From IMG/VR virus record IMGVR_UViG_3300031659_002244, positions 1-48,192 of that record: a DNA stretch of 48,192 bases; one strand, written 5' to 3'. Shown piece after piece: positions 1 to 48,192 of this stretch. The stretch is from a virus. Each line of letters starts with the position of its first letter. Position 1 is the first letter of the stretch. Both the position numbers and the translations under genes were made by a program. The notes beneath the pieces were generated by a model, which ran no database searches, was not told the origin of the DNA, and saw nothing but the letters and a program-made list of their open reading frames with translations.

Positions 1-114
1 GAATTGGGTGATATGATTCCTTGGGAAAGAGATGTATATGTGGCATTATTAGTTAATCACATAGCAGAGGAAAATTCCAAGATGAAGCAAAAAGAACAAC
101 AAAATAAAGGGTAA
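1..114 (+). CDS. Small tail/baseplate-type protein, 3' end only
   Basis: The left edge is inside an open frame that ends with TAA at 112-114. The visible 37 residues contain an IPWERDVYVALL segment followed by a charged, Gln/Lys-rich tail. From memory this resembles the C-terminus of small hub/tail assembly proteins of T4-like marine phages (gp26 or tape-measure-chaperone type), but the fragment is too short to be sure. It lies 5 nt upstream of the large lysozyme-bearing virion gene on the same strand, which supports a role in tail or baseplate assembly. The start is outside the window. Confidence 0.5.
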   Translation, partial: ELGDMIPWERDVYVALLVNHIAEENSKMKQKEQQNKG

Positions 115-119
115 TACCA

Positions 120-2372
120 ATGGCTGAAGAAAAAATTACTGAAAATGCTGTAGCAAAAGCAATGGCACCTTCGCTCGCAACTTTAAAGAATATCGAACAA
201 GGTATATCCAAACTCGGTGCTCAAGGTAATCAGGGTGCTGAAGCTGCAACTGAAAGCAAAAGAGCTGAAAAGATATCAGTTGCTAATGAAGAAAAAACAA
301 ATACTTTATTAGGTGCTATGGTCAAGTCTTTGGCAGACTTAAATAAAAATATACTAGCTAGTATGAAGGGTGGGATTTTTAAAGGACTTGGAATACTTCT
401 TGCTGGAATCACAGCACCAATTATTATAATGGTTGGGTTCTTCAAGCAATTAGCATTGGAATTTACATTTCTTAAAAAACTTACTGGTGGTGGACTAAAA
501 AAACTATTTACGCCACTTAAAAATCTATTATCTGGTAAAGGGAAGATTGGGACGGCAATAAAAAATACTCTTAAATTTATTGATAAAGCGCATTTTGGAG
601 TATTCACAAAAATTGGTAATTTCTTTAAGAGTTTTAGCACGTCGCCAGGTATTACTAAATTATCAAAGACACTCACAAGTGTTAAAACAAGTGTAAAGAC
701 AGGTATAACAGCAATAAAAAACTTGATTCAACCATTAGGGAAGTTTTTTGCAAGTATGCTGAAGCTGGGTAGAGGTTTTGTTTCAACATCCAAAACAGCA
801 GCGAAGATTGTTGGGTGGGCAGGTGGTTTTGGTAAACTTTTAGGTAAAATATTTCTTCCTATCACCATTCTTATGTCTGCATTTGATTTTATAACAGGAT
901 TTATGGATGGTTTTGAAGAAGATGGTATCTTGGGTGGTCTGGAAGAAGGATTATCTAAACTGTTTAAAGGTTTAATTGGTATGCCTCTTGATTTATTAAA
1001 GAAGGTTGTTGGTTGGGCTTTAGGTTTAATGGGTTTCGATAAGGCTAAAGAGTCACTTGCAGATTTTAGTTTCTCTGACTTAATTGGTGATGTGATTGGT
1101 GGGTTTTTTGATATGGTAGATGGTGTTGTAAAATGGGTTAAAAAAACATTCAGCTTTGGGAGTATTGCTGAAGCACTTACATCCATGTTAAAACTAATCT
1201 GGATGCCTGCAATATTATTCAAGGAATGGTTAATTGATCCAGTAGTAGGATGGTTGGGTAAGATGTTTGGTTTTGATACTACTAAGTTCAAAGAGTTTTC
1301 TGTTTTTGACGGTATACAAACTTTGCTTGAAGATATGGGAAAGTTTTTTACTGATATATTTAATATTGATTTTAAATCAGTATTAAAACCAATGATCTTA
1401 GCAGTTCCAGGTGGAAAAGCTCTTTGGGCAGCTGCAGCTGGTTTAGGTAGTTTATTTGGTGGTGATGACAAAGCAGCTGCCGCCGCAGAGGAAAAAAGAA
1501 GTAAGAAACAAGAAACAAAACAAAGAGCTAGTGATGCAAGAACTGGTGGTGGATTTTTCAGTGATATTAAACAAAGTTTAGGTTTCGGACCTAAAGATAA
1601 AGAAGTAACAAGAGAACAAATGTCACGGGGTTCTGAAGGAACATCTGCTCAGGTTGAAAAAACTAGAAAGGCCAGAAAATTAATTGGTAAAGGAGCACTC
1701 CAGCAACTTAAAGAAGATGAGGGATTTGAGTCAGAAGTATATGAGGACACAGAGGGTATCAAGACTATTGGTTATGGATTTAACTTAGAAAGAGCAGGAA
1801 CTCAAGATGCTCTTGCTGCAGCTGGTATTGATAAATCTGTTGCTGACTTAAAAAGTGGAAAAATGAATCTTTCAGAAGAAGAAGCTGAAAGATTAATGAT
1901 GGGTGAAATGCCTTATTTCCGTCAAGCTGCAAAGAGATTCTTAGGTAAAGATAAATGGACACCTTTTCCATCGGATAAAAAAGATGCCTTAACCAATATG
2001 GCATATAATTTAGGTGAGTCAGGATTAAATAAATTTGTTAAACTAAGAGAAGCATTAAGGAATGGTGATTGGCAAGAAGCAAGTAATCAAATAATGTTTG
2101 ATTCAAAGGGAAACAAATCTAAATATGCAGGACAAGTAAAGGGTCGAGCAGGTAGACTTGCATCTTCCTTTTCAGCTCCAGTTGCACCAGAAACGAAAAC
2201 AGCCTCTTTAAATTCTTTACAAACAGAAAATGCACAAGGTAAGATGGGAAGTGGACAATCAGCACCTACTATAGTTAGTGCTCCACAAACAACTACGAAT
2301 AACAGTAATTCATCAACAAGTTTGTTATTGCCACCAACTGCTAAAGATTCATTCTGGGATTCTGCGGTATAA
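120..2372 (+). CDS. Large virion (tape-measure/hub-like) protein with C-terminal T4-type lysozyme domain
   Basis: This 750-residue protein has an N-terminal coiled/charged segment, then a long Gly- and Lys-rich region with several hydrophobic helices (about residues 85-400), as in tape-measure-like virion proteins. Residues about 524-690 form a GH24 lysozyme. DEGFES, YEDTEG and TIGYG align with the catalytic Glu, Asp and Thr of T4 lysozyme, and the domain is essentially full length. It probably cuts peptidoglycan during entry, the job done by gp5 in T4, although no gp5 OB-fold or beta-helix is evident. The C-terminal tail is Ser/Thr/Asn-rich. It is the last gene of the + strand virion operon and runs into the terminator at 2380-2430. 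The lysozyme call is firm; whether the rest is tape measure or hub is inference. Confidence 0.85.
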   Translation: MAEEKITENAVAKAMAPSLATLKNIEQGISKLGAQGNQGAEAATESKRAEKISVANEEKTNTLLGAMVKSLADLNKNILASMKGGIFKGLGILLAGITAPIIIMVGFFKQLALEFTFLKKLTGGGLKKLFTPLKNLLSGKGKIGTAIKNTLKFIDKAHFGVFTKIGNFFKSFSTSPGITKLSKTLTSVKTSVKTGITAIKNLIQPLGKFFASMLKLGRGFVSTSKTAAKIVGWAGGFGKLLGKIFLPITILMSAFDFITGFMDGFEEDGILGGLEEGLSKLFKGLIGMPLDLLKKVVGWALGLMGFDKAKESLADFSFSDLIGDVIGGFFDMVDGVVKWVKKTFSFGSIAEALTSMLKLIWMPAILFKEWLIDPVVGWLGKMFGFDTTKFKEFSVFDGIQTLLEDMGKFFTDIFNIDFKSVLKPMILAVPGGKALWAAAAGLGSLFGGDDKAAAAAEEKRSKKQETKQRASDARTGGGFFSDIKQSLGFGPKDKEVTREQMSRGSEGTSAQVEKTRKARKLIGKGALQQLKEDEGFESEVYEDTEGIKTIGYGFNLERAGTQDALAAAGIDKSVADLKSGKMNLSEEEAERLMMGEMPYFRQAAKRFLGKDKWTPFPSDKKDALTNMAYNLGESGLNKFVKLREALRNGDWQEASNQIMFDSKGNKSKYAGQVKGRAGRLASSFSAPVAPETKTASLNSLQTENAQGKMGSGQSAPTIVSAPQTTTNNSNSSTSLLLPPTAKDSFWDSAV

Positions 2373-2379
2373 AAATAAA

Positions 2380-2430
2380 GGGGGATGTCACCGAAACAGA
2401 ATGACACAACATAACAAAAAGACATCCCCC
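2380..2430. terminator. Bidirectional terminator between convergent genes
   Basis: GGGGGATGTC at 2380-2389 and GACATCCCCC at 2421-2430 form a perfect 10-bp inverted repeat around a 31-nt A-rich loop. The repeat has A/T-rich flanks on both sides. It sits exactly between the stop codons of the + strand lysozyme gene (2372) and the - strand gp32 gene (2439), so it can end transcription from both. Confidence 0.85.
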
Positions 2431-2438
2431 AATATTAT

Positions 2439-3305
2439 TTACTGGTCAGCTAACTTCTTGAAGTACGCAAGAGTAGAATCATCCTTTGCATCAACAGACG
2501 CAATAGGAGCACTAGAGTTCTCTTCAATAGTTTCAGAAAAGCTATCACCATGATTGGCAACAACTGTATTGAAACGTGCTTCCAACTCTTGATAACTCTT
2601 AAAGTTCTCTGGAGCTAGAATACTCTGAAGAGAATGTTGTTTCCCCCAAAGTTCTTCAAGTTTAGCATCATCACCACCAAGTAATGGTGCGGGTGTAGCA
2701 AACTCTGACTTATCATAATTTGCATAACCTTCTACTTGTCGAATCTTCAGTTTAAAATCAGCACCTGCCCAGAAATCAAATGGATTAATAGGAGTTTCAT
2801 CTTTAAACTCTGGATTCATTTTACTTTCAATCTTCTCGAAAATCTTCTTACCATATCGAAACAAAAATACCTTACCTTCATTCTCAGCATTCAAGCTATC
2901 CTCAATGACCAGAATATTACTGTAGTAACTAAGCTTACGCTTACGGTCACGAGCAATACCCTTATCTGATTCAATACCTGAATTCCATAATGCAGTATTT
3001 GCTTTCGATACAGGATCATCAGTTCCTTTAGAAAGGTCTTTGCGTGGTGTAGTCAAAGAGTTCTCGATGTACCAACCACCGGGCCCTTTGAAACCATGTG
3101 TAAATATACTAACCCAAGGAACATCCTCATCTTTTGAAGCAGGAAGGAAACGAATGACACAATACCCGTTACCAGTTTTATCTTTCTCTGGCTTCCACAT
3201 ACGGTCATCTTCATAAGAAGGTTTCTCTGCTAGTTTCTCAACTTGCTTGGTGAGGTTTTGTAAATTTGCCATTCGGTTGTTCTTTAAATCTTTAAAACTC
3301 GACAT
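2439..3305 (-). CDS. 32: Single-stranded DNA-binding protein gp32
   Basis: This 288-residue protein is the T4-type ssDNA-binding protein that coats template and couples replication, recombination and repair. The basic N-terminal segment, the DDRMWKPEKDK.G.GYCVIRFLPA core, the KRKLSYYSN motif (T4 KRKTSYWAN) and an acidic C-terminal tail ending in LAYFKKLADQ are all present. The T4 zinc ligands (His plus three Cys) are not conserved: the FTHGFKGPGGWYIENSL region keeps a His but has no cysteines, as I recall for cyanophage gp32. Start is ATG at 3305 with AGGAG upstream. The leader holds a 10-bp hairpin that could be an autoregulatory site, by analogy with the T4 gene 32 leader pseudoknot. Confidence 0.96.
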   Translation of the reverse strand: MSSFKDLKNNRMANLQNLTKQVEKLAEKPSYEDDRMWKPEKDKTGNGYCVIRFLPASKDEDVPWVSIFTHGFKGPGGWYIENSLTTPRKDLSKGTDDPVSKANTALWNSGIESDKGIARDRKRKLSYYSNILVIEDSLNAENEGKVFLFRYGKKIFEKIESKMNPEFKDETPINPFDFWAGADFKLKIRQVEGYANYDKSEFATPAPLLGGDDAKLEELWGKQHSLQSILAPENFKSYQELEARFNTVVANHGDSFSETIEENSSAPIASVDAKDDSTLAYFKKLADQ

Positions 3306-3317
3306 ATAATTCTCCTA

Positions 3318-3377
3318 TTATTTCGTTATATTACTAAGTATCATTATGAATATAAGAACTGCTCCTAAACGTGGCAT
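3318..3377 (-). CDS. Possible 19-residue hydrophobic leader peptide upstream of gp32
   Basis: An ATG at 3377 opens a 19-codon frame with a hydrophobic core (GAVLIFIMIL), ending just before the gp32 ribosome binding site. No clear Shine-Dalgarno sequence precedes it and the frame runs through the 3' arm of the leader hairpin. It could be a tiny membrane peptide, a translated leader that opens the hairpin, or chance. Confidence 0.25.
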   Translation of the reverse strand: MPRLGAVLIFIMILSNITK

Positions 3378-3388
3378 TGTTCTTATAT
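3350..3388 (-). promoter_or_regulatory. Leader hairpin of the gp32 message
   Basis: ATATAAGAAC and GTTCTTATAT form a perfect 10-bp stem with a 19-nt loop, 45-83 nt upstream of the gp32 start. In T4, gp32 represses its own translation by binding a structured site in its mRNA leader. The position here is similar, but the role is inferred. Confidence 0.5.
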
Positions 3389-3399
3389 CATCACACACA

Positions 3400-3609
3400 T
3401 CACAAAGGCAATCTTGAACTTCTATCTTTCATCATGTTTAGTTCATATGCTTCTGCTTCTATCTTATCTTTTATAGACTTGTTTATCATCTTGGCAACCA
3501 TTTCAATTTCACAATCAACATCATCAGTGTATTTTAAAATAGCTTCCATGTATGATATCTTTTTATCTCTTACCATTGCATCCAAGGTTTCATTAATATT
3601 TACACTCAT
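3400..3609 (-). CDS. 33: gp33-like late-transcription co-activator (probable)
   Basis: This 69-residue acidic helical protein has the pattern EAILKYTDDVDCEIEMVAKM, then KIEAEAYELNMM, and ends in RLPL. It resembles, from memory, the small gp33 proteins of marine T4-like phages, which link RNA polymerase to the sliding clamp at late promoters. In T4, gene 33 also lies just upstream of gene 32. It overlaps the ClpP gene by 4 nt (ATGA), so translation is probably coupled. TATAAATA-type late promoters in this window fit the presence of such a factor. The match is by pattern and synteny only. Confidence 0.6.
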   Translation of the reverse strand: MSVNINETLDAMVRDKKISYMEAILKYTDDVDCEIEMVAKMINKSIKDKIEAEAYELNMMKDRSSRLPL

Positions 3610-4166
3610 TTAAGTTCCTTAATAGAATCGCAAATACCATACTTCTTTGATTCCTTGGCACTCAACCAAACATCAGTTGGTGGTAAAAGATATTGTCTTA
3701 TCTGTTTCTCATTCAAACCTGTACACCTCTTATAATGATTAATCATCCTTTCAGTTGTAAGTTCAAATTCTTTACCAACAGCAACAAGTTCATGTTCCTT
3801 TCCCCATGACCCCCAACTATATTGATGAGACATGACAGAAGTGTTAGGCGTTAAAACTCTACGACCTTTCTCCCCTGATATGAAAATCATAAACCCAGCT
3901 GATGCTATTTGTCCTAGTCCAGTTGTATGAATAGGAATTGGGCATCCCTTCATTACATCTATGACAGCGAATGCTGCATTTAAGTCACCGCCAGGAGAGC
4001 AGATGATAATGTGCAAAGATTTTGGTCTTGGTCTTGTCCAACTCTTTGTTAAGATAAAGCTAATAAGGTCTTTACAAGTTTCTTGATTGACCTCGCTCAT
4101 AAAAAGATATACGCCTTTATCTTCAGGAGAGGGCACAATAGGTGTTTCTTGATTTTTACCTGTCAT
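3606..4166 (-). CDS. clpP: ClpP-type serine protease
   Basis: This 186-residue protein has the ClpP fold signatures in order: the IICSPGGDLNAAFAVID oxyanion-loop region, the nucleophile in GQIASAGFM (Ser89), His114 in SVMSHQYSWG, and Asp165 in PPTDVWLSAKE followed by YGICD. The triad is therefore complete and the length is typical of ClpP. As a tetradecamer with a host unfoldase (ClpX or ClpA) it would degrade tagged proteins; alternatively it could mature virion proteins. It has a strong AAAGGAG start and lies about 1 kb from the phage tmRNA, which would tag proteins for this kind of protease. The fold is clear; the substrates are not. Confidence 0.93.
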   Translation of the reverse strand: MTGKNQETPIVPSPEDKGVYLFMSEVNQETCKDLISFILTKSWTRPRPKSLHIIICSPGGDLNAAFAVIDVMKGCPIPIHTTGLGQIASAGFMIFISGEKGRRVLTPNTSVMSHQYSWGSWGKEHELVAVGKEFELTTERMINHYKRCTGLNEKQIRQYLLPPTDVWLSAKESKKYGICDSIKELK

Positions 4167-4189
4167 CAGTACTTCTCCTTTAATAAAGA

Positions 4190-4693
4190 TTATCTATAAG
4201 GATCAATATAGAAAATGTGATCTCCAATAATAGCCACCTTCAACATATTACGATTCCAATATGGGTCAACATCATACATATGATAATGAGTAGCACCATT
4301 TAAGAAATCATTAACCTTCCATCTTTCACCATAGTTTTTAATGTGTACTCCTGGCTGTTCCAACATTGCCTTTGCAATAGTTACTGCAACCTTCCACGCA
4401 ATCTTATCTTTAGGAACATCAGATAACCCATCACAAAACCAAGAGAATTGACATCTATGTTTAATAATCTTTCCATTACGTCTATTTGCTTGTTTAACAA
4501 CCTTACAAATAGAATTAGGAAATCTTCTACTTTCTACTCTATTTATAGTTACAAGTGAAACTGCTATCTGTCCTTTAATAACTTGATCTCTAGCTTCAAA
4601 GTAAATGTTTAATGCTAAACAATTAGTTTCCTGTTTAGCATTAGAAAATCCACTAAGAAAGAACAGTGCAAATATGAGTAATAATAGTTTCAT
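4190..4693 (-). CDS. Secreted SleB-type cell wall hydrolase (probable endolysin)
   Basis: A 167-residue protein with an N-terminal signal peptide (about residues 1-19, hydrophobic, ending SNA). The mature part matches the Hydrolase_2/SleB family: NCLALNIYFEARDQ with the catalytic Glu, CQFSWFCDG, GATHYHMYDVDPYW, and a C-terminal IGDHIFY. It should cleave peptidoglycan after export and is a good candidate endolysin that does not need a holin for transport. Its ATG lies only a few bases after the T-rich tail of the terminator at 4695-4726, leaving no room for a normal Shine-Dalgarno sequence. Confidence 0.9.
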   Translation of the reverse strand: MKLLLLIFALFFLSGFSNAKQETNCLALNIYFEARDQVIKGQIAVSLVTINRVESRRFPNSICKVVKQANRRNGKIIKHRCQFSWFCDGLSDVPKDKIAWKVAVTIAKAMLEQPGVHIKNYGERWKVNDFLNGATHYHMYDVDPYWNRNMLKVAIIGDHIFYIDPYR

Positions 4694-4694
4694 A

Positions 4695-4726
4695 ATAAAA
4701 GAAGGGGGGATAGTTTCCCATCCCCC
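4695..4726 (-). terminator. Intrinsic terminator of the 4733-4948 gene
   Basis: Read on the - strand, GGGGGAT and ATCCCCC form a 7-bp stem with an 8-nt loop, followed by CTTCTTTTATT. This is a classic intrinsic terminator directly after the stop of the upstream small gene and directly before the wall-hydrolase start. Confidence 0.8.
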
Positions 4727-4732
4727 GACAAC

Positions 4733-4948
4733 TTAAATGCCCCAATGTGCATTGAGAACTTTACGACAAGCAAAAACATCTTTTGCTCCACCAGCAAGGT
4801 CGCAATCCTTGAAAGCAGTCTTACCAGTAGCAGGTGAAGTGTAAATCTCTACCCATCGAGGAAGACCCGTTGCATCTGACTCTGCTCGAGTCATCTTACG
4901 AGCATTCTTTGAACCTACTTTAGGTTGACCCATTTTTACTTTAGACAT
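4733..4948 (-). CDS. Hypothetical small basic protein
   Basis: This 71-residue protein is rich in Lys, Ala and Gly, with RKMTRAESDATGLPRWVEIY and two Cys. No family is recognised. ATG at 4948 is chosen because GGAG sits 8 nt upstream; the in-frame ATG at 4960 would lack a ribosome binding site. It is a single-gene unit between the early promoter at 5012-5047 and the terminator at 4695-4726, which suggests an independently and strongly expressed early gene. Confidence 0.7.
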   Translation of the reverse strand: MSKVKMGQPKVGSKNARKMTRAESDATGLPRWVEIYTSPATGKTAFKDCDLAGGAKDVFACRKVLNAHWGI

Positions 4949-5011
4949 AATAATCTCCATAAAAGTTTACTTCAAGTTTCGTGATGAGACATTCATCACT
5001 TCAATATAACC

Positions 5012-5047
5012 ATTATACCACAATGGTTTTCGTTACACAAGGAAAAA
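5012..5047 (-). promoter_or_regulatory. Early sigma-70-type promoter (TTGTGT-N17-TATAAT)
   Basis: On the - strand TTTTTCC (5041-5047) abuts TTGTGT (5035-5040); a 17-nt spacer leads to TATAAT (5012-5017). It drives the 4733-4948 gene. The leader contains a perfect hairpin at 4981-4999 (GTGATGA, 5-nt loop, TCATCAC). It belongs to the recurring promoter family described in the findings. Confidence 0.8.
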
Positions 5048-5061
5048 GTTTCCCTTGTTTT

Positions 5062-5136
5062 TGGAGCGGGAGGTGGGGTACGATCCCACGACCTTCTGTT
5101 TGGCAAACAGATGCGCTACCACTGCGCTACTCCCGC
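5062..5136 (-). tRNA. tRNA-Gly (GCC)
   Basis: The cloverleaf is complete: acceptor GCGGGAG/CTCCCGC, D-arm GCGC/GCGC, anticodon stem TCTGT/ACAGA with loop TTGCCAA (anticodon GCC), T-stem GTGGG/CCCAC, and encoded CCA. The T-loop reads ATCGTAC rather than the usual TTCGAAT-type sequence, so the universally conserved T54-A58 pair is A-T instead. It starts 2 nt downstream of the tmRNA gene on the same strand. Confidence 0.93.
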
Positions 5137-5138
5137 TA

Positions 5139-5390
5139 ATAAGTAGCAGTTTTTCTGTTTCGAGGAAAACTGCCAAACCCAAGCCCTACTTAAGCGGCAA
5201 TAGCTAAATCGTAATCATTAGCGTTTATCATTTTGAATGATTGATAACCGAGCCATCATTCTTCTCGGTGCTGTCCGTATACCTTCCAATTGCAATCGAA
5301 ACCGGCTATCCCCCGTAAGTGGAGGATGGGGGAATCGAACCCCCGTCTTACAACATTCCGTTATACAGATTATACAGCAATCTTCGACAG
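5139..5390 (-). ncRNA. ssrA: Circularly permuted (two-piece) tmRNA, ssrA
   Basis: The gene order on the - strand is the permuted one: acceptor piece first, coding piece second. The T-arm at 5328-5344 (GGGGG, TTCGATT, CCCCC) is followed by 3' acceptor strand ATCCTCC (5321-5327) and discriminator A (5320). After only 5 nt, the 5' acceptor strand GGGGGAT (5308-5314) begins; the two strands pair over 7 bp with one G-U. GGTTTCGA, typical of the tmRNA D-like region, follows. A P2-like helix joins the pieces: TTGCAAT (5289-5295) with 5349-5356, and TATACGG (5275-5281) with CTGTATA (5362-5368). The resume frame 5190-5222 encodes ANDYDLAIAA then TAA, a classic degradation tag. A terminal helix/hairpin lies at 5139-5193. 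CCA is not encoded. The 5' end of the acceptor piece is approximate. Confidence 0.93.
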
Positions 5391-5462
5391 TTCATATAAT
5401 ACAACTGCCAAAGCCAAAACTGCTACTAAAAATGCAGATATCTCTACCCAATGTTCATTCAT
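5370..5462 (-). CDS. 30-residue single-pass membrane peptide
   Basis: ATG at 5462 lies 1 nt after the stop of the dNMP kinase gene, with AGGTG upstream. The frame encodes a 30-residue peptide with one membrane helix (FLVAVLALAVVLYEL) and stops at 5370-5372, next to the tmRNA acceptor piece. Small membrane peptides of this kind recur across the window. Function unknown; the frame could be chance, but the hydrophobic pattern and tight spacing argue for a gene. Confidence 0.5.
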   Translation of the reverse strand: MNEHWVEISAFLVAVLALAVVLYELSKIAV

Positions 5463-5463
5463 G

Positions 5464-6003
5464 TCACACCTTATCTTTTTTTAATTCACCTAATTTTTCA
5501 TGGAGATTTTCATAGAGAGCATTGATAGTTCCGTTGTTTTCTATATGAACATCAACATCCTTACCACTCAATCCATTCTCACTCGCATGACCTCTATCTA
5601 ATATAAGTTCTTGATCTCTACTAATGTATATAATCACTCCACCCATATCTCGAATCCAATAAGATTCATTAGAAAAACGAACATCTGTAATAACAATAGG
5701 CTTGCCAGGATTATCCTCTGCAAACATCTTAGCATTCTTTACCCATACATTGACATCAATAGAACGGGCAACATCTGTTCCTAATAGTTGATAAAGTTGT
5801 CTCGGCGATCTACCCCAAGGTTCAATACATTTTTCTTTATTCTTAACTTGTTCATCTGACAGATTGAACATTGCCTTCGCACCATCTTTCAAAGGTTTTG
5901 CAAAGTAGTAATGTAGATAATCATATTTATCAATCAAGTATTTTCCAGCAGTATCTTTACCACTATTAGCTTTACCAGCAAATCCAATAATTCTCGGAAA
6001 CAT
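5464..6003 (-). CDS. 1: Deoxynucleoside monophosphate kinase (T4 gp1-like)
   Basis: This 179-residue P-loop kinase starts RIIGFAGKANSGKDTAG (Walker A at about residues 10-17). It also has the gp1-type LYQLLGTDVARS segment and VITDVRF. dNMP kinases of this family phosphorylate dNMPs to dNDPs for phage DNA synthesis, including modified nucleotides in some phages. The ATG at 6003 is preferred over an in-frame GTG at 6009 because AAGGAG lies 5 nt upstream. It directly follows purS with nearly touching ends, fitting a nucleotide-supply operon. Confidence 0.85.
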   Translation of the reverse strand: MFPRIIGFAGKANSGKDTAGKYLIDKYDYLHYYFAKPLKDGAKAMFNLSDEQVKNKEKCIEPWGRSPRQLYQLLGTDVARSIDVNVWVKNAKMFAEDNPGKPIVITDVRFSNESYWIRDMGGVIIYISRDQELILDRGHASENGLSGKDVDVHIENNGTINALYENLHEKLGELKKDKV

Positions 6004-6005
6004 TA

Positions 6006-6254
6006 TCACTCCTTAACAAGTTTAATATTAAAATCATATAAGTTAGTATTAATCATATTCTTCTTACACATTTCAGTAATTCTGTTTCTCTGCTCTTCTT
6101 CACTTTGATTATCATCTAATGTGAGATTATAAACTGCACCATACAAAACTTCTGTTATCTCATTGTAACCAAGTTGTAATAATGCTTTCATAATAACTTC
6201 CTGCTCACCACCTTTGATACCATCACGCAATAAAGATGTTACTTCCCATTTCAT
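6006..6254 (-). CDS. purS: PurS-like subunit of phosphoribosylformylglycinamidine synthase
   Basis: This 82-residue protein matches PurS along its length: MKW.V start, KGGEQEVIMKALLQLGYNEITEV, a YNLTLDD strand, ITEMCKKNMINTNLYDFNIKL end. In bacteria with a split FGAM synthase, PurS assembles with PurL and PurQ in step 4 of purine synthesis. No PurL or PurQ is in this window, so the protein may stimulate the host enzyme; purine-synthesis genes are known in T4-like marine phages. It shares an ATGA overlap with the upstream membrane peptide gene. Confidence 0.8.
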   Translation of the reverse strand: MKWEVTSLLRDGIKGGEQEVIMKALLQLGYNEITEVLYGAVYNLTLDDNQSEEEQRNRITEMCKKNMINTNLYDFNIKLVKE

Positions 6255-6367
6255 TTAAAGAACACCAAATATACAATACCAAATGGTGAGAATAGACAAG
6301 CTGAACCATATATAACTGCTATACTAAACACTATTATCCCACCACAAAGTTTTGAAATGTCATCCAT
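6251..6367 (-). CDS. 38-residue membrane peptide
   Basis: ATG at 6367 has AGGAGAT upstream, and the 38-codon frame ends with TGA overlapping the purS start (ATGA). The peptide is mostly one hydrophobic stretch (GGIIVFSIAVIYGSACLFSP) ending FFK. It is the first gene after the early promoter at 6413-6447. Role unknown; a small early membrane protein is likely. Confidence 0.65.
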   Translation of the reverse strand: MDDISKLCGGIIVFSIAVIYGSACLFSPFGIVYLVFFK

Positions 6368-6412
6368 AGGTATCTCCTAGAATTGATTGATTGTTTCTCA
6401 ATTGTTAAGTAT

Positions 6413-6447
6413 ATTATATCATACTGAGCAGATAATACAAGGAAAAA
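6413..6447 (-). promoter_or_regulatory. Early sigma-70-type promoter (TTGTAT-N16-TATAAT)
   Basis: TTTTTCC (6441-6447) precedes TTGTAT (6435-6440); a 16-nt spacer leads to TATAAT (6413-6418). It directs transcription into the 38-residue membrane gene, purS, dNMP kinase, and possibly on through the tmRNA and tRNA-Gly. Confidence 0.8.
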
Positions 6448-6511
6448 GTTCCCGACCTAAGTTATTGATAAATAAGGGGTTTCTAAGTCATTGAAAACAA
6501 AGGTCTTTTTG

Positions 6512-6604
6512 GAGTCCTTAGAGTCGATATAAGGGTTATTTGACCAAAGTAAGGGTAGAGTATGGGTAAACCCTTAAATAGTCTTAAATCGACTCTAAGG
6601 ACTC
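6512..6604. repeat. Long nested hairpin in the pyrF/early-promoter gap
   Basis: GAGTCCTTAGAGTCGA (6512-6527) and its exact complement (6589-6604) form a 16-bp outer stem. AAGGGTT (6531-6537) and AACCCTT (6569-6575) form an inner 7-bp stem, leaving a 31-nt apical loop. It lies between the pyrF stop (6613) and the early promoter at 6413-6447, so it may end transcription of the upstream unit. The rest of the 6368-6612 gap holds only the promoter and A/T-rich sequence. Confidence 0.8.
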
Positions 6605-6612
6605 AAATTGTC

Positions 6613-7257
6613 CTAAGATATCTCTTTATTAGTTCTCTTTATTGCTTCTATTATATCATCACTTTCTAATATGGGTCTACCAATAACTATATAATCAGCA
6701 CCTTTACTAATTGCTTCATAGGGGGTCATTGTCCTCTTTTGGTCATCATTATTACCGATATACCATTTTGGTCTAATGCCAGGACAAATCTTTTTTATTG
6801 GAATATCACTTATCAACTCTAGTTCTTTTGGAGAGCACACTAAATAAGGATACTCCCAATCATAACATTTCTTAGCTAACATCTTTACAGTATTTTCTAT
6901 ATCACCACATAATAAATCAGTATCACTAAATGATGTTAATACTGTAACACCACATAAATTACTTTTATCCTCATATTGAGCATCCCAAGATGCTGAAGCA
7001 TGAACTGTTACAATATCAGCACCATTACTAACATATTTTCTATATGAATTAGACATTGTATTTGGAATATCATATAACTTAGGGTCAGCCATAATAATAC
7101 ATTGTTTGGCAATATCCTTTGTAACAGATACAATGTCAATTCCATCAACTAATAAATCATTAAATTTAAATCCAGCAACATAAGGTGATAACTTTTTTAC
7201 TATATCTAATGCTTGACTGTATAGTACATTATCTATTGATACAATAATTTTATTCAT
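6613..7257 (-). CDS. pyrF: Orotidine 5'-phosphate decarboxylase
   Basis: This 214-residue TIM-barrel enzyme makes UMP from OMP. The catalytic pattern is complete: Asp9, Lys31 (GFKFND), Asp58-Lys60-Asp63 in ADPKLYDIPNT, VTVHA, PGIRP in the phosphate loop, and IGRPI near the end. The length is slightly below the bacterial average but nothing essential is missing. It overlaps the preceding zinc-protein gene by 1 nt (TAATG). It would boost pyrimidine supply during infection. Confidence 0.93.
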   Translation of the reverse strand: MNKIIVSIDNVLYSQALDIVKKLSPYVAGFKFNDLLVDGIDIVSVTKDIAKQCIIMADPKLYDIPNTMSNSYRKYVSNGADIVTVHASASWDAQYEDKSNLCGVTVLTSFSDTDLLCGDIENTVKMLAKKCYDWEYPYLVCSPKELELISDIPIKKICPGIRPKWYIGNNDDQKRTMTPYEAISKGADYIVIGRPILESDDIIEAIKRTNKEIS

Positions 7258-7541
7258 TAAATTATTTTATAAATTTTAGATGGATTGTCTGCTTGTTTCT
7301 CTAAGAGATGGAGTTTCTTACATTTATCACACTCATCATTTCGAGAGTCTACATTATATTTTGATATTTTATTTGGGAGATTGTTTATTTTGTAGTATTC
7401 AAATTTACCAAATGAATGATAAACACGAATATCCATTATGGATTTACACGATTTACAGTGTAATCTCAATATATCGTAGGGTGAGTCTTTCTGCTTTTCG
7501 TGAAGAGAATTCTTTACTTGGTAGGTCTTATCAATTTTCAT
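7257..7541 (-). CDS. Small zinc-binding (two CxxC) protein
   Basis: This 94-residue basic protein carries LHCKSCKS and ECDKCKKLH, two CxxC knuckles about 40 residues apart, which suggests a zinc ribbon. No wider family is recognised. Both candidate starts (7541, 7553) have weak ribosome binding sites; the later is used. It is coupled to pyrF by a TAATG overlap. A divergent + strand late promoter lies just upstream at 7558-7565. Confidence 0.65.
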   Translation of the reverse strand: MKIDKTYQVKNSLHEKQKDSPYDILRLHCKSCKSIMDIRVYHSFGKFEYYKINNLPNKISKYNVDSRNDECDKCKKLHLLEKQADNPSKIYKII

Positions 7542-7557
7542 AGTAAATACCATTTGT

Positions 7558-7565
7558 TATAAATA
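7558..7565 (+). promoter_or_regulatory. T4-type late promoter (TATAAATA) on the + strand
   Basis: An exact TATAAATA lies 30 nt upstream of the only internal + strand gene (7595-7816). Spacing to that gene leaves a short leader with AAGGAG. It faces against the surrounding - strand genes. Confidence 0.7.
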
Positions 7566-7594
7566 ACATTAATAATAAAAAAGGAGTTATCAAG

Positions 7595-7816
7595 ATGAAG
7601 GACTCAAGAAAATTCACAACATCTGGTATACTACAACCTGCTATTCAGTTTAAAGGCGGAATGGACGAGCTTGATGATTTCCTTAACCAGATAGAAAAAT
7701 CTGACCCTACCTTTAAAAAAACAAAGTATCTTAAAGACAACTTTGATATAGATATAAATGATATGCTTGAATCAGATACTATTCACTTATCCCCATTCTT
7801 AAAGAAGATAAAGTAA
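7595..7816 (+). CDS. Hypothetical protein from an isolated + strand late gene
   Basis: This 73-residue protein (SGILQPAIQFKGGMDELDDFL, then a charged helix) belongs to no family I recognise. It has AAGGAG before the ATG and its own TATAAATA promoter. It is inserted against the direction of all its neighbours and its stop is 2 nt from the tRNA-Thr gene end. A late promoter suggests a virion or packaging-stage product. Confidence 0.75.
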   Translation: MKDSRKFTTSGILQPAIQFKGGMDELDDFLNQIEKSDPTFKKTKYLKDNFDIDINDMLESDTIHLSPFLKKIK

Positions 7817-7818
7817 AA

Positions 7819-7889
7819 AGCCCAATTTCGGAATCGAACCGAACTCTAGGCCTTACAAGGGCCTTGCTAAACCAATCAGCTAATCGGGC
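7819..7889 (-). tRNA. tRNA-Thr (TGT)
   Basis: The acceptor stem GCCCGAT/ATTGGGC, a short D-arm, anticodon stem AGGCC/GGCCT with loop CTTGTAA (anticodon TGT), and T-arm TTCGG-TTCGATT-CCGAA are all present. CCA is not encoded; the discriminator is T, followed by a T run. It is 10 nt downstream of tRNA-Ala in the same transcript. Confidence 0.92.
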
Positions 7890-7899
7890 ATATAATACT

Positions 7900-7975
7900 T
7901 GGTGGAGTGTGAGGGGATCGAACCCCCGACATCTGCCGTGCAAGGGCAACGCTCTCCCAGCTGAGCTAACACCCC
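7900..7975 (-). tRNA. tRNA-Ala (TGC)
   Basis: A full cloverleaf with acceptor GGGGTGT/ACACTCC (one G-U), D-arm AGCTCAGCTGGGAGAGC, anticodon loop CTTGCAC (TGC), a standard T-arm with TTCGATC, and encoded CCA. An alanine tRNA is of extra interest beside a phage tmRNA, which is itself charged with alanine and whose tag contains four Ala codons (three GCT, one GCC). Confidence 0.95.
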
Positions 7976-7983
7976 ATAAAAAC

Positions 7984-8322
7984 TCACAAGTTTGCGTTCT
8001 TTCTTGCTGGGTTACGAAACAATGAAGTTTCATTTGTCAATGCATCTAACTCTGGAAATGTATCGTCTGGATGTAGAGTATTCGCTCTTGCCAAAAGTTC
8101 TTCTTCTGTCTCCACTATATCTTCATCGGGAATACAACAGTCAACAGGACAAACCTCTTGACACATTTCGTGACCGTGAAAACCTACACACTCTGTACAA
8201 AGTTCTGGATCAATATAAAAATAATCAAGTCCTCCTGCCGAACCATCATCTATAGCGGTATTCGGGCATTCCGGTTCACAAACTCCGCAGTTGATACAAT
8301 CCTCGGTGATTATGGTTGCCAT
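7984..8322 (-). CDS. YfhL-type 2[4Fe-4S] ferredoxin
   Basis: This 112-residue protein starts MATIITEDCINCGVCEPECP, giving the first cluster motif (Cys9, 12, 15, 19). The second is CTECVG...HEMCQEVCP (Cys42, 45, 54, 58), with the 8-residue insertion between second and third Cys seen in YfhL/Allochromatium-type ferredoxins. The C-terminus extends by about 30 residues, also as in that family. It is a soluble electron carrier; the phage partner is not evident, though an A-type Fe-S carrier is encoded at 10746-11072. It lies between tRNA-Ala and an HNH gene. Confidence 0.93.
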   Translation of the reverse strand: MATIITEDCINCGVCEPECPNTAIDDGSAGGLDYFYIDPELCTECVGFHGHEMCQEVCPVDCCIPDEDIVETEEELLARANTLHPDDTFPELDALTNETSLFRNPARKNANL

Positions 8323-8325
8323 GAT

Positions 8326-8883
8326 TTACTCCTTATTTTTAAGTTCTCTAAGTTTTGCTGATTCGCTCATCTTCTGCTTAGTAGCTTCAGAATGTTTCCT
8401 ACCTCTTTGTGCTTTACTCATATTTTCTCTTGCTTCATCAGACACAGGAGAAAATTTACCTTTATTTGCTTCACTCAACTTTTGTCTATGTTCCAAACTT
8501 CTTGGTGTCATCTTTCTACCTGTCTTTGCCTCACTTATTTTTCTTTTAGTTTCATCAGACATTTTCATACCTAAAGTTGATTGTCTACCCTTAGATGCCA
8601 AACCTATTTTTCTTTTACTTTCCTCTGTATGAGGACGAGACAGCTTTCCTGATATTCTTCCACCTTCAATCAAGGCTTGTCTTATAACCTCTTCTTTACC
8701 AATACGACCAGATAAACCCAACCAAGCTAATTCATCTTGCCAACGACCATACTTCTCATACAACTTCTTATGAGCTAATGCGTGTTCTTCTACTGTAAGT
8801 TCTACAAGATTAGATGGGTCATCTGAACCACCAGCGTGTCTTGGAATTATATGATGTTTGTGAGTATAAATAGATTTAGACAT
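8326..8883 (-). CDS. HNH endonuclease with NUMOD3 repeats (free-standing homing type)
   Basis: The N-terminus (HKHHIIPRHAGGSDDPSNLVELT) is an HNH nuclease core. From about residue 85 there are tandem NUMOD3-type DNA-binding motifs (HTEESKRKIG, SDETKRKISEAKTG, EHRQKLSEANKG, SEATKQKMSES). This architecture is that of free-standing homing endonucleases. A late promoter and a strong hairpin lie upstream (8921-8958), and AAGGAT precedes the ATG. No interrupted gene is obvious next to it. Confidence 0.9.
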   Translation of the reverse strand: MSKSIYTHKHHIIPRHAGGSDDPSNLVELTVEEHALAHKKLYEKYGRWQDELAWLGLSGRIGKEEVIRQALIEGGRISGKLSRPHTEESKRKIGLASKGRQSTLGMKMSDETKRKISEAKTGRKMTPRSLEHRQKLSEANKGKFSPVSDEARENMSKAQRGRKHSEATKQKMSESAKLRELKNKE

Positions 8884-8920
8884 GATTTTATCCTTCCGAT
8901 AAAATTGTGTTTAGGTATTC

Positions 8921-8958
8921 GGGGAAGACTCTAATCTTCCCCTGTACCACTATTTATA
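8921..8958 (-). promoter_or_regulatory. Late promoter TATAAATA with 5'-terminal mRNA hairpin
   Basis: TATAAATA (- strand, 8951-8958) is followed within about 8 nt by an 8-bp stem, GGGGAAGA/TCTTCCCC (8921-8942), so the HNH message should begin at this hairpin. A 5'-end hairpin could stabilise the mRNA or limit early read-through translation. Confidence 0.65.
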
Positions 8959-8995
8959 AGATTCAACAACTCTCCTTTATTGTATTCGTAATGAT

Positions 8996-9361
8996 TCATT
9001 TAGATATACTCCACGGCCTATCTTTAAGACTTAAAATTACAATCGCAGAAGAGATGAGAACTATTGAAAATGATTCATACACTAATGCTGTCGGATCCAT
9101 TTCTTTTCCTTGTAGAATAATGAATCGTGCTAATGCTGTAATCGCAATTAACAGAGGTAGAGAGATACTTATAGATTGTTCTTGCCAAAATACCCCGACC
9201 ATAGTAATTACTTCTAAGTATAAAAACATAAGAAGTAAATCTGCGAGCTGGACAGAACGGTTGAAAACCATCGTTTGTATTTCAATACCTACTGCTATAC
9301 AGGTTGATAATAGAATCATTGAAAGTAATATTAATTGTAAACTTTTAGTTATTTTATCCAT
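8996..9361 (-). CDS. PsiE-family membrane protein
   Basis: This 121-residue protein has four hydrophobic helices and the PsiE pattern: QLADLLLMFLYLEVITMVGVF, then LPLLIAITALARFIIL. PsiE proteins are induced by phosphate starvation in enterobacteria; their molecular role is unknown. In a marine phage it may relate to phosphate stress of the host, but no Pho box was identified here. Confidence 0.8.
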   Translation of the reverse strand: MDKITKSLQLILLSMILLSTCIAVGIEIQTMVFNRSVQLADLLLMFLYLEVITMVGVFWQEQSISISLPLLIAITALARFIILQGKEMDPTALVYESFSIVLISSAIVILSLKDRPWSISK

Positions 9362-9377
9362 AGTATTATCTTTCTGT

Positions 9378-9638
9378 TCAAAGGTACCTTGAACTCAATT
9401 CATCTGAAACCGTACCACCATTATCCTTAATGGATTTGACTAGTTTTACTTTAATTTCCTTTAATTCCTTTACTTGGTCATGTAGTTTCTCATAATCTTT
9501 ATGCTCATATAATGCAGTTTCCATTCTATTAGCCATTGTTTGTGTTTCCTCAATAAGACCACTCATATAAGAATAATTTTTAGTCTTATCAGCAGTTCTC
9601 ATTTCCTCTAATACATCACATATATGTCGATGTGGCAT
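9378..9638 (-). CDS. Hypothetical coiled-coil protein
   Basis: This 86-residue, mostly helical, charged protein has a coiled-coil-like stretch from about residue 25 to 70. AAAGGAG precedes its ATG. No family is recognised. It is downstream of a structured leader (9660-9772). Confidence 0.7.
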   Translation of the reverse strand: MPHRHICDVLEEMRTADKTKNYSYMSGLIEETQTMANRMETALYEHKDYEKLHDQVKELKEIKVKLVKSIKDNGGTVSDELSSRYL

Positions 9639-9659
9639 AGTTTAATCTCCTTTAATTTA

Positions 9660-9772
9660 AATTATTACATCGTCATAACTGACTCCTTTGTTAAGGTTAA
9701 CCGAATGTGAACTGCGTTTAGTTAGTATCGGTGGTGCCACACATTCGTATACGTTTTAAGTTTCACCGTTTA
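9660..9772 (-). promoter_or_regulatory. Structured leader with hairpin and three-codon ORF
   Basis: CGAATGTG (9702-9709) and CACATTCG (9740-9747) form an 8-bp stem around a 30-nt loop. Downstream on the - strand AAAGGAG precedes ATG ACG ATG TAA, a ribosome site followed by only three codons. The 133-nt gap thus looks like a leader for the 9378-9638 gene rather than spacer. Confidence 0.4.
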
Positions 9773-9961
9773 TTATTGAAACCAAGTAAATACAACAGCA
9801 TTTCTAATGAGTGCCGTGACTGTAAAGATTCCAACTAGTATGCCCAATTTCTTATGACATACTTCAATACCAAATATTCTGGGCAGTAACCAAAAATTCA
9901 TTCCATATGATATTACAAATCCTGTTGCAACATTAACTATTGCAAAATAATAGGGCGTCAT
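9773..9961 (-). CDS. Small membrane protein
   Basis: This 62-residue protein has two hydrophobic helices (about residues 3-25 and 38-60) joined by a short basic loop. No motif is recognised. It overlaps the upstream gene by 4 nt (ATGA), so the two are cotranslated from the early promoter at 10258-10293. Confidence 0.65.
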   Translation of the reverse strand: MTPYYFAIVNVATGFVISYGMNFWLLPRIFGIEVCHKKLGILVGIFTVTALIRNAVVFTWFQ

Positions 9962-10227
9962 TCATTCCCCAAATAACATCCAGCCCAATAATCACACTCA
10001 ATAAAATTTAATTCTTCTACTAAACCAGTCGATTCTTTAGATGTCTTTATGTACAAGTTTGACGGCGACTCACCAACACAAACAGCATTAGTATCATGCT
10101 TTGCGATTTGACACTCTTTTAAACTTTCGTGTTTCGACTCAAACACATACGGGCCGTCATCATACAATGTAGGCTCAACAACATAACTACCAAAGACTAA
10201 ACCAATAATACCAATAATAACTGACAT
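9958..10227 (-). CDS. Small exported or membrane-anchored protein
   Basis: This 89-residue protein has a hydrophobic N-terminus (SVIIGIIGLVFGSYVV), then a soluble part with four Cys (CQIAKH, CVGE, CDYWAGC). It could be anchored in the inner membrane facing the periplasm, with disulfides. It is the first gene after the early promoter at 10258-10293 and has AAGGAG. Function unknown. Confidence 0.65.
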   Translation of the reverse strand: MSVIIGIIGLVFGSYVVEPTLYDDGPYVFESKHESLKECQIAKHDTNAVCVGESPSNLYIKTSKESTGLVEELNFIECDYWAGCYLGNE

Positions 10228-10257
10228 AACAAAATCTCCTTAATTAATTATATACAC

Positions 10258-10293
10258 ATTATAACAAAAATCTCATCTCAATACAAGGAAAAA
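10258..10293 (-). promoter_or_regulatory. Early sigma-70-type promoter (TTGTAT-N17-TATAAT)
   Basis: TTTTTCC (10287-10293), TTGTAT (10281-10286), a 17-nt spacer and TATAAT (10258-10263). The leader of about 25 nt carries AAGGAG for the 9958-10227 gene. Confidence 0.85.
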
Positions 10294-10302
10294 GACTACT
10301 CT

Positions 10303-10527
10303 TCAAGTCCTTTTGCTTTCATTGGTACGGCTCTGTGTAATAAACTCCTCACTGTTTTCATTAATATACGATTCACAAGCATCTAGAATGGAACCTTTTT
10401 GAAAACCTAGTCCTAATAGTGCAGGCTCTACCAGAAGACTAAATACTTCATCTAGTGACATATCTACATTTTCGTGCTTATGTTCAATACGGATGTTACT
10501 ATCTGTGGTATCAATACTAATTATCAT
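10303..10527 (-). CDS. Hypothetical acidic protein
   Basis: This 74-residue protein has DMSLDEVFSLLVEPALLGLGF as its most structured part. No family is recognised. AAGGAG supports the ATG at 10527 (a GTG lies 3 nt earlier). It ends about 10 nt before the next early promoter. Confidence 0.65.
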   Translation of the reverse strand: MIISIDTTDSNIRIEHKHENVDMSLDEVFSLLVEPALLGLGFQKGSILDACESYINENSEEFITQSRTNESKRT

Positions 10528-10594
10528 CACAACTCTCCTTGGTTATTATATATTTGTATGGTTTCTTTCTTTTATCTCTTGGCTATTGATTTCA

Positions 10595-10687
10595 TCATCT
10601 GTATCCTATCCATACTAATAGTAGTATGATCGTTACTCTGAATATAAAAGTAGCTATCCTATCGTTATCTGTCATAGTGTTTTCCAT
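10595..10687 (-). CDS. Small membrane peptide next to an early promoter
   Basis: ATG at 10687 gives 30 residues; ATG at 10675 gives 26 and has GGAAAAC upstream. Either way the peptide is one membrane helix (FRVTIILLLVWIGY). The first ATG lies about 4 nt from the predicted transcription start of the promoter at 10698-10733, so it would be nearly leaderless. Together with that promoter it accounts for the 10531-10745 gap. Confidence 0.5.
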   Translation of the reverse strand: MENTMTDNDRIATFIFRVTIILLLVWIGYR

Positions 10688-10697
10688 TGTTATATAC

Positions 10698-10733
10698 ATT
10701 ATACCAAACTTTTCACCTCAATACAAGGAAAAG
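10698..10733 (-). promoter_or_regulatory. Early sigma-70-type promoter (TTGTAT-N17-TATAAT)
   Basis: TTGTAT (10721-10726), a 17-nt spacer and TATAAT (10698-10703), preceded by CTTTTCC rather than TTTTTCC. From -35 to spacer start it is nearly identical to the promoter at 10258-10293 (TTGTATTGAG.TGA). Confidence 0.85.
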
Positions 10734-10745
10734 ATTAACTCTTCC

Positions 10746-11072
10746 TTAATTCATGGAAAAGCTCTCTCCGCAGCCACAAGTAGATGTAGCATTTGGATTG
10801 ATAAACTGAAAACCTTTACCTTGCAATCCATCCTGAAAATCTAAAGACATACCTTTGAGGTATATCATACTCTTAGCATCCATAAAAACCTTGTAGCCAT
10901 CATAGTCAAAAATAGTATCATTTGCTTCACCTGCTGTAAAATCTAAGTCATATGAAAGTCCAGAACAACCACCACCTTTAACTGCTAGACGTAAACCAAT
11001 ATCATCAGATAGTTCACTAATTAAATACTTCACCTGTTTACTTGCTTTTTCCGTGATAGTAATGAAATCCAT
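10746..11072 (-). CDS. A-type Fe-S cluster carrier (IscA/ErpA/HesB family)
   Basis: This 108-residue protein has the three cluster-binding cysteines of the family: Cys36 in KGGGCSGLSY, and Cys99 and Cys101 in STCGCGESF. It matches the family over its full length. A-type carriers deliver Fe-S clusters to apo-proteins. The phage ferredoxin at 7984-8322 is one plausible client; host enzymes are others. Homologues occur in marine T4-like phages. Confidence 0.94.
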   Translation of the reverse strand: MDFITITEKASKQVKYLISELSDDIGLRLAVKGGGCSGLSYDLDFTAGEANDTIFDYDGYKVFMDAKSMIYLKGMSLDFQDGLQGKGFQFINPNATSTCGCGESFSMN

Positions 11073-11075
11073 TTA

Positions 11076-11441
11076 TTAACTCCTTGTTATAGCAACTATT
11101 TTCTTTATCTGCTTATCTATAACTTCTTTACGTCCTGGCCATTTAATATAAATATCCTCTGGATTCTTTTGTAAATTCTTTAGTAGAGGCATAATGATTT
11201 TCTCTACCTTCAGCAAATCCTCTTTTCTCTTTTTCTCTAACTCTTCTACTCTACCCGTATCACCTTCTCTAACCTTCAATAACTCATTTATCTTGTCTTC
11301 AAGTCCAGTAGAAATATTTGTAGTTTCTTCTGCTACTCTTGATTTAACCTGACTTTCAAAATCCTTAACTTCATCTTCACTAACTGAAGAAAATCCAAAA
11401 TCAAAGTTATCATAATCTTCAACATTAATTTCATCCGTCAT
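11076..11441 (-). CDS. Conserved T4-like phage protein of unknown function
   Basis: This 121-residue acidic protein starts DYDNFDFGFSSVSEDEV, has a coiled-coil middle, and ends with an IYIKWPGRKEVIDKQIKKI motif. From memory, similar proteins recur in marine T4-like phages beside the nuclease gene that follows here. No biochemical role is known to me. It abuts the nuclease gene (1 nt gap). Confidence 0.7.
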   Translation of the reverse strand: MTDEINVEDYDNFDFGFSSVSEDEVKDFESQVKSRVAEETTNISTGLEDKINELLKVREGDTGRVEELEKKRKEDLLKVEKIIMPLLKNLQKNPEDIYIKWPGRKEVIDKQIKKIVAITRS

Positions 11442-11442
11442 A

Positions 11443-12141
11443 TTAATTCTCCGAAAATTGTTGTGTAACAGTTGGTTGTTTTTTCATAATCTCTAACAAC
11501 TTACTAATATAAAAATCCATTTCTGACATAGGTTTCTTGAATACCTGAATCTCAAAGTTATCTCTAACAGCTACAAGGATAACAATTTGTTCTGGTAATG
11601 CTCCAGACATCTCATAGAAAGCAACTGCGTAGAAGAATGCCTGAATATAATAATCTGTAATCCAATTTTCTTTCTTTGCTCTTCGGGAAGTCTTGAAGTC
11701 AATAACAGACAGTACACCGTTATACTCTGCTACACAATCAGCAGTTCCGGCAACCTTTAACATATCACTATATAAGGGGAGTTCTAATCCGTAGATGTTA
11801 TCTACGTTTCCTAGAATAAATCGGAGTCTATTAAATACACTAACAGCTTCATCGGAGTATTCGTGATTCAAGGGAATATTATATAAATACTGTTCACAAA
11901 GGTCATGCACCATCGTTCCTAATTCAGAAGATTCTTTCATAATTCTATTAGCTTCTACAGAACCTACTTTCTTACGCCATTCGTCTATCCCCGGCTTCGG
12001 TTGCCAACCAAGAATCGAAGTAATAGAAGGGTATACATTCCCAGCTGGAGTAACGTATACCCTTCTGCCATCAATCACCTCTCGCTTGGAGGGTTCGTCT
12101 ACTGCATCATAAAAATCATCTAAGTGTTTAAATTCTTTCAT
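11443..12141 (-). CDS. PD-(D/E)XK exonuclease (RecB/MGME1-like)
   Basis: This 232-residue protein has the RecB-type nuclease motifs in order: LGTMVHDLCEQYL helix with His, AGTADCVAEYNGVLSVIDFKTS (motifs II and III with Asp, Asp and Lys) and the IQAFFYAVAFYE helix with a Gln and Tyr. It is a likely DNA exonuclease for replication or recombination, like the mitochondrial MGME1 and phage Cas4/RecB-like nucleases. Confidence 0.85.
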   Translation of the reverse strand: MKEFKHLDDFYDAVDEPSKREVIDGRRVYVTPAGNVYPSITSILGWQPKPGIDEWRKKVGSVEANRIMKESSELGTMVHDLCEQYLYNIPLNHEYSDEAVSVFNRLRFILGNVDNIYGLELPLYSDMLKVAGTADCVAEYNGVLSVIDFKTSRRAKKENWITDYYIQAFFYAVAFYEMSGALPEQIVILVAVRDNFEIQVFKKPMSEMDFYISKLLEIMKKQPTVTQQFSEN

Positions 12142-12161
12142 ATCAACCTTTCACAATATTA

Positions 12162-13256
12162 TCATTTCATAACACTCATTACAAAGGTTAAAGGAATTTC
12201 CATCCTATCACGCAATATTATAAATTGTGCTATGTCACCAATCTTCTTTGACTTTACTTTTGTAGCAAGAAGTCTCCATTTCACTTTCTCACCATCAATC
12301 GATAATATAATATCACCAACTTTTAGAATACCATTAGCTGGACTATCAGGGACTATCTCTTCTATATAAGCACCATAACCGTATTCAAAATTCTCCATAT
12401 CCTCAATAGTTACGGGACGGAAAACTATACCCATATATGGTCTGGTGATTTTCTCACCTGTCATTAGTTGCTCGACAGTTGACTGAACGTAATCACCATC
12501 TATAGCAAAACCAATTCCTACATTACCTTTTGAACCTGACCCACCTGTAAGAATCATTGTATTGATACCAACGACTTCGCCAGAAGAATTGAATAATGGC
12601 CCACCAGAGTTGCCAGGATTAATAGCAGCATCTGTCTGGATATAAGGCACAAATGGTTGAGAATTTGGAATGAATCTATTCAGTGAAGATACATTTCCAA
12701 ATGTTACTGTAAATGATTGTCCCATTGGAGAACCAATAGCAATAACATCATCACCCAATTCAGGAGTCTCTCCCCATTTTACATATTCAAATACTTTATC
12801 AAACTCAGCATTGTTGATTTTCAATAATGCTATATCAGAATCTTCATCGTAGTTTACCAGTGATGCTTCATATGCTTTATCATCATTGAAAATAATATGA
12901 ATCTTTCCACCATCAAAAATATTATTTACAACGTGAGCATTAGTTAGTATATATCCATCAGAACTAATTACAAAACCAGAACCTAAATGTGTTGGGTCTT
13001 GTTTCGGATTTGGACGCTCTTGTGGTCTATTTCTAGAGTCACGTTGAGGTTTATTACGAAACTGAAAACCACCACTGTCTTGTGGTCGCATCTGGTCAGC
13101 ACCCGAATTGCCTCTCTCTGTATGAATCTCGACTACAGCTGATAATACCCTTTTTACAATACTTGTTTTATAAGTATGGTCTGCTTGTGCAGAAGAAATT
13201 CCTAATAACAGAAATAATATAAAAAAACATAATATATTTTTTTTATAATGCAACAT
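12162..13256 (-). CDS. Secreted HtrA/Deg-type serine protease with PDZ domain
   Basis: This 364-residue protein has a signal peptide (about 1-25, ending AQA). A Pro/Arg/Asn/Gln-rich linker follows (about 55-90). The trypsin-like domain has the full triad: His108 (TNAHVV), Asp141 (DSDIALL) and Ser217 (NPGNSGGP). A single C-terminal PDZ domain (about 270-360) contains YMGIVF and VPDSPANGILKVGDIILS. It should act in the periplasm as protease/chaperone. AGAGGAG precedes the ATG. Deg proteases are unusual phage cargo; it could manage envelope stress or degrade surface proteins. Confidence 0.94.
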   Translation of the reverse strand: MLHYKKNILCFFILFLLLGISSAQADHTYKTSIVKRVLSAVVEIHTERGNSGADQMRPQDSGGFQFRNKPQRDSRNRPQERPNPKQDPTHLGSGFVISSDGYILTNAHVVNNIFDGGKIHIIFNDDKAYEASLVNYDEDSDIALLKINNAEFDKVFEYVKWGETPELGDDVIAIGSPMGQSFTVTFGNVSSLNRFIPNSQPFVPYIQTDAAINPGNSGGPLFNSSGEVVGINTMILTGGSGSKGNVGIGFAIDGDYVQSTVEQLMTGEKITRPYMGIVFRPVTIEDMENFEYGYGAYIEEIVPDSPANGILKVGDIILSIDGEKVKWRLLATKVKSKKIGDIAQFIILRDRMEIPLTFVMSVMK

Positions 13257-13284
13257 CTTGTGCTCCTCTTTGCCTTGTTAAAAT

Positions 13285-13620
13285 TTAGTTTTTTGGATTA
13301 TATAATCGTATATGATTCCCTCCGATAATGCAAGAGATATTGCCCTTAGCATAATTAAAAATAACAGCCCATTGTTTGTTATTTGGATTCATTAGCAATT
13401 CCATAGAAAGCAATGTTTTATGTTTATCATCATTAACAACACCACTAGCAGCTAACCACAGTCTGTAATCATTTTCTGACATATCCTTTATAAATTCACT
13501 TGTATTACAATACAATAATATATCAGTCAATGGAACTGTTTTCTCATGCTGTCTATCTACAATTGGTGTATTGCCTAAAATAAATAATAAACATAAGCCA
13601 ATTAATAATAACTTTTTCAT
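13285..13620 (-). CDS. Exported hypothetical protein
   Basis: This 111-residue protein has a clear signal peptide (MKKLLLIGLCLLFILG). The mature part holds two Cys (LLYCNTSEF, ISCIIGG) that may form a disulfide in the periplasm. It precedes the HtrA gene in the same direction and may be functionally linked, but no family is recognised. Confidence 0.7.
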   Translation of the reverse strand: MKKLLLIGLCLLFILGNTPIVDRQHEKTVPLTDILLYCNTSEFIKDMSENDYRLWLAASGVVNDDKHKTLLSMELLMNPNNKQWAVIFNYAKGNISCIIGGNHIRLYNPKN

Positions 13621-13621
13621 C

Positions 13622-13888
13622 TTACCTTACCTCAAATTTTGACTGAGTATGTTTTTTCTTCATCTTTGTCATAACTTCTGTAAAATCTTTTGTAGGTTTC
13701 ATTCTACCTTTTGTTGACTCTAACCTTGCTAAGTCAACAATCCTACCAGAACCAACAATACGGATGATATTCCCTTCATCTTTACAGGAAGGGCATGGTG
13801 TATTCAATGGTATATCCATATTGGCTATTGTCTGAAACTCTTCATAATGGTGATTGCAAGACTCACACTCAAAATCGTATAGTGGCAT
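13622..13888 (-). CDS. FmdB-family zinc ribbon protein
   Basis: This 88-residue protein starts MPLYDFECESCNHHYEEFQ and continues CPSCKDEGNIIRIVGSGRI, the FmdB-type zinc ribbon with two CxxC pairs. Members are small putative regulatory or assembly proteins of uncertain function. It abuts the next gene (1 nt gap) and lies beside a SprT-like protease. Confidence 0.85.
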   Translation of the reverse strand: MPLYDFECESCNHHYEEFQTIANMDIPLNTPCPSCKDEGNIIRIVGSGRIVDLARLESTKGRMKPTKDFTEVMTKMKKKHTQSKFEVR

Positions 13889-13889
13889 A

Positions 13890-14291
13890 TTAAATACTTA
13901 CTCCTAATGGTATTTCAAACTGGTTTAATTTACTTTTCCATTTCATAAATGACTTTCCATGATCTGTTTTATTCAATAACATCCACTGCCATTGATGTAT
14001 CATTTCATGTGCTAAAGTATATATAAAATATGATTTATTGTAAAACTTATTATCTATAGAAAGTTCACCAAATACATATTCACCAGACATCCAGCCAATA
14101 TGCTCTGCATAACAATCATGTTTTCTCTTTATTGATATATCATAAAAAGGATGTATAATATTATTAAAGATTTCCTCATTCAAGATATTTGTCCATCTCG
14201 TTATCAAGTGCTTCGATGGAATAAATAGTTTATGTTGATTCTTATTTTCCCGAATAGTTCTAATAACAATATTATCTTTTTTGATATACAT
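13890..14291 (-). CDS. SprT-like zinc metalloprotease
   Basis: This 133-residue protein contains AHEMIHQWQW (HExxH with the catalytic Glu), with a third His in DHGKSFMKWK, as in SprT/Spartan-type peptidases. Spartan family members degrade proteins crosslinked to DNA; phage members are uncharacterised. The zinc ribbon found at the C-terminus of SprT is absent, although the neighbouring gene encodes a separate zinc ribbon. Confidence 0.8.
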   Translation of the reverse strand: MYIKKDNIVIRTIRENKNQHKLFIPSKHLITRWTNILNEEIFNNIIHPFYDISIKRKHDCYAEHIGWMSGEYVFGELSIDNKFYNKSYFIYTLAHEMIHQWQWMLLNKTDHGKSFMKWKSKLNQFEIPLGVSI

Positions 14292-14294
14292 TGT

Positions 14295-14606
14295 TTACCT
14301 CATGCTCTCTGGTCTACCACCTTTACTGCGAGTTACTATCGTTTGTGACACACTTGAGCCTTGAGCAGTTTTAATAGCTGAAAAATCTTGTTTAACATTA
14401 TATTGACAAGTAATGACAATTTCTAAAAATGTACTTTCATACATCGAACCATTCCATTTCAATATAAAAACATGGTCATCTTCATCATCTATTTCCACCT
14501 TAATATATTTCTGTTTAACTGCTTCCAGAACACTAGCTTTCTTTTGTACTTTTTTTCGTGTATTGATTTTTATATCAACAACGGTATTTAAATCAACTCC
14601 ACTCAT
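14295..14606 (-). CDS. Hypothetical protein
   Basis: This 103-residue protein has a basic N-terminal half (INTRKKVQKKASVLEAVKQKY) and a beta-rich middle. No family is recognised. It sits 3 nt from each neighbour in a compact operon. Confidence 0.65.
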   Translation of the reverse strand: MSGVDLNTVVDIKINTRKKVQKKASVLEAVKQKYIKVEIDDEDDHVFILKWNGSMYESTFLEIVITCQYNVKQDFSAIKTAQGSSVSQTIVTRSKGGRPESMR

Positions 14607-14609
14607 TAC

Positions 14610-15044
14610 CTATACCTTTCTATAAAGATTAGGGAAAACTTCCAGAACCAACTTTTCAGTCAATCCCTTTACCTTGAGCTTCTTCTTTAACATCTGCTCA
14701 AATACAAGCGATTCATCTTTGTTCATTGATTCTAAAATCTGAATCAACAACTCTTCAATTCTTTTCTCTTTCAATCCATCTGATTTAGCATGACCATTGA
14801 CGAAAATAGAACACTTTGGCATAACTGTAAACAGTGAAACTTCATTTAAACCAAGTGGAGCAATATCCGCAACATACTTCGGAAACTTCTCAGGAACATT
14901 CCATTGTATGCTAGGATCAAATGTTCCTTGTAACACAAATCTAAACGAATCATTAGTTTTATACTCTTCGAGTATATTCTTTTTTTCCTGTCGTGTTTTT
15001 GCTTCAGAAATCTTCTTAAATACTTCAGAAATATATTCTGTCAT
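14610..15044 (-). CDS. Conserved T4-like phage protein (DUF6433-like)
   Basis: This 144-residue protein resembles, from memory, the DUF6433 family of T4-like phages: SEAKTRQEKKNILEEY, FVLQGTFDPSIQWNVPE, and a C-terminal LVLEVFP. Its role is unknown. It overlaps the RNase H gene by 4 nt (ATGA), and this pairing is also typical of T4-like phages. Confidence 0.65.
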   Translation of the reverse strand: MTEYISEVFKKISEAKTRQEKKNILEEYKTNDSFRFVLQGTFDPSIQWNVPEKFPKYVADIAPLGLNEVSLFTVMPKCSIFVNGHAKSDGLKEKRIEELLIQILESMNKDESLVFEQMLKKKLKVKGLTEKLVLEVFPNLYRKV

Positions 15045-15895
15045 CTTATAAAATCCTCCATGTGCTCCATTAAATATTTCAAACGGTTCGTAATAAAATA
15101 ATTCAATAACTGTCCTTGTCTCTGGACATCCTTCTTCTTTTCATAACTATCCATGATACTAGTAGAGATATTTTCAGGAATATATTCAAAATCAATCAAC
15201 TGCTGATTTCTCTTCCAATTCTCCGATAATCCATTAACCATTTCTGATTGTTCCATCCAGACTGCTAACTTCTTCTGTGTTATCGGTTTCTGTCTCACAC
15301 TCTGTACCATACAATCACCATCAGATAAGATATTAGGAACGCCATCACCTTTATCACCACGAATGATATGTTCTTTAAGGTATTTATAAGGGTTAGATGT
15401 CACCACCATCTTTTTTTGTATAGGTGAGTACTGTTTAATGTGTTTATATTTATGTAATTGTGAGAAATCCTTATCACTTGAGATAATAATGCTCTTTTCA
15501 TGGATATTCTTAGCCAATACAGCAATAACATCATCACCTTCAGCATGAGGCACAGCAATCACTTTATATGGAAAATGTGTATCAATCTCAACGATGATAT
15601 CATTAATGGTCTGAAACAGTGCTGACCAATCCATACCATCCTGTGTTTTCTGTTTCTCTCGTTTGACCTTACGATGTGCTTTGTAATACGGGAAAACTTC
15701 TTTTCTCCAGCTACCGTGACAATCGGTACAAATTACAATTTCACCATATTTATCTTTATGTTTTATCCGGTAATTCCTGATACTGTTAAGTACAAGATGC
15801 CGAATAAATTCATCTGTGATCTTTTCTTCATGGGAAGTTTTATGAGCTATCATAATGCTCCCAACTATAATATTACTGAAATCTAATAATATCAT
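15041..15895 (-). CDS. rnh: T4-type RNase H (5'-3' flap exonuclease)
   Basis: This 284-residue FEN-family nuclease removes RNA primers from Okazaki fragments. It has the acidic metal-binding motifs: LLDFSNI near the N-terminus, AEGDDVIAVLA, SSDKDFSQL, and GDKGDGVPNIL in the H3TH region. The length is close to T4 RNase H (305). A TATAAATA at 15381-15388 inside the frame is probably fortuitous. Confidence 0.93.
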   Translation of the reverse strand: MILLDFSNIIVGSIMIAHKTSHEEKITDEFIRHLVLNSIRNYRIKHKDKYGEIVICTDCHGSWRKEVFPYYKAHRKVKREKQKTQDGMDWSALFQTINDIIVEIDTHFPYKVIAVPHAEGDDVIAVLAKNIHEKSIIISSDKDFSQLHKYKHIKQYSPIQKKMVVTSNPYKYLKEHIIRGDKGDGVPNILSDGDCMVQSVRQKPITQKKLAVWMEQSEMVNGLSENWKRNQQLIDFEYIPENISTSIMDSYEKKKDVQRQGQLLNYFITNRLKYLMEHMEDFIR

Positions 15896-16149
15896 ATCAT
15901 GCCCTCTATCACTGTATAATCAGTAATCGAATCTAAACGAAAACTTCTCCACGCACCTTTATCGATATCCCATACAGCAATAACATCAAGATTTTCTTTT
16001 TTCGTTGTAGCACTTGGAGTAGATTCAGGCAACAATGATTCATGTAAACTACAATTCATTGTCCGTTCTTCACCATTCACTTTAGTGAAATTCACCTTCA
16101 TCAAATTTCTCTTCAATCCTTCAACCAATATATCCCGCTTCATCGTCAT
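15892..16149 (-). CDS. DUF2693-like protein
   Basis: This 85-residue protein has the DUF2693 pattern: a KVNFTKVNGEERTMNCSL strand pair, LPE, and DVIAVWDIDKGAWRSFRLDS. Such proteins are common in T4-like phages; function unknown. ATG at 16149 is chosen because AAAGGGAA lies 5-7 nt upstream. The gene overlaps both neighbours. Confidence 0.7.
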   Translation of the reverse strand: MTMKRDILVEGLKRNLMKVNFTKVNGEERTMNCSLHESLLPESTPSATTKKENLDVIAVWDIDKGAWRSFRLDSITDYTVIEGMI

Positions 16150-16594
16150 AATATTCCCTTTCAATATGCTCAATATAATTCACTTCACGTTTATGCTTAA
16201 ATATTTCAACCTTTGAATACTTCTTTAATAAATTTATACCATCTTCATTCTTATAACTTTCTTCATAATGAAACTCTTTAATACCCGACTGTAATATTAA
16301 CTTAGCACAATCAACACATGGAGCATAGGTACAAAACATATAAGAATCTTGTCCTGACTCTGTAGACTTTGCTAACTTTAAAATTGCATTAGCTTCAGCA
16401 TGAAGAACTTCTGGTTTAGTCTTATCGTTCTCTTCACAAACATTAGAACCACCAACAGGCATTCCATTGTATCCGATAGAAATAATACGTTCATCCTTTA
16501 CAATGATACACCCAACCTTCAACCTTTCAGCAGAAGATAACTTTCCATATCTACGAGCTACATCTAAATGTGCTTCGATATATTTACTTTTCAT
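16121..16594 (-). CDS. cd: dCMP deaminase
   Basis: This 157-residue enzyme turns dCMP into dUMP for thymidylate synthesis. Zinc and catalytic motifs are HAEANAI (His, Glu) and APCVDCAK (two Cys). GYNGMPVGG is the family's substrate region. Length matches family members. An in-frame TTG at 16612 is rejected in favour of the ATG at 16594. Together with ThyX it forms a dTMP route. Confidence 0.93.
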   Translation of the reverse strand: MKSKYIEAHLDVARRYGKLSSAERLKVGCIIVKDERIISIGYNGMPVGGSNVCEENDKTKPEVLHAEANAILKLAKSTESGQDSYMFCTYAPCVDCAKLILQSGIKEFHYEESYKNEDGINLLKKYSKVEIFKHKREVNYIEHIEREYYDDEAGYIG

Positions 16595-16814
16595 TAAACC
16601 ACGTTTCCTCAATTATTGCTACAGGACTTTCAATCTTTTCCTCTACAACAGAAAATTCTTCATTGAATGTTTTCTGAATATACTCCGTACCACCAATAAC
16701 CATATCCTTTGATGTAGCTAAATCCTTAATCAAAAGTTTTGCATTATCTGGTTTCTGAATCATCAGAGAACACAAGATGAAAAACAAAACTATAATAATA
16801 AAATTCTTAAACAT
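16584..16814 (-). CDS. Small membrane-anchored protein
   Basis: This 76-residue protein has an N-terminal membrane helix (FIIIVLFFILCSLMI), then a charged soluble part. It could be an uncleaved signal anchor. It overlaps the dCMP deaminase gene by 11 nt and touches the upstream gene. No family is recognised. Confidence 0.65.
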   Translation of the reverse strand: MFKNFIIIVLFFILCSLMIQKPDNAKLLIKDLATSKDMVIGGTEYIQKTFNEEFSVVEEKIESPVAIIEETWFNEK

Positions 16815-17689
16815 TAGAATACTCCTAGTAAAATAGTTTGAGCATTAATCCGTCCAGTAACTTCCTGTCCCTTAGTCTTCATCTGCTTCATATTCTTATT
16901 CAGAGTCCTCTTTGTTAAAGCACTCAATACCTCTTCAGGTTTTCGTGCGGTCTTCTGTGTCGATGTATTACTATCAAACCCTGTAATGGTACAACCCTTG
17001 ACACTAAGACCTCTAATACTGTTCTCAGCGTAGTATACACCAAGTTTATTGTACTTAGTATTATAAACCCACAACTCTGTAGCACCAATAACCTTCTCTG
17101 GATTCACACTAACCAATCTAAGGTCTTTATGTTCCACTTGATATTTCAACTTAGAAACAAGTCGAGTTGCAGATAAAGTTTTCTTCTTTCTAGGTTTCCT
17201 CTGTGCTGTAGAGTTTTTAATAAGACGGTCAATGTCATCTACAATGATACCATAAAAATCCATAATCTTCTTGTGGTACTTAGGTTTCAAATGTCCCCAA
17301 GCTTCGTTTAGATAATCATCATCTGCGTTATATACATCAACAGTTTCATTATAACAATCTATATAATATTGTCGCATCTTTCGAGCATGAACAGACTTAC
17401 AACCCATATTAACTAAATGAGTATAACAATCATATTTTCCTTTAAAATCACTATCAACGAAATCATCAACCTTACCTTCAATCTCACCAATAAAACCAGA
17501 AACCTGCTCTTTGATCCTATCTTGAATAGAAACTTTAGGTTTTTCAGGTTTATCTTTTGTAGACTCTACCTTTACTGCTTTCAAAGGTTTTAATGAAGGG
17601 TCTTGAAATGTACCATCAATAATTGGAACAGCTCTAGTAACTCCATCTACACACAACATAATATCGTAACTCATAATTTCTTTCTCCAT
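16814..17689 (-). CDS. Conserved marine-phage protein of unknown function
   Basis: This 291-residue protein starts with a short strand-rich segment (SYDIMLCVDGVTRAVPI), has a helical middle and a basic patch (RKPRKKKTL). The C-terminal domain contains KLKYQVEHKDLRLVSVNP, ELWVYNTKYNKLGVYYA and RINAQTILL. I recall similar proteins in marine T4-like phages without assigned function. The basic patch suggests nucleic acid contact, but that is inference. It shares single-base overlaps with both neighbours. Confidence 0.7.
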   Translation of the reverse strand: MEKEIMSYDIMLCVDGVTRAVPIIDGTFQDPSLKPLKAVKVESTKDKPEKPKVSIQDRIKEQVSGFIGEIEGKVDDFVDSDFKGKYDCYTHLVNMGCKSVHARKMRQYYIDCYNETVDVYNADDDYLNEAWGHLKPKYHKKIMDFYGIIVDDIDRLIKNSTAQRKPRKKKTLSATRLVSKLKYQVEHKDLRLVSVNPEKVIGATELWVYNTKYNKLGVYYAENSIRGLSVKGCTITGFDSNTSTQKTARKPEEVLSALTKRTLNKNMKQMKTKGQEVTGRINAQTILLGVF

Positions 17690-17955
17690 TATAAATGCAT
17701 TTTTCCTAATCCAAATAAAGCAATTAGGATTACAATCACGTTTAATAAAATAAGGTTTGCACTACTTCTCAAATAAGCATTAATAATATGCAATGATGAA
17801 CCCACTAACTGAATCAAAAATATAGTGGTAATACTAGCATTATCACCATGCCATGCCATCAATAAATAAATACTAATGAAACATAATGAACCAACTGTTT
17901 CACAAAATAAACGAAACCTATTATTTTTCCAATCATCTACTAACCAACTTTTCAT
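17689..17955 (-). CDS. Three-helix membrane protein
   Basis: This 88-residue protein has three hydrophobic stretches (about residues 20-36, 40-60, 64-85), and a charged N-terminus (DDWKNNRFR) likely in the cytoplasm. No family is recognised. It follows an acidic protein from the strong early promoter at 18259-18294. Confidence 0.7.
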   Translation of the reverse strand: MKSWLVDDWKNNRFRLFCETVGSLCFISIYLLMAWHGDNASITTIFLIQLVGSSLHIINAYLRSSANLILLNVIVILIALFGLGKMHL

Positions 17956-17964
17956 ATCTTCACC

Positions 17965-18225
17965 TCAATTATCGGATACTGTCATTATATATTCTTTTCC
18001 TTTAATCATACGTTCTGGATAAATTGCTTGATTCATCAGTTCTGATTCGTCTTCAGCTAACTTATCAATATTATTGTCAAGCCATTTCTCATATTCAGCT
18101 TCTTGAACTTTATTATAATATTGCTCATCCATCTCAGGGTCGCCAGATTCGTTAATAGAATCCAACCAAGCTTCGAAATCACCTTCATCTAAATCTTCAT
18201 CGAATTCGTCATCCCATACACTCAT
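17965..18225 (-). CDS. Very acidic early protein
   Basis: This 86-residue protein is dominated by Asp and Glu (DDEFDEDLDEGDFEAW), with aromatic residues spaced between. Its charge pattern could mimic DNA, as in some phage anti-restriction or polymerase-binding proteins, but this is only an inference. It is the first gene after a consensus sigma-70 promoter, with AGGAGA, so it should be among the most strongly expressed early products. Confidence 0.7.
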   Translation of the reverse strand: MSVWDDEFDEDLDEGDFEAWLDSINESGDPEMDEQYYNKVQEAEYEKWLDNNIDKLAEDESELMNQAIYPERMIKGKEYIMTVSDN

Positions 18226-18258
18226 TGGAAAATCTCCTATTCGTTAATTGTTATAACT

Positions 18259-18294
18259 ATTATATCAAAGAAAAGTAGACCTGTCAAGGAAAAA
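18259..18294 (-). promoter_or_regulatory. Consensus early promoter (TTGACA-N17-TATAAT)
   Basis: TTTTTCC (18288-18294), TTGACA (18282-18287), a 17-nt spacer and TATAAT (18259-18264): a full sigma-70 consensus. The leader of about 27 nt carries AGGAGA for the acidic protein gene. Confidence 0.9.
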
Positions 18295-18313
18295 CATTAG
18301 AAAAGAGGATCTG

Positions 18314-18386
18314 TAAGTCGTTGTTTCTAAAGGATTAACAAAATAAATTGAAAAAAGATTGTAACCCCTTATAAAACAACGACTTA
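18314..18386. repeat. Long hairpin ending the GAPDH unit, with a repeated 20-nt element
   Basis: TAAGTCGTTGTTT (18314-18326) and its exact complement (18374-18386) make a 13-bp stem that continues, with mismatches, to pair AAGGATTAAC with GTAACCCCTT. The stem includes the GAPDH stop codon. On the - strand the loop is T-rich. The 20 nt at 18314-18333 recur with one change at 34580-34599, in both cases just upstream of a TTGACA promoter. Confidence 0.75.
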
Positions 18387-19436
18387 TAAACCCTTTGTTT
18401 GTGGGGGCTTAGAGGAATTGGTCTTTTTAGTCAAATAATCCAGTAAATCAATGACTCTGCAGCAGTAACCATGCTCATTATCATACCATGCTAACAATTT
18501 CAAAAATCTCTTATTTAGCACGTTTGTGGAAAGGCAATCTACAACTGATGAAAATGTACTACCAATATAGTCAACTGAAACCAATGGCTCACATGATACA
18601 TCTATAATACCCTTCATTTTACCTTTAGATTCTTTATTGAACATTTCGTGAACTGACTCGATATCTACATCCGTCTGTAATTCAATCGACATATCTAGTA
18701 ATGAAACATTCGGAACAGGAACCCTGATAGACGAACCATCAAGTTTTCCTTCTAATTCTGGTAAAACAATTCCGACATTCTTAGCAGCACCCGTTGATGT
18801 TGGAATCATAGATAAAGTTGCAGCTCTTGCTCTACGCAAATCACAATGGGACGAATCTAATAGTGCTTGACCCATTGTAAATGAGTGAACCGTTGTAATG
18901 TAACCATGCTTGATACCATATTGTTTTTGTAATACTTTTAACAAAGGTGTCAAACAAGTAGTAGTGCATGAAGATGATGAAATAATATTATTTTCTTGTA
19001 CCTTGTATTCGGATTCATTCACTCCATATATTAACGTAGCATCTACATCTGCTGCTGGGGATGTAACAATAACATTTTTTGCACCAGCTTCGATATGTTG
19101 TGAAAGTGAATGCTTATCTGTAAACTTACCAGTTGAGTCAATAACATAATCAACCTCTAGTTCACCCCAAGGTAATTTTGCTGGAGTATTTCTATCAAAG
19201 TTAGGAATTGTTTTTCCGTTAATGATTATATTATCTAACTCACAGGAAACAACACCATCAAAATGTCCATGTATAGAATCATACTTAAAAAGATGAGCAC
19301 GAACATCAACCGTAGTTCTAGCATTTATACCGACAATATTATACTTCGGGTCATTAATCAATTTTCTAACTAAGTTTCTACCAATCCTACCGAAACCATT
19401 AAACGCTATATTAATCTTTTTATCTTTCTCTACCAT
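18384..19436 (-). CDS. gap: Glyceraldehyde-3-phosphate dehydrogenase
   Basis: This 350-residue enzyme has NGFGRIGR (14-20), the catalytic Cys157 in SSSSCTTTCLTP (usual SNASCTTNC), His184 in TVHSFTMGQ, RRARAATLSMIPTSTGAA, and the C-terminal WYDNEHGYCCR. It catalyses glycolytic/Calvin-type G3P oxidation or its reverse. The usual NAD-ribose-binding Asp in the IND motif is replaced (INARTT), with Arg next to it, which may relax or switch cofactor preference towards NADP. Start ATG at 19436 follows AAGGTGA; a GTG lies 3 nt earlier. GAPDH is rare phage cargo. Confidence 0.95.
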   Translation of the reverse strand: MVEKDKKINIAFNGFGRIGRNLVRKLINDPKYNIVGINARTTVDVRAHLFKYDSIHGHFDGVVSCELDNIIINGKTIPNFDRNTPAKLPWGELEVDYVIDSTGKFTDKHSLSQHIEAGAKNVIVTSPAADVDATLIYGVNESEYKVQENNIISSSSCTTTCLTPLLKVLQKQYGIKHGYITTVHSFTMGQALLDSSHCDLRRARAATLSMIPTSTGAAKNVGIVLPELEGKLDGSSIRVPVPNVSLLDMSIELQTDVDIESVHEMFNKESKGKMKGIIDVSCEPLVSVDYIGSTFSSVVDCLSTNVLNKRFLKLLAWYDNEHGYCCRVIDLLDYLTKKTNSSKPPQTKGL

Positions 19437-19939
19437 CACTCACCTTTCCATTTCATTTCAATTTTATCTTTGTAACAATCAAAGAAATATTTCATATCAC
19501 AAAACCAATACTTTTTATATTTTATACCATGCTCTAAGGCGTCTAATGTTCCAGTGTCATATACTACATAGGTTCCTTTTCTGGTAATCTTGATAAACAA
19601 TATCCAAACATCATTCTCATGGTTACAATCATGTACCACTTGACCTATCCATTCGTCTAATAGTCTAATGCTATTATTGTGAACCATTTGATGAAAAGGA
19701 AATTCTGCATAGTTCTTACACTCAGCTACAAAGTATGGATAATTCAACGGGGGAACAATATCACCACGCATTAACTTTATTTGTTCTGGTGAAAGTGTCT
19801 CTTTTCTAAATTCATTCTTACCACCTACAAATGCTCCGCTATTCGGAACTCTAATAAATGATTGACTATACAATTCAGAAAGAAAATTACAAACATCCCT
19901 CTCCCAACTCTTCCCTTTATTTTTAGATTTATTCGACAT
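19436..19939 (-). CDS. Putative PD-(D/E)XK endonuclease
   Basis: This 167-residue protein has NKGKSWERDVCNFL (first Glu), RVPNSGAFVGG, RGDIVPP (Asp) and YFVAECKNY (E-x-K), the order of a PD-(D/E)XK active site as in Holliday-junction resolvase or endonuclease families. Similar proteins occur in marine T4-like phages. It overlaps the zinc-ribbon gene by one base. The target (junction, host DNA, unmodified DNA) is unknown. Confidence 0.65.
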   Translation of the reverse strand: MSNKSKNKGKSWERDVCNFLSELYSQSFIRVPNSGAFVGGKNEFRKETLSPEQIKLMRGDIVPPLNYPYFVAECKNYAEFPFHQMVHNNSIRLLDEWIGQVVHDCNHENDVWILFIKITRKGTYVVYDTGTLDALEHGIKYKKYWFCDMKYFFDCYKDKIEMKWKGE

Positions 19940-20112
19940 TAATAATCAACTTCATCCTCTTCATCAACATCTCTTATGTAAACAGGTGATGCACAAAAAG
20001 GACAAAACTTTGGAATCATATCGGGTGTTTCACATTCCATAGCAAATGAATGTCCACACTCAGCACAACCAAACTTTTTTACTATATCTTCCTCTTCTTC
20101 GTATTCATCCAT
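19939..20112 (-). CDS. Small acidic zinc-ribbon protein
   Basis: This 57-residue frame has GCAECGHSF and FCPFCASPVYI, two CxxC pairs about 26 residues apart, in an acidic background (EYEEEED at the start, DVDEEDEVDY at the end). It overlaps the following nuclease gene by 1 nt (TAATG). Likely a rubredoxin-like or RNA-polymerase/ribosome-type zinc ribbon; function unknown. Confidence 0.75.
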   Translation of the reverse strand: MDEYEEEEDIVKKFGCAECGHSFAMECETPDMIPKFCPFCASPVYIRDVDEEDEVDY

Positions 20113-20118
20113 GTTAGT

Positions 20119-20661
20119 TCACACTCCATTTCTTTGTTTTTTTCTATATTTGGAATTATCTTTAGGTGTAGACCATTCTAAATTATCCACATGATTATTC
20201 CTAGTATCATCATCTTTATGATCTATAATTGCAGTTTCTCTAATAAACTCCTTTGCTGATTCTGGACATTTATCCCAATCTTCCTTTGGAATAGGAGGAT
20301 ATTCGTCAATAGGTTTCCATGCTTCCATAACTGCTCTATGACAATATAAGCTAATCTGAGAGAGATTCGGGTCTTTAGTCAATCTTTTATAATATGGAGA
20401 ATCTGGATCGGCGGTCAACTTTTGTTGTGTCTGTGCGTACTCATAATCTTCAAACAATTCTGGACTATCTTTTATATTAAATCTTAACGTGACAGTACGA
20501 GGGACTTTATATCCATCTGTGATTTTCTCATATTTTGGATTTAATATCCTATGTTTATTCCTTCTTGTACTAAGAATTCTTCCATCTTTAGAGACAAAAT
20601 AATTAGGAACTTCAACTCCATATTTTGTAATTGATTTAAACTCCTCTTCACCTAAATCCAT
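20119..20661 (-). CDS. HNH homing endonuclease with NUMOD4-like start
   Basis: This 180-residue protein begins with a NUMOD4-like segment (VPNYFVSKDGRILSTRRNKHR). The C-terminal half is an HNH_3 nuclease: YCHRAVMEAWKP, IIDHKDDDTRNNHVDNLEWST. It sits 11 nt after the nrdJ stop. Free-standing HNH genes beside ribonucleotide reductase genes are well known in T4-like phages, so nrdJ of related phages is the likely homing target. Confidence 0.9.
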   Translation of the reverse strand: MDLGEEEFKSITKYGVEVPNYFVSKDGRILSTRRNKHRILNPKYEKITDGYKVPRTVTLRFNIKDSPELFEDYEYAQTQQKLTADPDSPYYKRLTKDPNLSQISLYCHRAVMEAWKPIDEYPPIPKEDWDKCPESAKEFIRETAIIDHKDDDTRNNHVDNLEWSTPKDNSKYRKKQRNGV

Positions 20662-20672
20662 ATCGACTCCTA

Positions 20673-22577
20673 TTAAATATCAACAACCTCACATTTATCA
20701 CCCGAACAAGCGTACGACTGTGAGCCTTTTGTATTATCCTCTAGTTCATATTTAGACAATTCTTCCCAATCAATTCCAGTTGGCATTTTGTCTAGCATTT
20801 GTAAGTATTCATTTTCCGAACATTCCTGATATGGAGCTTGTTTATAAGAATGGTCTGAATATGGTAGGAAGGAAATTCCTGAAATCATATCAAAGTTTCT
20901 AAAAACCCAAGCACCTACATCAATCCATTCATCTTCCTTGACTGTAATAGTTACTGATGGTTTATGTTCACACCAGTGTTCTTGATATAACTTCCAAAAC
21001 TCTAACTGTTCAATAGCTGTCTTATCATTTCTACAAAGTGCATCCTTTGCTGTTTTGATAGGAAATGAAAACACCCATGTATGTTCTGGTTTAGTTACAT
21101 CTGATTCATGTGGTATTCCCTTCATTGCTAAAAATTCACATAAAGGGTCTTTCTTATCACCTCTCACCGTTCTAATATAAAATGGTGAATGTCTTGCATG
21201 AATACCAGACGATGCATCAACAAGCTGCGAAACTGTTCCTGAAGGTTTGACACAAGTAATAGCTGCAGAAGGATTAATACCAACTTGTTTAGCAACCTTT
21301 TTATTTGTTTCAATAGTAACCTCTTTCAACTCATTTAGAAGAGCTGGAAGTTTATCTTTAGTTCCATTAGTATATGCATTATCCATAATACCAGTTAATG
21401 ATACACCCAACAATGCCTCTTCTTCACAATTTGTTTTCCACTCTTTTGACAAGTAACGAAAGTTTGTCAATGTTGCCTGCCATGTACCAAGTATTGTAGC
21501 AAGACGAACTTTCTCTGCTAATGTTTTTGGAGTATCATGGGGTCTAACTACAACCTCTGTTAAATTACAAAACTCTTTATCCCTTAGAATAATTTCACTA
21601 CAAGGATTTGTTCCGAAATTGTAATTTGAATCTCTGCGTTCACCAAGTTTCTCCACTTGTCTTTTTGCAGCTGCACGATTGAATATACCACGTTCACCTG
21701 ACTTAGATGCAATAAGTGACATCCACTCTTTTAAGAAAATACCTACATCTGGTTTCTCTGTATATGCTACAGAATTATTAGACAAAGCACGTTGAGTTTC
21801 ATCCAACCACCACTGTCCCATCTTAGCATTTCTCATACGTTCATCTGTAAGATTAGAAAGAGAAATCAATGCAGACCTACGGACACCACCAACGACAACA
21901 ATCTCTGCTACCTTACACATTATATCGTGACATTCAATAGATGATAGTTTTCTTCCTCTAGCATTTTGAAAAATCTCAACAGAAAAACGAAACAGATTAT
22001 CCAATGGTTCCGGGCCAGAAGAACGACCACCAAATGTTTTTAGACGTTCGCCTGCTGGTCTAATATTTGACATATCCCATTTAGGAATTTGACCAGCAAA
22101 TAACATCTGGATCAATTCTTTGTATGCTTTAGACCAACCAATCTTTGAATCAGCTACATGAATGGTAGTATCAGTATCAAACATCTCATCTGGTACTTCT
22201 GGAAGTTTCTCAACCTCTCTGCGTTCAACTGAAAACCCTACACCCGTACCACACATTAGAATGAACAAACATTCATCAAATGCTCTTGGGCGATTAACAG
22301 CTAAATAAGCACAATTATAACCAGCAACATTATCACGTTCAAGTGCTGCACCAGCTGTCATCAACGACCTCATTGAAGGCATGATTTCCATATTCAATAC
22401 TGCTTGTTCTAATATTTTTCTTTGTTCTTTTATTCCTTTATGTTTTTCTAAATGATTTTCAAAAAAGTCAAAATATCTTTTTACTGTTTCACCCCATGTC
22501 TCTCTACGGTTTTCTGTTTCCAACCATCGAGCGTAACGACTTTTGTGAATAAATTGTTGGTATATATCCATGTCCAT
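20673..22577 (-). CDS. nrdJ: Class II (adenosylcobalamin-dependent) ribonucleotide reductase
   Basis: This 634-residue enzyme resembles monomeric class II ribonucleoside-triphosphate reductases: IMPSMRSLMTAGAAL, NCAYLAV, FDECLFILMCGTGVGFSVE, the NPCSEI active-site loop with its catalytic Cys, GVSLTGIMDN, and a C-terminal CSGDKC redox pair. It makes dNTPs from rNTPs using coenzyme B12 and without oxygen. ATG at 22577 directly follows the thyX stop; an upstream in-frame ATG at 22613 would overlap thyX. Class II enzymes need cobalamin from the host or environment. Confidence 0.93.
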   Translation of the reverse strand: MDMDIYQQFIHKSRYARWLETENRRETWGETVKRYFDFFENHLEKHKGIKEQRKILEQAVLNMEIMPSMRSLMTAGAALERDNVAGYNCAYLAVNRPRAFDECLFILMCGTGVGFSVERREVEKLPEVPDEMFDTDTTIHVADSKIGWSKAYKELIQMLFAGQIPKWDMSNIRPAGERLKTFGGRSSGPEPLDNLFRFSVEIFQNARGRKLSSIECHDIMCKVAEIVVVGGVRRSALISLSNLTDERMRNAKMGQWWLDETQRALSNNSVAYTEKPDVGIFLKEWMSLIASKSGERGIFNRAAAKRQVEKLGERRDSNYNFGTNPCSEIILRDKEFCNLTEVVVRPHDTPKTLAEKVRLATILGTWQATLTNFRYLSKEWKTNCEEEALLGVSLTGIMDNAYTNGTKDKLPALLNELKEVTIETNKKVAKQVGINPSAAITCVKPSGTVSQLVDASSGIHARHSPFYIRTVRGDKKDPLCEFLAMKGIPHESDVTKPEHTWVFSFPIKTAKDALCRNDKTAIEQLEFWKLYQEHWCEHKPSVTITVKEDEWIDVGAWVFRNFDMISGISFLPYSDHSYKQAPYQECSENEYLQMLDKMPTGIDWEELSKYELEDNTKGSQSYACSGDKCEVVDI

Positions 22578-22578
22578 A

Positions 22579-23463
22579 TTATTTAAGTTTCTCCTTGAGT
22601 TCTGTCCATTCACGTTTACCTAATCCAAAATCTAAATTCTTGTCTTCTTTAACTTCATCTATATAGTTTGAAATCGTTTTACAATAACCTGATGAATGTT
22701 GCATCAAAGGAAAATTCTCAAATACATATTTCATTACATTCATTTCCATTCTACTAAATGATTTACTACCTAAACTATAATCTTCAAATGCTTCAACAGC
22801 AATTGGAAAATGTGGTTTTGCTAATTCGTACATAGCATTTGCATAATCTTGTATTTCTTGTTGAGCATGACTATCCATTCTCAGTCTACAAAAATGAAAA
22901 AAGTTGTGCAAGTCAATCTTCCAGTAACATTCTGTATAGTTAGAAACTGGTAAAATAATTCTTGACAACTCTCTTGACAAACCACCATGTTTTACTGTTT
23001 CATTACCTATCAATGTCTGATAGACAATCAACGTCTTGGCAGTTATATTATATATAATCTGTTTATACTTAGTTTTCCACGAATCAGAAAGTTCACCATC
23101 ACGGCCTTGTTTATTTGTCTGTGATTGTGGTTGAATATAATCTACATCGGGGATATAACATTCATTCGACATTACAGAGTATCTTCCTGAATACTCATTG
23201 ACTGATGCTGTTCTGTGTCGAATCAATTGTCGCATTATAAAAATGGGGAGTTTTAAGTGAAACTTTACTGACGCCATTTCTATTGGGCTGGTGTGTTTAT
23301 GTCTCATCAAATAACGAATCAGGTTTCTATTATCCGAAACAGCTCGGGTTCCTTTACCATACGAAACCCGAGCAGCATCAGCAATATCTCCATCACTTCC
23401 CATTGTATCTACAAGTCTAACAAATCCATGCTCGTGTATTTTTGTTTCCTTTATCTCCATCAT
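22579..23463 (-). CDS. thyX: Flavin-dependent thymidylate synthase ThyX
   Basis: This 294-residue protein has the ThyX signature RHRTASVNEYSGRYS plus the surrounding family pattern (SPIEMASVKFHLKLPIFIMRQ; FCRLRMDSHAQQEIQDYA). It methylates dUMP with methylene-THF and FAD. The two ATGs at 23463 and 23460 are equally plausible; GGAG lies about 8 nt upstream. Its start overlaps the preceding small gene by 47 nt in another frame. It works with the dCMP deaminase and nrdJ. Confidence 0.95.
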   Translation of the reverse strand: MMEIKETKIHEHGFVRLVDTMGSDGDIADAARVSYGKGTRAVSDNRNLIRYLMRHKHTSPIEMASVKFHLKLPIFIMRQLIRHRTASVNEYSGRYSVMSNECYIPDVDYIQPQSQTNKQGRDGELSDSWKTKYKQIIYNITAKTLIVYQTLIGNETVKHGGLSRELSRIILPVSNYTECYWKIDLHNFFHFCRLRMDSHAQQEIQDYANAMYELAKPHFPIAVEAFEDYSLGSKSFSRMEMNVMKYVFENFPLMQHSSGYCKTISNYIDEVKEDKNLDFGLGKREWTELKEKLK

Positions 23464-23617
23464 CTATGTCTTCTCCAAATAATGCAATTTTAATATCACT
23501 ATACGTTTTCCTCCTCTCAGCCATCAAAGGATTGTGCGTATATTCATAATACTCAATCATTTCATCCAAGTATTCTTTTACTTCTAGATAATCTTCTACT
23601 GGTGTATGACTTAACAT
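23417..23617 (-). CDS. Small hypothetical protein overlapping thyX
   Basis: This 66-residue helical, acidic protein (YLEVKEYLDEMIEYYEYTHN) has a very good ribosome site (AGGAGG) and starts 9 nt after the primase gene's upstream boundary. Its last 15 codons overlap the start of thyX in a different frame, and the last part (GDKGNKNTRAW) looks dictated by the overlap. Family unknown. Confidence 0.7.
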   Translation of the reverse strand: MLSHTPVEDYLEVKEYLDEMIEYYEYTHNPLMAERRKTYSDIKIALFGEDIDDGDKGNKNTRAWIC

Positions 23618-23626
23618 TACAGCCTC

Positions 23627-24619
23627 CTAACATTTTCTCCACTGAGAAAGTATGAAATCTGCTTGCAAACCAGAGTAAGTATTAATATCTATAACATCTA
23701 CAATTTCTTCCACTGACATACCATCAAGAATCATGTCATTGATATCTTTACCGTCAATTCCCTCTGGCCATATACAAACACTATAACCATTAGTAATAAA
23801 CTTCTCCATCGAATGTACAATCTCTTTATTTCGTTTTTCATTATCTAATACTATGATAGTATCAAGGTCAAATACGTTGAACTTGATTCCTGCCATTGCC
23901 ATGCAATTTGGTAGGAACAAACTATCTAGTGGGCCTTCGACACAATACTTCTTTTTTCGATTGTTGATTCTCTCTTGACCATATATTAAATCATCAACTC
24001 CTTTCAATTTTATCGTGATATACTTACATAAATCTTTAGGATCAAATGATCTTCCTTGAAAACCAATTATATTATTACTACTATCAAAGAAGGGTATAAC
24101 TAACCTTGGTGTATCTCCTTTCAAAGTTGAGAACTTTTTTGGCACTACTCTGTTAGTCCACTTTCTAAACTCTGTACAAAAATAAAGTTTACTAAAATAC
24201 TTTTCAGGTATTAATCTTTCTGTTAAATATTGTCTTGCTGGATGATTGTCTTTAAGTGAGCTAATCTTTTGTAGTCCTTGAAGAATATCATTAAACTTTG
24301 GAACAAAACTAAACTTAGAAATATTAACATCTGGTTTGACAAGTTTCTTCTCCTTATATTGTTCAGTAACATACTCCAAATGCATTGAAGGTTGTATCTT
24401 CTCTAAGAACCTTCCGAAGCTTGTACCGAATTCACAATTATGACAACGATAGAAATATTTATTATTTTTCTCATAGATGAAACCACGGGACTTATTCTTA
24501 TTCTTTTGTGAGTCACCACAAATTGGACACCTAAACTGCCATAAACTATTTGTCTTCTGTTGAAACTTATCTAAGACAGTCGAACAAAGATTTATGTATT
24601 TTATATCAATATATGTCAT
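23627..24619 (-). CDS. 61: DNA primase gp61
   Basis: This 330-residue T4-type primase has an N-terminal zinc-binding domain (CPIC at 31-34, CHNC at 59-62) and a TOPRIM-type core (CVEGPLDSLF; TIIVLDNEKRN). It makes primers for lagging-strand synthesis with the gp41 helicase (36511-37926). The ATG at 24619 is used; an in-frame TTG at 24625 is better spaced from AGGAAAC and cannot be excluded. Confidence 0.92.
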   Translation of the reverse strand: MTYIDIKYINLCSTVLDKFQQKTNSLWQFRCPICGDSQKNKNKSRGFIYEKNNKYFYRCHNCEFGTSFGRFLEKIQPSMHLEYVTEQYKEKKLVKPDVNISKFSFVPKFNDILQGLQKISSLKDNHPARQYLTERLIPEKYFSKLYFCTEFRKWTNRVVPKKFSTLKGDTPRLVIPFFDSSNNIIGFQGRSFDPKDLCKYITIKLKGVDDLIYGQERINNRKKKYCVEGPLDSLFLPNCMAMAGIKFNVFDLDTIIVLDNEKRNKEIVHSMEKFITNGYSVCIWPEGIDGKDINDMILDGMSVEEIVDVIDINTYSGLQADFILSQWRKC

Positions 24620-24637
24620 TATCAAATGTTTCCTTTA

Positions 24638-25708
24638 TCATTCTCTATAAAAATTACCGAACCTTGTATTTAAAACATCATCCCAATCTACATCTTCCTG
24701 TTTCACATATCCTTTCTGTGGTAGTTTCTTATTAACGTATAACTCAACCATCGATATTAATCCAATAGCTGTAGTATATTCTATAGCAGAAAGATGTCTA
24801 CCGTTTATAGTCTTTGGTCTAAACACCTTATAATATGTATACAAATCCTCTTCGACATCTCCCGCAGAAACAAATATGATAACTTCATCCTTCCTAGTCT
24901 TTGGAATACAAGTTTTGAATATATCTGTTAAACTACTTTGGTCTAACTGTAAATCATTAAAAAGGAAATCAACATAATCGTGATGACCTATCCGCATAAG
25001 TGTTTTATAATCTGCTGTTATAAAATTATTCCAAGTTTCTTTAATGGTTTTTGCAAGAGTTCCAATACCACCTGATGTATTGAATGCCTCATATTCTTTA
25101 CCATCAATAGTAATCTTTTCGTATCCTGTCAATGCTTTTTCTGTTACATTTTGTCCACTACGAATAACTTGACAGTCTCCGAGATACGCATTGACAAGAC
25201 CTTCCGAACTCCAAGATGTATTATATCTTAGTTTGTTAGAAGCGTTCTGTGACAAAGTACCAACACGAATTTTTAATTTATGGGGGTTATCTAATTGCTT
25301 TAGAAGATGGAATGCTACAATAGAAGACATTCCTGGTGCAAGACCACAATGTGGCATGGTGAATGGCATACCTTGTTGAAATGATGCAAGGTATATATCA
25401 AGACCATCATCCTCTGATAAGTCAAAATATGCAACACCTGCTGATTGACAGGCTTTATAAAGATTTATATTTTCTGTGTATGGAAGGGCATTAATGATAA
25501 GAGTTTTACCATTAACAAAATCATCGAAATGGACGGGAGGTTGTTCTGATAACTGAACATAATCATCTTCAGCGATATACCATTTCTTTTCAATCTTATC
25601 AGCGATGGACACCTTATAATTAAAGTCCGTGCTTACAAGAAGTTGATAGATAGCAGACCCAATGTTTCCAGCTCCAACTATTCCAATATGTATATCTTTA
25701 TTATTCAT
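24638..25708 (-). CDS. Saccharopine dehydrogenase-like oxidoreductase
   Basis: This 356-residue protein begins with a Rossmann motif (IGIVGAGNIGSAIYQLL), has TLIINALPYTENINLYKACQSAGVAYFDLSED-type sequence of the saccharopine dehydrogenase NAD domain, and MPHCGLAPGMSSI, which marks saccharopine/carboxynorspermidine dehydrogenases. Substrate (lysine, polyamine or another amino acid route) cannot be read from sequence. The ATG is exactly at the predicted transcription start of the promoter at 25715-25750, so its mRNA may be leaderless. It is the first gene of the primase/thyX/nrdJ unit. Confidence 0.85.
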   Translation of the reverse strand: MNNKDIHIGIVGAGNIGSAIYQLLVSTDFNYKVSIADKIEKKWYIAEDDYVQLSEQPPVHFDDFVNGKTLIINALPYTENINLYKACQSAGVAYFDLSEDDGLDIYLASFQQGMPFTMPHCGLAPGMSSIVAFHLLKQLDNPHKLKIRVGTLSQNASNKLRYNTSWSSEGLVNAYLGDCQVIRSGQNVTEKALTGYEKITIDGKEYEAFNTSGGIGTLAKTIKETWNNFITADYKTLMRIGHHDYVDFLFNDLQLDQSSLTDIFKTCIPKTRKDEVIIFVSAGDVEEDLYTYYKVFRPKTINGRHLSAIEYTTAIGLISMVELYVNKKLPQKGYVKQEDVDWDDVLNTRFGNFYRE

Positions 25709-25714
25709 ACTATA

Positions 25715-25750
25715 ATGATACCATAAAAAATGATGAAAAACAAGGAAAAA
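25715..25750 (-). promoter_or_regulatory. Early promoter (TTGTTT-N17-TATCAT) giving a leaderless start
   Basis: TTTTTCC (25744-25750), TTGTTT (25738-25743), a 17-nt spacer and TATCAT (25715-25720). Only 6 nt (TATAGT) separate the -10 box from the ATG of the 24638-25708 gene, so transcription should start at or next to the A of the ATG. Confidence 0.75.
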
Positions 25751-25752
25751 CT

Positions 25753-26118
25753 TTAGTTACCGAATAAAGTGGAAAACGAAGCTTTTCCTAATAAAGCACT
25801 AATAACTGTGAAGCCACCAAAAAATACCCATACCCAACGCTCTACCTGTCCTATTCTTTTATGTATAATCCTATGTTCAGCAACTATCTTATCTCTTACA
25901 GATTCATGGTATGTTAGTTCAGTTTGAATATGCTTATCAAACCTAGCATTAATCTTACTCACATCTTCTAATCTTTGAGTATTTTTCTCAGAAATATGGT
26001 GCTTCAAAAACTCTTTATCTTTTTCAAACTCTTCTAAGACATACAGCAAATGCTCAATGTCTTTTTTTATTTCTAATATTTGTGTCTGTGACTCTCTTGA
26101 CTGTTCGTTATCGTCCAC
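25753..26118 (-). CDS. Coiled-coil protein with C-terminal membrane helix (XhlA-like)
   Basis: This 121-residue protein has a long charged coiled coil (about 15-90) ending IGQVERWVWVF, then one membrane helix (FFGGFTVISALLG). That layout matches XhlA-type hemolysin/holin-accessory proteins. It follows a lipoprotein gene and overlaps it by 11 nt, so a lysis or envelope role is plausible. Ends just before the promoter at 25715-25750. Confidence 0.6.
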   Translation of the reverse strand: MDDNEQSRESQTQILEIKKDIEHLLYVLEEFEKDKEFLKHHISEKNTQRLEDVSKINARFDKHIQTELTYHESVRDKIVAEHRIIHKRIGQVERWVWVFFGGFTVISALLGKASFSTLFGN

Positions 26119-26326
26119 CTTCTCTACAATCCTCTAGTTGTTTTATCATGGAATTTTCTGCATCAAATCTATCTTTAATCCAGCGAGGTGTCACCTCATA
26201 ATTACCATTTGACAACTTAGACATCTGTGCTTCACCGACTATTCTAACTGTTGGTTTTTGATAAGCATTACTATTAGCACAACCTACAAACAAAATTAAA
26301 CAAAGTCCTAGAATTATATTTTTCAT
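26108..26326 (-). CDS. Small lipoprotein (possible outer spanin)
   Basis: This 72-residue protein has a lipoprotein signal with lipobox FVGC (cleavage before Cys15). The mature part is short and soluble. A small lipoprotein beside membrane coiled-coil proteins suggests the outer-membrane half of a spanin, but no matching inner spanin with an N-terminal helix is clear. Confidence 0.65.
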   Translation of the reverse strand: MKNIILGLCLILFVGCANSNAYQKPTVRIVGEAQMSKLSNGNYEVTPRWIKDRFDAENSMIKQLEDCREGGR

Positions 26327-26542
26327 TTATCCCTTTCGTCCCGTACTACCTCCACGAGCTCTATCTGCCAAATATTCAAACATCGAATCAATACCTTCAA
26401 CATCAGAATCAGCTAGTGTATTGTCCATTTCTTTTTTTCGTGCTTTAAACTCTTCAAAACTTGCTTTGTCGGAATTCTTTTCAATCTTATCCATAATCTT
26501 CAGACCAAGACCTAATGCGTTTCCAATTATAGAACCAATCAT
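26327..26542 (-). CDS. Small protein with glycine-rich hydrophobic start
   Basis: This 71-residue protein starts MIGSIIGNALGLGLKIMDKIEKN, a Gly-zipper-like helix, then a charged region and a basic Gly-rich end (RARGGSTGRKG). It could associate with membranes or be a small virion component. It abuts the lipoprotein gene (stop at 26327, lipoprotein start at 26326). Function unknown. Confidence 0.6.
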   Translation of the reverse strand: MIGSIIGNALGLGLKIMDKIEKNSDKASFEEFKARKKEMDNTLADSDVEGIDSMFEYLADRARGGSTGRKG

Positions 26543-26543
26543 T

Positions 26544-27227
26544 TTATTTCTCCAATTGTGAATATTTCTTTAAGTAAACCATATGTCCAGTTTTATCATC
26601 TTGTACGATAATAGATTGCTTAGGATTCTTCTTTGCATATGAATGAATCTTCTTGCCGTAATCTGTTTCTGTATCAATATGTTTATTCCAGTGTGCGTGT
26701 TTCTTCTTACCATCTTGACATCTTAGGAAGTCATCTTGATTTACTTTGAATACGGGCAGACTGGCAAAGGTTGAATCAGGAGTTGATACTGGTGTCGGTG
26801 CGACCTCAGCATCTTCCGTACGCAATCTTGGTTCCGTCCTATTGAATTTCTGTGTCGTTACTGCAAGATTCTTAGGGTCATTATTTAATGGATTGTTATC
26901 TCTATGATGCACATCCATTTTATCATTCTTCTCAACTTTACCTTTTTTCACCATTAGTCTCCTCGCTCTCAAACGAGCAGCATTTCTTTCACGCTGCTCT
27001 GGTTGTGCATGATAATTATCATACTCTTTACGATAGTTTCTATCTTCTCTTTTTAACACTAATTCTTTATCAGGGTTTCCACCAACTTCATAAGTCGCTT
27101 TTAAACGTCTAACGATTTTACTTTTCCTTTTCTTTTTCTTAGTAACATCAGAAGGGTCGCCAGAAGTTCCTGCAACATTTGGGCCTGTAGAGTTTGTTGG
27201 TGCATCTTCTTTATTTAATTTCTTCAT
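26544..27227 (-). CDS. HNH-like nucleic-acid-binding protein
   Basis: This 227-residue, very basic protein has a Lys/Arg-rich N-terminal half (VTKKKKRKSKIVRRL; RKEYDNYHAQPEQRERNAARL). It also has an HNH-type motif (DVHHRDNNPLNNDPKNLAVTT), followed by an acidic/Pro linker and a short C-terminal domain. Similar basic HNH proteins recur in marine T4-like phages; whether they cut DNA is unknown. It overlaps the next gene by 4 nt. Confidence 0.7.
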   Translation of the reverse strand: MKKLNKEDAPTNSTGPNVAGTSGDPSDVTKKKKRKSKIVRRLKATYEVGGNPDKELVLKREDRNYRKEYDNYHAQPEQRERNAARLRARRLMVKKGKVEKNDKMDVHHRDNNPLNNDPKNLAVTTQKFNRTEPRLRTEDAEVAPTPVSTPDSTFASLPVFKVNQDDFLRCQDGKKKHAHWNKHIDTETDYGKKIHSYAKKNPKQSIIVQDDKTGHMVYLKKYSQLEK

Positions 27228-27694
27228 TCTAATGTATCCAATAAGTTTGAAAGTGCAAGTGTGAATCTCTGTCTCTCTATACTAGAGAATCCTTTTATCT
27301 TCTGAGTATATCCACCATTGATTAACTTCTTTAAGATTGGTGCTGACTCAGGAATCAATCTATTTGCTGACAATATCGGTTTCTCTTCAAGATATTCCTT
27401 ATCATCTTCTTCTCTTAACAATAAGATAGCTGCAGCAGCATAAGAACCAAACTTACTCTTACCGCCTGGAATTTTATTGAGTAACCGTTTAAGATTAAAA
27501 ATAAATCTAATTAGAATAGTATAGGCAGCTTTCTCCTTACCTGTCTCCAAGTCCTTTGCTTTTTTAAGAACCTTACCCTCATCATCAATAATACCAAGCT
27601 TGTAAGCATCCTGTTCATCCCAATCCTTAACAAGTGTAGATATTATCTTAAATGTTATATAGGTATCTATTACCGCTTCTTGCAAAAATGCCAT
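27224..27694 (-). CDS. Conserved T4-like phage protein
   Basis: This 156-residue helical protein has FLQEAVIDTYITFKIISTLV, AYKLGIIDDEGKVL and a FNLKRLLNKIPGGKS segment. I recall this combination in marine T4-like phages next to the gene at 27695-28060 and the HNH-like gene. Function is not known to me. It abuts the upstream gene. Confidence 0.7.
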   Translation of the reverse strand: MAFLQEAVIDTYITFKIISTLVKDWDEQDAYKLGIIDDEGKVLKKAKDLETGKEKAAYTILIRFIFNLKRLLNKIPGGKSKFGSYAAAAILLLREEDDKEYLEEKPILSANRLIPESAPILKKLINGGYTQKIKGFSSIERQRFTLALSNLLDTLE

Positions 27695-28060
27695 CTAATT
27701 TATATCCCTTAGTGTTTTTACAACCTGTTCATCCAATTGTATATCATGCATATCCTCTGGCATCTTATTGATATATATTAGAAATGTTTTAAGTGCTGGA
27801 TGATATTTTTCTTCTACTTTAAAAAATAATATCCGAGTTGCAGCTGTAGTCTCGATTACATTGTAAAAAGTAATAAGATGGTTAAGGATTATTCTTTCCT
27901 TTAAAATACCATCTGAAAGATATCTCTTCAACAATCTTCTAACATAATGAATACGTTTGATATCCTCAAAAAACTCTTTTATATCTTTGCAATGTGGGTT
28001 ATCATAATGTAGTAATGCGTACATCATATAATTACCATTCGTCAATACATCAAATTTCAT
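27695..28060 (-). CDS. Conserved T4-like phage protein (DUF7207-like)
   Basis: This 121-residue protein has the pattern YMMYALLHYDNPHC, then RRLLKRYLSDG, ERIILNHLITFYNV, and HPALKTFLIYINKMPE. From memory this is a small protein conserved in T4-like phages, family DUF7207 or close. Its function is unknown. Confidence 0.65.
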   Translation of the reverse strand: MKFDVLTNGNYMMYALLHYDNPHCKDIKEFFEDIKRIHYVRRLLKRYLSDGILKERIILNHLITFYNVIETTAATRILFFKVEEKYHPALKTFLIYINKMPEDMHDIQLDEQVVKTLRDIN

Positions 28061-28081
28061 AAAACCTCTACATAATAAAAA

Positions 28082-28321
28082 TTAAGAAATATAAGCAATC
28101 GGTGTGCAAAAACTTGTTGCACATGAAATTGTATCAGTTGAATCTTTCACTAAGTCAATTGTACCAGCAGCAGGAATTCTAATTGTTCCTATAGTAGTAC
28201 CACCCACATTTTTATGTGTTAATGTTACTGCTGATGTTGCAACAACATGAACTAAGGCAGCAGTTGTGATATTGTTATCAGTTGGATTTGCTATTGCACT
28301 ACCCAATAATTTCATTTTCAT
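28082..28321 (-). CDS. Small virion-type beta protein
   Basis: This 79-residue beta-rich protein (GSAIANPTDNNITTAALVHV; GTIRIPAAGTIDLVKDSTDTI) resembles small structural proteins of marine T4-like phages that carry repeated beta strands and a terminal TPIAYI motif. AAGGAA precedes ATG 28321, which overlaps the stop of the upstream gene. Confidence 0.65.
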   Translation of the reverse strand: MKMKLLGSAIANPTDNNITTAALVHVVATSAVTLTHKNVGGTTIGTIRIPAAGTIDLVKDSTDTISCATSFCTPIAYIS

Positions 28322-28773
28322 TTTTTATTTTCCTTTTTAGGCCATAACTTTTTAAATTTATTATCATACCATTCTTCGTTTGTCTTATACTTATACACTG
28401 TACCATTAGTCTTTCCTATACTTTTCCAATCATCCTGTTTTGTATAACGCCAATATGTCCATCTCTTTAAAACATAATAACTATAAGGATTAACATCAGT
28501 CAGTGTAACTAAAATCCAATGGTCAGTAAAAGTTTGTATCTCTATCATGCATTTGTTTCCACACTCATACGATTCAATGTATGAATATGCTATTATTAAA
28601 TCAGACACACCATCCCCATCTGTATCAAAGTAAAACGATACAGTACGGGGAACCTCTTCTGGTATCCACTCAATAAGTTTATCTATTGAGGGTTCTTCAA
28701 ACTCTTCATTAAACGGATGAGCTTGTACGAAACCTGCCCATAGTAAAAATAATAAACAGGTCAAGTATTTCAC
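28318..28773 (-). CDS. Exported protein with DxDxDG calcium loop
   Basis: This 151-residue protein has a signal peptide (ending VQAHP) and a DTDGDGVSDL calcium-binding loop of the EF-hand/thrombospondin-3 type. Two Cys (ECGNKC) lie close by, and the C-terminus is Trp/Tyr/Lys-rich. It should act outside the cytoplasm; it might also be virion-associated given its neighbours. No family is assigned. Confidence 0.7.
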   Translation of the reverse strand: MKYLTCLLFLLWAGFVQAHPFNEEFEEPSIDKLIEWIPEEVPRTVSFYFDTDGDGVSDLIIAYSYIESYECGNKCMIEIQTFTDHWILVTLTDVNPYSYYVLKRWTYWRYTKQDDWKSIGKTNGTVYKYKTNEEWYDNKFKKLWPKKENKK

Positions 28774-28775
28774 AT

Positions 28776-29399
28776 TTATGCAGCAACCGTGCGAGTTTTT
28801 CTGATACCAGCAACAACAACAAGTTCTGAAACAACTGTACCAGATGCTTTATCTTTAACTGTGCCACCATTCAAGACAACTGGATTAACACCCAATGAAA
28901 GAATATCAGTTGCAGATATTGTTTGAGCTGCCAATGTGAAATTCAAACGGTTTGTTCCTGTACCACCTGTATAAAGTAATATATAATCACCATTACCATC
29001 AGTAGACTGATTTCCGTTAGCAACAGTTATTGCGGGTGTACCAGTAACAACAACTGCTTCATTCCAAACTACTTGAGCTGTTATTGTTGCACCTGCACTA
29101 GCAGTAAAATCTGTAGTTGCAGTCGTACCAGGAGTAAATCTAACACTTGAAATAGTCGCTCCGGCTAAACCTGTGATAGTCGCTGTACCAGCAAGATCAC
29201 CAATAGCAACTAGAACTTCTCTATCTATTGTCTGTACTGCACCAGAATTAACATTATGATCTTTACCATCATTTCCACCTGATGCTGCTGTCCAACCCTG
29301 ATTTGTTGCATATACATCTCTTTGTTCTACAGTTGTAAGATGTCTAGGCTTAGTTTCTGACGAACCTTCTCCAGCATCATTCTTTCCCCATGAACTCAT
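28776..29399 (-). CDS. Virion-type protein with Ig-like domain
   Basis: This 207-residue Thr/Ala/Gly/Val-rich protein begins MSSWGKNDAGEGSSETKP, a start seen in structural proteins of marine T4-like phages. The second half (VVWNEAVVVTGTPAITV, LNFTLAAQTISATDI, VVLNGGTVKDKASG) matches bacterial Ig-like/SwmB-type repeats often found in phage surface proteins. It may decorate the capsid or tail and bind cell-surface glycans. Confidence 0.75.
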   Translation of the reverse strand: MSSWGKNDAGEGSSETKPRHLTTVEQRDVYATNQGWTAASGGNDGKDHNVNSGAVQTIDREVLVAIGDLAGTATITGLAGATISSVRFTPGTTATTDFTASAGATITAQVVWNEAVVVTGTPAITVANGNQSTDGNGDYILLYTGGTGTNRLNFTLAAQTISATDILSLGVNPVVLNGGTVKDKASGTVVSELVVVAGIRKTRTVAA

Positions 29400-29400
29400 A

Positions 29401-29667
29401 TCATTTCTCCTCTGTTAAAAAAACTTTAGTGTCTTTTGTTTTATTTGAACTATTTTCTTTTTTGATTGGTGTAGGTGCTTTCTTTACTTCTTTATTGGAA
29501 ATAGTTTTTACGTTTCCATATGCATCAAAATCAAATTCAACCTCTCTATCATTTTCAGGCTCACCATTAGTAGAATTCACGACAGTTAGATTAAAATTAT
29601 ATATATTTCCTTCACACAAAATCTTACCAATACCATTACTGTATTTTGATACCTTTCCAGTTTTCAT
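29401..29667 (-). CDS. Cold-shock-domain-like small protein
   Basis: This 88-residue protein has a GKVSKYSNGIGKI start, then strands and VEFDFDAYGNVKTI. This fits an OB-fold of the cold-shock type (GxVKxxxxxxGFGFI), but the RNP aromatic motifs are weak. The C-terminus is Lys/Thr-rich and disordered. It lies directly beside the 23S rRNA-like element, whose RNA it could in principle bind. Confidence 0.5.
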   Translation of the reverse strand: MKTGKVSKYSNGIGKILCEGNIYNFNLTVVNSTNGEPENDREVEFDFDAYGNVKTISNKEVKKAPTPIKKENSSNKTKDTKVFLTEEK

Positions 29668-29692
29668 AGTATTCCTTTCAAATAAATATTGC

Positions 29693-29766
29693 CACTAACA
29701 AGTCCTTGTCGGGTAAGTTCCGTCCCACACGAATGGCGTAGTTTAAGAATTATCCACCTGTTAGTG
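29693..29766 (+). ncRNA. 23S rRNA domain IV-like element framed by an inverted repeat
   Basis: 29703-29740 matches the universally conserved bacterial 23S rRNA segment around E. coli helix 71 (TCCTTGTCGGGTAAGTTCCG then CACGAATGGCGTA) at 35 of 38 positions by my recollection of the E. coli sequence; the differences are at 29723, 29726 and 29727. CACTAACA (29693-29700) and TGTTAGTG (29759-29766) enclose it as a perfect 8-bp stem. On the + strand a late-promoter-like AATAAATA (29681-29688) precedes the stem by about 5 nt and a T-rich stretch follows it. On the - strand, the direction of the flanking genes, the transcript would be antisense to host 23S rRNA. Which strand is used is unknown. Confidence 0.7.
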
Positions 29767-29777
29767 ACAATAATTAA

Positions 29778-29969
29778 TTATTTATTTTTGTTATTGTGTA
29801 CGTTAAGTGCTAACCAATTCATAATAGGCCAGATTTTACCCAGAATAGGTAACTTCTCAGCATATTCATCTTTCAATGCCATAGTCAGTGCGTTTGCAAT
29901 AACTACAACTGAACAGGCAGTTCCCCACCATACTTGACTTGAACCCCATGCTACCATTAATGTTTCCAT
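29778..29969 (-). CDS. Small membrane protein, possible holin
   Basis: This 63-residue protein has a hydrophobic N-terminal helix (VWWGTACSVVVIANALTMAL), a charged middle (KDEYAEKLP) and a second weak helix, ending NNKNK. Size, helix layout and charged tail would suit a holin. AAGGAG precedes the ATG. The holin call is an inference. Confidence 0.5.
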   Translation of the reverse strand: METLMVAWGSSQVWWGTACSVVVIANALTMALKDEYAEKLPILGKIWPIMNWLALNVHNNKNK

Positions 29970-29992
29970 TTTTACAACTCCTTAATTATAGT

Positions 29993-30070
29993 TTAGTAGT
30001 GATAAACACCAGCAGCTACTGCCCAACCCAATAGAAAAAATACTACTTTACATATATATGATCGACACAT
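29993..30070 (-). CDS. 25-residue membrane peptide
   Basis: A 25-codon frame with a very strong AAGGAGG upstream of its ATG at 30070. It is a single helix (VVFFLLGWAVAAGVYHY) with a short basic, Cys-containing start. It fills the gap between the nucleotidyltransferase-like gene and the possible holin gene. Function unknown. Confidence 0.65.
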   Translation of the reverse strand: MCRSYICKVVFFLLGWAVAAGVYHY

Positions 30071-30074
30071 TATG

Positions 30075-30668
30075 CTAGTCCTCCTTTTTGATTTTTAGTT
30101 TTTTACCTATTTCCTTAAAAACAATTTTAGCAAGTGCTGTATTATTGGTCATAAGACCTTCTTTGAACTTACCAAATTTGTCCTTCACAACGAATTCTCG
30201 CATCTTGGAGCCGGACATTCCAGCTACACCCTCTGCGTCAGGATCACGATTGCCCGCAGAAACAACTAAAAACTCTTTAATGTTATCAAGGTCACTATCA
30301 ACATACTTCGTCATATTTCTTTTAAACTCAGCAACTCTATCACTACCTACAACAAATATAACTTTTTCATAATTATTATTCAATGAATATATAACATCAA
30401 ACGGTGTCCTGATAGTTGTATCTGTATTTATAATGTTTCCGAATACGTCTTTTAAAACTTTCACCTTAGTTTTAAATGATAAAGGATTACTCTTTTTATC
30501 TTCGGTCTTTGAAGGATACACCATTGGTGTACCACCTTCCTTTTTGGCAACTGCTATAACTTTTTCAATAAGTTTAGAGTGACCAAGAGTAGGTGGATTC
30601 ATACGGCCGAACGCAAACACAGCAGTTTTCTGTTTTGCCTCTATTATGAATTTTCTGAAAGTTATCAT
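30075..30668 (-). CDS. HxGH-type nucleotidylyltransferase with capsid-targeting-like N-terminus
   Basis: This 197-residue protein starts MITFRKFIIE (Glu at 10), the shared N-terminal tag of this cluster. It continues TAVFAFGRMNPPTLGHSKLI, the (H/T)xGH motif of cytidylyl/NMN adenylyltransferases. EKVIFVVGSDRVAEF and AGMSGSKMREFV (ISxTxxR-like) complete the fold. It may make NAD or activate another nucleotide. If the tag works as in T4 internal proteins, it is packaged and cut after Glu10. ATGA overlap with the next gene upstream. Confidence 0.8.
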   Translation of the reverse strand: MITFRKFIIEAKQKTAVFAFGRMNPPTLGHSKLIEKVIAVAKKEGGTPMVYPSKTEDKKSNPLSFKTKVKVLKDVFGNIINTDTTIRTPFDVIYSLNNNYEKVIFVVGSDRVAEFKRNMTKYVDSDLDNIKEFLVVSAGNRDPDAEGVAGMSGSKMREFVVKDKFGKFKEGLMTNNTALAKIVFKEIGKKLKIKKED

Positions 30669-31027
30669 TCGACTTTACCAATCCAATCATTAATTTTCTT
30701 AACTACATCCTTTGCGGATTTAATCTTTGACTTGCGTAATTTTTTTGTTTCAAACTTACGACTTGCCTGAGACATTTCCATTGTACCATCACGTTCAATA
30801 CTCAAATTTGCAAATCGGGAATTGAACCATGAAGTACCACCTTTACTTGCTTCTTTATCAACAGAAAACTTAACCAGTATGGATACATTTTCATCACCAC
30901 CAAGAGTCGATATTTCTACATGGACAACTGGTGCTTTGATACCTTTCTCAATTTCTTTCTTCCAAGCTTCCGCATCACTGACATCAAAATATGAAGCTTC
31001 TGTCATCAACTCTTTGTATGATTTCAT
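30665..31027 (-). CDS. Small CTS-type protein, function unknown
   Basis: This 120-residue protein begins MKSYKELMTE followed by Ala, aligning with the tag of its neighbours. The rest is a small alpha/beta domain (VVHVEISTLGGDENVSILVKF; WFNSRFANLSIERDG) and a basic C-terminus (RKFETKKLRKSKIK). No family is recognised. ATGA overlaps on both sides show strict cotranslation. Confidence 0.75.
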   Translation of the reverse strand: MKSYKELMTEASYFDVSDAEAWKKEIEKGIKAPVVHVEISTLGGDENVSILVKFSVDKEASKGGTSWFNSRFANLSIERDGTMEMSQASRKFETKKLRKSKIKSAKDVVKKINDWIGKVE

Positions 31028-31278
31028 TTCTTTATAACCTTTGCTGTCTTGAGGTTTTTACCAGCCATTTTAGAAACTGCAATTGCTGTTGCATCCGTTT
31101 CCTTAGTTACTTCCCATTTTCCACTTTTGTCCGAAACATAATTCCAAACATATTCCTCACCATCAATCTTGGAAACAATTTGTGCTCCACCATGCATTGA
31201 TGAGTGTCTACCTTTAACTAAATCTGCAAACTTAACAGTATCTTTAGCTTCAGTCATTAGTTGTTTGTATGATTTCAC
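31024..31278 (-). CDS. Small CTS-type protein, function unknown
   Basis: This 84-residue protein begins MKSYKQLMTE-AKDTV. The remaining basic domain (HGGAQIVSKIDGEEYVWNYVS) is small and beta-rich. It is the shortest member of the tagged cluster and could be a simple internal head protein like T4 IPI. ATGA overlaps both neighbours. Confidence 0.75.
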   Translation of the reverse strand: MKSYKQLMTEAKDTVKFADLVKGRHSSMHGGAQIVSKIDGEEYVWNYVSDKSGKWEVTKETDATAIAVSKMAGKNLKTAKVIKK

Positions 31279-31805
31279 TTTAGTTTTTTATAGTATGGAT
31301 TAATATTCTTCATCATCCAAGCATTGTCTGCTTGTGAAGTAGAACCTTGTTTTTGATTCCGTTTCATAATCTCTTTAACTTTTTTCACTTCGTCTTCCGT
31401 ACCAAAGAATTTAGCCAACATCATAAAGTTTTCTGTATGAGCATTGTTATCTTCATTCTCTTTATACTTCTTCATCACTGCTTTCTTATCTACCTTATCT
31501 TGATGTTTACCGAAACCTGCTTCATCTATCTCTTCTTCGTCATCTTCTTCATTTTTACTTCTACGACCATCACCACCAGCACACCTTCGTCTTGCACCAT
31601 CTTTCTTAATAAATTCTTTAACTAGACCTTCAGCCTTTTCATCTTCACCCTTCCACTCTTTATCAATCTCATCAAAGAACTTTTTCTTTTCTTCATCAGA
31701 CAACTCAGCAGGGCTAGATACTTTAAACTTAGCAAGTTTCTTATCAAAGAATTTCTTATATTCTGCTTTAGTTCCTTCACTCATTAAACTTTTAAATGTT
31801 TTCAT
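31275..31805 (-). CDS. CTS-type internal-protein-like gene
   Basis: This 176-residue, highly charged protein begins MKTFKSLMSE-GTKAE. It has a Lys/Glu-rich helical region, an RRRCAGGDGRRSK patch, an acidic run (NEEDDEEEIDEAGFG) and a C-terminal part with NPYYKKLK. No enzyme fold is evident. High charge and the N-terminal tag recall T4 internal head proteins. Confidence 0.75.
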   Translation of the reverse strand: MKTFKSLMSEGTKAEYKKFFDKKLAKFKVSSPAELSDEEKKKFFDEIDKEWKGEDEKAEGLVKEFIKKDGARRRCAGGDGRRSKNEEDDEEEIDEAGFGKHQDKVDKKAVMKKYKENEDNNAHTENFMMLAKFFGTEDEVKKVKEIMKRNQKQGSTSQADNAWMMKNINPYYKKLK

Positions 31806-32035
31806 TTCAGTTTTCCTTTATTTTCTAATTCGGTTTCATCCAAATGAAGTTTATTCCAAGCATCTCTACCCTTATACCGTTTACCACCGTGAAACACATT
31901 TTTCATCTGCCAAGACATTGCTTTATGATTCGAGCATTTACATTCAAATTTCCACATTGCATTACATTTTTTACAATACCGTGACCTAGTAGATATCGTT
32001 TCCCTGCCACTGATCTTTCCCATAACCTGCTTCAT
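31802..32035 (-). CDS. Small zinc-binding basic protein
   Basis: This 77-residue protein has RYCKKCNAMWKFECKCSNHKAM, a CxxC plus CxCxxH cluster likely to bind zinc, and a basic, Trp-rich remainder. It lacks the N-terminal tag of its neighbours. Starts at 32035 or 32023 are both possible. It overlaps the upstream gene by about 50 nt. Confidence 0.6.
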   Translation of the reverse strand: MKQVMGKISGRETISTRSRYCKKCNAMWKFECKCSNHKAMSWQMKNVFHGGKRYKGRDAWNKLHLDETELENKGKLK

Positions 32036-32228
32036 CCTCTCTAATTTTTAATAATTCTCTTCCTAATTCTTTTAATTGTTCATCACCATCTAAAGAAGAA
32101 TTAGATTTCTCTCGTTCTTTTACTAGCTCGACAATCTTTGAATCATGCTCAAAATATTGTTCTTTCTCTTCATACTTGGCAATAAATTTGTTTAGAATTC
32201 TTCTAATTTCTTTTAAGTCCTCTAACAT
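31986..32228 (-). CDS. Small coiled-coil protein
   Basis: This 80-residue charged helical protein (LEDLKEIRRILNKFIAKYEEKEQYF) probably forms a coiled coil. No family is recognised. It lies between the ligase-like gene and the zinc-binding gene in the tagged cluster but has no tag itself. Confidence 0.6.
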   Translation of the reverse strand: MLEDLKEIRRILNKFIAKYEEKEQYFEHDSKIVELVKEREKSNSSLDGDEQLKELGRELLKIREDEAGYGKDQWQGNDIY

Positions 32229-32243
32229 AATATACCCTTTCGA

Positions 32244-33461
32244 TTATACTTTAGCATCCCAATTCTTAGCTGTTGTAAATAGATTTTTAGTAAATTCTAA
32301 TCGGTCAACCAATTTAACAATCTGACCATTAGATATTGCTGTGAAACCTTCCTGACCAACTACCTTAAATCCAGAATCAGTTTTCAAGAAAGTTTTCAAT
32401 TGTTTTACTTTATTCAACTGGATAACAATCTGATTTTTGATAATAATCGTCTGTGCCATAAACTCAATAACAGTTTCCCAATCTCTCTTTTCAGATTTCA
32501 ATTGACCTCTTAGTGTTTTTTCTTTAACACTATCAAATGATTTCAAGTTTGATTTCTTTTCCTTAACTAACCAATCAATAAAATTAGAGAAAAACTTTTT
32601 AGAATTTGTAATAACAAAACCCTGTTTGATTTCATTGTTATCATATCGTTCAAGTTCTTTAGCAATACCGTCAGAGTTAGTTTTAATCTTGGTGATTGAA
32701 GATTTAGTTTTTGATGAAATAGTTTTTAGTTTTTTCAAAAGACTATTTAAATTTTTAGTTTCTGATTTACTAAATAATGCACCACCAACATCTGTAAGAT
32801 TAGCGTCATCAAACCAGACATCTTTATGTTGTTTAAATTCACTCTTAGAAACATCAAATGATGCTGACATTTCTGGAAGTGTTTTACCAGTATATCTAGT
32901 ATGAAATGCTATACCTAGTTTTGCATCTTTTATTTCTTTACCCAAATCACTATCAACTGGAACTCCGTATGCAATACTATTTGGTCTGAAAACTATTAGA
33001 GATTCATCATCAATAGATTCCTCTGATTTCTGTTTGTCCGTAAACATCAAGTCGCCTTGAAATACACCATCACCCTTCCAGATTTTAGGAAGTAGTTTCA
33101 ATGCAAGTTTTAGTTTGTTTACTAAATCACCAGAGCCACTATGGAATTTATCAACATCAGCATTTGTAAAATTAACCTTTGGAACTTTTTTTGCAAACAC
33201 TGATTTAGTCCCGACAAAGAACTTTTTAGTCACTGGGTCAATACCAGCAGTAAGTCCTGGCGAACCATCCCATTTAAGTCCAATTTTCAATTTACCACTC
33301 TTGCCACCACTCAACATATCAATCAGAGATTCTAGAAAATTGATTGTGGTTTTAATACCGTCACCGCCATCAATAAGCACCGTCTGGTCAATATGTGAAA
33401 GATGTGCGTTCTTAGCTTCAAATAGATTTTGTTCTTTAATAAATTTCTTAAAAGGTATCAT
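32244..33461 (-). CDS. Ligase-like nucleotidyltransferase with capsid-targeting-like N-terminus
   Basis: This 405-residue protein starts MIPFKKFIKE-QNLFEA. The core has KIGLKWDGSPGLTAG, resembling KxDG motif I (AMP-accepting Lys) of ATP ligases, then FFVGTKSVF and GVFQGDLMF, which could be motifs III and IV. It resembles DUF6267-type proteins of marine T4-like phages. The C-terminal 180 residues are a Lys-rich helical domain. A polynucleotide ligase or capping-type activity is inferred. It overlaps the upstream nucleotidyltransferase gene by ATGA. Confidence 0.65.
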   Translation of the reverse strand: MIPFKKFIKEQNLFEAKNAHLSHIDQTVLIDGGDGIKTTINFLESLIDMLSGGKSGKLKIGLKWDGSPGLTAGIDPVTKKFFVGTKSVFAKKVPKVNFTNADVDKFHSGSGDLVNKLKLALKLLPKIWKGDGVFQGDLMFTDKQKSEESIDDESLIVFRPNSIAYGVPVDSDLGKEIKDAKLGIAFHTRYTGKTLPEMSASFDVSKSEFKQHKDVWFDDANLTDVGGALFSKSETKNLNSLLKKLKTISSKTKSSITKIKTNSDGIAKELERYDNNEIKQGFVITNSKKFFSNFIDWLVKEKKSNLKSFDSVKEKTLRGQLKSEKRDWETVIEFMAQTIIIKNQIVIQLNKVKQLKTFLKTDSGFKVVGQEGFTAISNGQIVKLVDRLEFTKNLFTTAKNWDAKV

Positions 33462-34360
33462 ACAAACTCCTCCATTTCGTCTGGGACAACTAATCCTTTA
33501 GCTTTACTGATGATACCAAGGAATGATTTAATAACTTGACTCTTCTGTGACTTATACAAATATTTTGGATTGTCTAGTACTTTGAAAAGACTCTCAAAGG
33601 ATTCAGTATGACTTATATTGAATGTAGGCCCCAGAATTGCTTTAACAATACCTTCTGGTTGATTTTCAAGAATTTTAGTTTCTATTGTTTGTTTTCTTCC
33701 ATTTGCAAATATCTTACCAGTTTTACCAACTCTTGTCTGTAGTCCACGCATCAACCCACGTTTCATATCAATAAAATTTCTTTTGAATAAAACAGGGACT
33801 TCCTCACCATTTGCATCAAATCCTTTTTCAAGTGTCTCAAAATCCATTGCAGAAGCCATAGATGTTAATAGAATATTTCTATAAATACCTTTCCACTTTG
33901 ACTGCTCTTCGTCTGGACTCCAGAAATTAAACTTTGCAAGATTTAGGTTATCAACAATCATCAAGTCAAGTTGAACCTTTTTATTTTTTTGTTTACCATC
34001 AACATTTGAAATTGGCCATTCAAGTGAGATTACACCCGTTCCCTTATTGGAAACTGTGGTCTTAGAAATCTTCTTTACCTTGTCTGCAATGAAATCAAAT
34101 AGTTCATCAGCAACTTTAATACCATTTGCTCGTAAAACTTTATTTGCATCAATCGCCATATCAATGTCACCAGATGAACCGCCTGGTTTCTTCTTACCAG
34201 TTGAACCAAGTAGACCTGTATCTTTATCTGTAATCTTTAGAACCTTAATAATACCAGTTGAAATAGATTTCAAAGTATCAGCAACATTCTCCTGATTAAT
34301 ACGGTCAACACCTTTGACAGCATTACCGCCTTCTTTTATAAATCGTTTAAATGTTTTCAA
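33458..34360 (-). CDS. Pol-beta-type nucleotidyltransferase with capsid-targeting-like N-terminus (TTG start)
   Basis: This 300-residue protein starts (TTG)KTFKRFIKE-GGNAV. KKKPGGSSGDIDMAID is a GSS...DxD nucleotidyltransferase motif, and KKVQLDLMIVD adds a third carboxylate, as in the pol-beta superfamily. Related marine-phage genes are annotated only as nucleotidyltransferase. The UUG start is certain from the tag alignment; the 14-codon frame at 34357-34401 ends in TGA overlapping it (TTGA), so initiation may depend on coupling. First gene of the tagged cluster after the promoter at 34541-34569. Confidence 0.75.
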   Translation of the reverse strand: MKTFKRFIKEGGNAVKGVDRINQENVADTLKSISTGIIKVLKITDKDTGLLGSTGKKKPGGSSGDIDMAIDANKVLRANGIKVADELFDFIADKVKKISKTTVSNKGTGVISLEWPISNVDGKQKNKKVQLDLMIVDNLNLAKFNFWSPDEEQSKWKGIYRNILLTSMASAMDFETLEKGFDANGEEVPVLFKRNFIDMKRGLMRGLQTRVGKTGKIFANGRKQTIETKILENQPEGIVKAILGPTFNISHTESFESLFKVLDNPKYLYKSQKSQVIKSFLGIISKAKGLVVPDEMEEFV

Positions 34361-34401
34361 TTATTGATGCCTTTAAGAATTGTAAAATCGGAAGATTCCA
34401 T
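34357..34401 (-). CDS. 14-codon leader frame coupled to the TTG start
   Basis: ATG at 34399-34401 opens 14 codons (starting MESSDFTILKG) whose TGA overlaps the UUG start of the next gene. Its own ribosome site is weak. It may let ribosomes reach a poor start codon. The rest of the 34361-34608 gap holds the promoter, an A/T-rich leader and the repeated element at 34580-34599. Confidence 0.35.
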   Translation of the reverse strand: MESSDFTILKGINN

Positions 34402-34540
34402 TGCAACTTTTATTTTATCTGACTAGTACCCTGTTCTATTATTAGCTTCAAAATGAGCTACTGTATTATTATTTTAGGGACTTTATTTAAAAGAGACTGT
34501 GTTACAATGAAATACTTTCCATTTTTTATTTTATACTACT

Positions 34541-34569
34541 ATTATACCATACATTTATCTATATGTCAA
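34541..34569 (-). promoter_or_regulatory. Consensus early promoter (TTGACA-N17-TATAAT)
   Basis: TTGACA (34564-34569), a 17-nt spacer and TATAAT (34541-34546): full sigma-70 consensus, here without TTTTTCC upstream. Its leader of about 170 nt precedes the tagged cluster gene at 33458-34360. Confidence 0.85.
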
Positions 34570-34579
34570 GAGAAATCAT

Positions 34580-34599
34580 TAAGTTGTTGTTTCTAAAGG
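34580..34599. repeat. 20-nt element shared with 18314-18333
   Basis: TAAGTTGTTGTTTCTAAAGG here differs at one base from 18314-18333. Both copies lie between a gene end and a TTGACA promoter on the - strand. Here the partner arm is reduced, so only a weak hairpin with the sequence up to 34610 can form. Confidence 0.7.
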
Positions 34600-34608
34600 G
34601 TTTAAGAC

Positions 34609-36006
34609 TTATGTTATTTCAACACCCGGAGTAGTGATAAACAAAGATTTTCCTTGCCATCCACCTGCAGCTCTCGTTCTACAAGTTATTGGAATATTTA
34701 TATTTTTATCTTCATACCTGAATTTAAGTTTAAATTGTTGAGATTTACCATCATACTCGAACTTTATAGCTTTTAATTTAGAACTATCTTTATTCAATAA
34801 AAGATTTCTTAAATCTTCATTAGTACTAACATCTTTTAAAATAGAACCATTTGTGCTTCCTATTAATAACTTATAAGGACAAGGAGTTGTATTAGGATCA
34901 TCAAACGTATAAAAAGCAATAGTATTTAAAAAATATACTAGGTTATTAGATTTCTTTAAAGAACTACCTAAATTTTTAATAAGTTCATTTCTATAAATAT
35001 GATAAAAATCTTCACCATAAAAATTTAATTTATCCTTTATAAAAGTTTTTGCTATATCAGCAAATCCTCTTTTAGAAGAAGATTCAGATGGTTTTTCTTT
35101 TGTAATATCAAATCTATTTAATGCAGCTACTGATTTTTTTAATTTTTTCGGGACAGTTCCTTCAGCAGTTTTCCATGCGTCATCCATCCAAGAAATACTA
35201 TTTTTGATAAATTTATTATTTCCCAACTTACTAAAAAATGCCCAAATATTTGTATTAAATTTTGGTGTGACATCTTTTCCAGAGGCAATCTTGTTTGAAT
35301 AACCAATGTAACTACCATCTTTTAATTGTACTATTACATCTGAAGGATTTCCTTTACTAATACCATCCGGCTTTCCTCTGGGAGTCCAATATAATTTACT
35401 CCAACTTTTTCCTAAATCTTTTTTTACTTCTTTAGCATTATTAAGACCTATTTCTATATCTCTTTCTGCTGTATCATCTGCATCCAACAACTCTTTTAAA
35501 TGTTCATAAGTTACTTCGTCACCCTCACCTCTATAAACACCCGTTCCACCAGTTAAACCACCGACTTCTTTCATCCATTCAAAAGCAGTTGATTTGGTAG
35601 GATTTTTTAAAAAGTACAAAGACAAAAACTCATTTACATCAGAAGAAGCTGTGGAATTTTTTCTTGATTGTTGACCGTAATGTGATTTTACTGTAGACTT
35701 AGTAGTTTTAATAAAGTATTTCGTTGAAACCTTTTTATCACTAACCAAAAGAACTATTTGAAAAATATATTTTCCACCAAAATCAATAGCAAGTTTTCCC
35801 TTTCCAGAATCAACATTCTGAAACATTATCTCATCATATTCATCAACACCATCAATATGTGTATTATCAAGAAATTCTTCCGTTGATTTTATCACATTAT
35901 CATCTAAAGTATAATAAGGATTAAATTCATTTTTTTGTTTATAATCAGGAGAAATAGTCAATTCACTCAATAATTCTTCTGCTATAAATTTCTTAAAAGT
36001 TTTCAT
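34609..36006 (-). CDS. Large CTS-type protein, possible PD-(D/E)XK nuclease
   Basis: This 465-residue protein starts MKTFKKFIAE-ELLSEL, the best match of the cluster to the T4 internal-protein tag (MKTYQEFIAE). Residues about 200-235 contain WTPRGKPDGISKGNPSDVI, VQLKDGSYIGYSNKI, a pattern like D...(E/Q)xK-type nuclease cores (SDVIV, then strand, then GYSNK). It ends with TCRTRAAGGWQGKSLFITTPG. The nuclease call is weak. It would be a large protein delivered with DNA if the tag is functional. Confidence 0.6.
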   Translation of the reverse strand: MKTFKKFIAEELLSELTISPDYKQKNEFNPYYTLDDNVIKSTEEFLDNTHIDGVDEYDEIMFQNVDSGKGKLAIDFGGKYIFQIVLLVSDKKVSTKYFIKTTKSTVKSHYGQQSRKNSTASSDVNEFLSLYFLKNPTKSTAFEWMKEVGGLTGGTGVYRGEGDEVTYEHLKELLDADDTAERDIEIGLNNAKEVKKDLGKSWSKLYWTPRGKPDGISKGNPSDVIVQLKDGSYIGYSNKIASGKDVTPKFNTNIWAFFSKLGNNKFIKNSISWMDDAWKTAEGTVPKKLKKSVAALNRFDITKEKPSESSSKRGFADIAKTFIKDKLNFYGEDFYHIYRNELIKNLGSSLKKSNNLVYFLNTIAFYTFDDPNTTPCPYKLLIGSTNGSILKDVSTNEDLRNLLLNKDSSKLKAIKFEYDGKSQQFKLKFRYEDKNINIPITCRTRAAGGWQGKSLFITTPGVEIT

Positions 36007-36013
36007 AGTTTCT

Positions 36014-36202
36014 CTATAGGTTAGCTATTTTACAAAGTGGGCATTCGTCCACATTCAATGATCTGAATGGGCATATTTTATAATGGTCTATATTGGTGGC
36101 CATCTTGATACGCAAGATAGAATTTTCTCCTACATCTTTATTTTGTTTGATTGCCTTTTCTGCTACATCAGCAAACATTTGTTTAATATTTTTGTTTTCC
36201 AT
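36014..36202 (-). CDS. Small Cys-containing protein
   Basis: This 62-residue protein ends with CPFRSLNVDECPLCKIANL, three Cys suited to metal binding. The ATG at 36202 (AAGGTG upstream) is chosen over the one at 36214, because the latter lies at or before the predicted transcription start of the promoter at 36221-36251. Function unknown. Confidence 0.65.
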   Translation of the reverse strand: MENKNIKQMFADVAEKAIKQNKDVGENSILRIKMATNIDHYKICPFRSLNVDECPLCKIANL

Positions 36203-36220
36203 ATCACCTTCCATACACTA

Positions 36221-36251
36221 TATTTATAATACTTTTTCGGTAAACTGTCAA
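36221..36251 (-). promoter_or_regulatory. Overlapping early and late promoter
   Basis: TTGACA (36246-36251), a 17-nt spacer, then TATAAATA (36221-36228), whose first six bases serve as a near-consensus -10 (TATAAA). The same start could be used by host-type and late-modified polymerase. The -35 box overlaps the stop codon of the upstream gene. Confidence 0.65.
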
Positions 36252-36472
36252 TTATAATTCTGTTTTATCAGAAATTCTGGTAGTTTCCACTCTACTTTAT
36301 CTTTATCTACACTATAATGACCCAACGAACCACAGAAATTACAATATTCTACTCCAACGTCATAATCCAGTGTTGTTGTATTGGCACGATGTTCACATAA
36401 CTTTTTCATTATTACAGGTTCTTTTTCCTTATCACGGTTAAACCAGCCTTCTGAAATAGTTAGGTCTTGCAT
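36248..36472 (-). CDS. Small zinc-type protein
   Basis: This 74-residue protein has LCEHRANTTTLDYDVGVEYCNFCGSLGHY, a C..H...CxxC...H arrangement that may bind zinc. AAGGGAG precedes its ATG and a TATAAATA lies 27 nt upstream, so it is likely a late gene within the replication region. Family unknown. Confidence 0.65.
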   Translation of the reverse strand: MQDLTISEGWFNRDKEKEPVIMKKLCEHRANTTTLDYDVGVEYCNFCGSLGHYSVDKDKVEWKLPEFLIKQNYN

Positions 36473-36498
36473 AGATTCTCCCTTTTGAAGTATATCAT

Positions 36499-36506
36499 TA
36501 TTTATA
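36499..36506 (-). promoter_or_regulatory. Late promoter TATAAATA
   Basis: Exact TATAAATA on the - strand, leading into the 36248-36472 gene. It lies in the gap after the gp41 stop codon (36511). Confidence 0.65.
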
Positions 36507-36510
36507 AGAT

Positions 36511-37926
36511 TTAAATTTTCCAGTCTTCATACTGCTTCTCTGGTCTTTTTGATGGCTTCACCTTAAAAGTGTAAGGATTAGACTCTGTATTGGCATCGGT
36601 CTTCTTATCATAAAATTTATTACTACCATCATTTGCTAGTGCTGGTTGGGCATCCTCTTCAATATCAATCAATTTCATCTTCTTCTTAATAACATTCACC
36701 AAGAACTTAGCATTTATAGAAATATCACTATATCTATTTTTTAACTGTTTGAATAGAATTTGTTGATTACTCCCAGAACCATCATCCTTTGCTATAATTG
36801 CCATCATCAAATCTGCTGTAGCTGGTAATCCAAAACTCTCAGATGTATTTGATAAGTCTGGGTCTGAACTGGAATACCCTTCACGGTTCAATTGTGAACT
36901 TGTGATAATAGGAACATTACACTCTACTGCCAAACCACGAACTTCCTCAGCAATGGATTTGATATAGATATAAGAATTCATATTAGCAGCCCACTTCACT
37001 CTACTGGATGAACAGATATTCAGATAATCCAGAATGATAACTTTAGGAACAAATCCTTTTTTGATTTCTAACTCTCTTAACAAAGCACGAAAGTTTCCAA
37101 CGTGAGCTCCTGCTGTTGGATACTCTTTGATAATCAACTTACCAATATTTAACTTATCAAGTTTTTTCTGGAAAGTATCTTTCGGTAGCATATGAAGCTC
37201 GTTGATATCAATGTCAAGTAAGTTTGCATCAACCCTCTCAGCAATTCTTTCTTCTGACATTTCCATAGTAATATATAAAACATTCATACCCTGTTTGATA
37301 TACTGACTAGCCAAGTGAGTTTTTACAAGCGTCTTACCGACACCCGTTCCACCTAGTAATACTGTAAGAGTTTTTGGTGAGATACCACCATTTGTAATCT
37401 TGTCAAGCATCACCATGTCAAAAGGAATTTTGGATTCTTTCTTGTGATAGAATTCCCAACGGTCATCACCATTCTCTAAATAGTTATGACCAATACTTTT
37501 ATCCAATGATATTGCTAATGCTTCTGTAAGAATTTCTGGTATAGCATCTTTAGAAAGAAGTTTGTCCTTTCCTTCAATGATGGATATACTCTGGACAATA
37601 CCATTGTACACAGCTTGAGTCTTTGCCCATCTTTCAGTTTCTTCCGTCAACCATTGCTCATCATCAGTTTTTGCAGTTAAAGATTTGAGGAGTTCTTCAC
37701 AAGATTTGAATGTTGATTCGTTCAAGTCTTCTCTGTTATTTAACTTAACAGCAAGAACTTCTTTTGCGGGAGGTGCGTTATATTCGGTGATGTGATTTTG
37801 TATTTCAATAAACACTTGTTTCTCTGCGTTATCTTTGAAATACTCTGGCTTCAAGAAAGTACCGACAATACTTGAATAGTTATCATTATATATTAGATTT
37901 TCTAAAATCAATGTTTCAGTTCGCAT
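36511..37926 (-). CDS. 41: Replicative DNA helicase gp41
   Basis: This 471-residue DnaB/gp41-family helicase unwinds the fork ahead of the gp43 polymerase and recruits gp61 primase. Walker A is LLGGTGVGKTLVK, Walker B VIILDYLNI, and the C-terminal motif SSQLNREGYSSSDPDLSNTSESFGLPATADLM is characteristic of the family. The C-terminal tail is basic and disordered. AAAGGG precedes the ATG. The loader gene gp59 is directly upstream. Confidence 0.95.
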   Translation of the reverse strand: MRTETLILENLIYNDNYSSIVGTFLKPEYFKDNAEKQVFIEIQNHITEYNAPPAKEVLAVKLNNREDLNESTFKSCEELLKSLTAKTDDEQWLTEETERWAKTQAVYNGIVQSISIIEGKDKLLSKDAIPEILTEALAISLDKSIGHNYLENGDDRWEFYHKKESKIPFDMVMLDKITNGGISPKTLTVLLGGTGVGKTLVKTHLASQYIKQGMNVLYITMEMSEERIAERVDANLLDIDINELHMLPKDTFQKKLDKLNIGKLIIKEYPTAGAHVGNFRALLRELEIKKGFVPKVIILDYLNICSSSRVKWAANMNSYIYIKSIAEEVRGLAVECNVPIITSSQLNREGYSSSDPDLSNTSESFGLPATADLMMAIIAKDDGSGSNQQILFKQLKNRYSDISINAKFLVNVIKKKMKLIDIEEDAQPALANDGSNKFYDKKTDANTESNPYTFKVKPSKRPEKQYEDWKI

Positions 37927-37927
37927 A

Positions 37928-38581
37928 CTACCCTTTCATCAATACATCTATTATTATTTTCTTTTGTTTTGCTATGTCTACTTCTAGGAAAGGTTTATAG
38001 TTCTTTACCAATGCACTATGGTCACTCCATAATGGGTCATTTAAAGAGTTATCAATATTTGATACAAAACCTAATATCATATCAAGCACAGAAAATGTTT
38101 CTAATGAAATGGTTTTAGATAAACCTAGCTTAAGTATTACTGGATGGTTAATTCCATCAACTCTAAAGATATCATCGAAATCAACTTCATACTTATCTAT
38201 ATATCTTTTAATCTGTTTCATATCTTCTTTGATAGTGAAATCAAAGTTGTTCATTCGTGCTATATATTCATCATACAAATCAGTATCGAAACGTGATGGA
38301 TACATTATACCATTTGTAAACTGTGAAAGATAAAAGAATATAAGAGCTTCCTTGTTGGTAAAGGTCTTTCCTATATCTTTGAAAATCTTTCGTTGCATAG
38401 AAAAATTACCATTGCTCTCATGCTTAGAAAAACTTCTCTGCATAGAATCAATGTTACTCCAATTGCCCTTTCCATTATATTTAAAATAATCATATTCTCT
38501 TGTAAAGTGTGCGTAAACACCCTGATAGACTACCCATGCATTAAATGTAATTCCTGCATCATTATCACTCATTACCATCAT
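37928..38581 (-). CDS. 59: Helicase loader gp59
   Basis: This 217-residue all-helical protein has the same length as T4 gp59. It shares patterns such as KEALIFFYLSQFTNG, DLYDEYIARM and ISLETFSVLDMIL (T4 ISFETFILLDSFL) in the same order. gp59 loads gp41 onto gp32-coated forks. It lies 2 nt before gp41, and ATG 38581 overlaps the upstream peptide gene by ATGA. Confidence 0.85.
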   Translation of the reverse strand: MMVMSDNDAGITFNAWVVYQGVYAHFTREYDYFKYNGKGNWSNIDSMQRSFSKHESNGNFSMQRKIFKDIGKTFTNKEALIFFYLSQFTNGIMYPSRFDTDLYDEYIARMNNFDFTIKEDMKQIKRYIDKYEVDFDDIFRVDGINHPVILKLGLSKTISLETFSVLDMILGFVSNIDNSLNDPLWSDHSALVKNYKPFLEVDIAKQKKIIIDVLMKG

Positions 38582-38703
38582 CGCAATGTTGCCCTCACAA
38601 ATTCTAGAAAGTTTTTAGATTCACTTACCACAGCATCATCAGCACCATGATAAGATAATAAATAGACACCACCAATAACAATAGCACCTACCAATAACCA
38701 CAT
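38578..38703 (-). CDS. 41-residue membrane peptide between uvsX and 59
   Basis: ATG at 38703 opens 41 codons: an N-terminal membrane helix (LLVGAIVIGGVYLLSY), then a short soluble tail. Its stop overlaps the gp59 start (ATGA). No good ribosome site is seen, so it may be translated by coupling from uvsX. It fills the gap between two core genes. Confidence 0.55.
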   Translation of the reverse strand: MWLLVGAIVIGGVYLLSYHGADDAVVSESKNFLEFVRATLR

Positions 38704-38716
38704 AAAGTTTAATAAA

Positions 38717-39763
38717 TTATTCTGCAACCTCTTCTGTATTATCATTTTTATCTACCTTTCTACTTCCATAATTAAATTCTTGAAATACAGCAACTTCAAG
38801 TTGTTCCATTATTTCAGTAGTAAAATATTTCTCTGGATTATTCACTATTGTTTTTTCAAAAGCTTTAGTTCCATCCGGCATCTCAAATCTAGTAGATACC
38901 TTTTTGAAAATATTGTACTTCTCAGCAATAGTAACCAAACCAAAATATTTGTCCAAACCAGTTTGATAATCAAGGTGTGTCTCGACAACGGACTCTTCTT
39001 TAGTGAAACGACCTTTGACCAGTTTGCACTTAACAATGTTTCCCATAACTTCAGTACCTTCTTTAACTTTACGTTTTCCTAGCGTAACAATAACTGAAGC
39101 TGCATACTTGATTCCACCACCACCAGAAATCTCTTTTGACGGGAACATACTACCAATTTTATCATAAGTGTGATTTGTAATAATAAGCGGAATGTTTCTT
39201 GTTGACAACTTTAATGCTAGTGTTCTGAAAGTTCCACGAATCATTGGAGCTCTTGTCATATCTCTTTTATCAGAACCACTTGCTGAATCTTCCATCTCTT
39301 TCCTAGTAGAAAGATTTCCAAGTGAATCAAGAAAAATCATAACATTAGTTTCTTTTGGAATTCCTTCAATGAGTTTCAGGCATTGTGTTCTAAACTCTTC
39401 AACTGTTGATACTGGAAACACGACAAACCTATCAGGGTCTAAATCACGATCAGTAATCATTGAAGTTGTCAATGCACCTTCACTCTCAAAAAATAAAATC
39501 AAACTATTCTTATCAGCATCAAGAAAGTTCTTAGCAATACTTAATGCAAAGAATGTTTTCCCTACTGACTCTGAACCAGCCAAACAGGTAATTTTGTTTG
39601 ATGGAACCCCACCATACATGGAACCTGATAGCAATGCATTTAGCGAATAACTTCCAGTATCCACAAAAGTACTACAGTCCCCAATAATCCCAGCGGATAC
39701 AACCGAAGCCAAATCATTATTACTATCCTTTATTAATTGTTTAACTAAACTATTTACTGCCAT
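38717..39763 (-). CDS. uvsX: RecA-like recombinase UvsX
   Basis: This 348-residue protein has Walker A in AGSESVGKTFFAL, Walker B in VMIFLDSLGNLS, the NTRAPMIRG-type loop (DMTRAPMIRGTFR) and IPLIITNHTYDKIG, all typical of UvsX. It catalyses strand exchange and recombination-dependent replication with gp32. It ends with the acidic NTEEVAE tail. Touches the HAD-like gene by 1 nt. Confidence 0.96.
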   Translation of the reverse strand: MAVNSLVKQLIKDSNNDLASVVSAGIIGDCSTFVDTGSYSLNALLSGSMYGGVPSNKITCLAGSESVGKTFFALSIAKNFLDADKNSLILFFESEGALTTSMITDRDLDPDRFVVFPVSTVEEFRTQCLKLIEGIPKETNVMIFLDSLGNLSTRKEMEDSASGSDKRDMTRAPMIRGTFRTLALKLSTRNIPLIITNHTYDKIGSMFPSKEISGGGGIKYAASVIVTLGKRKVKEGTEVMGNIVKCKLVKGRFTKEESVVETHLDYQTGLDKYFGLVTIAEKYNIFKKVSTRFEMPDGTKAFEKTIVNNPEKYFTTEIMEQLEVAVFQEFNYGSRKVDKNDNTEEVAE

Positions 39764-40077
39764 TATTTATCTCCTTTCTCAAAAAATGATTTATCACTTA
39801 TAGCTTTATCATCTACCCATATGTCATATATAGGTTTTCCACAATCAATAGAAGTGGATTTGACACCCCAACCAATCAATTGTGCTTTTGTAAATTCTCT
39901 CCAATCTTTACCCGAACCACTACCTCTTGCTGTCCAGTAATGTATTTCGTGTCCTTCATCATATAACTTATTAAGTTTTTCTATTCTATCGAAATAAGGT
40001 TCTGCTGTCAGGTAATTTGGTTTTGGTCGTTCTTGGCTGCAAATTGTTCCATCAATGTCTACCATATATTTTGTCAT
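39763..40077 (-). CDS. HAD-like hydrolase
   Basis: This 104-residue protein is a minimal HAD phosphatase: MVDIDGTIC (motif I with two Asp), YWTARGSGSGKDW (motif II), and IYDIWVDDKAI (motif IV). No cap domain is present. It could dephosphorylate a nucleotide or sugar phosphate; similar small HAD proteins occur near uvsX in marine T4-like phages. Confidence 0.8.
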   Translation of the reverse strand: MTKYMVDIDGTICSQERPKPNYLTAEPYFDRIEKLNKLYDEGHEIHYWTARGSGSGKDWREFTKAQLIGWGVKSTSIDCGKPIYDIWVDDKAISDKSFFEKGDK

Positions 40078-40089
40078 ATTATTACCCTC

Positions 40090-40371
40090 TCATTGTCTTT
40101 TAATTTTTGTACGAAAACCTGGCACACCTGCAAGATGATTATTAAGCGTTCTTTCTATCTGTATCGGAGGTTTGGGATTTCTTCCAGTACGTTTTGCTAA
40201 GATAAAATTTGCATCTTGTTTACTTGCCCATTTTATATATGCATCACAAGTAGCACAAACTATTTTAGCTTTATGTGACTTATCCTTAAACTTCCATAGT
40301 TTAATCTCATTATCCTCACATTTACAAAATTTATAATAATTAATTCCTTTTTTATCTTTATAATATCCCAT
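40090..40371 (-). CDS. Small zinc-type protein
   Basis: This 93-residue basic protein has FCKCEDNE and IVCATCDAYIKWASKQDA, four Cys in two pairs. I recall similar small proteins beside gp43 in marine T4-like phages. The IKWASK motif may bind nucleic acid. Function unknown; it follows the polymerase gene with a 4-nt gap on its other side. Confidence 0.65.
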   Translation of the reverse strand: MGYYKDKKGINYYKFCKCEDNEIKLWKFKDKSHKAKIVCATCDAYIKWASKQDANFILAKRTGRNPKPPIQIERTLNNHLAGVPGFRTKIKRQ

Positions 40372-40375
40372 ATCC

Positions 40376-42895
40376 TCACCCGAAAAAGGATTCTAATGAA
40401 CTAATGTTTTCAGACTTCCAACCAATGGCATCTAAGATATTCTTAACTGGCTGAAGGAATGATTTATCAAACTGTAAATCATAATCTATAAATCTTTCTA
40501 AATCAAACTCAACTGGTAAGACAGTAGCAATAGCTATCACATTCTCACCTAAGATATTTGGTTCTTTTAAATATGCAAACTTTACCTTCTCACCATCTTT
40601 AATGATTTCATACTTTCTTGTAAGATTTCTTTCTCTAAGCTGATGGTTGTATAGTAAGGTTCCTCTAACATGAATCGGTGTAGCTTTAATGTAAATGTCT
40701 TTTGAAGACTTATACTTAGAAAGACCTTTGACACCTCTTGGAAATGCTATTTCGTTAAATGATAAAGTCTTAAACACTTTACGATATTCGTCAATAGCAG
40801 ATATGACTGTTTGCTCGTCTGTACCGATAATAGTTTTTATAAGTGAATGGATATTTTCTCTACACCATTGAGGCGTAGAACTTCTTACACTTTCAAGCCC
40901 CATGATTTTTAATTTTGGTTCTTTATATCTTACACCTTCTGAATCGTAAACATTCAGAATGTATCTTTTCTTTGCAGTCCAGATACCTTTGTCGGCAATT
41001 GATTCACGTTTCATCACCATCTTTTGCTCGTATGAATTTATATATTTATGAAGATTCTTATAACACTCTTCAATATATGGTTCAAGCTTATCCTTGCATA
41101 TCTTATCCAAGAACATGATAACTTTGTCTGTTTCTTTTCTATCTCCAAAGACCTCATTAACCAAGCTATCAAATGTGATGTAAATGCTATCTGTATCCGC
41201 CGCAATAACATAGTCCTTATCCCCCGTTTTTAGTAAATCATTGATGAAGATATTTATATGTTTCTCAACCCATCTAATAGATAGTTGACCCGACATTGTA
41301 ATAGCTTCAGCCTGTTCTGGAGAATAATACAAGAAATATTGATTTGCCAACGCACCATAAGCACTATTCAAGAGAATCTTCTTAGCCATCTGAGCATTAT
41401 TGTATTTTGAAATATTATTAACTACATCTTGTTTATTTTTATAGTTTCCGTCCTCTAGTTTCTGCTCTTCCTCAAGCATCTTCCTTTTATAAATAACCCG
41501 ATCATCATACATCGTCTTCATAAGCTTAGGAAGAAATCCCTGAAACTTAGTAGTGAAATGCTGACCATTTGGAGTCAAAGTCATATCCATCTCTTTAAGA
41601 TATTCTGTATCAAAATTCTCATTAAGCAGACCATTCACGCCATTGATATACTTTGTTTTAAGTAATTCATCATGTGAAATAGTTTCTGGACTGATATTAT
41701 ACTGCTGAATCAAATGAGGATAAAGTGAATTTAAATCAAAACTCACAACCCATTCATGCAATCCAATATGAGGGTCTTTGACATATCCACCTTCAATACC
41801 AGTAGAATCACTATTACTTCTTTTTTTATTTGGAGTAGCTATTTTCTGATCTTTAAGAAAATTGTAGATAATAGCTTCCCACGTTCTAACCGGAGAAAAT
41901 ACATCTTCAAAGTTAATCTGTGATTCATAAGCAATCGTTATAATCAAATCCATCAACTTCATCTTATCATCAAGTTTCTTTACAATCTCAACATCCTTGA
42001 TATTGTATTCTATAAACTTTTGATAATCAGTTTTGTATAAGTTATAACCTGCAACTGCATCATCAGTCACCTTACCCATACCAAGTTCAACTTGACCGAT
42101 ATAATCTAAGCGATAAGACTCTCGGTTTTTGTAAGTATACTTTTTATACAAATCCAAGTAATCTAAAATAGACACACCGATGATACCATAATACTGATTT
42201 TCTCTACCAGCAATCACAACATTCTTTTCAAATACTTTTTTGATAGGAGAAAGTAATTTCTGATTCAATCCTAAAAACATAAGACGGTTCACGATATATG
42301 GCATATCAAAAAACTTACAGTTCCAGCCAGAAACAATATGCGGAGGAAACTCATGCCACCAATCCAAAAACACTTGCATCATCTCTTCTTCATTATCACA
42401 AAGAAAATATCTTATTGTTTTTTCTGGATCGTTGGGAGTATACTCGCCAGTTCCGAAAACATAATAAATGTCAGAGACACTATTATGAATAGTTAAGGAT
42501 GTAATGGGTGAGCGTGCAGAACGGATATCTGGAAAACCTTCATCTGATGCAACCTCTATATCAAGGGTGTAGATGATTAGCTTAGACCTATCCCATTTGA
42601 TATCAGGATAAGTTTCAGATATGTATTGAGACACATAACTCTTTGTGCCATGAAAGGCAAAATTAGTTACATTATCATAACTCTCAACAAAATTCTTGCA
42701 ATCGTTTATAGATGGAAACTTTAAACTTGCAAGGGGTTTATTGTCAAGAGTTCTGAAGGTAGCTTTCTCTGGCGGACATGGTACATATAGTGTAGGTTCA
42801 AAAGGAACGTATTCAGAATATTCCTCACCCATACTATCTATATCACGAACATAGATTTTATTTTGAAACTGGCCAACATAAGTATAGAATTTCAT
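40376..42895 (-). CDS. 43: Family B DNA polymerase gp43
   Basis: This 839-residue polymerase has 3'-5' exonuclease motifs (YTLDIEVAS; GWNCKFFDMPYI; YNIKDVEIV) and polymerase motifs A (VSFDLNSLYPHLI), B (KKILLNSAYGALANQ) and C (AADTDSIYI). The C-terminal SSLESFFG is a plausible sliding-clamp-binding peptide. It is somewhat shorter than T4 gp43 (898). The promoter at 42905-42940 starts only about 3 nt upstream of the ATG, so translation is nearly leaderless and no RegA-type operator can lie upstream on that transcript. Confidence 0.97.
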   Translation of the reverse strand: MKFYTYVGQFQNKIYVRDIDSMGEEYSEYVPFEPTLYVPCPPEKATFRTLDNKPLASLKFPSINDCKNFVESYDNVTNFAFHGTKSYVSQYISETYPDIKWDRSKLIIYTLDIEVASDEGFPDIRSARSPITSLTIHNSVSDIYYVFGTGEYTPNDPEKTIRYFLCDNEEEMMQVFLDWWHEFPPHIVSGWNCKFFDMPYIVNRLMFLGLNQKLLSPIKKVFEKNVVIAGRENQYYGIIGVSILDYLDLYKKYTYKNRESYRLDYIGQVELGMGKVTDDAVAGYNLYKTDYQKFIEYNIKDVEIVKKLDDKMKLMDLIITIAYESQINFEDVFSPVRTWEAIIYNFLKDQKIATPNKKRSNSDSTGIEGGYVKDPHIGLHEWVVSFDLNSLYPHLIQQYNISPETISHDELLKTKYINGVNGLLNENFDTEYLKEMDMTLTPNGQHFTTKFQGFLPKLMKTMYDDRVIYKRKMLEEEQKLEDGNYKNKQDVVNNISKYNNAQMAKKILLNSAYGALANQYFLYYSPEQAEAITMSGQLSIRWVEKHINIFINDLLKTGDKDYVIAADTDSIYITFDSLVNEVFGDRKETDKVIMFLDKICKDKLEPYIEECYKNLHKYINSYEQKMVMKRESIADKGIWTAKKRYILNVYDSEGVRYKEPKLKIMGLESVRSSTPQWCRENIHSLIKTIIGTDEQTVISAIDEYRKVFKTLSFNEIAFPRGVKGLSKYKSSKDIYIKATPIHVRGTLLYNHQLRERNLTRKYEIIKDGEKVKFAYLKEPNILGENVIAIATVLPVEFDLERFIDYDLQFDKSFLQPVKNILDAIGWKSENISSLESFFG

Positions 42896-42904
42896 AGTAT
42901 ATCC

Positions 42905-42940
42905 ATTATAACAAAAGAAGGTTCACAATACAAGGAAAAA
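42905..42940 (-). promoter_or_regulatory. Early promoter (TTGTAT-N17-TATAAT) of DNA polymerase
   Basis: TTTTTCC (42934-42940), TTGTAT (42928-42933), a 17-nt spacer and TATAAT (42905-42910). Nine bases separate the -10 box from the gp43 ATG, leaving a leader of about 3 nt. Confidence 0.85.
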
Positions 42941-42944
42941 CTTA

Positions 42945-43226
42945 TTAAGATAAAAGTCCTCCAGCGGAATCAGGAATAACTATGCCAGAACCGTATATTC
43001 TATTATACTCCGTAGATATAGCTTCAGCAGCTGTAGCTACAATTAGAACGTGCTCTGGTTTTAGAGTGTAATTTTTATCTTCGGAATATGGTAGCCATGG
43101 TTGAAATGCTATTTGTTCTTTGTTCACGGGAATCATAACAACGGGATTCTTTATAACACTTTTCTCTTCATCAAAATCACCAAATAATTCTTCACCGCTT
43201 GTCAGTTTCACAATTTTCACAATCAT
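42945..43226 (-). CDS. LSm/Hfq-like phage protein
   Basis: This 93-residue protein has IVKIVKLTSGEELFGDF, then IKNPVVMIPV and FQPWLPYSED, and a GSGIVIPDS end. From memory this matches a small Sm-like family common in marine T4-like phages. If it forms an Sm ring it may bind RNA. ATG at 43226 is chosen for its GGAG 7 nt upstream; a longer frame to 43268 would overlap the lipoprotein gene further. Confidence 0.7.
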   Translation of the reverse strand: MIVKIVKLTSGEELFGDFDEEKSVIKNPVVMIPVNKEQIAFQPWLPYSEDKNYTLKPEHVLIVATAAEAISTEYNRIYGSGIVIPDSAGGLLS

Positions 43227-43416
43227 CTTCATTCTCCTTATTATCAAGTTTTTGTTCAAGTTCTTCAATTCTATCTTCTAACTTTGTTTCTTTATCACTA
43301 TCAAGTTTTTTATTAATCAAGGAAGCAGATATGCCACTAGCAACATTGATAATATACATCGATGCACCACTACATCCTACCTGTAGAAGTATCATTAATA
43401 TAATAACCAGTATCAT
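43192..43416 (-). CDS. Small lipoprotein
   Basis: This 74-residue protein has a lipoprotein signal with LLQVGC lipobox (Cys15), a Gly/Ser/Ala-rich hydrophobic stretch and a charged coiled coil (EDRIEELEQKLDNKE), ending with two Cys (CENCETD). It overlaps regA by 4 nt. It could span the periplasm; function unknown. Confidence 0.65.
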   Translation of the reverse strand: MILVIILMILLQVGCSGASMYIINVASGISASLINKKLDSDKETKLEDRIEELEQKLDNKENEDDCENCETDKR

Positions 43417-43877
43417 ACTGTATCTATCTCAAAGGTTTTATCTTGTATAGATTCTTTGGTGGTTCTAATACCGACATTACCAATTGTGTATTTGGCTTGT
43501 AAATCCCATTCAGACTTTTCACTAAATGGTAAAATCTTCATCTGTCGAATAGATGTAGTTGGTTGTGCCTTTTCAGGTGTAACAATTTCAACCAAGTCCC
43601 ATTCGTTTAAAAGATTTACAACAGTATTTCTTCGTTCAAGATCATTCTCGGAAATATTTGTAGGTTTACCGTCAAGAGCAAACAGTTCTTTAAAGTGAAC
43701 AATATAATATTTTCCTTGCTTGTGAAGTATATGGCAAGATTGAAATAACTTCTTTTCTCTTCTTGAAGCAATTCCAATGCGTGTGAGGGTTTCTTTAACT
43801 TTTAAAAAATCATCGTCTTCTTTCAGACGAACTTCGATCATGTCTTCAATAGACCATTTTACATTTTCAGTATTCAT
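43413..43877 (-). CDS. regA: Translational repressor RegA
   Basis: This 154-residue protein matches T4 RegA closely: DDFLKVKETLTRIGIAS, LFQSCHILHKQGKYYIVHFKELFALDG, and LLNEWDLVEIV with KYTIGN near the end. RegA binds ribosome start sites of early mRNAs. Here it has an N-terminal extension of about 10 residues and a C-terminal one of about 25. The TATAAATA upstream (43957-43964) would add late expression. Confidence 0.96.
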   Translation of the reverse strand: MNTENVKWSIEDMIEVRLKEDDDFLKVKETLTRIGIASRREKKLFQSCHILHKQGKYYIVHFKELFALDGKPTNISENDLERRNTVVNLLNEWDLVEIVTPEKAQPTTSIRQMKILPFSEKSEWDLQAKYTIGNVGIRTTKESIQDKTFEIDTV

Positions 43878-43956
43878 TTCCTTACCCTTTCAATTCAAAA
43901 TCAACAATTTAGCAATCATAATATAGTCATTTATCAACTATACATTTATATAGTTG

Positions 43957-43964
43957 TATTTATA
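43957..43964 (-). promoter_or_regulatory. Late promoter TATAAATA upstream of regA
   Basis: Exact TATAAATA on the - strand, 80 nt upstream of the regA ATG and just after the gp62 stop codon. Confidence 0.6.
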
Positions 43965-43967
43965 ATA

Positions 43968-44411
43968 TTAGGAAACTCCACCTTTATTCATCAAATTCTT
44001 AATAGTCTCAATACCCTCGTCAGATAAGACTGACAAAGCACTAAGTGCTTTCTGGTTACTATATTTAAAATATTCTTTAACCATTTCTAAATGCTCATAC
44101 TTCTTCGACTTAGCCCAATACTTCTTAGCACGTTTCTTCTTATCAATAGAATGATGTAAAAAATCATAGTGTAGTCTATCACTTAAATCAGTATGAACAT
44201 TCATTTCATTAACATACGCTATAAGGTCTATATGATAAGACAATGAACGATTGATAAGAAACTTCGTATACTGTTTATTATCGCACGCTTCACTATCATA
44301 TCTATCCTTACTAGTCAAATCATGTGCTAAATCAAACGGTGATACCTTTTTTTCCTTGACCTCTTCTTCTTCCAATAATATAATTTCTTCTCCAAATAGG
44401 TCTTTAGACAT
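43968..44411 (-). CDS. 62: Clamp loader small subunit gp62
   Basis: This 147-residue protein resembles the short gp62 of marine T4-like phages: KFLINRSLSYHIDLIAYVNEMN, LHYDFLHHSIDKKKRAKKYWAK, EHLEMVKEYFKYSNQKALSAL. With gp44 it loads the gp45 clamp. Its position next to regA and gp43 is the T4 order. The N-terminal 30 residues are acidic and variable. Confidence 0.85.
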   Translation of the reverse strand: MSKDLFGEEIILLEEEEVKEKKVSPFDLAHDLTSKDRYDSEACDNKQYTKFLINRSLSYHIDLIAYVNEMNVHTDLSDRLHYDFLHHSIDKKKRAKKYWAKSKKYEHLEMVKEYFKYSNQKALSALSVLSDEGIETIKNLMNKGGVS

Positions 44412-45127
44412 TATACATCCTCTTCTAAATCAGGTGACTCGTCAACATGATAATTTTTCCAATGTGCTTTCAAAGTTTTATCATATGGATTCCAACTAAT
44501 ACCTTTCATTTTAACAAGAGGATTCTTTTTAATTTTCTTCACTTTCTTCTTGGTTTCCATAGTATCTTCCATATCTGGAGGGTTTTGACCCATGTCGAAA
44601 TCACGACCGAACTTCTTCTGCCAATTAATTTCATTCTCCATATCACGCCGTAATCTCTTCTTATCTTCTTCCATATCATCAAGAAATGTATCTTTATATT
44701 TATTCATACGTTTCCTGAACTCATTCACACGATCCGTCTTTTCTTTTTCTTCATCATCAGTAAGATCACTTGCAGCACTTTTACGTTTTTCAATAATCAT
44801 ATCCTTCTTATCATCAGGCAAGACTTCCCATTTCTTCATTAGAATCATATTTAAGTTATGAAAAATACGATTATATAAATCTTCATTTTCTAATGCTGAA
44901 ACCATAGCCAATACAAGTGAAAATGTTTTGCTTAAATCTTCAACATCACCCATATATCCTTCATCAGAATTCTCAAGTTCATGGCTCACCATTTCAATCG
45001 TACCATCAGAACGTACTACTAGCGCACTATCTTCTAAAGCTAATTTAATAAATAGCTGACCGTTCTCATCGTATTTTGGTTCTTCTGGTTCTTCAGGTTT
45101 GTTGTTCTCTTGATTTTCTTCGTTCAT
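44411..45127 (-). CDS. Acidic conserved-type protein at the gp44 position
   Basis: This 238-residue acidic protein has a structured first half (FIKLALEDSALVVRSDGTIEMV; LYNRIFHNLNMILMKKW) and a charged helical second half (KRLRRDMENEINWQKKFGRDFD). It has no Walker motif and is not gp44, which normally precedes gp62. Its function is unknown. It overlaps gp62 by 1 nt (TAATG) and has its own late promoter upstream. Confidence 0.65.
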   Translation of the reverse strand: MNEENQENNKPEEPEEPKYDENGQLFIKLALEDSALVVRSDGTIEMVSHELENSDEGYMGDVEDLSKTFSLVLAMVSALENEDLYNRIFHNLNMILMKKWEVLPDDKKDMIIEKRKSAASDLTDDEEKEKTDRVNEFRKRMNKYKDTFLDDMEEDKKRLRRDMENEINWQKKFGRDFDMGQNPPDMEDTMETKKKVKKIKKNPLVKMKGISWNPYDKTLKAHWKNYHVDESPDLEEDV

Positions 45128-45149
45128 GCGTTACCCCCTTTACATAATA

Positions 45150-45157
45150 TATTTATA
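45150..45157 (-). promoter_or_regulatory. Late promoter TATAAATA
   Basis: Exact TATAAATA on the - strand, 22 nt upstream of the 44411-45127 start codon and downstream of the DpdA-like gene. Confidence 0.65.
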
Positions 45158-45181
45158 AGACTCGTCACTTGTTCTATAGAC

Positions 45182-46453
45182 TTACTTAAAACTAAGTTCA
45201 GCTGGAGTACTTTCCTGTTTTTCAACAGGGGGTTTATCTTCTTTTAAAAATCTAATGCTATATTCACTATCCCAATCTCTATTCATATCATTGAATACAT
45301 CATTTAAAAACAATAAATTATTATATATTTTCTTTGGGAAAAATTCATCATATATCTCATTCATTCCAGAATTCAATATACTTGTAACATTATTAAGGTA
45401 CTCTAATTGTAAATAAAGATTGTGGTATGCCATACTACTATTAAATCCTTTAAAGCTAATAACATCTTCTCCCTCTTTATTTTTAACATAGTGGTTGAAA
45501 AAAGAATAGACATCATCTAAGTCAGTACAGATAGGGCAATGACAAGGCATCTTAAAATCTTTGGTTAATTTTTTGTAATCAATAGTATTAGGCCATGCCA
45601 TCGATCTCATGCCAGTTCCAACTACATATCTAGCTTCTGTGAAATATCCACCATAAACACAAGTCCTATTCCAATATGTAGAATCATATGTTATTTGAAC
45701 ATCGATACCCTTTTCATTTAATAACATTTGAATATACTGAAAATAAATCATACTCTCGTTTGACGTAACACCAAAAATATGAAAATATTTACATTCCTGT
45801 CTATCAAACTCACCATTCTTATGTAAAAACAATATAGCTGGAAGTATCTTTCCTAAGTTGCCTCTGGTTCCACCGTATGCCCAACCTTCAAACTTATATG
45901 GTGATATTGCATCATACCATTCTTTAATTTGTGGTATAGTTTGACCTTGGATAACATTCAAGATTTTTGCGTCAGTTCTTGTTCTATTTTCTGAATAATA
46001 CTTTGCTGATGTTACAGACAAATCTAAACACTCTTGATAATCTTTATATGGTGATACTGGTTTCCCATCTCTCATCATACCTAATGTAAAGGTTGGTCTA
46101 TCCAAAATTGGAAATATATCTCCATTTTCTTCACTCCACTTTAAAGCTACTTCATCAGTATACTTTGTAATATCAACTGTATTCTGTGCCAACTGATATC
46201 CACCACTGTCAACAAAAACAGTTGCGTCTTGAGCTTGAATTAAATTTCTAAAGTTTTTTCTTTTATGTGATGAACCAGCTGATATCAATATGTATTGATT
46301 TTTAAAATAAGAATCACTATCTTTCTGAAAAATCCTCAATGACTTCTTTTCTGAAAAATCCATTTGATACTCTTCTCTAATCTGTAAATCATCCTTCTCT
46401 AACATATTCATCAAACCATCACTATATGCAGGTATATATATTGCGTCTTTCAT
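45182..46453 (-). CDS. dpdA: TGT/DpdA-like 7-deazaguanine transglycosylase
   Basis: This 423-residue protein is related to tRNA-guanine transglycosylase: ATVFVDSGGYQLAQ (TGT DSGGFQ), ILNVIQGQT, GWAYGG, and a zinc site CHCPIC plus a downstream His in AYHNLY. An Asp in QITYDSTYW may be the nucleophile. Phage homologues (DpdA) insert 7-deazaguanines into DNA. The neighbours queC and folE support this. It could also act on tRNA. ATGA overlap with queC. The Pro/Glu-rich tail is not conserved. Confidence 0.85.
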   Translation of the reverse strand: MKDAIYIPAYSDGLMNMLEKDDLQIREEYQMDFSEKKSLRIFQKDSDSYFKNQYILISAGSSHKRKNFRNLIQAQDATVFVDSGGYQLAQNTVDITKYTDEVALKWSEENGDIFPILDRPTFTLGMMRDGKPVSPYKDYQECLDLSVTSAKYYSENRTRTDAKILNVIQGQTIPQIKEWYDAISPYKFEGWAYGGTRGNLGKILPAILFLHKNGEFDRQECKYFHIFGVTSNESMIYFQYIQMLLNEKGIDVQITYDSTYWNRTCVYGGYFTEARYVVGTGMRSMAWPNTIDYKKLTKDFKMPCHCPICTDLDDVYSFFNHYVKNKEGEDVISFKGFNSSMAYHNLYLQLEYLNNVTSILNSGMNEIYDEFFPKKIYNNLLFLNDVFNDMNRDWDSEYSIRFLKEDKPPVEKQESTPAELSFK

Positions 46454-47211
46454 ATCACTCCTTTATTTGTTAAGGCTTCACACCAATCATAATCTTCTTT
46501 TCCTCTATATGTTTTTTCAAGTATAGATGGAATAAGTTTCTCCAGCCAAGGAGCCTTCCAAGGATCATTCTTATAATAACCTACTGGTATATCTATATTA
46601 TTGTTATAAAGAGAAATCCATTTACGAAAACATGGTTTACACCAACCACAAGTTTGTTCTGTGCCATCATAACAACTATATGATTCTAACAATGATTCGG
46701 AACTACCACCCTTCTCCAAGAACTCTTTAACAATTTCTGTTTTTGTCGTTTCTTTATATGGTGAACTAACTGTAAAAACTCGTTCCTCAGTCCAATGTTG
46801 CGCCTTCCACATATGATTTAACAAGTCTGTCATTTTCTCATAGAATATAGGATCTTTATCAAACGACCTATCACCCTGTACACTACCAAGAATTAAGTTT
46901 TCACCATACATGGAAGCTATCAACATTAGATGTGCGTTACGATTTGGAACAATTGCGTCATCACGTTCAAACAAACTTAGATTTAAAAGATCAGTCAATA
47001 TAATTAACTTTGATCCGTCTATATAACCTTTATCAGCTAAATTATAAATCTTCTTAGTTTCTATACCCTCATATTTACTTCCAGTAGGTAAATATAATAA
47101 AACATCTGGTTTCAATAAATAATCAAATATTAAACTATCCATACCACCAGAAAACAAAAGAACCGTTTTACCAGTTGCTTTATGTTTTTCATTTGTTATC
47201 ATATTTGACAT
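46450..47211 (-). CDS. queC: QueC-like 7-cyano-7-deazaguanine synthase
   Basis: This 253-residue PP-loop ATPase has LLFSGGMDSLIF at the N-terminus, and a zinc-binding region SCYDGTEQTCGWCKPCFRKW as in QueC. QueC turns 7-carboxy-7-deazaguanine into preQ0. The middle is more diverged than in bacterial QueC (for example IVPNRNAHLMLIASMYGE is kept). It is cotranslated with the transglycosylase gene. Confidence 0.88.
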   Translation of the reverse strand: MSNMITNEKHKATGKTVLLFSGGMDSLIFDYLLKPDVLLYLPTGSKYEGIETKKIYNLADKGYIDGSKLIILTDLLNLSLFERDDAIVPNRNAHLMLIASMYGENLILGSVQGDRSFDKDPIFYEKMTDLLNHMWKAQHWTEERVFTVSSPYKETTKTEIVKEFLEKGGSSESLLESYSCYDGTEQTCGWCKPCFRKWISLYNNNIDIPVGYYKNDPWKAPWLEKLIPSILEKTYRGKEDYDWCEALTNKGVI

Positions 47212-47212
47212 T

Positions 47213-47713
47213 TTATTCTCCTATATCATAAACAGTTCCATCAAATGGTATTCTTCTGTGAAAATCAAACGGATGTTTTAAATTTTTCCTATCTTCTGGT
47301 TTCTTATATGAGATTGATTGTAATTCATGTTTAAAAATATCTACATCAGACCACTTTAAAGCTATATATTTAGTCATACTTTTATTAATCCAAATCATAA
47401 TAACAGGGGCAATTTTATTCATCTTACTCATAGATTCTTCTTTTCTTTCTAAAATAGAATAATAACCCCATGTTGCAGTTTTCCAATCACTATTTTGAGA
47501 ATGATCTAATTCAAAAAAACATACTATATCATCATTCTCATTATAAGCAATCAAATCACATTTAGCTTTCTGTTCTGCAAAAACAATATTCAAACTTGGA
47601 AATCTTTTAGCTAATTCATCTCTCATAACAACTCTACTATCGTCATCCTTATATGTTTCTTCTCTGTTTCCTGCCGTTGCAAATTTTGCAACCTTTTGAC
47701 TAAATTTTGCCAT
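47213..47713 (-). CDS. Unknown protein inside the 7-deazaguanine island
   Basis: This 166-residue protein has a helix with RDELAKRF, then CDLIAYNENDDIVCFFELDHSQN, a D...ExD pattern that resembles a PD-(D/E)XK-like core with the Lys replaced. KYIALKWSDVDIFK follows. It overlaps folE by 1 nt and precedes queC by 1 nt, so it is strictly linked to the modification genes. It might recognise or process modified DNA; that is inference. Confidence 0.65.
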   Translation of the reverse strand: MAKFSQKVAKFATAGNREETYKDDDSRVVMRDELAKRFPSLNIVFAEQKAKCDLIAYNENDDIVCFFELDHSQNSDWKTATWGYYSILERKEESMSKMNKIAPVIMIWINKSMTKYIALKWSDVDIFKHELQSISYKKPEDRKNLKHPFDFHRRIPFDGTVYDIGE

Positions 47714-48192
47714 TATCTCATTCCTTTCATATTACCCAAAAGAGAAAAGAACTCTGCTTTAATGGCAGGTTCTTCACGAAAGATACCACGAACAACTGAG
47801 GTCAACATATCACTTTCATGTTCTTTAACACCTCTTGCTGTCATACAAAAATGCTCTGCCTTAATAATAACAGCTACACCCTTTGCTTCTGTTTCTTGTT
47901 CAATCATATCTGCAATTTGTTCCGTCATCTCTTCCTGTATTTGTGGTCTTGATGCAACCCAATCAACCATACGATTAAACTTTGACAAACCAATAACTTT
48001 ATTCCCAGGAAATATACCTACATAAGCTTTTCCAGAGATAGCTTGGAAATGGTGAGCACAAGTTGAATTGATTGTTATAGGACCTGACATATAAATCTGG
48101 TCATATTGTTTTGCATTAGGAAACGCAGTAATTACAGGTGGAGGATAATATCTACCACGAAATATCTCATTGATAAACATTTTAGCTACACG
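47713..48192 (-). CDS. folE: GTP cyclohydrolase I (FolE), 5' end outside the window
   Basis: The visible 160 residues match GTP cyclohydrolase I: TINSTCAHHFQAISGKAYVGI (zinc Cys and His), VIGLSKFNRMVDWVA, AVIIKAEHFCMTARGV (second zinc Cys), and EEFFSLLGN. The frame stays open to the right edge: the last codons read RVAK before MFINEIFRG, matching the usual RVAKxxxNExF.G helix, so the ATG at 48180 is internal. It makes dihydroneopterin triphosphate, first step to preQ0 (and folate). Confidence 0.93.
   Translation of the reverse strand, partial: RVAKMFINEIFRGRYYPPPVITAFPNAKQYDQIYMSGPITINSTCAHHFQAISGKAYVGIFPGNKVIGLSKFNRMVDWVASRPQIQEEMTEQIADMIEQETEAKGVAVIIKAEHFCMTARGVKEHESDMLTSVVRGIFREEPAIKAEFFSLLGNMKGMR

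Follow-up and report, generated by a model that had tools for sequence, protein, structure and literature searches.

Why does a viral genome carry, in the gap between two small genes, a short piece that reads as bacterial 23S ribosomal RNA, and which of its two strands is put to use? The locus lies in the window, i.e. the whole 48,192-nt stretch of DNA analyzed here (positions 1 to 48,192 of IMG/VR record IMGVR_UViG_3300031659_002244). T4-type replication genes are present in this genome (DNA polymerase, UvsX-like recombinase and DnaB-like helicase), and relatives of a cytidyltransferase-like protein encoded beside the element occur in T4-like phages infecting marine Synechococcus; the host of the element is a marine T4-like phage. 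Elsewhere in the window, a tRNA-Gly gene adjoins a tmRNA gene that also matches the permuted tmRNA model (5065-5430, minus strand), and the start of an ORF at 24638-25708 (minus strand) resembles, by eye only, a saccharopine-dehydrogenase-type NAD-binding enzyme. Both ORFs flanking the element are located on the minus strand, and no PHROG was found for either. The locus is organized as follows, in the order of minus-strand transcription.

29778..29969, minus strand: upstream ORF of 63 aa, a conserved small protein, stopping 7 nt ahead of the element
29689..29770, minus strand: whole hairpin element of 82 nt, fold z-score of -3.98 with 0/200 shuffles as good, kept in four haplotypes
29673..29678, minus strand: AAAGGA, from its sequence the probable ribosome-binding site of the 88-aa ORF, retained in relatives
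29401..29667, minus strand: downstream ORF of 88 aa, taken from the ORF list

The ribosomal likeness itself was examined by BLAST comparison of the window with rrsB/rrlB. Positions 29703-29740 correspond to 23S 1940-1977 of E. coli, with 35 of 38 bases identical and an E-value of 4.6e-8, while the runner-up rRNA match in the window, a 16-mer, has an E-value of 0.04; the first-pass annotation, which had recognized this segment and judged it far beyond chance, was therefore right. The three mismatches are 1960 A>T, 1963 T>C and 1964 G>A. When read on the minus strand, they separate two blocks that are fully complementary to 23S.

29703..29722, minus strand: anti-23S block facing 23S 1940-1959 (3' strand of H70 plus H71), 20/20 complementary
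29723..29727, minus strand: spacer facing 23S 1960-1964, with the mismatches at 1960, 1963 and 1964, which breaks the H71-like self-hairpin
29728..29740, minus strand: anti-23S block facing 23S 1965-1977, 13/13 complementary

These 20 + 13 bases are found on the strand of the flanking genes and of the conserved fold, and the computed duplex of the element with 23S amounts to -83.5 kcal/mol. The helix 71 stem is broken in the window element by a U1946.U1960 mismatch, and the base corresponding to 23S U1939 is a G. Among about 85,000 species genomes, the CCGTC form that carries the 1960 mismatch was found in only 3 contigs, all of them Chloroflexi 23S genes. This form is so rare in bacterial 23S that the mismatch does not represent ordinary host variation, and a copy of host 23S was rejected on the same ground. 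Contamination by rRNA was rejected as well, since the match is limited to 38 nt, lies between ORFs and is conserved in the clade despite diverging flanks. The H70-H71 part of 23S is an intron hotspot; a homing-endonuclease or intron site was nevertheless set aside, as it would explain neither the strand bias nor the hairpin.

The predicted fold distinguishes the two strands. RNA of the minus strand has a folding z-score of -3.98, none of 200 shuffles being as stable, versus -0.81 for the + strand. The 8-bp inverted repeat CACTAACA/TGTTAGTG described in the first-pass annotation is indeed present, and on the minus strand the stem extends to 15 pairs. The components of this structure are listed below.

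29756..29770, minus strand: 5' arm of the basal stem, 15 pairs with 29689-29703; every cell is paired in the four haplotypes, with one C-G/U-G site
29745..29755, minus strand: segment GGAUAAUUCU, partly pairing with the anti-H71 block; most variable sites are here
29725..29741, minus strand: apical hairpin CUACGC-CAUUC-GUGUGG, in which two G-U pairs of the minus strand correspond to C.A on the + strand
29689..29703, minus strand: 3' arm of the basal stem, from the fold and the haplotype comparison

The apical hairpin is completed by the deviations from 23S at 1963-1964 together with the base beside 1977. Across the four haplotypes (the window, L149, L150 and L153), the minus-strand structure is 99% paired, versus 85% for its + strand mirror. 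Three variable sites change from C-G to U-G on the minus strand and become C.A mismatches when mirrored, so that variants preserving a wobble pair occur on the minus strand only; no double-sided compensatory change was found among the four haplotypes. The signals reported earlier for the + strand were reconsidered in the same material. The late-promoter-like box AATAAATA does exist in the window but is absent from L149, L150 and L153, i.e. three of the four haplotypes, and a TATAAATA-like T4-type late promoter is consequently not conserved upstream of the element on that strand. The T-rich run is also real; it is the complement of the last codons of the upstream ORF (AAA AAT AAA TAA) and is likewise found in relatives devoid of the element. 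Neither strand has an intrinsic terminator at the window element, as judged by a GC-rich stem with a T run behind it. The fold, the wobble changes, the unconserved + strand box and the origin of the T run in the ORF end indicate that the minus strand provides the working RNA, which is thus antisense to 23S. As read from sequence and predicted fold, the element is an RNA hairpin between two cistrons that is antisense to helix 71 of 23S.

The first-pass annotation had given precedence to a + strand product, and a small RNA of that strand mimicking 23S H71 in order to titrate a factor of modification or assembly such as RlmD or RlmI is quite unlikely. It would account for the 35/38 identity to a region that covers the 1962 site and the neighborhood of U1939, and two other families are sense-stranded with the H71 stem largely retained. 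In the window, however, + strand folding is unremarkable, the H71 stem is broken at U1960, U1939 is replaced by G, the promoter-like box is unconserved, the T run belongs to an ORF end, and the orientation of genes and terminators is opposite. An antisense RNA directed against host 23S, the reading which had been mentioned last, is favored instead by the folding scores, by the minus-only wobble and by the strand of the flanking genes.

Degradation in close relatives had been proposed as the mark of a chance capture. Relatives were retrieved via the 63-aa protein, and seven more contigs of the clade (L148, L149, L150-152, L153 and L155) retain the element. Among the four haplotypes, the 82-nt element differs at 2-4 positions, one of which is in the rRNA-like part, while 20-50% of the four-fold degenerate sites of the adjacent ORF differ; the element is far more conserved than adjacent synonymous sites. 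Four other relatives (L156-L159) display an unrelated, plain GC-rich hairpin at the same place, which identifies it as an intercistronic hairpin slot of the message, occupied here by the element. This substitution would suit a plain intercistronic hairpin that affects mRNA stability or causes partial termination and whose resemblance to rRNA is functionless, deriving, for example, from a captured scrap of 23S. Such a plain hairpin is very unlikely, given that the rRNA-like portion ranks with the best-conserved portions of the element and that the same 23S stretch recurs, with a strand preference, in unrelated phages.

This recurrence was analyzed with short words of the 23S sequence. The 19-mer CCTTGTCGGGTAAGTTCCG is found in 13 viral contigs, one of which has a long 23S gene, most of the others being short pieces in unrelated viruses. 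The H71 16-mer TTGTCGGGTAAGTTCC occurs in 79 viral contigs versus 12 for the reversed string; all 12 control matches fall within ORFs, whereas TTGTCGGGTAAGTTCC is present in at least 10 unrelated noncoding families, their independence being judged by eye. These noncoding families include the clade of the window, L010, L048/L070 with the related L069, L034 and kin, L052, L053, L096, L045, L002, P2-like prophages, Jilinvirus and kin (Arya, KA2-1, ECO1230-10, PT1 and Bas97) and Guernseyvirinae (Hafnia TS33 and Pantoea AH01, with L089 and L090 alike). The neighboring 23S stretch CGGTCCTAAGGTAGCGAA yields L020, L021 and L022/L023, and a diverged version of the element is carried by Sextaecvirus-type phages. 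In several families, the stretch forms part of a GGAACUUA-CCCGACAA-UGAGUUUCC hairpin, whose loop CCCGACAA owes its conservation to the way the search was built. Matches of the 16-mer within ORFs are nearly all antisense; such a bias may follow from codon choice (GTYPT) and these matches were therefore excluded from the evidence. A control 19-mer from the 530 loop of 16S returned 3 matches, one real 16S and two in ORFs, and no fragments. The plasmid search returned apparently whole 23S genes among the matches listed. Complete or incomplete 23S genes, which probably stem from host DNA, were also observed in MZ092003.1 (82209-85113) and in several OR84/OR85 GenBank phage records. A distinct case is L020:3436-3476, where 40 of 41 bases of 23S H70-H71 are found, antisense, within a 344-aa phage ORF.

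The gene strand is antisense to 23S in about 13 of the 15 families. In five of them (Guernseyvirinae, Jilinvirus, L034, L052 and L096), the stretch is followed on the antisense strand by an intrinsic terminator no more than about 60 nt away, and the sense strand has almost no intrinsic terminators near the stretch. Bases 1959-1961 are broken in all antisense families; left unbroken, they would let the antisense RNA fold on itself like H71. In L048 and L069, a separate hairpin stands between two antisense blocks matching 1936/1940-1958 and 1961-1971/1973. The exceptions, P2-like prophages (L001/L005/L012) and L002, are those sense-stranded families that largely retain the H71 stem and the H71 3' strand, and they count against the antisense reading. 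In the P2-like prophages, sense H70-H71 of 23S belongs to a long leader (L001:10200-10700, L005:10390-10900 and L012:1-620), whose hairpin could mask a ribosome-binding site; a small lysine-rich ORF (MPKKSKK...) is also present.

A second ribosomal stretch was noticed near some of these elements. In Jilinvirus L026, Guernseyvirinae L031 and L045, the anti-H71 stretch is accompanied by AGGAGGTGAT(CC), which is complementary to the 16S 3' end and lies either 28 nt behind that stretch or about 210 nt ahead of it; in L026 and L031 no start codon closely follows AGGAGGTGAT(CC). RNases of the MazF-mt3 type are dual-site toxins cutting 23S H70 and the 16S 3' end, and the presence of both stretches in several elements would fit a bait for a toxin of this kind. 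This is extremely improbable: a bait requires the sense strand while most families transcribe the complement, and UCCUU is missing in several families.

The position of the element in the message suggests a further possibility, the main rival of the mechanism proposed below, namely a cis-acting tether: once a ribosome has terminated on the upstream ORF, its 50S subunit would be retained on the message by the antisense stretch, which would aid restart on the next ORF. In the window and in L022/L023 the element comes after a stop codon and ahead of the start of the next ORF, it begins about 5 nt or less from the stop codon in L021, L029, L052 and L053, and the slot is that of an intercistronic hairpin in the relatives. 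In the five families with a nearby terminator, on the other hand, the downstream ORF would not be served by that transcript, and we regard such a role as unlikely. Of the ideas already described, the closest is that of the calicivirus TURBS (termination upstream ribosomal binding site), which pairs with 18S rRNA and drives reinitiation (PMC2793014, PMC4090194). Both are stretches of a viral message complementary to rRNA near a stop codon, but the TURBS addresses the eukaryotic small subunit, while the element belongs to a bacterial virus, would address large-subunit rRNA and, in other families, often lies beside a terminator.

Other known systems share single traits with the element. Bacterial 3'UTR-derived and antisense small RNAs likewise combine a hairpin with an antisense stretch, and the position just before a terminator in other families recalls them; those known target messages, and none was found aimed at 23S rRNA. 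In Shine-Dalgarno/anti-SD pairing, a phage message also pairs with rRNA, and some related elements add a complement of the 16S 3' end; the subunit and helix are nevertheless different, and no start codon follows the element closely. That RNAs can act by antisense pairing is already known. No Rfam family matches the element at its gathering cut-off: RF02541 (LSU_rRNA_bacteria) shares the H70-H71 sequence, but the element is only a 38-nt piece of it on the opposite strand and scores 8.9 bits against a cut-off of 50. Open-access papers contained no description of a phage RNA complementary to 23S rRNA, and a phage element aimed at 23S is therefore without precedent in open-access text and Rfam.

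The mechanism that we propose as the likeliest, and to which we give an even chance, is that the antisense RNA base-pairs with host 23S, meeting 50S precursors or free 50S subunits and hindering their maturation or joining. The weakly held inner pairs of the hairpin would open, and the antisense strands would then invade H70-H71 while this region is exposed, in 50S precursors or free 50S subunits. H70-H71 belongs to the surface where the two subunits meet and acquires its fold late in the assembly of the 50S, and H71 is part of an intersubunit bridge, so that an RNA paired there should interfere with late 50S maturation or with the joining of subunits. Antisense identity, strand, conservation and recurrence are read directly from the genomes; pairing in the cell and its effect are what we infer. 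Against pairing with 23S, H70-H71 is folded in mature ribosomes, which makes access uncertain, and the plain GC hairpin in the same slot of four relatives makes a purely cis role possible.

Phage RNAs that copy or complement rRNA form a wider picture than the H71 element alone. The 23S H94 16-mer, tried as a second control, revealed sense hairpins of its own in phages, and uniqueness of H71 is therefore not claimed. The H94 hairpin GGAACGTCGTGAGACAGTnCC is noncoding and sense in several phage groups (L119:7300, L120:5878, L124:278, L133:5162, L121:1460, L135:5950 and L136:3925) and is found directly ahead of a ribosome-binding site and start codon in L119/L129/L134. Short sense copies of the 23S L11-binding (GTPase-centre) hairpin, with a varying stem and a constant loop, were observed near 1501-1535 in L141-L147, where they lie between genes or within tRNA arrays of large phages (GAP32, XacN1, Aeromonas 4_4572, Milchi, pf16, UNO-G1W1 and CBB). 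In pf16 and UNO-G1W1, the H69-loop-like GACTATAACC is located downstream of this copy.

The versions of the element in unrelated phages suggest repeated evolution of RNAs pairing with host ribosomes. It is possible, though doubtful, that they belong to a convergent class of rRNA-targeting phage RNAs, in which antisense invaders of H70-H71, some also pairing with the 16S 3' end, would stop ribosome assembly or subunit joining, beside sense copies of ribosomal centres such as the L11-binding hairpin and H94. Cultured coliphages of the Jilinvirus group (e.g. HeidiAbel_Bas97) carry the element, which makes it testable in E. coli K-12. If pairing with 23S is true, the element would provide a compact, sequence-defined means to perturb 50S maturation, its target would be too conserved for easy mutation by the host, and phages would attack or use host ribosomes by RNA as well as by proteins.

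Follow-up and report, generated by a model that had tools for sequence, protein, structure and literature searches.

A probable T4-type capsid-targeting sequence on seven genes beside the replicative helicase of a marine T4-like virus

The internal proteins of T4 (IPI, IPII and IPIII) share an N-terminal leader of about ten residues, M-K-T-[FY]-x-x-F-I-x-E/A, where the slash here and below marks the end of the leader or the cut. T4 internal proteins are described as injected anti-restriction proteins (PMC12373910, PMC9391042), and the mutational map of IPIII assigns residues 4 and 7 to targeting and residues 8 and 10 to gp21 cleavage, with the first 10 residues being sufficient and IPIII also influencing head assembly (PMC9026906). 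The ADP-ribosyltransferase Alt of T4 is likewise given there as a head-packaged enzyme that is cut by gp21 and injected (PMC9026906). In these three respects Alt resembles the cargo proposed below. To our knowledge, the Alt leader does not fit the motif described here. A further related case is the NMNAT/cytidylyltransferase of cyanophages, which four papers, as far as their available parts go, detected by mass spectrometry (MS) in the virions of S-SM1, S-SCSM1, S-SZBM1 and S-CREM2. In those parts it is treated as an unexplained, possibly contaminating virion protein and a tag is not mentioned.

Tagged genes of the helicase-adjoining locus

The window (the whole stretch of viral DNA analysed, 48,192 nucleotides) contained seven genes that were all on the minus strand and are named here by their low (3') ends, the coordinates used in the original prediction. 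Genes 1 to 7 were 34609 (34609..36006, 465 aa, MKTFKKFIAE/E), 33458 (33458..34360, 300 aa, TTG start, MKTFKRFIKE/G), 32244 (32244..33461, 405 aa, MIPFKKFIKE/Q), 31275 (31275..31805, 176 aa, MKTFKSLMSE/G), 31024 (31024..31278, 84 aa, GTG start, MKSYKQLMTE/A), 30665 (30665..31027, 120 aa, phrog_3308, MKSYKELMTE/A) and 30075 (30075..30668, 197 aa, MITFRKFIIE/A). The tags of 31024 and 30665 were near-identical. Two untagged small genes inside the run, at 31986..32228 and 31802..32035 on the minus strand, had been omitted from the original prediction. Five of the seven tagged starts shared a 4-base overlap with the stop codon ahead of them, and the position of a sixth, that of 33458, was kept in relatives.

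The replicative helicase (gp41-like, 36511..37926, minus strand, phrog_19 E 1.4e-114) was the conserved upstream neighbour of the locus, and the uvsX/gp41 neighbourhood was common to cyanophages, HTVC008M and Melnitz. The element TATAAATA, presumably a T4-type late promoter element as judged from the T4 late consensus, was present on the minus strand at 36221..36228, upstream of 36014-36214 and gene 1, and at 36499..36506, upstream of 36248-36472. In addition, a perfect sigma-70-like promoter (TTGACA, 17, TATAAT, with TG before it; 12/12 matches) was located upstream of gene 2 at 34541..34569 on the minus strand, in a region whose count of promoter-like sites was at chance level.

The original prediction of a shared N-terminus, M-[KI]-x-[FY]-[KR]-x-[FL]-[IM]-x-E at residues 1-10, held for 7/7 proteins, each with Glu at position 10. 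Only these seven genes matched the motif in the window (ORFs of at least 40 aa, any start codon, six frames), and when the residues of 83 minus-strand ORFs were shuffled 2,000 times, matches averaged 0.0. The bodies behind the tag had been called unrelated, and with the first 12 residues removed and an E limit of 0.01, BLASTP returned no match between any two of them. The proposed likeness to T4 internal proteins was also borne out, as the T4 controls in the same analysis read alike (IPII MKTYQEFIAEAR, IPIII MKTYQEFIAEAS, IPI MKTFKEF...). The window tags fitted the IPII/IPIII sequence at the experimentally important positions: residue 4 was aromatic and residue 7 hydrophobic in 7/7, while residue 8, which is L/I at T4 sites, was I in 4/7 and Met in 3/7. 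A search of 7,744 open frames for a C-terminal version of the tag, prompted by the end of S-SCSM1_93 (...RTFKEFLEYIE), yielded only 4 candidates and therefore no pattern. A gp21 gene was not found within the 48-kb window fragment.

Predicted functions of the bodies

Among 10 proteins scanned, only 30075 and 32244 passed the curated Pfam cut-off, and the claim that the tagged proteins are enzymes stood in part: for 30075 by sequence and for 32244 by argument, the others being motif guesses or having no assignment. 30075 matched PF01467 with 26.7 bits (cut-off 21) and phrog_3041, was 47% identical to the virion-detected SSM1_190, and contained GRMNPPTLGH, which we take to be the (H/T)xGH motif of the cytidylyltransferase-like/NMNAT superfamily.

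32244 belonged to DUF6267 (PF19782, E 2.9e-88) and is probably a divergent ATP-dependent RNA-ligase-like nucleotidyltransferase, a prediction from its motifs and structural model. Across 72 DUF6267 sequences, the KxDG, EG and K(L)VDR motifs were invariant or nearly so, with K63, D65 and G66 (KxDG) and E371, G372 and K383 (EG and a motif lysine near the domain end) invariant. These are presumably ligase motif I with the adenylated lysine, motif IV and motif V, respectively. The motifs follow the order of ATP-dependent RNA ligases (T4 Rnl2, Naegleria Rnl5-type and the fungal Trl1 ligase domain), but sequence identity to them is about 10% and DUF6267 has a long helical insertion between motifs. 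In VIA-align, 49 of the 50 rows listed for the predicted model (pLDDT 80.9) were ligases with Z 6.7-8.2, the best match having Z 8.2 and rmsd 3.9 over 181 residues. Foldseek with the same model gave no matches at E ≤ 0.001; the top rows were Mre11-Rad50 and T4 Rnl2 was third (E 0.37). Residues 1-20 of the model had very low confidence, as is expected of a loose leader.

34609 is perhaps a PD-(D/E)xK-like nuclease, a guess from its core NPSD(V/I)..GYSNK, of which NPSD...GYSNK was invariant in 4 sequences. It matched phrog_2496 weakly, had no credible Pfam family match and matched no phage record in tblastn; an untagged homologue (L008) began at the body itself. The GSxG..GGSSGDID..QLDLMIVD stretch of 33458 resembles a Pol-beta-type nucleotidyltransferase, again a guess, and tblastn with it produced weak matches in Lak phages only (15 records). 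The AlphaFold model of 33458 (7 sequences) was discarded with a pLDDT of 39.7. Searched by sequence against the PDB, A1, A3, 30075 and 34609 had no credible counterpart.

The tag in relatives and in cyanophage virions

In relatives, the tag was carried by orthologues and by about 30 sequence clusters. Among 80 DUF6267 loci, 55 were tagged, 7 near and 18 untagged, 2 of these 18 being cut off at the 5' end. The chance rate of a tag match was 18 in 8,805 internal start codons. Tagged forms had about 9-16 extra residues before KN.HLEH and untagged forms started with MAKN or MSKN, so aligned, the tag reads as a removable module. The first slot of the locus held other tagged bodies in relatives, and bodies were exchanged between close relatives. 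Tagged bodies included adenylate kinase, RimK ATP-grasp, DNA methylase, zeta-toxin-like kinase domains, SAM hydrolase and kinase, and some tagged small proteins had Lys/Arg-rich bodies. In orthologues of 33458 with 76-83% identity, tag residues 2, 3, 6 and 7 varied and F4, K5, [IL]8, K9 and E10 were kept. A nucleotide-level origin by recombination of gene starts was rejected because the tags differ in sequence yet the key positions stay. Within the 80 loci, other ORFs close to DUF6267 were not significantly more often tagged than more distant same-strand ORFs (36/493 vs 13/273, p = 0.22).

The residue after the tag was A, S or G in 73/134 cases, at a position that the search pattern left free. 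The tag resembles the gp23 cleavage sites of related phages, which were read from sequence by analogy with T4: FLTE/A in T4, FLTE/T in C48C1, FLSE/A in Melnitz, FLGE/I in HTVC008M, LLGE/A in DLP_6 and ILTE/T in S-SM1. The gp21 family was present in 11/11 relatives' records (8/8 and 3/3). As in T4, unrelated bodies stand behind the leader, with several per phage and a gp21 family in relatives of the window virus. However, the tag here is hosted by marine T4-like viruses, among them Kyanoviridae relatives, and not by Tequatrovirus, and the locus sits behind gp41, conserved over very distant phages. Whereas T4 internal proteins are small basic inhibitors, the marine bodies are frequently enzymes, which reach up to 900 aa, and the locus keeps a core pair of cytidylyltransferase and DUF6267.

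All four virion-detected cytidylyltransferases, the orthologues of 30075, carried the tag: MKKFSAFLNE/A in S-SM1, MKSFLQFLKE/A in S-SCSM1, MRFRQFIIE/A in S-SZBM1 and MKNFSSFLTE/A in S-CREM2. A whole-genome scan of S-CREM2 found three tagged genes, SAM hydrolase gp6, kinase gp14 and cytidylyltransferase gp154, and these were its three MS-detected 'regulatory proteins' in the accessible part of the report, where the neighbours gp8, gp10 and gp11 were undetected. Over the four phages, only 6/11 tagged annotated genes were MS-detected (S-CREM2 3/3, S-SM1 1/1, S-SZBM1 1/3 and S-SCSM1 1/4), with P = 0.006, a value that uses approximate denominators and overstates independence because 4/6 detected genes are orthologues of each other. 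MS-detected neighbours without a canonical tag were S-SCSM1 89, 90, 92 and 93, S-SZBM1_139 and S-CREM2 155, 156 and 160. T4-GC15, the other core protein of S-SM1 virions, is an annotated tail protein and stands apart from the tagged cargo.

Proposed cargo delivery, alternative readings and significance

Overall, agreement with the IPIII map, conserved bodies that gain or lose the tag, the gp23 sites of relatives, gp21 in 11/11 records and four virion proteomes support the original reading, and the ten-residue N-terminus is very probably a T4-type capsid-targeting sequence by which proteins of a helicase-adjoining cargo locus would be packaged, cut and delivered with the DNA. Counting against it are the tagged genes that MS did not detect, the detected neighbours without a canonical tag, the Met at residue 8 of three window tags, the lack of a significant tag concentration near DUF6267 and a window in which gp21 was not found. 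In the window virus, we infer packaging, cleavage, ejection and post-entry function as follows. The first half of the tag (an aromatic at residue 4 and an aromatic or Leu at residue 7) would bind the prohead core during head assembly, and the seven proteins would therefore become part of the prohead. Its protease, a gp21 homologue, would then cut after [ILM]-x-E at residue 10 and free the mature proteins inside the head, where they would remain with the packaged DNA and enter the host with it when infection begins. Behind the replicative helicase there would be a cargo locus in which bodies are swapped and the tag is retained, its cargo including an enzyme of the cytidylyltransferase/NMNAT type and, in DUF6267, one that is probably RNA-ligase-like. 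After entry, their function would most likely be counter-defence in the first minute, or repair and nucleotide metabolism.

There is a modest chance that the tag does target the proteins to the prohead and is cut, and that they stay in the head as core or structural helpers rather than injected effectors. The effect of IPIII on head assembly (PMC9026906), the Lys/Arg-rich small tagged proteins and the untagged virion proteins of the same block fit such helpers, but the enzymes among relatives' bodies are poor candidates for scaffolds and close relatives exchange bodies. Contamination by abundant infected-cell proteins, with the tag agreement being coincidental, is improbable. The authors of two proteomes caution that such proteins may be infected-cell leftovers (PMC10665884, PMC9602691), and peptide numbers are low in some cases (2 for S-SZBM1_140, 3 for S-CREM2 gp154). 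However, the same protein was found in four phages by four papers, the tagged genes of S-CREM2 were detected without gp8, gp10 and gp11, and the adjoining untagged 141 and 142 of S-SZBM1 were absent from the published table of 30.

Since the locus follows the replicative helicase and has early genes around it, the N-terminus could also mark another destination such as the replisome, the membrane or a phage compartment. The shared uvsX/gp41 neighbourhood of cyanophages, HTVC008M and Melnitz and the sigma-70-like promoter ahead of gene 2 agree with this, but the gp21-type end of the tag with its unimposed A/S/G, the tags on S-CREM2 gp6 and gp14 far from the helicase locus and the detection in virions of four phages make it highly improbable. 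Lowest of all is the probability that the tag has no function and is a relic, or a chance outcome of short stretches of DNA being duplicated where genes begin. The near-identity of two tags would suit a duplication, but functional positions were kept across relatives while others varied, and the tag was cleanly missing from some bodies and present in about 30 clusters.

In the open-licence PMC literature, capsid targeting sequence was paired with cyanophage only in a T4 review and nothing was found on DUF6267; among the titles and abstracts listed there, none reported such tags in marine T4-like phages. A broader proposal, which is tentative and rather unlikely as a whole, is that marine T4-like virions carry a ready-made set of tag-addressed tools for repairing nucleic-acid ends and for nucleotide or NAD metabolism, which would act in the first minutes before phage gene expression and undo host nuclease or NAD-depletion defences, and that for any phage of this kind the tag would allow what is injected to be predicted from sequence alone. 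Candidates are the RNA-ligase-like DUF6267 and cytidylyltransferase/NMNAT in the window, and adenylate kinase, HAD phosphatases resembling polynucleotide-kinase 3'-phosphatase, P-loop kinases, SAM hydrolase and a Cas9-annotated nuclease in relatives. Few viruses of the sea are as abundant as cyanophages and their relatives, and several groups have found particle enzymes such as NMNAT/cytidylyltransferase and were undecided between cargo and contamination. A T4-type address tag would give these enzymes a mechanism and provide a rule for predicting further cargo from sequence. If true, the class of T4 internal proteins would grow from a handful of small coliphage anti-restriction proteins to a widespread, exchangeable system of enzyme delivery.

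The tagged run in the window

All seven tagged ORFs were found in one minus-strand run (36006 to 30075), which was preceded by a gp41-like replicative helicase gene. The original prediction held that these genes share a ten-residue N-terminal tag on otherwise unrelated proteins. The proposed pattern fitted residues 1-10 of all seven exactly, no further ORF of at least 40 aa in the six frames of the window matched it, and the seven bodies behind the tag were indeed mutually unrelated. Two tagged genes used non-ATG starts (GTG at 31278 and TTG at 34360), and orthologues of the TTG-started gene had ATG at the equivalent position. Two small genes within the run, 31802 and 31986, had no tag.

The N-termini of T4 internal proteins IPII and IPIII are MKTYQEFIAE/A (a slash marks the cut site, predicted in the sequences below). 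The first ten residues of IPIII suffice for packaging, with residues 4 and 7 serving targeting and residues 8 and 10 processing, and gp21 cuts after L/I-x-E, as stated in PMC9026906. The claimed match to the T4 tag stood at residues 4 (F or Y), 7 (F or L) and 10 (E) in 7/7 window tags and was partial at residue 8, which was I in four tags and M in three, whereas the T4 gp21 site has L or I first. The gp21 protease (PF03420) was not found in the 48-kb window; it was found in 8/8 and 3/3 records of relatives. The latter part of the tags, [FYL][ILM]xE, is similar to an [FLI]LxE site that six phages had in the N-terminal region of gp23, at the T4 cut position (FLTE/A).

The T4 late promoter element, TATAAATA, occurred 17 times in the window versus 8.05 expected. 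Two copies were located immediately upstream of the tagged run and a perfect sigma-70-like promoter upstream of 33458; therefore, both early and late transcription would be possible. Elsewhere on the minus strand, a phage-borne tmRNA gene of the permuted type was identified at 5062-5430 (RF04321, 100.5 bits; RF01850, 103.3 bits) with its own predicted tag ANDYDLAIAA and an adjoining tRNA-Gly, and a QueC-like queuosine biosynthesis gene (phrog_1550) at 46450-47211.

Tagged proteins and exchange of bodies in relatives

Gene 30075 encodes a cytidylyltransferase/NMNAT-like protein, while a Pol-beta-like protein for 33458 and a nuclease-like protein for 34609 are guesses from sequence motifs. Gene 32244 encodes a DUF6267 protein, in which the motifs KxDG, EG and K(L)VDR were recognised ahead of any fold search. 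Its AlphaFold model had a pLDDT of 80.9, with very low confidence for residues 1-20. Foldseek alone gave no significant match for this model, and with VIA-align ATP-dependent RNA and DNA ligases made up 49 of the 50 matches listed, with moderate Z scores among them (best 8.2 for a Naegleria RNA ligase; 6.7 for T4 Rnl2). DUF6267 is probably a divergent ligase-like nucleotidyltransferase. In S-PM2 record NC_006820 (L011 14992-16771), DUF6267 was split across two annotated genes and the gene labelled T4-GC190 started within it; the match was in one piece in the newer record LN828717.

Orthologues of 33458 were found on eight contigs of relatives (L112-L119), each followed by DUF6267 and both with the tag, and a tagged cytidylyltransferase came next in 4/8. 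Among the contigs that reach far enough upstream, five (L112, L113, L115, L118 and L119) also had a tagged body in the first slot, before 33458. The first-slot family of the window was also found in L008, there untagged; a second family was common to L113, L115 and L118, and a third was present in L112. The tag is therefore kept while the body changes. An eight-protein DUF6267 alignment showed that tagged members had additional residues ahead of the shared body start KN.HLEH, and that the S-CAM9 and P-HM2 proteins begin straight at the body (MAKN and MSKN).

A profile scan of virus contigs produced 593 DUF6267 loci, 80 of which were taken for counts: 55 had the relaxed tag, seven a near form and 18 none (two of these cut off at the 5' end). 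These loci also contain 8,805 internal start codons, of which 18 were followed by the relaxed pattern by chance. After dereplication the tag was present on 51/76 DUF6267 ORFs vs 49/830 other ORFs, and on 0/64 opposite-strand ORFs. Concentration of the tag near DUF6267 in the 80-locus set was not significant (p = 0.22). Proteins from all loci (132 in total, mostly tagged, including a few near-tag or untagged neighbours for comparison) formed 34 sequence clusters. Pfam hits on the bodies included adenylate kinase (E 1.8e-40), zeta-toxin/AAA_33 together with cytidylyltransferase, RimK ATP-grasp and N6/N4 methylase. HAD-type bodies matched phrog_415 'polynucleotide kinase' or a deoxyribonucleotidase family; of three tagged HAD-type proteins (FDIDDTLF; L038 11516-12235, L072 6330-6947 and L029 2744-3493), L038 and L072 had weak to moderate phrog_415 matches.

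Virion proteomes of related cyanophages

Citidylyltransferase T4-GC190 was reported in S-SM1 virions (Sullivan et al. 2010, PMC3037559); per the S-SM1 record it is SSM1_190 (MKKFSAFLNE/A), with 47% identity to 30075 over 164 residues. The S-SCSM1 virion list of 45 proteins (PMC9602691) includes NMNAT ORF91 (MKSFLQFLKE/A). S-SZBM1_140, its tag shorter by one residue (MRFRQFIIE/A), is among the 30 virion proteins in Table 1 of PMC9146016, from which the adjoining 141 (untagged DUF6267) and 142 are absent. For S-CREM2, 52 virion proteins are listed in PMC10665884. Three tagged genes were found in its whole genome, SAM hydrolase gp6, kinase gp14 and cytidylyltransferase gp154 (MKNFSSFLTE/A), and these are exactly the 'regulatory proteins' of that list; a fourth match, internal to nrdA and not a start, was excluded. 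Near-tags were present on the detected gp13 (MKDLHSFLTE/Q) and gp136 (MQTFSMFFSE/D). The detected Cas9/Csn1-annotated nuclease gp12 (L123 7704-10313) had a tag-like RFASFMAE/A at residues 18-25 and is possibly a packaged nuclease.

Whole-genome scans of the four phages gave 11 tagged annotated genes, six of them detected by mass spectrometry (S-CREM2 3/3, S-SM1 1/1, S-SZBM1 1/3 and S-SCSM1 1/4). Against average detection rates this gave P = 0.006, with approximate denominators and non-independent orthologues. Matches in unannotated genes or away from annotated starts were dropped (S-SM1 one, S-CREM2 one, S-SCSM1 two, of which that near 200733 presumably belongs here). Two author groups warn that virion enzymes may be carry-over from the infected cell (PMC10665884, PMC9602691), and neighbours lacking the canonical tag were also detected (S-SCSM1 89, 90, 92 and 93; S-SZBM1_139; S-CREM2 155, 156 and 160). 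S-SCSM1_93 (L122 36626-36835; 69 aa, labelled virion protein) ends in a tag-like RTFKEFLEYIE. A second tagged site adjoins the terminase genes (S-SZBM1_191 and 192, L156 3311-4125; S-SCSM1_30, L157 8215-8535), where small proteins begin MKSFKSFLSESVNISGDFNGNLY or MKTFKQFMSESVNISGDFNGNLY, which belong to one family, or MKTFKQYITEAK; these three were not detected by mass spectrometry.

Overall, the tagged genes are real, and the reading as a T4-type address tag on unrelated proteins holds, with support from the published virion proteomes of relatives. Cleavage, ejection and function of the tagged window proteins are predicted. The set is a variant of the known kind represented by T4 internal proteins, and the tag locus is conserved across marine T4-like viruses.
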